Below, piece after piece: positions 1 to 11,489 of a stretch of 11,489 bases of DNA (positions within the stretch are counted from its first letter, which is position 1; each line of letters begins with the position of its first letter). Source of the DNA: a bacterium (GTDB lineage: Bacteria > Actinomycetota > Acidimicrobiia > UBA5794 > ZC4RG35); contig JAPPKR010000287.1 of the NCBI GenBank assembly GCA_028819835.1, positions 1-11,489 on the forward strand. Direction: 5' to 3'. Under the pieces are notes generated by a model, which made no database searches, was not told the DNA's origin, and was given only the letters and a program-made list of their open reading frames with translations. The translations under genes were made by a program, and so were the position numbers.

Positions 1-340
1 GGCGCTCGTTGAAGTCCTCGTCGTCCGCCACGCCGCACAGGACTTCCCGGACACTGATGCCCGATCCCTCGGCGGCGAAGGCGTCGGCCACCAACTCGAA
101 GCCCTGACAGAACGGATCGGAGCCGCCCGGCAGCCAGAAGTCGATCTCAACCGGCGCCGCGGTGGTGGGCGCTGCGGTGGTTGCGCTGGTGCCGGCTGCG
201 GCGGTGGTCTGGGCTACTTCCTCTTCTCCGCCGCAGGAACCCAGCAGTACTGCCGCCCCGCTCATTCCCATCAACTGCAAGAACCTTCTGCGGCTCACAA
301 CCATCGGCATTGGCCGTCTCAGGTCTGGTCTCGTTCTCAT
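1..340 (-). CDS. Tat-exported solute-binding lipoprotein of an ABC importer (partial, N-terminal 113 aa)
   Basis: This gene runs off the left edge, so only its first 113 codons are seen. The N-terminus has a twin-arginine motif (S16-R-R-R-F-L21), a hydrophobic stretch and a lipobox L33-G-S-C36. It is therefore probably exported by Tat, lipidated on Cys36 and held on the outer face of the membrane. A Thr/Ala-rich tether (about residues 44-63) follows. Then comes VEIDFWLPGGSDPF, which resembles the first strand of family 1 extracellular solute-binding proteins (usually sugar or oligosaccharide binding). Cys78 and Cys102 could form a disulfide. The ATG at 338-340 has an AAGGGG ribosome binding site four bases upstream on the coding strand, which favours it over the internal Met11 and Met13. 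Permease genes would be expected beyond the window. The solute cannot be predicted. The lipoprotein assignment is firm and the family is likely. Confidence 0.85.
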   Translation of the reverse strand, partial: MRTRPDLRRPMPMVVSRRRFLQLMGMSGAAVLLGSCGGEEEVAQTTAAAGTSATTAAPTTAAPVEIDFWLPGGSDPFCQGFELVADAFAAEGSGISVREVLCGVADDEDFNER

Positions 341-355
341 GTTTCCCCTTTCTAT

Positions 356-373
356 CGAGAATCCCGGTTCTCG
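356..373. promoter_or_regulatory. 18-bp inverted repeat before the solute-binding lipoprotein gene
   Basis: CGAGAA and TTCTCG flank a 6-bp centre, with perfect arms, 15 bp upstream of the lipoprotein start. Sugar ABC importers are often controlled by LacI- or GntR-type repressors binding such sites, so an operator is possible. It could equally form a small hairpin in the mRNA leader. No clear promoter could be assigned around it. Confidence 0.3.
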
Positions 374-580
374 CGCCCTGCTTGGCCCGATGTTCAAAGT
401 CAAGGGTCCAGCCGACCACTCGAACCGTGGATCCTCATCCTTACTGACTACATGTCGCTCCAAGATACAACGAAAACCTCCTCCAGGACCGGAACTCCCC
501 GATGTTCTTGCGGTGAGGGTACATACACTGCTTCTAGGAGGAACCGAAACGTCCTCCATGGCCCGGGGAAGTAGCTCCAG

Positions 581-1129
581 ATGACATTCGACTTTGACGG
601 CGATGCCGGATGGTGGATAGCCGTGGCCGTCCTGGCGTTGGTCGCCCTGGTCCTGGCCGCCGTTGCCTATACGGCCTACCGGGGCATGCGTCGGCAGAGG
701 GACGAGGCGCGCACCAGGCTGGATGACGCCCTCGAGGAACTGGCCGAATCCCAGCGGGAACTGGAGAGTGTTCGGAGGGACCGTGACCTGGCGCTGAAGG
801 AACTGGAGGAGGCGCGGGTGGACTGGCAGGCCGCCATCCGGGAGTTCACGCCGAGACTCAGAGAACAGGCGGGGAAGATCTCCGAGGTGATCGAGGGATT
901 GGCCCGCTGGCAGGAGGACCGCCGGAAACTGGGCCTGGGAGGCGGATGGGAGTTGAGAGCCGAAGCCGTCATGAAGGCATCCCAGGAGGACCGGGAGAAA
1001 CTGCAGGAAGCCCTGGCCAACTTCCGGAGAGCAGCCAACACCAGCTTCGGCGCCCTGCGACGACTGGTCGAACCCAAGGGCAATCGAGGCGGCGAGGACG
1101 CCGAAGAGGAGAGTTCCCCGGCCCGATAG
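581..1129 (+). CDS. Single-pass membrane protein with a long coiled coil, unknown function
   Basis: The 182-residue protein is not recognised as a named family. Residues about 12-32 (WIAVAVLALVALVLAAVAYT) form one strong transmembrane helix after a short acidic N-terminus. A long Glu/Arg/Leu-rich helical region from about residue 36 to 90 has heptad-like spacing typical of a coiled coil. A second helical segment follows (about 125-165), then a polar acidic tail ending GGEDAEEESSPAR. Positive residues directly after the helix (RGMRRQR) suggest the bulk lies in the cytoplasm. This architecture is seen in membrane-anchored scaffold or cell-envelope proteins, but nothing here shows the partner. 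The ATG at 581 is preceded by GGGGAAG at 565-571. The gene diverges from the lipoprotein gene and stands alone, with a long gene-poor region after it. Confidence 0.75.
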   Translation: MTFDFDGDAGWWIAVAVLALVALVLAAVAYTAYRGMRRQRDEARTRLDDALEELAESQRELESVRRDRDLALKELEEARVDWQAAIREFTPRLREQAGKISEVIEGLARWQEDRRKLGLGGGWELRAEAVMKASQEDREKLQEALANFRRAANTSFGALRRLVEPKGNRGGEDAEEESSPAR

Positions 1130-1346
1130 CCACATGTGCCCGGTCTTTCAGTCGATCAGGATGGTCCGTCTCCAAGGGTGAGAGGCGGAGTGCCGGAAGA
1201 ACCGACCCTCCACAGGCCGCACCTGATCGGTGCCACAAGTTTGTGGATGCGGTCACAGTAAATGTCACCCTCCACAAACTACGGTATACGGTGGGACGAG
1301 ATCGAGTACCTAGAGTTCACCGAAGCTACGGGGTGAGGATCGAACT
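1130..1346. other. Intergenic region with a small palindrome
   Basis: No coding region is supported here. It holds the 14-bp palindrome at 1233-1246, a second copy of its CCACAA half-site at 1272-1277, and the short repeated motif TACGGTATACGGT (1280-1292), whose TACGGT units fit a loose actinobacterial -10. Just before the next ORF, TCACC (1317-1321) can pair with GGTGA (1332-1336), next to that ORF's ribosome binding site. Confidence 0.5.
1233..1246. promoter_or_regulatory. CCACAAGTTTGTGG palindrome, possible operator
   Basis: Perfect 6-bp arms (CCACAA/TTGTGG) surround a 2-bp centre. A further CCACAA half-site lies at 1272-1277, about 39 bp downstream. The position, about 100 bp before the small basic ORF at 1347, would fit a transcription-factor site for that transcript. 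No regulator is encoded nearby. Confidence 0.25.
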
Positions 1347-1490
1347 ATGAAGGGTAAGAAACGCAGAACGCAAAGGCGCGAGTGGATAGGACGGGGGGGT
1401 TACACAACAGATAAAGTCGCTTCGGTGTCGAAGGTGCCGAAAGGACCAGGACCAGGAGCCAGACCCTCCAAGAACTCCAAGAAGAAATAG
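1347..1490 (+). CDS. Small highly basic protein, 47 aa, hypothetical
   Basis: The predicted product begins MKGKKRRTQRREW and ends SKNSKKK. By my count it has 16 Lys/Arg and only two acidic residues, plus a central GPGPG turn. There is no membrane segment. Such composition would suit a nucleic-acid-binding or ribosome-associated peptide, but no family is recognised. GAGG at 1335-1338 lies eight bases before the ATG, a good ribosome binding site, and is the main support for translation. Against it, codon use is unlike the neighbours: AGA, AGG, ATA and ACA codons and many A-ending third positions, where other genes here are almost all G/C-ending. It may therefore be foreign, a young gene, or not coding. 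It stands alone, more than 200 bp from the gene on its left and almost 500 bp from the gene on its right. Confidence 0.35.
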   Translation: MKGKKRRTQRREWIGRGGYTTDKVASVSKVPKGPGPGARPSKNSKKK

Positions 1491-1987
1491 GTTCAACGGG
1501 GTGGGCCATTCCTGGACTGGACGTCTTGAATTCTCGCGAAAACTGCTTATGTCCGCTTCCCCTTCGGGCCCATCCCCCGCCTCCACCACCTGCTAGGAAA
1601 GTCGCGAAATCCAAAGTAGCTACGGGACCGATCGTGACTCCTGACCTCTGGAATCCTGGCCCGGCGAGCTCTGGTCCGGGCTGAGGTGTTTGTGCAGCCC
1701 TGACAATATGTTTCGGCCTTGGGACAGAGTCAAGGCCCAGCCAGGAGATCTTTTGCCAGCTTCCGGCCGGGAGTGGGGTACCCCGTCAGAGGGATCCGGC
1801 ATGGTAGGCGCCCACTCCCCGTCCCGCCGGTGCGCGAATCGCTTCAACCGTCAGCGGGGTAGGATGGCACAGGTGACGTTACGTACCCTGTCGTCAGGCA
1901 TCTGCTGCCTGAAAGTCCACACCGCAAGCCGGGCCCGCTTCATGAGGCCCAAGGTCGGGACGGGTTGAGGACAGGGAGGTTCTAGTA
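1491..1987. other. Long intergenic leader with several hairpins upstream of citrate synthase
   Basis: No convincing gene is present. Consecutive inverted repeats occur. GGGCTG/CAGCCC lies at 1678-1700 and GGCCTTG/CAAGGCC at 1715-1737. GGGAGTGGG/CCCACTCCC (1769-1777 with 1811-1819) is extended by CCGGC/GCCGG (1763-1767 with 1826-1830). TCAGGCA/TGCCTGA lies at 1894-1912 and GGGCC/GGCCC at 1931-1950. None is followed by a T-run, so these are not typical intrinsic terminators. The region matches no riboswitch, SRP RNA, tmRNA or RNase P core that I can recognise. It may be a structured 5' leader or a small RNA, or partly chance pairing in GC-rich DNA. Confidence 0.3.
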
Positions 1988-3094
1988 GTGGAGGTCGCCC
2001 CACCGGGCCTCAAGGGATTGGCGGTGTCCGACACCGAACTGGGAGATGTTCGCGGCGACGAGGGGTTTTTTCACTACCGCCAGTACGACGCTGTGCATCT
2101 GGCCCGGACCCGCAGCTTCGAGGACGTGTGGACACTTCAGTTCAGTGGTGAACTTCCTCCCGCGGTCCCGAGGGTCAATCCCGGTCCGATGCGAGAACTC
2201 CCCACCGAAGCCGCCCGGGTGGTGGATGCGGCCAGCGCCCAGATGGACGACCCCATGGCGGTGCTGAGAGTGGGGTTGCTGGCGGTGGGCGCGGTGGAGG
2301 GCCGCGGTCCCCTGCTGGACCGGTCGGCGGCCCAGCGACGTGACGACGCGGTGCGGCTTGCGGCGGTGGTCCCCACCATCCTGGCCCGCCACCACCGGCG
2401 CCGGGGAGGTCTCGAGCCTGTTCCTCCGGATGCGGGAATCTCCCATGCGGCCGACTACCTGCGGATGAGCACCGGCGGGACAGCCGGAGCCGAGGCGGTC
2501 CGGGCGGTGGAGCAGTACCTGGTAGTAACCCTCGATCACGGGTTCAACGTCTCCACCTTCGCCAGCCGGGTGGTGGCCAGCACCGGCGCCGACATGGCCG
2601 GTGCGCTGGTGGCCGGCCTGGGAGCTCTGAGCGGCCCGCTCCACGGGGGAGCGCCCAGCCGGGTGATCGAGATGATCGAAGACATTCTAACCCCCGCCCG
2701 AGCCGCTACCTGGGTGTCGGAGCGCTTGGCCGAGGGGCACAAGATCATGGGATTCGGACACGCCGTCTACCGGGTGCGGGACCCCCGGGGGGTGGTACTC
2801 CGCGCCGCCGCCGAGACCCTGGGAGGAGACCTGGTGGAGCGCGCTGCCGGGATCGAAGAGGAGATACTTTCGGTGCTGGCCGATTGGAAACCCGGGGTGC
2901 GCATCCTCACCAACGTCGAGTACTGGGCCTCGGTGGCCCTGGAGTTGGCCGGGGTCCCCCGCCAGATGTTCACCCCCACCTTCGCCGTCAGCCGCTCGAT
3001 CGGCTGGGCCGCTCACATCCTGGAGCAGGCCGAGAAAGGAAAGCTCCTGCGTCCCGCCGCCCGTTACATCGGTCCCGACCCGGACCGCTCCTAG
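1988..3094 (+). CDS. Citrate synthase (short actinobacterial type; 2-methylcitrate synthase possible)
   Basis: The 368-residue protein would condense oxaloacetate with acetyl-CoA (or propionyl-CoA) in the cytoplasm, the entry step of the TCA or methylcitrate cycle. Family motifs appear in order: DHGFNVSTFASR (from D183), GPLHGGAP with the substrate-binding His219, KIMGFGHAVYR with His258, and FTPTFAVSRSIGWAAHILEQ near the end. Where many citrate synthases have the catalytic Asp in NVDF, this one has NVEYW with Glu311. From memory, Glu occurs at this place in some actinobacterial members. The length matches the roughly 370-residue dimeric class rather than the 430-residue type. The GTG start is supported by AGGGAGG at 1973-1979, eight bases away, and no ATG is near. 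It is a single gene, convergent with the thioesterase gene. Acetyl-CoA and propionyl-CoA use cannot be told apart here. Confidence 0.92.
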   Translation: MEVAPPGLKGLAVSDTELGDVRGDEGFFHYRQYDAVHLARTRSFEDVWTLQFSGELPPAVPRVNPGPMRELPTEAARVVDAASAQMDDPMAVLRVGLLAVGAVEGRGPLLDRSAAQRRDDAVRLAAVVPTILARHHRRRGGLEPVPPDAGISHAADYLRMSTGGTAGAEAVRAVEQYLVVTLDHGFNVSTFASRVVASTGADMAGALVAGLGALSGPLHGGAPSRVIEMIEDILTPARAATWVSERLAEGHKIMGFGHAVYRVRDPRGVVLRAAAETLGGDLVERAAGIEEEILSVLADWKPGVRILTNVEYWASVALELAGVPRQMFTPTFAVSRSIGWAAHILEQAEKGKLLRPAARYIGPDPDRS

Positions 3095-3134
3095 CCCTCC
3101 ATCCCTCTTACCGAGGCAGAGAAGGCGGGCTCTC

Positions 3135-3542
3135 TCAGGAGTTGGCCACCCGATAGGGCAAGGTGGCTTCGGCGAAGCCTTCGGGGGTGCGCTGGGGTCT
3201 TCCTTCCGGGTCGGTGAAGGCCGCTTTGATCTCGATGGTGGCTACCGGTTCGGAACCCACCTCGGCTCTCTGGGACCATCGGGTTGAGGCCCGTCGCACC
3301 TCCCTGACCCGGGTGGTGACCCGGATCTCGTCGCCGAGGCGCGCCGGAGCGTAATAGCGGACATTCGCCTCCACCAGCACTATCTGGAGACCCATCTCCG
3401 CCAGGCGGGCCATCGAGAAGCCCAACTCCTCCAGGAGGTCCACCCTGGCCATCTCGAAGTAACTCAGATAGCGGGCGTGGTTGACGTGGTTGTAGGGGTC
3501 GAGATCGGAAAAGCGCGCCCGCACCACACTCTCATAGGCCAT
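3135..3542 (-). CDS. Acyl-CoA thioesterase, 4HBT hot-dog fold
   Basis: The 135-residue protein has the 4-hydroxybenzoyl-CoA thioesterase (YbgC/FadM-like) signature near its start: RARFSDLDPYNHVNHARYL (residues 8-26), followed by YFEMARVDLLEELG. Asp15 sits where the family has its active-site Asp. The conserved HVNHARY segment forms the start of the long helix of the hot-dog fold. Family members hydrolyse fatty-acyl or aromatic acyl-CoA thioesters in the cytoplasm as homotetramers. The chain-length preference cannot be read from sequence. Length is normal for the family. A TAG in frame four codons upstream fixes the ATG at 3542 as the first start. No Shine-Dalgarno sequence precedes it, but TAGCCT, a TAnnnT -10-like hexamer, ends six bases before the ATG, so a leaderless transcript is plausible. 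Its end converges with citrate synthase, leaving a 40-bp gap. Confidence 0.88.
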   Translation of the reverse strand: MAYESVVRARFSDLDPYNHVNHARYLSYFEMARVDLLEELGFSMARLAEMGLQIVLVEANVRYYAPARLGDEIRVTTRVREVRRASTRWSQRAEVGSEPVATIEIKAAFTDPEGRPQRTPEGFAEATLPYRVANS

Positions 3543-3548
3543 ATCGGA

Positions 3549-3554
3549 AGGCTA
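3549..3554 (-). promoter_or_regulatory. Possible -10 element of a leaderless promoter for the thioesterase gene
   Basis: On the minus strand this reads TAGCCT, fitting the actinobacterial TAnnnT -10 pattern, and ends six bases before the thioesterase ATG. No good -35 hexamer is found at 16-18 bp. With no ribosome binding site present, transcription starting at the ATG would explain the layout. Confidence 0.3.
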
Positions 3555-3566
3555 GTGAGATGCTTT

Positions 3567-3594
3567 TTGACTAACTCCCCGACCTCTTTAGCCT
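3567..3594 (+). promoter_or_regulatory. Sigma-70-type promoter for the DUF454 gene
   Basis: TTGACT (3567-3572) matches the -35 consensus at five of six bases. It is followed, after a 16-bp spacer, by TAGCCT (3589-3594), a TAnnnT -10. The expected start site is about 3600-3604, at or just before the GTG at 3605, so the mRNA would have almost no leader. The same TAGCCT hexamer serves as the likely -10 of the divergent thioesterase gene. Confidence 0.45.
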
Positions 3595-3604
3595 TTGGGG
3601 GTCA

Positions 3605-3997
3605 GTGGCACAGATCGCCCGCTTCCCCCTGATTCGCCTCCTCTACTTCATCCTGGGGCTGATCTGTCTTGGGTTCGTGTTCCTGAGTTGGCTGCCGGGG
3701 ATCCCCACCGCCGACTTCGTGGTCCTGGCGCTGTTCTTCTTCGCCCGCTCCTCCAAGCGTTTCGAGATGTGGCTCCGCAACCACCCCGTGTTCGGGAAGA
3801 TCATCAAGAGCTACCAGGGTGGACTCACCGTCCGCGCGAAAACCATCGCCCTGTTGGGCATCACCGCCTCTATCGGTGTCTCTGCGGTCCTGCTGACCAG
3901 CGACACCACCCTCCGGGTGATACTGGTGGCCGTGGCGGCGGTGGCCTGGTGGTACGTGCTCACCCGCCCCACCAAACCGCTTCGAGCCCGCGCCTGA
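3605..3997 (+). CDS. DUF454 (YbaN-like) inner-membrane protein
   Basis: The 130-residue protein matches the DUF454/YbaN family in layout and key segments. An N-terminal helix (about 8-30) leads to the family hallmark PGIPTADFVVLALFFFARSS (31-50). Then come a cytoplasmic amphipathic stretch RFEMWLRNHPVFGKIIKSY and GGLTVRAK, and two more helices (about 80-98 and 103-120). The basic tail RPTKPLRARA suggests a cytoplasmic C-terminus. The biochemical role of the family is not established. The GTG at 3605 is the only sensible start: the next in-frame Met is beyond residue 50. The gene has its own promoter and probably little or no leader. It ends 15 bp from the last gene of the oppositely oriented oxidoreductase array, so the two units converge. 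Confidence 0.88.
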   Translation: MAQIARFPLIRLLYFILGLICLGFVFLSWLPGIPTADFVVLALFFFARSSKRFEMWLRNHPVFGKIIKSYQGGLTVRAKTIALLGITASIGVSAVLLTSDTTLRVILVAVAAVAWWYVLTRPTKPLRARA

Positions 3998-4012
3998 TCC
4001 GTCGGCCCGTCC

Positions 4013-4876
4013 CTAGGCGGGAGTCCCGAAGAACTCCGACGCAATCTGTTCGGCCGTCTCGTACTGTTCGGGACGAGGGTGGGTGAGGGTGAACTCGTTC
4101 GCCCCCGCCTCTGCGTACCGCCCCACCACCTCGGTAAAGGCGCCGAGGCTCGACCAGATGTCCGGCAGGCCCTGGGGGGCGGTGGTGAAGGCCTCGAGGT
4201 GGACCGAACGGCTTATCTCGGCGGGACCCCTCCCGATCCTCTCGCACTCGGCGTCCAGGATCCGGTTGCGCTCGGCTATCTCCTCCACCGTCCCGAACGA
4301 GTTCCAGCGGTCCGCAAACCGAGCACAGATCCCCAGCATCCGGGGACCGTGGGCGGCCACCGTGAACGGCGGACGGGGCCGCTGCACGGGCCGGGGACGG
4401 AGCCGGGCCCCCGACAACCGGTAATGCCGGCCCTCATGGGAGACCGTGTCCCCCCGTAGCAGGAGGTCGATGATCTCCATCGCCTCGGAGAACCGGTCCA
4501 CCCGCACCCCCGGCTCGAAGAGGGGAATCCCGAACCGGCGGTGCTCCTCCTCGAACCACCCACAGCCGATTCCCAGTTCCAAGCGGCCCCCGGAGATGTG
4601 ATCGACGGTGATGGCCTGCTGGGCCAGGAGCGCCGGATGACGGAGGACGTTGCTGCTCACCAGCGCTCCCACCCGAATCCGGGAGGTCTCGGAGGCCATG
4701 GCGGCCAGGAGGGTCCATCCCTCGAAAAGGGGGGCGTTCGGGTCCAGGGAGCGGAGGAGATGGTCGCAGTGCCAGATGCTGTCGAACCCCAACTGCTCGA
4801 AGTACCGCCACTTCTTCACCAGAACCGGATAGGGATCAGACTGGACCACGGTGACGCCGAACTTCAGTCCTTCCAT
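4013..4876 (-). CDS. LLM-class F420-dependent oxidoreductase, array copy 6 (last)
   Basis: This 287-residue protein is a TIM-barrel member of the bacterial luciferase-like family and resembles the Rv1855c-type F420 group. Visible signatures are SIWHCDHLL (33-41), the LVSSN strand-3 end (72-76, where this superfamily usually has a non-prolyl cis peptide that holds the deazaflavin), RHPALLAQ, and GIGCGWFEEEH (102-112). F420-dependent hydride transfer is inferred from the family and the substrate is unknown. A TTG at 4885 opens a longer frame, but the ATG at 4876 aligns with the starts of the paralogs (MEGLKFGVT against VKAVTFGLT) and is preferred. It shares a 47-bp identical block with copy 5 (4593-4639 and 5519-5565). 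The C-terminal HPRPEQYETAEQIASEFFG differs from the DQPxPxQ of most other copies. It converges with the DUF454 gene. Confidence 0.88.
   Translation of the reverse strand: MEGLKFGVTVVQSDPYPVLVKKWRYFEQLGFDSIWHCDHLLRSLDPNAPLFEGWTLLAAMASETSRIRVGALVSSNVLRHPALLAQQAITVDHISGGRLELGIGCGWFEEEHRRFGIPLFEPGVRVDRFSEAMEIIDLLLRGDTVSHEGRHYRLSGARLRPRPVQRPRPPFTVAAHGPRMLGICARFADRWNSFGTVEEIAERNRILDAECERIGRGPAEISRSVHLEAFTTAPQGLPDIWSSLGAFTEVVGRYAEAGANEFTLTHPRPEQYETAEQIASEFFGTPA
4593..4639. repeat. 47-bp block identical to 5519-5565 (array copies 6 and 5)
   Basis: Every base, including third codon positions, is identical to 5519-5565 in the neighbouring paralog. The block encodes the HPALLAQQAITVDHIS region. Silent positions are unchanged while flanking segments differ, which suggests recent duplication or gene conversion rather than protein constraint alone. 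Confidence 0.8.
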
Positions 4877-4903
4877 CAATCCCAAGACTCCGATCCGGTC
4901 AAC

Positions 4904-4919
4904 CCGGGCGGCCGCCCGG
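4904..4919. repeat. 16-bp perfect GC palindrome between array copies 5 and 6
   Basis: CCGGGCGGCCGCCCGG is a perfect palindrome in the 62-bp gap after the stop of copy 5 and before the start of copy 6. In RNA it could form a hairpin with a small loop. There is no T-run on the minus strand downstream, so it is not a standard intrinsic terminator. It might cause pausing or partial attenuation, or protect mRNA ends. Confidence 0.5.
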
Positions 4920-4938
4920 CGTATCGGGCGGTCCTACT

Positions 4939-5802
4939 TCAAACACTGTGCCCGATGGCCTCTGTGAGGATGGCGTCGGCCGTGGCCTGCTGGCCGGGGC
5001 GGGGCTGGTTGATGACGAACTCGCCCATCCCTGCTTCCGTGTACCTGCCCACCACCTCGGAGAAGACGCCGGCACTCGTCCACACGTCCGGCAATCCCCG
5101 TGCGGCTGGGTCGGCGGCGTTCATGAAAACCGAGCGGATGATCCCGGCGGGGTCCCTCCCGATCCTCTCGCACTCTTCGTCGAGGATGCGGTTTCGCTCG
5201 GCCATATCTTCGGGCGAGCCAATGGAGTTCCACCGGTCGGCGTAGCGGGCACAGATGCGGAGCATCCGGGGACGGTGGGCGGCCAGGGTGAGCGGCGGGC
5301 GGGGCAACTGGACCGGATAGGGGCGAAGCTTGGCCTCCGACAACTGGTAGTGCTCGCCTTCGTAGGTGACGGTCTCTCCCCGCAGCAGGCGGTCGATGAT
5401 CTCGATCGCCTCGGAGAACCGGTCCACCCGCACCCCGGGCTCCAGCAGAGGTATCCGGAACCGGCGGTGCTCCTCCTCAAACCATCCACATCCCACTCCC
5501 ATCTCGAGGCGCCCGCCCGAGATGTGATCGACGGTGATGGCCTGCTGGGCCAGGAGCGCCGGATGGCGGAGGAGGTTGCTGGAGACCAGCGCCCCCATCC
5601 GGATCCGGGAGGTCTCGGAGGCCAGGGCGGCCAGGGTGGTCCAACCCTCGAACATGGGAGCGGTGGGATCGGTGGGACGGAGGAAGTGGTCGGGATTCCA
5701 GATGGTCTCGATCCCCAACTCCTCGTAATGGCGCCACTTCCGCACCAACACCGGGTACGGGTCGCCCTGGGCGAGGAATATCCCGAACCGGGGCGCGGTC
5801 AT
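4939..5802 (-). CDS. LLM-class F420-dependent oxidoreductase, array copy 5
   Basis: The product is 287 residues long and full-length. It carries the array signatures GALVSSNLLRHPALLAQ and GVGCGWFEEEH, but is distinctive at the barrel mouth: TIWNPDHFL replaces the IWHCDH of copies 3, 4 and 6, removing the Cys. The C-terminal segment NQPRPGQQATADAILTEAIG is also the most divergent of the six. Either change could alter substrate choice while cofactor-binding parts stay the same. The ATG at 5802 has the best ribosome binding site of the array, GGAGGAGG seven bases upstream, so translation may be strong and independent. A 100-bp gap with a 7-bp hairpin separates it from copy 4. An oxidoreductase using F420 is the likely role, with the substrate unknown. 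Confidence 0.88.
   Translation of the reverse strand: MTAPRFGIFLAQGDPYPVLVRKWRHYEELGIETIWNPDHFLRPTDPTAPMFEGWTTLAALASETSRIRMGALVSSNLLRHPALLAQQAITVDHISGGRLEMGVGCGWFEEEHRRFRIPLLEPGVRVDRFSEAIEIIDRLLRGETVTYEGEHYQLSEAKLRPYPVQLPRPPLTLAAHRPRMLRICARYADRWNSIGSPEDMAERNRILDEECERIGRDPAGIIRSVFMNAADPAARGLPDVWTSAGVFSEVVGRYTEAGMGEFVINQPRPGQQATADAILTEAIGHSV
5519..5565. repeat. 47-bp block identical to 4593-4639 (array copies 5 and 6)
   Basis: This is the partner of the block in copy 6, lying at the equivalent place in the coding sequence, with identity at all silent sites. Confidence 0.8.
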
Positions 5803-5875
5803 CGGACAGCCTCCTCCAATGTCGTCACCGGGGTCCTGCGGGGGATGGGGTTCTCACCCGCCACCCGGGCCGCGG

Positions 5876-5895
5876 CGCTCCGGACGGTCGGAGCG
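5876..5895 (-). terminator. Hairpin after array copy 4, possible weak terminator
   Basis: CGCTCCG and CGGAGCG form a perfect 7-bp stem around a 6-base loop, eight bases past the stop codon of copy 4. No T-run follows in the direction of transcription. It is better read as a pause, processing or mRNA-stability element than as a proven terminator. Confidence 0.25.
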
Positions 5896-5902
5896 GGGGC
5901 CC

Positions 5903-6754
5903 TCAGAGGACCTCCGAGGCGATCCGTTCGGCAGTCTGGTACTGCTCGGGTTGGGGTTGGTCGATGATGAACTCCTCCACTCCCGCTTCCCGGTACGTGC
6001 CCGCCACCTCACCGAACGCCTCCACGCTCGACCACGGGTTCGGAAATCCCCCCGCAACCAGTTTGGGGACGGACACCCGCATGGAGCGGAGTATTTCTTT
6101 CGGATCCCTCCCGATCTTCTCACATGCCTCGTCGAGGAGCAGGTTCCGCTCGGCCATCTCCTCGGGCGTGCCGCTGGAGTTCCACCGGTCGGCATAGCGG
6201 GCGCAGATGCGGATCATCCGGGGCTGGTGGGCAGCCAGGGTGAGGGGCGGGCGCGGCCACTGGACCGGGTAGGGGCGAAGCTTGGCCTCCGACAATCGGT
6301 AGTGCTCGCCATCGTAGGAGACCGTCTCCCCCCGGAGGAGGGGATCGATGATCTCCAGGGCCTCGGAGAAGCGGTCCACCCTCGGCCCGGGCTCGAAGAG
6401 GGGGATCCCGAACCGTTCGTGCTCCTCCTCGTACCACCCGCAGCCGACCCCCACCTCCACGCGTCCCTGCGACACATGGTCGACGGTGATTGCCTCCTGG
6501 GCCAGGAGGGCGGGATGCCGGAGCACATTGCTGCTCACCAGCACCCCCAGGCGGATCCGGGTGGTCTCGGCCGCCAGGGCGGACAGGACGGTCCATCCCT
6601 CGTATAGGGGAACGGTCGAATCGCCGGTGAACAGCAAATGGTCACAGTGCCAGACGCTCTCGAACCCCAACTCCTCGAAGTACCGCCACTTTCGCACCAA
6701 CACCGGGTAGGGCTCGTACTGCATGGCGGAAATCCCGACTCTGAAGCCCTTCAT
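5903..6754 (-). CDS. LLM-class F420-dependent oxidoreductase, array copy 4
   Basis: The 283-residue protein (MKGFRVGISAMQYEPYPVL) is the shortest copy. It stops directly after ASEVL, without the Gly/Pro tail of the others. It has SVWHCDHLL, LVSSNVLRHPALLAQ and GVGCGWYEEEH, so the barrel and cofactor region are complete. A GTG immediately precedes the ATG in frame. GGAGG on the coding strand lies seven bases before the GTG and ten before the ATG. I chose the ATG because it matches the MKGF start of copy 2, whose leader is also similar (GAGGTGATGG against GAGGTAATGG). That suggests the duplicated unit included the ribosome binding site. The gene follows copy 3 by about 22 bp. A 50-bp block (6375-6424) is identical to copy 3. 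Chemistry is inferred from the family and the substrate is unknown. Confidence 0.87.
   Translation of the reverse strand: MKGFRVGISAMQYEPYPVLVRKWRYFEELGFESVWHCDHLLFTGDSTVPLYEGWTVLSALAAETTRIRLGVLVSSNVLRHPALLAQEAITVDHVSQGRVEVGVGCGWYEEEHERFGIPLFEPGPRVDRFSEALEIIDPLLRGETVSYDGEHYRLSEAKLRPYPVQWPRPPLTLAAHQPRMIRICARYADRWNSSGTPEEMAERNLLLDEACEKIGRDPKEILRSMRVSVPKLVAGGFPNPWSSVEAFGEVAGTYREAGVEEFIIDQPQPEQYQTAERIASEVL
6375..6424. repeat. 50-bp block identical to 7270-7319 (array copies 4 and 3)
   Basis: This stretch, coding the EHERFGIPLFEPGPRVD region, is identical base for base in the two neighbouring genes. Synonymous positions are preserved, which points to recent duplication or conversion between neighbours. 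Confidence 0.8.
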
Positions 6755-6776
6755 CACTCCATTACCTCCACTCTCT

Positions 6777-7649
6777 TCATGGACGCCTCTGACTCGGCCC
6801 GAAGAACCGGGAAGCGATCCGCTCGACTGTCTTGTACTGGTCGGGGCGGGGCTGGTCCATGATGATCTCGTCCGCTCCGGCCTCTGTGAGTTTGCCCATG
6901 ACCTCCGAGAATGCGCCGGGGCTCGACCAGAGGTCGGGCAGGCCCCGGCAGGTCGGGTTGGAGGGTCCCGCCCGGAAGGATCGAATGACCTCTCGGGGGT
7001 CCCGGCCTAACCTCTCGCACTCGGCGTCGAGGAACCGGCTCCGCTCGCCCATCTCCTCCAGGGTCCCCGACGAGGTCCACCGGTCCGCAAAGCGTGCGGC
7101 GATCCTCATCATGCGGGGCTGGTGGGCGGCGAGGGTGAAGGGCGGGCGGGGCGACTGCACGGGACGGGGCCGGAGCCGGGCCTCCGACAACTGGTAGTGC
7201 CGGCCCTCATAGGAGACGGTCTCCCCGCGCATGAGCGGGTCGATGATCTCCATCGCCTCGGAGAAGCGATCCACCCTCGGCCCGGGCTCGAAGAGGGGGA
7301 TCCCGAACCGTTCGTGCTCTTCCTCGAACCACCCGCAGCCGATGCCGAACTCGAGCCGGCCTTCCGAGACGTGATCGACGGTGATGGCCTCCTGGGCCAG
7401 GAGAGCCGGATGTCGGAGCACATTGCTGGTCACCAGCGTCCCCATCCGGATCCGGGAGGTCTCGGCGGCGATGGCGGCCAGGAGGGTCCACCCTTCGAAG
7501 AGGGGATAGGTGGGATTGTTGGGACGCAGGAGGTGATCGCAGTGCCAGATGCTGTCGAACCCCAGTTCGTCGAAGTACCGCCACTTCTTCACCAGCACCC
7601 CATAGGGGTCGGACGGAGTCACGGTGAGCCCAAACGTGACGGCTTTCAC
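6777..7649 (-). CDS. LLM-class F420-dependent oxidoreductase, array copy 3
   Basis: The 290-residue protein starts VKAVTFGLTV at a GTG, with GGGAG seven bases upstream on the coding strand. An upstream ATG at 7772 would give 331 residues, but it would overlap the end of copy 2 and add a low-complexity Ser/Pro/Arg stretch that no paralog has. The motifs are SIWHCDHLL, LVTSNVLRHPALLAQ (Thr in place of Ser just before Asn) and GIGCGWFEEEH. Two changes stand out. The usual DRWNS is DRWTS, and the C-terminal region NPTCRGLPD is unlike the others. These sit in the variable part facing the substrate or the subunit interface, so specificity may differ. It ends PSQRRP just before copy 4. F420-linked redox chemistry is inferred only. 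Confidence 0.87.
   Translation of the reverse strand: MKAVTFGLTVTPSDPYGVLVKKWRYFDELGFDSIWHCDHLLRPNNPTYPLFEGWTLLAAIAAETSRIRMGTLVTSNVLRHPALLAQEAITVDHVSEGRLEFGIGCGWFEEEHERFGIPLFEPGPRVDRFSEAMEIIDPLMRGETVSYEGRHYQLSEARLRPRPVQSPRPPFTLAAHQPRMMRIAARFADRWTSSGTLEEMGERSRFLDAECERLGRDPREVIRSFRAGPSNPTCRGLPDLWSSPGAFSEVMGKLTEAGADEIIMDQPRPDQYKTVERIASRFFGPSQRRP
7270..7319. repeat. 50-bp block identical to 6375-6424 (array copies 3 and 4)
   Basis: This is the partner of the block in copy 4. A second stretch of copy 3 (7192-7232) is identical over 41 bp to copy 2 (8105-8145), so copy 3 shares different exact blocks with each neighbour. Confidence 0.8.
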
Positions 7650-7698
7650 CCGTGCGCTCCCGTTCTCCTCGCGTTCCGGCCCGCCGGGCGGTCCCGCA

Positions 7699-8562
7699 TC
7701 AACGGCTCGGCTCGATGACCTGGGAGGCGATCCGCTCGACGGTCTTGTACTGCTCGGGCCGGGGTTCGACAAAGAGGAACTCGTTCACCCCCGCCTCGGC
7801 GTAGCGCCCCACCACCTCTGTGAAGGCGTCGGAGCTCGACCACATGTCGGGCAGGCCCTGGGGCCCCAGGGTGGAGTTCCCTCCCAGGTAGGAACGGACT
7901 ATCTCCGAAGGGTCCCTCCCGATCCTCCGGCAGGCCTCGTCGACCTGGAGATTGCGTTTGGTGAGTTCCTCCACCGTCCCGGTGGAATTCCAGGAGTCGG
8001 CGTAGCGGGCGCAGATCCCGAGCATGCGAGGCTTGTGGCCGGCCAGCATGAACGGCGGGCGGGGCGACTGCAGGGGTCGGGGGCGGAGCCGGGCCTCGCT
8101 CAGTTGGTAGTGCCGGCCCTCATAGGAGACGGTCTCCCCGCGCATCAGGGGGTCGATTATCTCCATGGCCTCTTCGAAGCGGTCGACCCGCTCCTTGGGT
8201 TCGTACAGGGGGATGTTGAACCACTCGTGCTCCAACTCGTACCACCCCGCGCCCACCCCGAAGTCCAACCGCCCCTCGGAGACGTGATCGAGGGTGATGG
8301 CCTGCTGGGCCAGGAGGGCGGGGTGGCGGAAGGTGTTGCTGGAGACCAGCACCCCCACCCTGATCCGCGAGGTCTCCGCCGCCAGTGCGGCCAGCACGGT
8401 CCAACCCTCGAAGAACGGCTTGTCGGGATGGCCGGGATTGTGAAAGTGGTCGCAGGGCCAGATGCTGTCGAACCCCAGTTCCTCGAAGTACCGCCAGTTG
8501 TCCAGCAGCACCTGATACGGCTTCCACTGGGGGGTGTAAACACCGAACCTGAATCCCTTCAC
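7699..8562 (-). CDS. LLM-class F420-dependent oxidoreductase, array copy 2
   Basis: The product has 287 residues starting VKGFRFGVYTPQWKPY at a GTG (8562). GAGGTG lies eight bases upstream on the coding strand. Like copy 1 it has SSNTFRHPALLAQ and an Ala for Cys in GVGAGWYELEH, separating copies 1-2 from copies 3-6. The barrel-mouth motif is SIWPCDHFH, the sequence before EGWT is NPGHPDKPFF, and DSWNS replaces DRWNS. It is the most divergent copy around the expected pocket. The end, TVERIASQVIEPSR, matches copy 1. The 111-bp gap before it is the longest in the array. On the minus strand that gap contains the only AT-rich patch, TATGTT at 8611-8616, a possible internal -10. The reaction is inferred from the family and the substrate is unknown. 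Confidence 0.87.
   Translation of the reverse strand: MKGFRFGVYTPQWKPYQVLLDNWRYFEELGFDSIWPCDHFHNPGHPDKPFFEGWTVLAALAAETSRIRVGVLVSSNTFRHPALLAQQAITLDHVSEGRLDFGVGAGWYELEHEWFNIPLYEPKERVDRFEEAMEIIDPLMRGETVSYEGRHYQLSEARLRPRPLQSPRPPFMLAGHKPRMLGICARYADSWNSTGTVEELTKRNLQVDEACRRIGRDPSEIVRSYLGGNSTLGPQGLPDMWSSSDAFTEVVGRYAEAGVNEFLFVEPRPEQYKTVERIASQVIEPSR
8105..8145. repeat. 41-bp block identical to 7192-7232 (array copies 2 and 3)
   Basis: This stretch codes the MRGETVSYEGRHYQ region and matches its neighbour at every base, although the genes differ clearly on either side. Confidence 0.75.
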
Positions 8563-8673
8563 AACGCCATCACCTCGACTCTCATCAGCAACCGACTGGT
8601 CCGATGCCCAAACATAACACGGGCAGACGCTCCCGACACCCCCGACGGGGGGTAGCCATCAACGCCGGTTGAG
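8563..8673 (-). promoter_or_regulatory. Gap between array copies 1 and 2, possible internal promoter
   Basis: On the minus strand the gap starts with a short hairpin, CCCCC/GGGGG (8639-8651), after the copy 1 stop. It is followed by GTGTTATGTTTGG, where TATGTT (8611-8616) fits TAnnnT and lies about 50 bp before the copy 2 start. No clear -35 element is seen. It may be a weak internal promoter or just a spacer. Confidence 0.2.
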
Positions 8674-9543
8674 TCAACGACCCGGCTCGATCACCTCAGA
8701 GACGATCCGCTCGGCCGTCTTGAACTGCTCGGGGCGGGGCTGGTCCATGATGAACTCGTTCACCCCCGCCTCGGCGTAGCGCCCCACCACTTCACTGAAC
8801 GCGTCGGGGCTCGACCAGGCGTCGGGCAGGCCCTGGGCGGCCATGTTGGACGCCCACCCGTAGAAGGAGCGGATTATCTCGGCCGGGTCCCTCCCGATCC
8901 GCTCGCAGGCCTCGTCGAGGAGGCGGTTGCGCTCGGCCATCTCCTCCACCGTCCCGAAGGAGTTCCACCGGTCGGCATAGCGGGCGCAGATGGCCAGCAT
9001 GCGGGGGCGGTGGGCGCCCAGGGTGAGCGGCGGGCGGGGAGACTGGACCGGACGCGGGCGGAGCCGGGCGCCCCGGAGTTGGTAGTACTCACCGTCGAAG
9101 GTGACTTCCTGTCCGCGGAGGAGGGAGTCGATGATCTCCACGGCTTCCGAGAAGCTCCCGACGAGCGTCGGCGGGTCGCCGAAGGGGATCCCGAACCGCT
9201 CGTGCTCCTCCACGAACCATCCGGCGCCGAAGCCGAGTTCCAGGCGGCCCTCCGAGATGTGGTCGATGGTGAGGGCCTCCTGGGCCAGCAGGGCCGGGTG
9301 GCGGAAGGTGTTGCTGCCCACCAGCACCCCCACCCTGATCCGGGAGGTCTCGGCGGCCAGGGCGGCCAGGAGGGTCCACCCCTCGAAGTAGGGATCAGAG
9401 GTGTTGGAGGGCCGGAGGAAGTGGTCGCAGTCCCAGATGCTGTCGAAGCCCAGTTCCTCGAAATACCGCCACCGCTCCGCCATGACCGGATAGGGCTCGG
9501 CCTGATCGGTGCAGATCCCATAGAGGATGTTTCCCTCCCCCAT
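8674..9543 (-). CDS. LLM-class F420-dependent oxidoreductase, array copy 1 (first)
   Basis: The 289-residue protein is the first oxidoreductase transcribed. It has SIWDCDHFL, LVGSNTFRHPALLAQ (Gly instead of Ser at the strand-3 end, a place that contacts the cofactor in this superfamily) and GFGAGWFVEEH. Where the other copies have EPxxRVDRFSEA it reads DPPTLVGSFSEA, losing the Arg-Val-Asp. It ends TAERIVSEVIEPGR. The ATG at 9543 has only a weak GGTGA close upstream. No better start exists, and the position matches the paralogs with two or three extra residues. The DUF378 gene lies 50 bp upstream in the same direction, so the two are probably co-transcribed. The substrate is unknown and F420 use is inferred from the family. 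Confidence 0.87.
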   Translation of the reverse strand: MGEGNILYGICTDQAEPYPVMAERWRYFEELGFDSIWDCDHFLRPSNTSDPYFEGWTLLAALAAETSRIRVGVLVGSNTFRHPALLAQEALTIDHISEGRLELGFGAGWFVEEHERFGIPFGDPPTLVGSFSEAVEIIDSLLRGQEVTFDGEYYQLRGARLRPRPVQSPRPPLTLGAHRPRMLAICARYADRWNSFGTVEEMAERNRLLDEACERIGRDPAEIIRSFYGWASNMAAQGLPDAWSSPDAFSEVVGRYAEAGVNEFIMDQPRPEQFKTAERIVSEVIEPGR

Positions 9544-9593
9544 TACGTCACCGACAGCGCCATACCCGGAGAGCTTACCCCGAGAGGTTGAAG

Positions 9594-9791
9594 TCAGATG
9601 TTGGCCGACAGCACCACTAGGGCAATCACGCCGGCCACGCCGAAGATGACATAGACCACTCGCGAGGCCACGTTGGTGTCGCCGAACTTTCCTGCGGTGG
9701 TGATGGCCGCCACCAGGTCGAGACCGAACAAGCCGATCAAGCCCCAGTTGATGGCGCCGATCGCCGCCACCACAATCGCCAGACCCTCCAT
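9594..9791 (-). CDS. DUF378 small membrane protein
   Basis: The protein has 65 residues and two membrane helices: about 4-30 (INWGLIGLFGLDLVAAI, the DUF378 hallmark) and about 43-63 (VVYVIFGVAGVIALVVL). A short loop TTAGKFGDTNVASR joins them. The function of DUF378 proteins is not known. The frame is open further upstream to an ATG at 9986, but that extension is low-complexity. The ATG at 9791 has AAAGGAG six bases before it on the coding strand, which settles the start. It is the first gene of the presumed operon with six oxidoreductases, although a link in function is only suggested by position. It diverges from the repair fusion gene. A perfect 8-bp-arm palindrome lies in its leader. Confidence 0.85.
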   Translation of the reverse strand: MEGLAIVVAAIGAINWGLIGLFGLDLVAAITTAGKFGDTNVASRVVYVIFGVAGVIALVVLSANI

Positions 9792-9814
9792 ACCCAACTC
9801 CTTTCTTGCCTTCG

Positions 9815-9832
9815 ACGGGCCGCTCGGCCCGT
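9815..9832. promoter_or_regulatory. 18-bp palindrome in the leader of the DUF378/oxidoreductase operon
   Basis: ACGGGCCG and CGGCCCGT flank a 2-bp centre with no mismatch, 24 bp upstream of the DUF378 start. It could be an operator for the array or, with a larger loop, an mRNA hairpin just before the ribosome binding site. On the minus strand, TAGCTT (9839-9844) just upstream of it fits a TAnnnT -10, but no -35 is convincing. Confidence 0.35.
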
Positions 9833-9952
9833 AAACCAAGCTAGTTGTCCCGCCGGAAAAACGCCGCGTTGTCGGCCACCCAACCGCCGCCGTGGCGCCC
9901 TGCATCGGGTCATCACCCGGGCACCCGGGGCGGGAGACCATTATTAAACGTA

Positions 9953-11489
9953 ATGCCGGACCAGCCCTCCGTCGCCAACCGCCCACCTCGGACCCCGATC
10001 CTGTTCGGCGTCTCCGGTCCCCCGCCGCCCGACGAAGGCGAGGACGGGGCGTTCCTGGACGACCTGGCTTCCCGGGGCGTCCGGTCCTATGAACTCTCCT
10101 TCGTGAAAGGGTTCCCCTGGAAGGAGACCCGGTGCGCCCGGTTCGGCGCCGAGGCGGCGGCGAGGGGCTTCCGGCTCTCGGTCCACGCTCCGTACTTCGC
10201 GGTGCTGACCACCGAGGAGCCCGACAAGTCCCGGATGTGCCTCTCGGCCCTGGAGCACACCATGAAGCTGGGACAGGAACTGGAGGCGCCCGTGGTGGTC
10301 GCCCACTCCGGTCATCTGAAGGGACGGGCTCCCGGGCAGGTGATGGACCTGATCCGGAGCCGCCTGGACGCCCTGGCCCCCAAGGTGGCCGACCTGGGCG
10401 TGGGCCTCGGGCTGGAGACCGCCGGACGCGAGGGGGCCTTCGGGACGCTGGGCGACATCGCCCTCCTGGCCGCGGAGTTCCCCTTCGTCAGGCCGGTGGT
10501 CGACTGGGCGCACCTGCACGCCCTGTCGGGAGGAGGGCTGGTGGACACCGAGCGGTTCAAGACGGTGCTGTCCTTTCTGCGAGACTCATTCCCGGCCTGG
10601 ATGCTGTCTCCCCTCCACACCCAGTTCACCGACAACCGGTTCGGACCCTCAGGCGAGATCAGTCACGTTCGGTACGGCGAGGGGACGCTTCGCGTGGGGC
10701 CCCTGGTGGAGGCTGCGTACGAGTCGGGCGTTTCGATGGTGGTGATCTCCGAGGCCCGGGAGTGGGAGAGCCACGTCGCCATCGGCCGGGAGGTGGCGAC
10801 CACGGTCCGCCGCCTGGAGCAGGTCCGGGAGAGGGGCGGCCCCAGCGCCGCCTCGGGGGCGGTGTCCTTTCCCGACCCGGTGCCGGTGGCCCCCACCGAG
10901 GACCGGCACCGGCCCCTGAAGGCCTCCCTCCCCCTTCGCCTCTCCAACCTGGCCAAGCCCTTCTTCCCCGAGGGCTACACCAAGGGCGACCTGATCAGCT
11001 ACTACGCCTCGGTGGCGGGGACCCTTCTCCCCCACCTCCGGGACCGGCCCCTGTCCATGTCCCGATATCCCGACGGGATCGAGGGGCCGTCCTTCTATGA
11101 GAAGCGGGCTCCGGGGCACCAGCCCCAGTGGATGAGAAAGCTCCCGGTGGACTCCCACTCCATGGGCGGGGAGATCGAGTTTCTCTGCGCGGACCATCCC
11201 GAGTCGCTGATGTGGTTCGCCAACATGGGCTGTGTGGAGACCCACCCCTTCCACTCCCGCCATCCCGACCTCGACCATCCCGACTGGGCGGTGTTCGACT
11301 TCGACCCGGCCCCCGGCGCGTCGTGGTCGCAGGTGGTGGCGGGCGCCCGGCTGTGCGGGATGGCGCTGGAGCGGCTCGGGCTGCGCTCCTACCCCAAGCT
11401 GTCGGGAAGCCGCGGCATGCACGTGTACGTGCCGCTCCGGCCGGTGCACGGCTACGGGAGGGTGCGGAGGTTCGTGGGGGCGGTGGCCC
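9953..11489 (+). CDS. Endonuclease IV-like TIM barrel fused to LigD-type primase-polymerase (partial, first 512 aa)
   Basis: The gene is open at the right edge. Residues about 15-290 form an endonuclease IV/AP_endonuc_2-like TIM barrel. The metal-site pattern is H78 (SVHAPYF), H118 (VVAHSGH), E155 (GLETAG), D184 and H187 (VDWAHLH), H222 (SPLHTQ), H238 and E267 (SEARE). Its spacing follows the E. coli Nfo ligands as I recall them, except that Ile236 stands where Nfo has an Asp. A Pro/Ala-rich linker follows (about 295-325). From about 329 the sequence is a LigD polymerase domain: LRLSNLAKPFFPEGYTKGDL, RPLSMSRYPDGIEGPSFYEK, ETHPFHSR, DHPDWAVFDFDPAPG with catalytic Asp449/Asp451, and KLSGSRGMHVYVPL. 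Such AEP polymerases fill gaps and add ribonucleotides in NHEJ. The third catalytic Asp and any ligase lie beyond the window. The ATG follows AT-rich TTATTAAACGTA without a clear ribosome binding site, so it may be leaderless. Confidence 0.9.
   Translation, partial: MPDQPSVANRPPRTPILFGVSGPPPPDEGEDGAFLDDLASRGVRSYELSFVKGFPWKETRCARFGAEAAARGFRLSVHAPYFAVLTTEEPDKSRMCLSALEHTMKLGQELEAPVVVAHSGHLKGRAPGQVMDLIRSRLDALAPKVADLGVGLGLETAGREGAFGTLGDIALLAAEFPFVRPVVDWAHLHALSGGGLVDTERFKTVLSFLRDSFPAWMLSPLHTQFTDNRFGPSGEISHVRYGEGTLRVGPLVEAAYESGVSMVVISEAREWESHVAIGREVATTVRRLEQVRERGGPSAASGAVSFPDPVPVAPTEDRHRPLKASLPLRLSNLAKPFFPEGYTKGDLISYYASVAGTLLPHLRDRPLSMSRYPDGIEGPSFYEKRAPGHQPQWMRKLPVDSHSMGGEIEFLCADHPESLMWFANMGCVETHPFHSRHPDLDHPDWAVFDFDPAPGASWSQVVAGARLCGMALERLGLRSYPKLSGSRGMHVYVPLRPVHGYGRVRRFVGAVA

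Follow-up and report, generated by a model that had tools for sequence, protein, structure and literature searches.

Bacterial non-homologous end joining (NHEJ) has been described through three parts of LigD, the ligase, the polymerase (Pol) and the phosphoesterase (PE), and passages of a survey of the bacterial pathway sort genomes by Ku, LIG, POL and PE (PMC7719229). In passages of PMC5663958, endonuclease IV (EndoIV) proved the most useful enzyme in vitro for cleaning gaps ahead of Prim-PolC and LigC, and in those of PMC4770248, the LigD of B. subtilis completes repair after an AP endonuclease; because of these precedents, an EndoIV enzyme would suit this polymerase family. In the locus analyzed here, another end-processing module, an EndoIV-like barrel, is joined to the polymerase. 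This combination is absent from passages of the three papers cited above and of PMC10273834, PMC10140301 and PMC8656161, the last being a LigD review in which the word "endonuclease" occurs 0 times. The searched titles and abstract openings, a scope outside which most subscription papers and preprints fall, gave no description of it.

The window, that is, the whole stretch of 11,489 nucleotides that was analyzed, ends within the open reading frame P0001 (9953-11489, forward strand), which starts with an ATG at 9953 and runs for 512 codons without a stop up to the window end, its 3' end lying beyond. On the same strand, this frame encodes an EndoIV-like TIM barrel (residues 14-292; 9992-10828), a linker (residues 293-326; 10829-10930) with a recurrent FPdP motif, and an incomplete LigD-type primase-polymerase (residues 327-512; 10931-11488). 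In the Pfam search, residues 36-272 of the window copy matched AP_endonuc_2 (PF01261) with 80.3 bits (cut-off 31.1; E = 2.4e-22), whereas residues 343-512 matched LigD_Prim-Pol (PF21686) with 185.6 bits (cut-off 27.4; E = 1.6e-54). The original prediction of one unbroken frame joining these two domains was therefore borne out, and its domain assignments and boundaries were right. The nearest genome (G001) carries the whole gene, which encodes 617 aa from the matching ATG and is 97% identical across the 512 residues; its product supplies the C-terminus that the window lacks, and this complete chain stops after the polymerase, with neither a ligase nor a PE domain and no room left for one. The AlphaFold model of the full-length G001 copy had a pLDDT of 90.9 and a pTM of 0.88 (block means of 71-92 in the linker), and it matched EndoIV over residues 14-289. 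The database search returned 2171 matches; all 120 relatives listed carried the PF01261 and PF21686 pair, and many also matched the primase model PF01896. Their length was 589-679 aa in 118 of the 120, and the precomputed Pfam annotation showed no ligase or PE model in any of those listed. Where given, their host labels were Acidimicrobiia, Actinomycetota, bacterium and soil metagenome.

Of 148 genomes surveyed in the class, 27 had full-length matches to the fusion, and every one of these 27 is among the 36 genomes of a single order (hereafter, the order). A denser sample of the same order contained the fusion in 76 of 99 genomes, a count that includes copies interrupted by a contig end, an N gap or a frameshift (e.g., G160, G162, G171, G180, G181 and G203), as well as G207, in which only the polymerase half is visible at a contig end; genomes with Pol-type matches alone, G179 and G195 among them, were counted as negative. 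The host labels over 36 loci were Acidimicrobiia, Acidimicrobiales, Acidimicrobiaceae, Actinobacteria, Actinomycetota, Acidobacteria and bacterium. When the phylum was searched with a barrel profile, 19 of 396 genomes were recovered at E <= 1e-15, corresponding to six in the order, 10 fusions outside the class (three in f65, two in f69 and five in f72) and three standalone barrels (f73). The barrel precedes the polymerase in the order, f69 and f72. The reverse arrangement, Pol-barrel, is present in f65, in two intact ORFs (L100 and L102) and in one gene whose frame is broken between the domains (L104, G454:C104); P0240-P0243 are also Pol-barrel, and Pfam confirmed the reversed order in L102 and P0242. 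In the polymerase tree, the Pol-barrel polymerases formed a single clade (100/99) and the three fused groups diverged from an open fork, and in the barrel tree the Pol-barrel barrels grouped with standalone barrels (86/97). The two domains may have been fused more than once, or once with a later exchange of their order; the presence of the same domain pair in both orders speaks for a working partnership. A phage origin was discarded, given that no relative was confirmed among viral contigs using two peptide patterns and that there was no PHROG match. The structure matches in BFVD were AP or UV endonucleases from giant viruses and other sources, assorted TIM barrels and a few primases.

Regarding the neighboring genes, positions 4013-9543 of the window (reverse strand) hold six tandem genes for luciferase-like (LLM class) oxidoreductases of ~285-290 aa, each with PF00296; the nearest NCBIfam model, TIGR03560, scored just below its cut-off in the three that were scanned, and the array recurs in near relatives. 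A small gene for a DUF378 protein (PF04070; 9597-9986, reverse strand) is divergent from the fusion and, as called, overlaps the start of its ORF, although the DUF378 gene probably begins further inside the called frame. In relatives, the fusion is followed by a 376-aa gene (L051:9904-11031) encoding a HisA-like and a VOC/glyoxalase domain in a single chain. Among the 32 loci in which at least 1300 b of downstream sequence is available, 19 have a homologue of this HisA-like gene starting within 700 b of the fusion, which is perhaps plain synteny.

The metal site of the barrel was compared with that of EndoIV using what we take to be the numbering of the nine ligands of its three-metal site. 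His78 and His118 (codons 10184-10186 and 10304-10306) align with the first and second His ligands of Nfo, and Glu155, Asp184 and His187 (10415-10417, 10502-10504 and 10511-10513) with its Glu, Asp and His ligands; these five residues are invariant in 32 sequences. The alignments also covered His222, Glu235, His238 and Glu267 (10616-10618, 10655-10657, 10664-10666 and 10751-10753), the equivalent of Nfo Asp229 being ambiguous (E235 by MAFFT, I236 by hhalign). H78, H118, E155, D184, H187 and H238 were aligned with EndoIV metal ligands by both MAFFT and hhalign, E267 through MJ1311 only, and all of them, together with E235, were invariant across 36 sequences. His222 was also aligned with an EndoIV ligand; of the 141 proteins in which both motifs were recognized, 66 have Gln at this position, a count restricted to proteins fitting the pattern, from which P0245 was dropped because it did not fit in spite of having both domains. 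As judged from these alignments, most EndoIV metal ligands appear to be kept in a site that deviates from that of Nfo.

The window copy (512 aa) scored 16 bits against the nfo model TIGR00587, missing the cut-off of 129.65, and three fused copies of the order that matched at E <= 1e-10 reached 41-44 bits; the profile-profile comparison of the barrel with Nfo gave an E value of 7e-9. A separate nfo-like gene was detected at E <= 1e-10 in 89 of the 99 genomes of the order, 18 of them above the curated cut-off. In the barrel tree, a branch with 100/100 support separates six of these genes from the fusion barrels, and the nfo-like gene of L125 matched the M. tuberculosis EndoIV with an E value of 1.2e-86. 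The idea of an Nfo-like barrel stands for the EndoIV-like fold and the PF01261 match, but not for Nfo orthology: the barrel resembles Nfo in fold and, as aligned, in most metal ligands, but it is a distant paralogue, often with Gln at one ligand and with another ligand uncertain, fused to a polymerase and coexisting with the nfo-like gene, rather than the Nfo orthologue of the cell. The fold was rejected as proof of EndoIV identity, since the barrel alone ties with sugar epimerases in structure comparison. Standalone relatives of ~270 aa (P0196-P0239 and the f73 genomes), some of which are labeled deoxyribonuclease IV by their source, are ~33-38% identical to the barrel and have the same invariant residues, but they are unfused and carry Leu/Ile at the place where the fusion has Tyr-Phe after HAP. 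By eye, no NHEJ gene was recognized among gene starts within ~10 kb of the standalone barrels in three genomes, two of which have Ku elsewhere.

In the polymerase half, N332, K335, K344, H431, D449, D451, R532 and D539 are invariant in 32 aligned sequences, which includes the D449-x-D451 motif of the original prediction. Asn332, Lys335 and Lys344 correspond to the 5'-phosphate pocket of Prim-PolC (N20, K23 and K35), as mapped from passages of PMC5663958. The score for ligD_pol (TIGR02778) was 169.6 bits against a cut-off of 214.7, obtained with the incomplete 512-residue window copy. Among solved polymerases, the best matches were Prim-PolC and the NHEJ polymerase of Methanocella. In the polymerase tree, which included 13 fused proteins of the order (12 from the 120 listed relatives and one more), the fused polymerases grouped with moderate support (82/90) with the Ku-adjacent polymerases of the class, and the Prim-PolC clade (100/100) excluded all 21 fused polymerases in the tree and included the second polymerase of six sampled genomes of the order. 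The Loop 3 extension at the C-terminus of Prim-PolC (residues 313-333) is absent from the fused chain, whose end at residue 617 corresponds to Prim-PolC residue 309. By analogy with its relatives, the fused polymerase would probably fill gaps with ribonucleotides. The fusion would combine the same pair of activities as the mycobacterial base excision repair (BER) set of Prim-PolC, EndoIV and LigC; however, in the passages of PMC5663958 these are separate proteins, and the fused polymerase does not belong to the Prim-PolC clade and stops short of Loop 3.

Compared with bacterial LigD (PE-Lig-Pol or Lig-Pol), the fusion has a domain of the same Prim-Pol family, with the catalytic and 5'-phosphate residues, and occurs with Ku; in contrast, its chain is devoid of ligase and PE, has the EndoIV-like barrel instead, and does not adjoin Ku. 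The same 99 genomes of the order were searched for the fusion, Ku, PE, ATP ligase and nfo. The fusion and Ku were both present in 67, the fusion alone in nine, Ku alone in eight, and neither in 15. For the 74 good genomes (at least 90% complete and at most 5% contaminated), the corresponding numbers were 52, 4, 5 and 13 (Fisher p = 1.4e-7), and after collapsing by genus, the only way in which kinship was handled, they were 26, 3, 3 and 8 (p = 2.7e-4). Among the 57 good genomes with Ku, 52 had the fusion and no three-domain LigD, five had a PE-Lig-Pol LigD and no fusion, and none had both or neither. In those five (G099, G106, G175, G187 and G202), PE, ligase and polymerase are encoded in one frame of 833-897 aa adjoining Ku. 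G157, G161 and G165, which have Ku and are devoid of the fusion and of a three-domain LigD, are 56-77% complete and outside the good set. The co-occurrence with Ku and the mutual exclusion with the three-domain LigD both support the link to break repair that had been proposed: in the order, the fusion occupies the place held by a single PE-Lig-Pol LigD in other genomes. Outside the class, the 10 genomes with the fusion all had Ku and an ATP ligase, and eight of them also had a PE gene. The suggestion that the barrel stands in place of PE agrees with 57 of the 67 genomes of the order with fusion and Ku, in which a PE gene was absent, but not with the other 10, nor with the eight from outside the class; strict PE replacement is weakened accordingly.

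Ku had been sought near the fusion, but in the 67 genomes of the order with both genes these are on different contigs (65) or more than 300 kb apart (G162 and G169), and no operon of the two was seen. An ATP-ligase match was located within 2.5 kb of Ku in at least nine genomes of the order with the fusion (G043, G110, G134, G149, G158, G188, G189, G194 and G204), and the ligase adjoining Ku in G110 (L115) passes the NHEJ_ligase_lig model (233.5 vs 227.75). In this genome, Ku, the NHEJ-type ligase and two genes recognized by eye as GatB/YqeY-like and glycerophosphodiester-phosphodiesterase-like lie side by side (L115:3624-6560); unlike G110, G001 has no ligase between Ku and the YqeY-like gene. 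Among the matches listed, the five genomes of the genus of G001 had one PF01068 match each, and the PF01068 ligase of G001 is of the LigC type (PRK08224, 420 bits).

Several observations weigh against an NHEJ role, among them the location of the gene away from Ku, the single PF01068 match per genome in the genus of G001, the coexisting PE genes and the deviating metal site described above. Four of the nine genomes of the order with the fusion and without Ku are of good quality. Two, G039 and G063 (100% and 95% complete), showed no Ku and, among the matches listed, no PF01068 ligase; by eye, neither active site is lost in their fusion copies, which have Gln at position 222. The retention of the fusion in these two genomes suggests that the protein can persist without NHEJ and has a use outside it. 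In addition to the fusion, G067 and G079 have a standalone NHEJ-type polymerase that adjoins a ligase match and lies no more than ~8 kb from a second Ku (G067:C7 and G079:C167), another Ku being located elsewhere in the genome; hence, the fusion need not be the sole NHEJ-type polymerase of its genome. The extra polymerases of G079 and G035 grouped with the Methanocella NHEJ polymerase (98/94), and at least three match rows in the polymerase search, some being fragments of one gene, were obtained for 33 of the 76 genomes with the fusion. G179 and G195, which have no Ku, contain a Pol-type match without barrel, 43-44% identical to the fused polymerase (G179:C143; L120:3439-4446 in G195, 335 aa). 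In G195 this protein retains the linker motif of the fusion, and it looks like the barrel was lost in both together with NHEJ.

Taking these data together, we lean modestly towards the fusion being the component that heals ends and fills gaps in a split NHEJ system, possibly with a second job in BER. Ku, encoded elsewhere, would hold the broken DNA end; the barrel would strip 3' blocks (3'-phosphate, sugar fragments and perhaps a near-end abasic site) to leave a 3'-OH; the gap would be filled by the polymerase domain while it is anchored on the 5'-phosphate that the partner end carries; and a separate ligase would seal the break. What was observed comprises the fusion and its conservation, the co-occurrence with Ku, the exclusion of the three-domain LigD, the conserved active-site residues in both halves and the reversed domain order, whereas the chemistry of each step and the sequence of the steps are inferred. 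A wider formulation, which we advance tentatively as falling a little short of an even chance, is that an EndoIV-like three-metal nuclease has been hard-wired to an NHEJ polymerase in both orders, in a previously unrecognized NHEJ architecture, displacing the multi-domain LigD as the end-processing hub and serving the repair of both double-strand breaks and abasic sites.

The main rival, which seems unlikely but deserves serious weight, is that the fusion is mainly a BER machine, in which the barrel would act after a glycosylase to nick abasic sites or trim 3' ends, the polymerase would fill the short gap and LigC or LigA would seal, with no need for Ku and with the co-occurrence with Ku reflecting a shared lifestyle. 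The additional polymerase near Ku in G067 and G079 raised this explanation and lowered that of split NHEJ. However, an enzyme devoted only to BER would not predict the association with Ku and the exclusion of the three-domain LigD, and the sampled genomes of the order have a separate Prim-PolC, outside whose clade the fused polymerases group with Ku-adjacent ones; the BER role may also be additional to that in NHEJ. It is improbable that the barrel has ceased to be a nuclease and acts as a DNA-binding or docking platform, or carries out other chemistry of the xylose-isomerase-like superfamily, leaving the polymerase alone catalytic. Against this, H78, H118, H187 and H238 are invariant and aligned with EndoIV histidines that are presumably absent from sugar epimerases, and of 129 proteins with a polymerase motif, 128 retain HAP-Tyr-Phe, in place of the Leu/Ile of the standalone homologues. 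A sequencing or assembly error that fused two genes has a negligible probability, because the same join is kept across 32 aligned proteins, 27 of the 36 sampled genomes of the order and other lineages, even though the halves are in different frames in G454 (L104) and ~390 kb apart in G162, a scaffolded genome in which both run into N gaps at the join and their separation is most likely a scaffold artefact.

In most genomes of the order with Ku, the fusion is found where a three-domain LigD would be. Labels given by the sources that name it, "non-homologous end-joining DNA ligase", "bifunctional ... LigD", "TIM barrel protein" and deoxyribonuclease IV, hide this domain combination. With both cleaning and filling of DNA ends placed in one chain, the fusion would be a compact enzyme amenable to testing and a physical tie between base excision repair and end joining.
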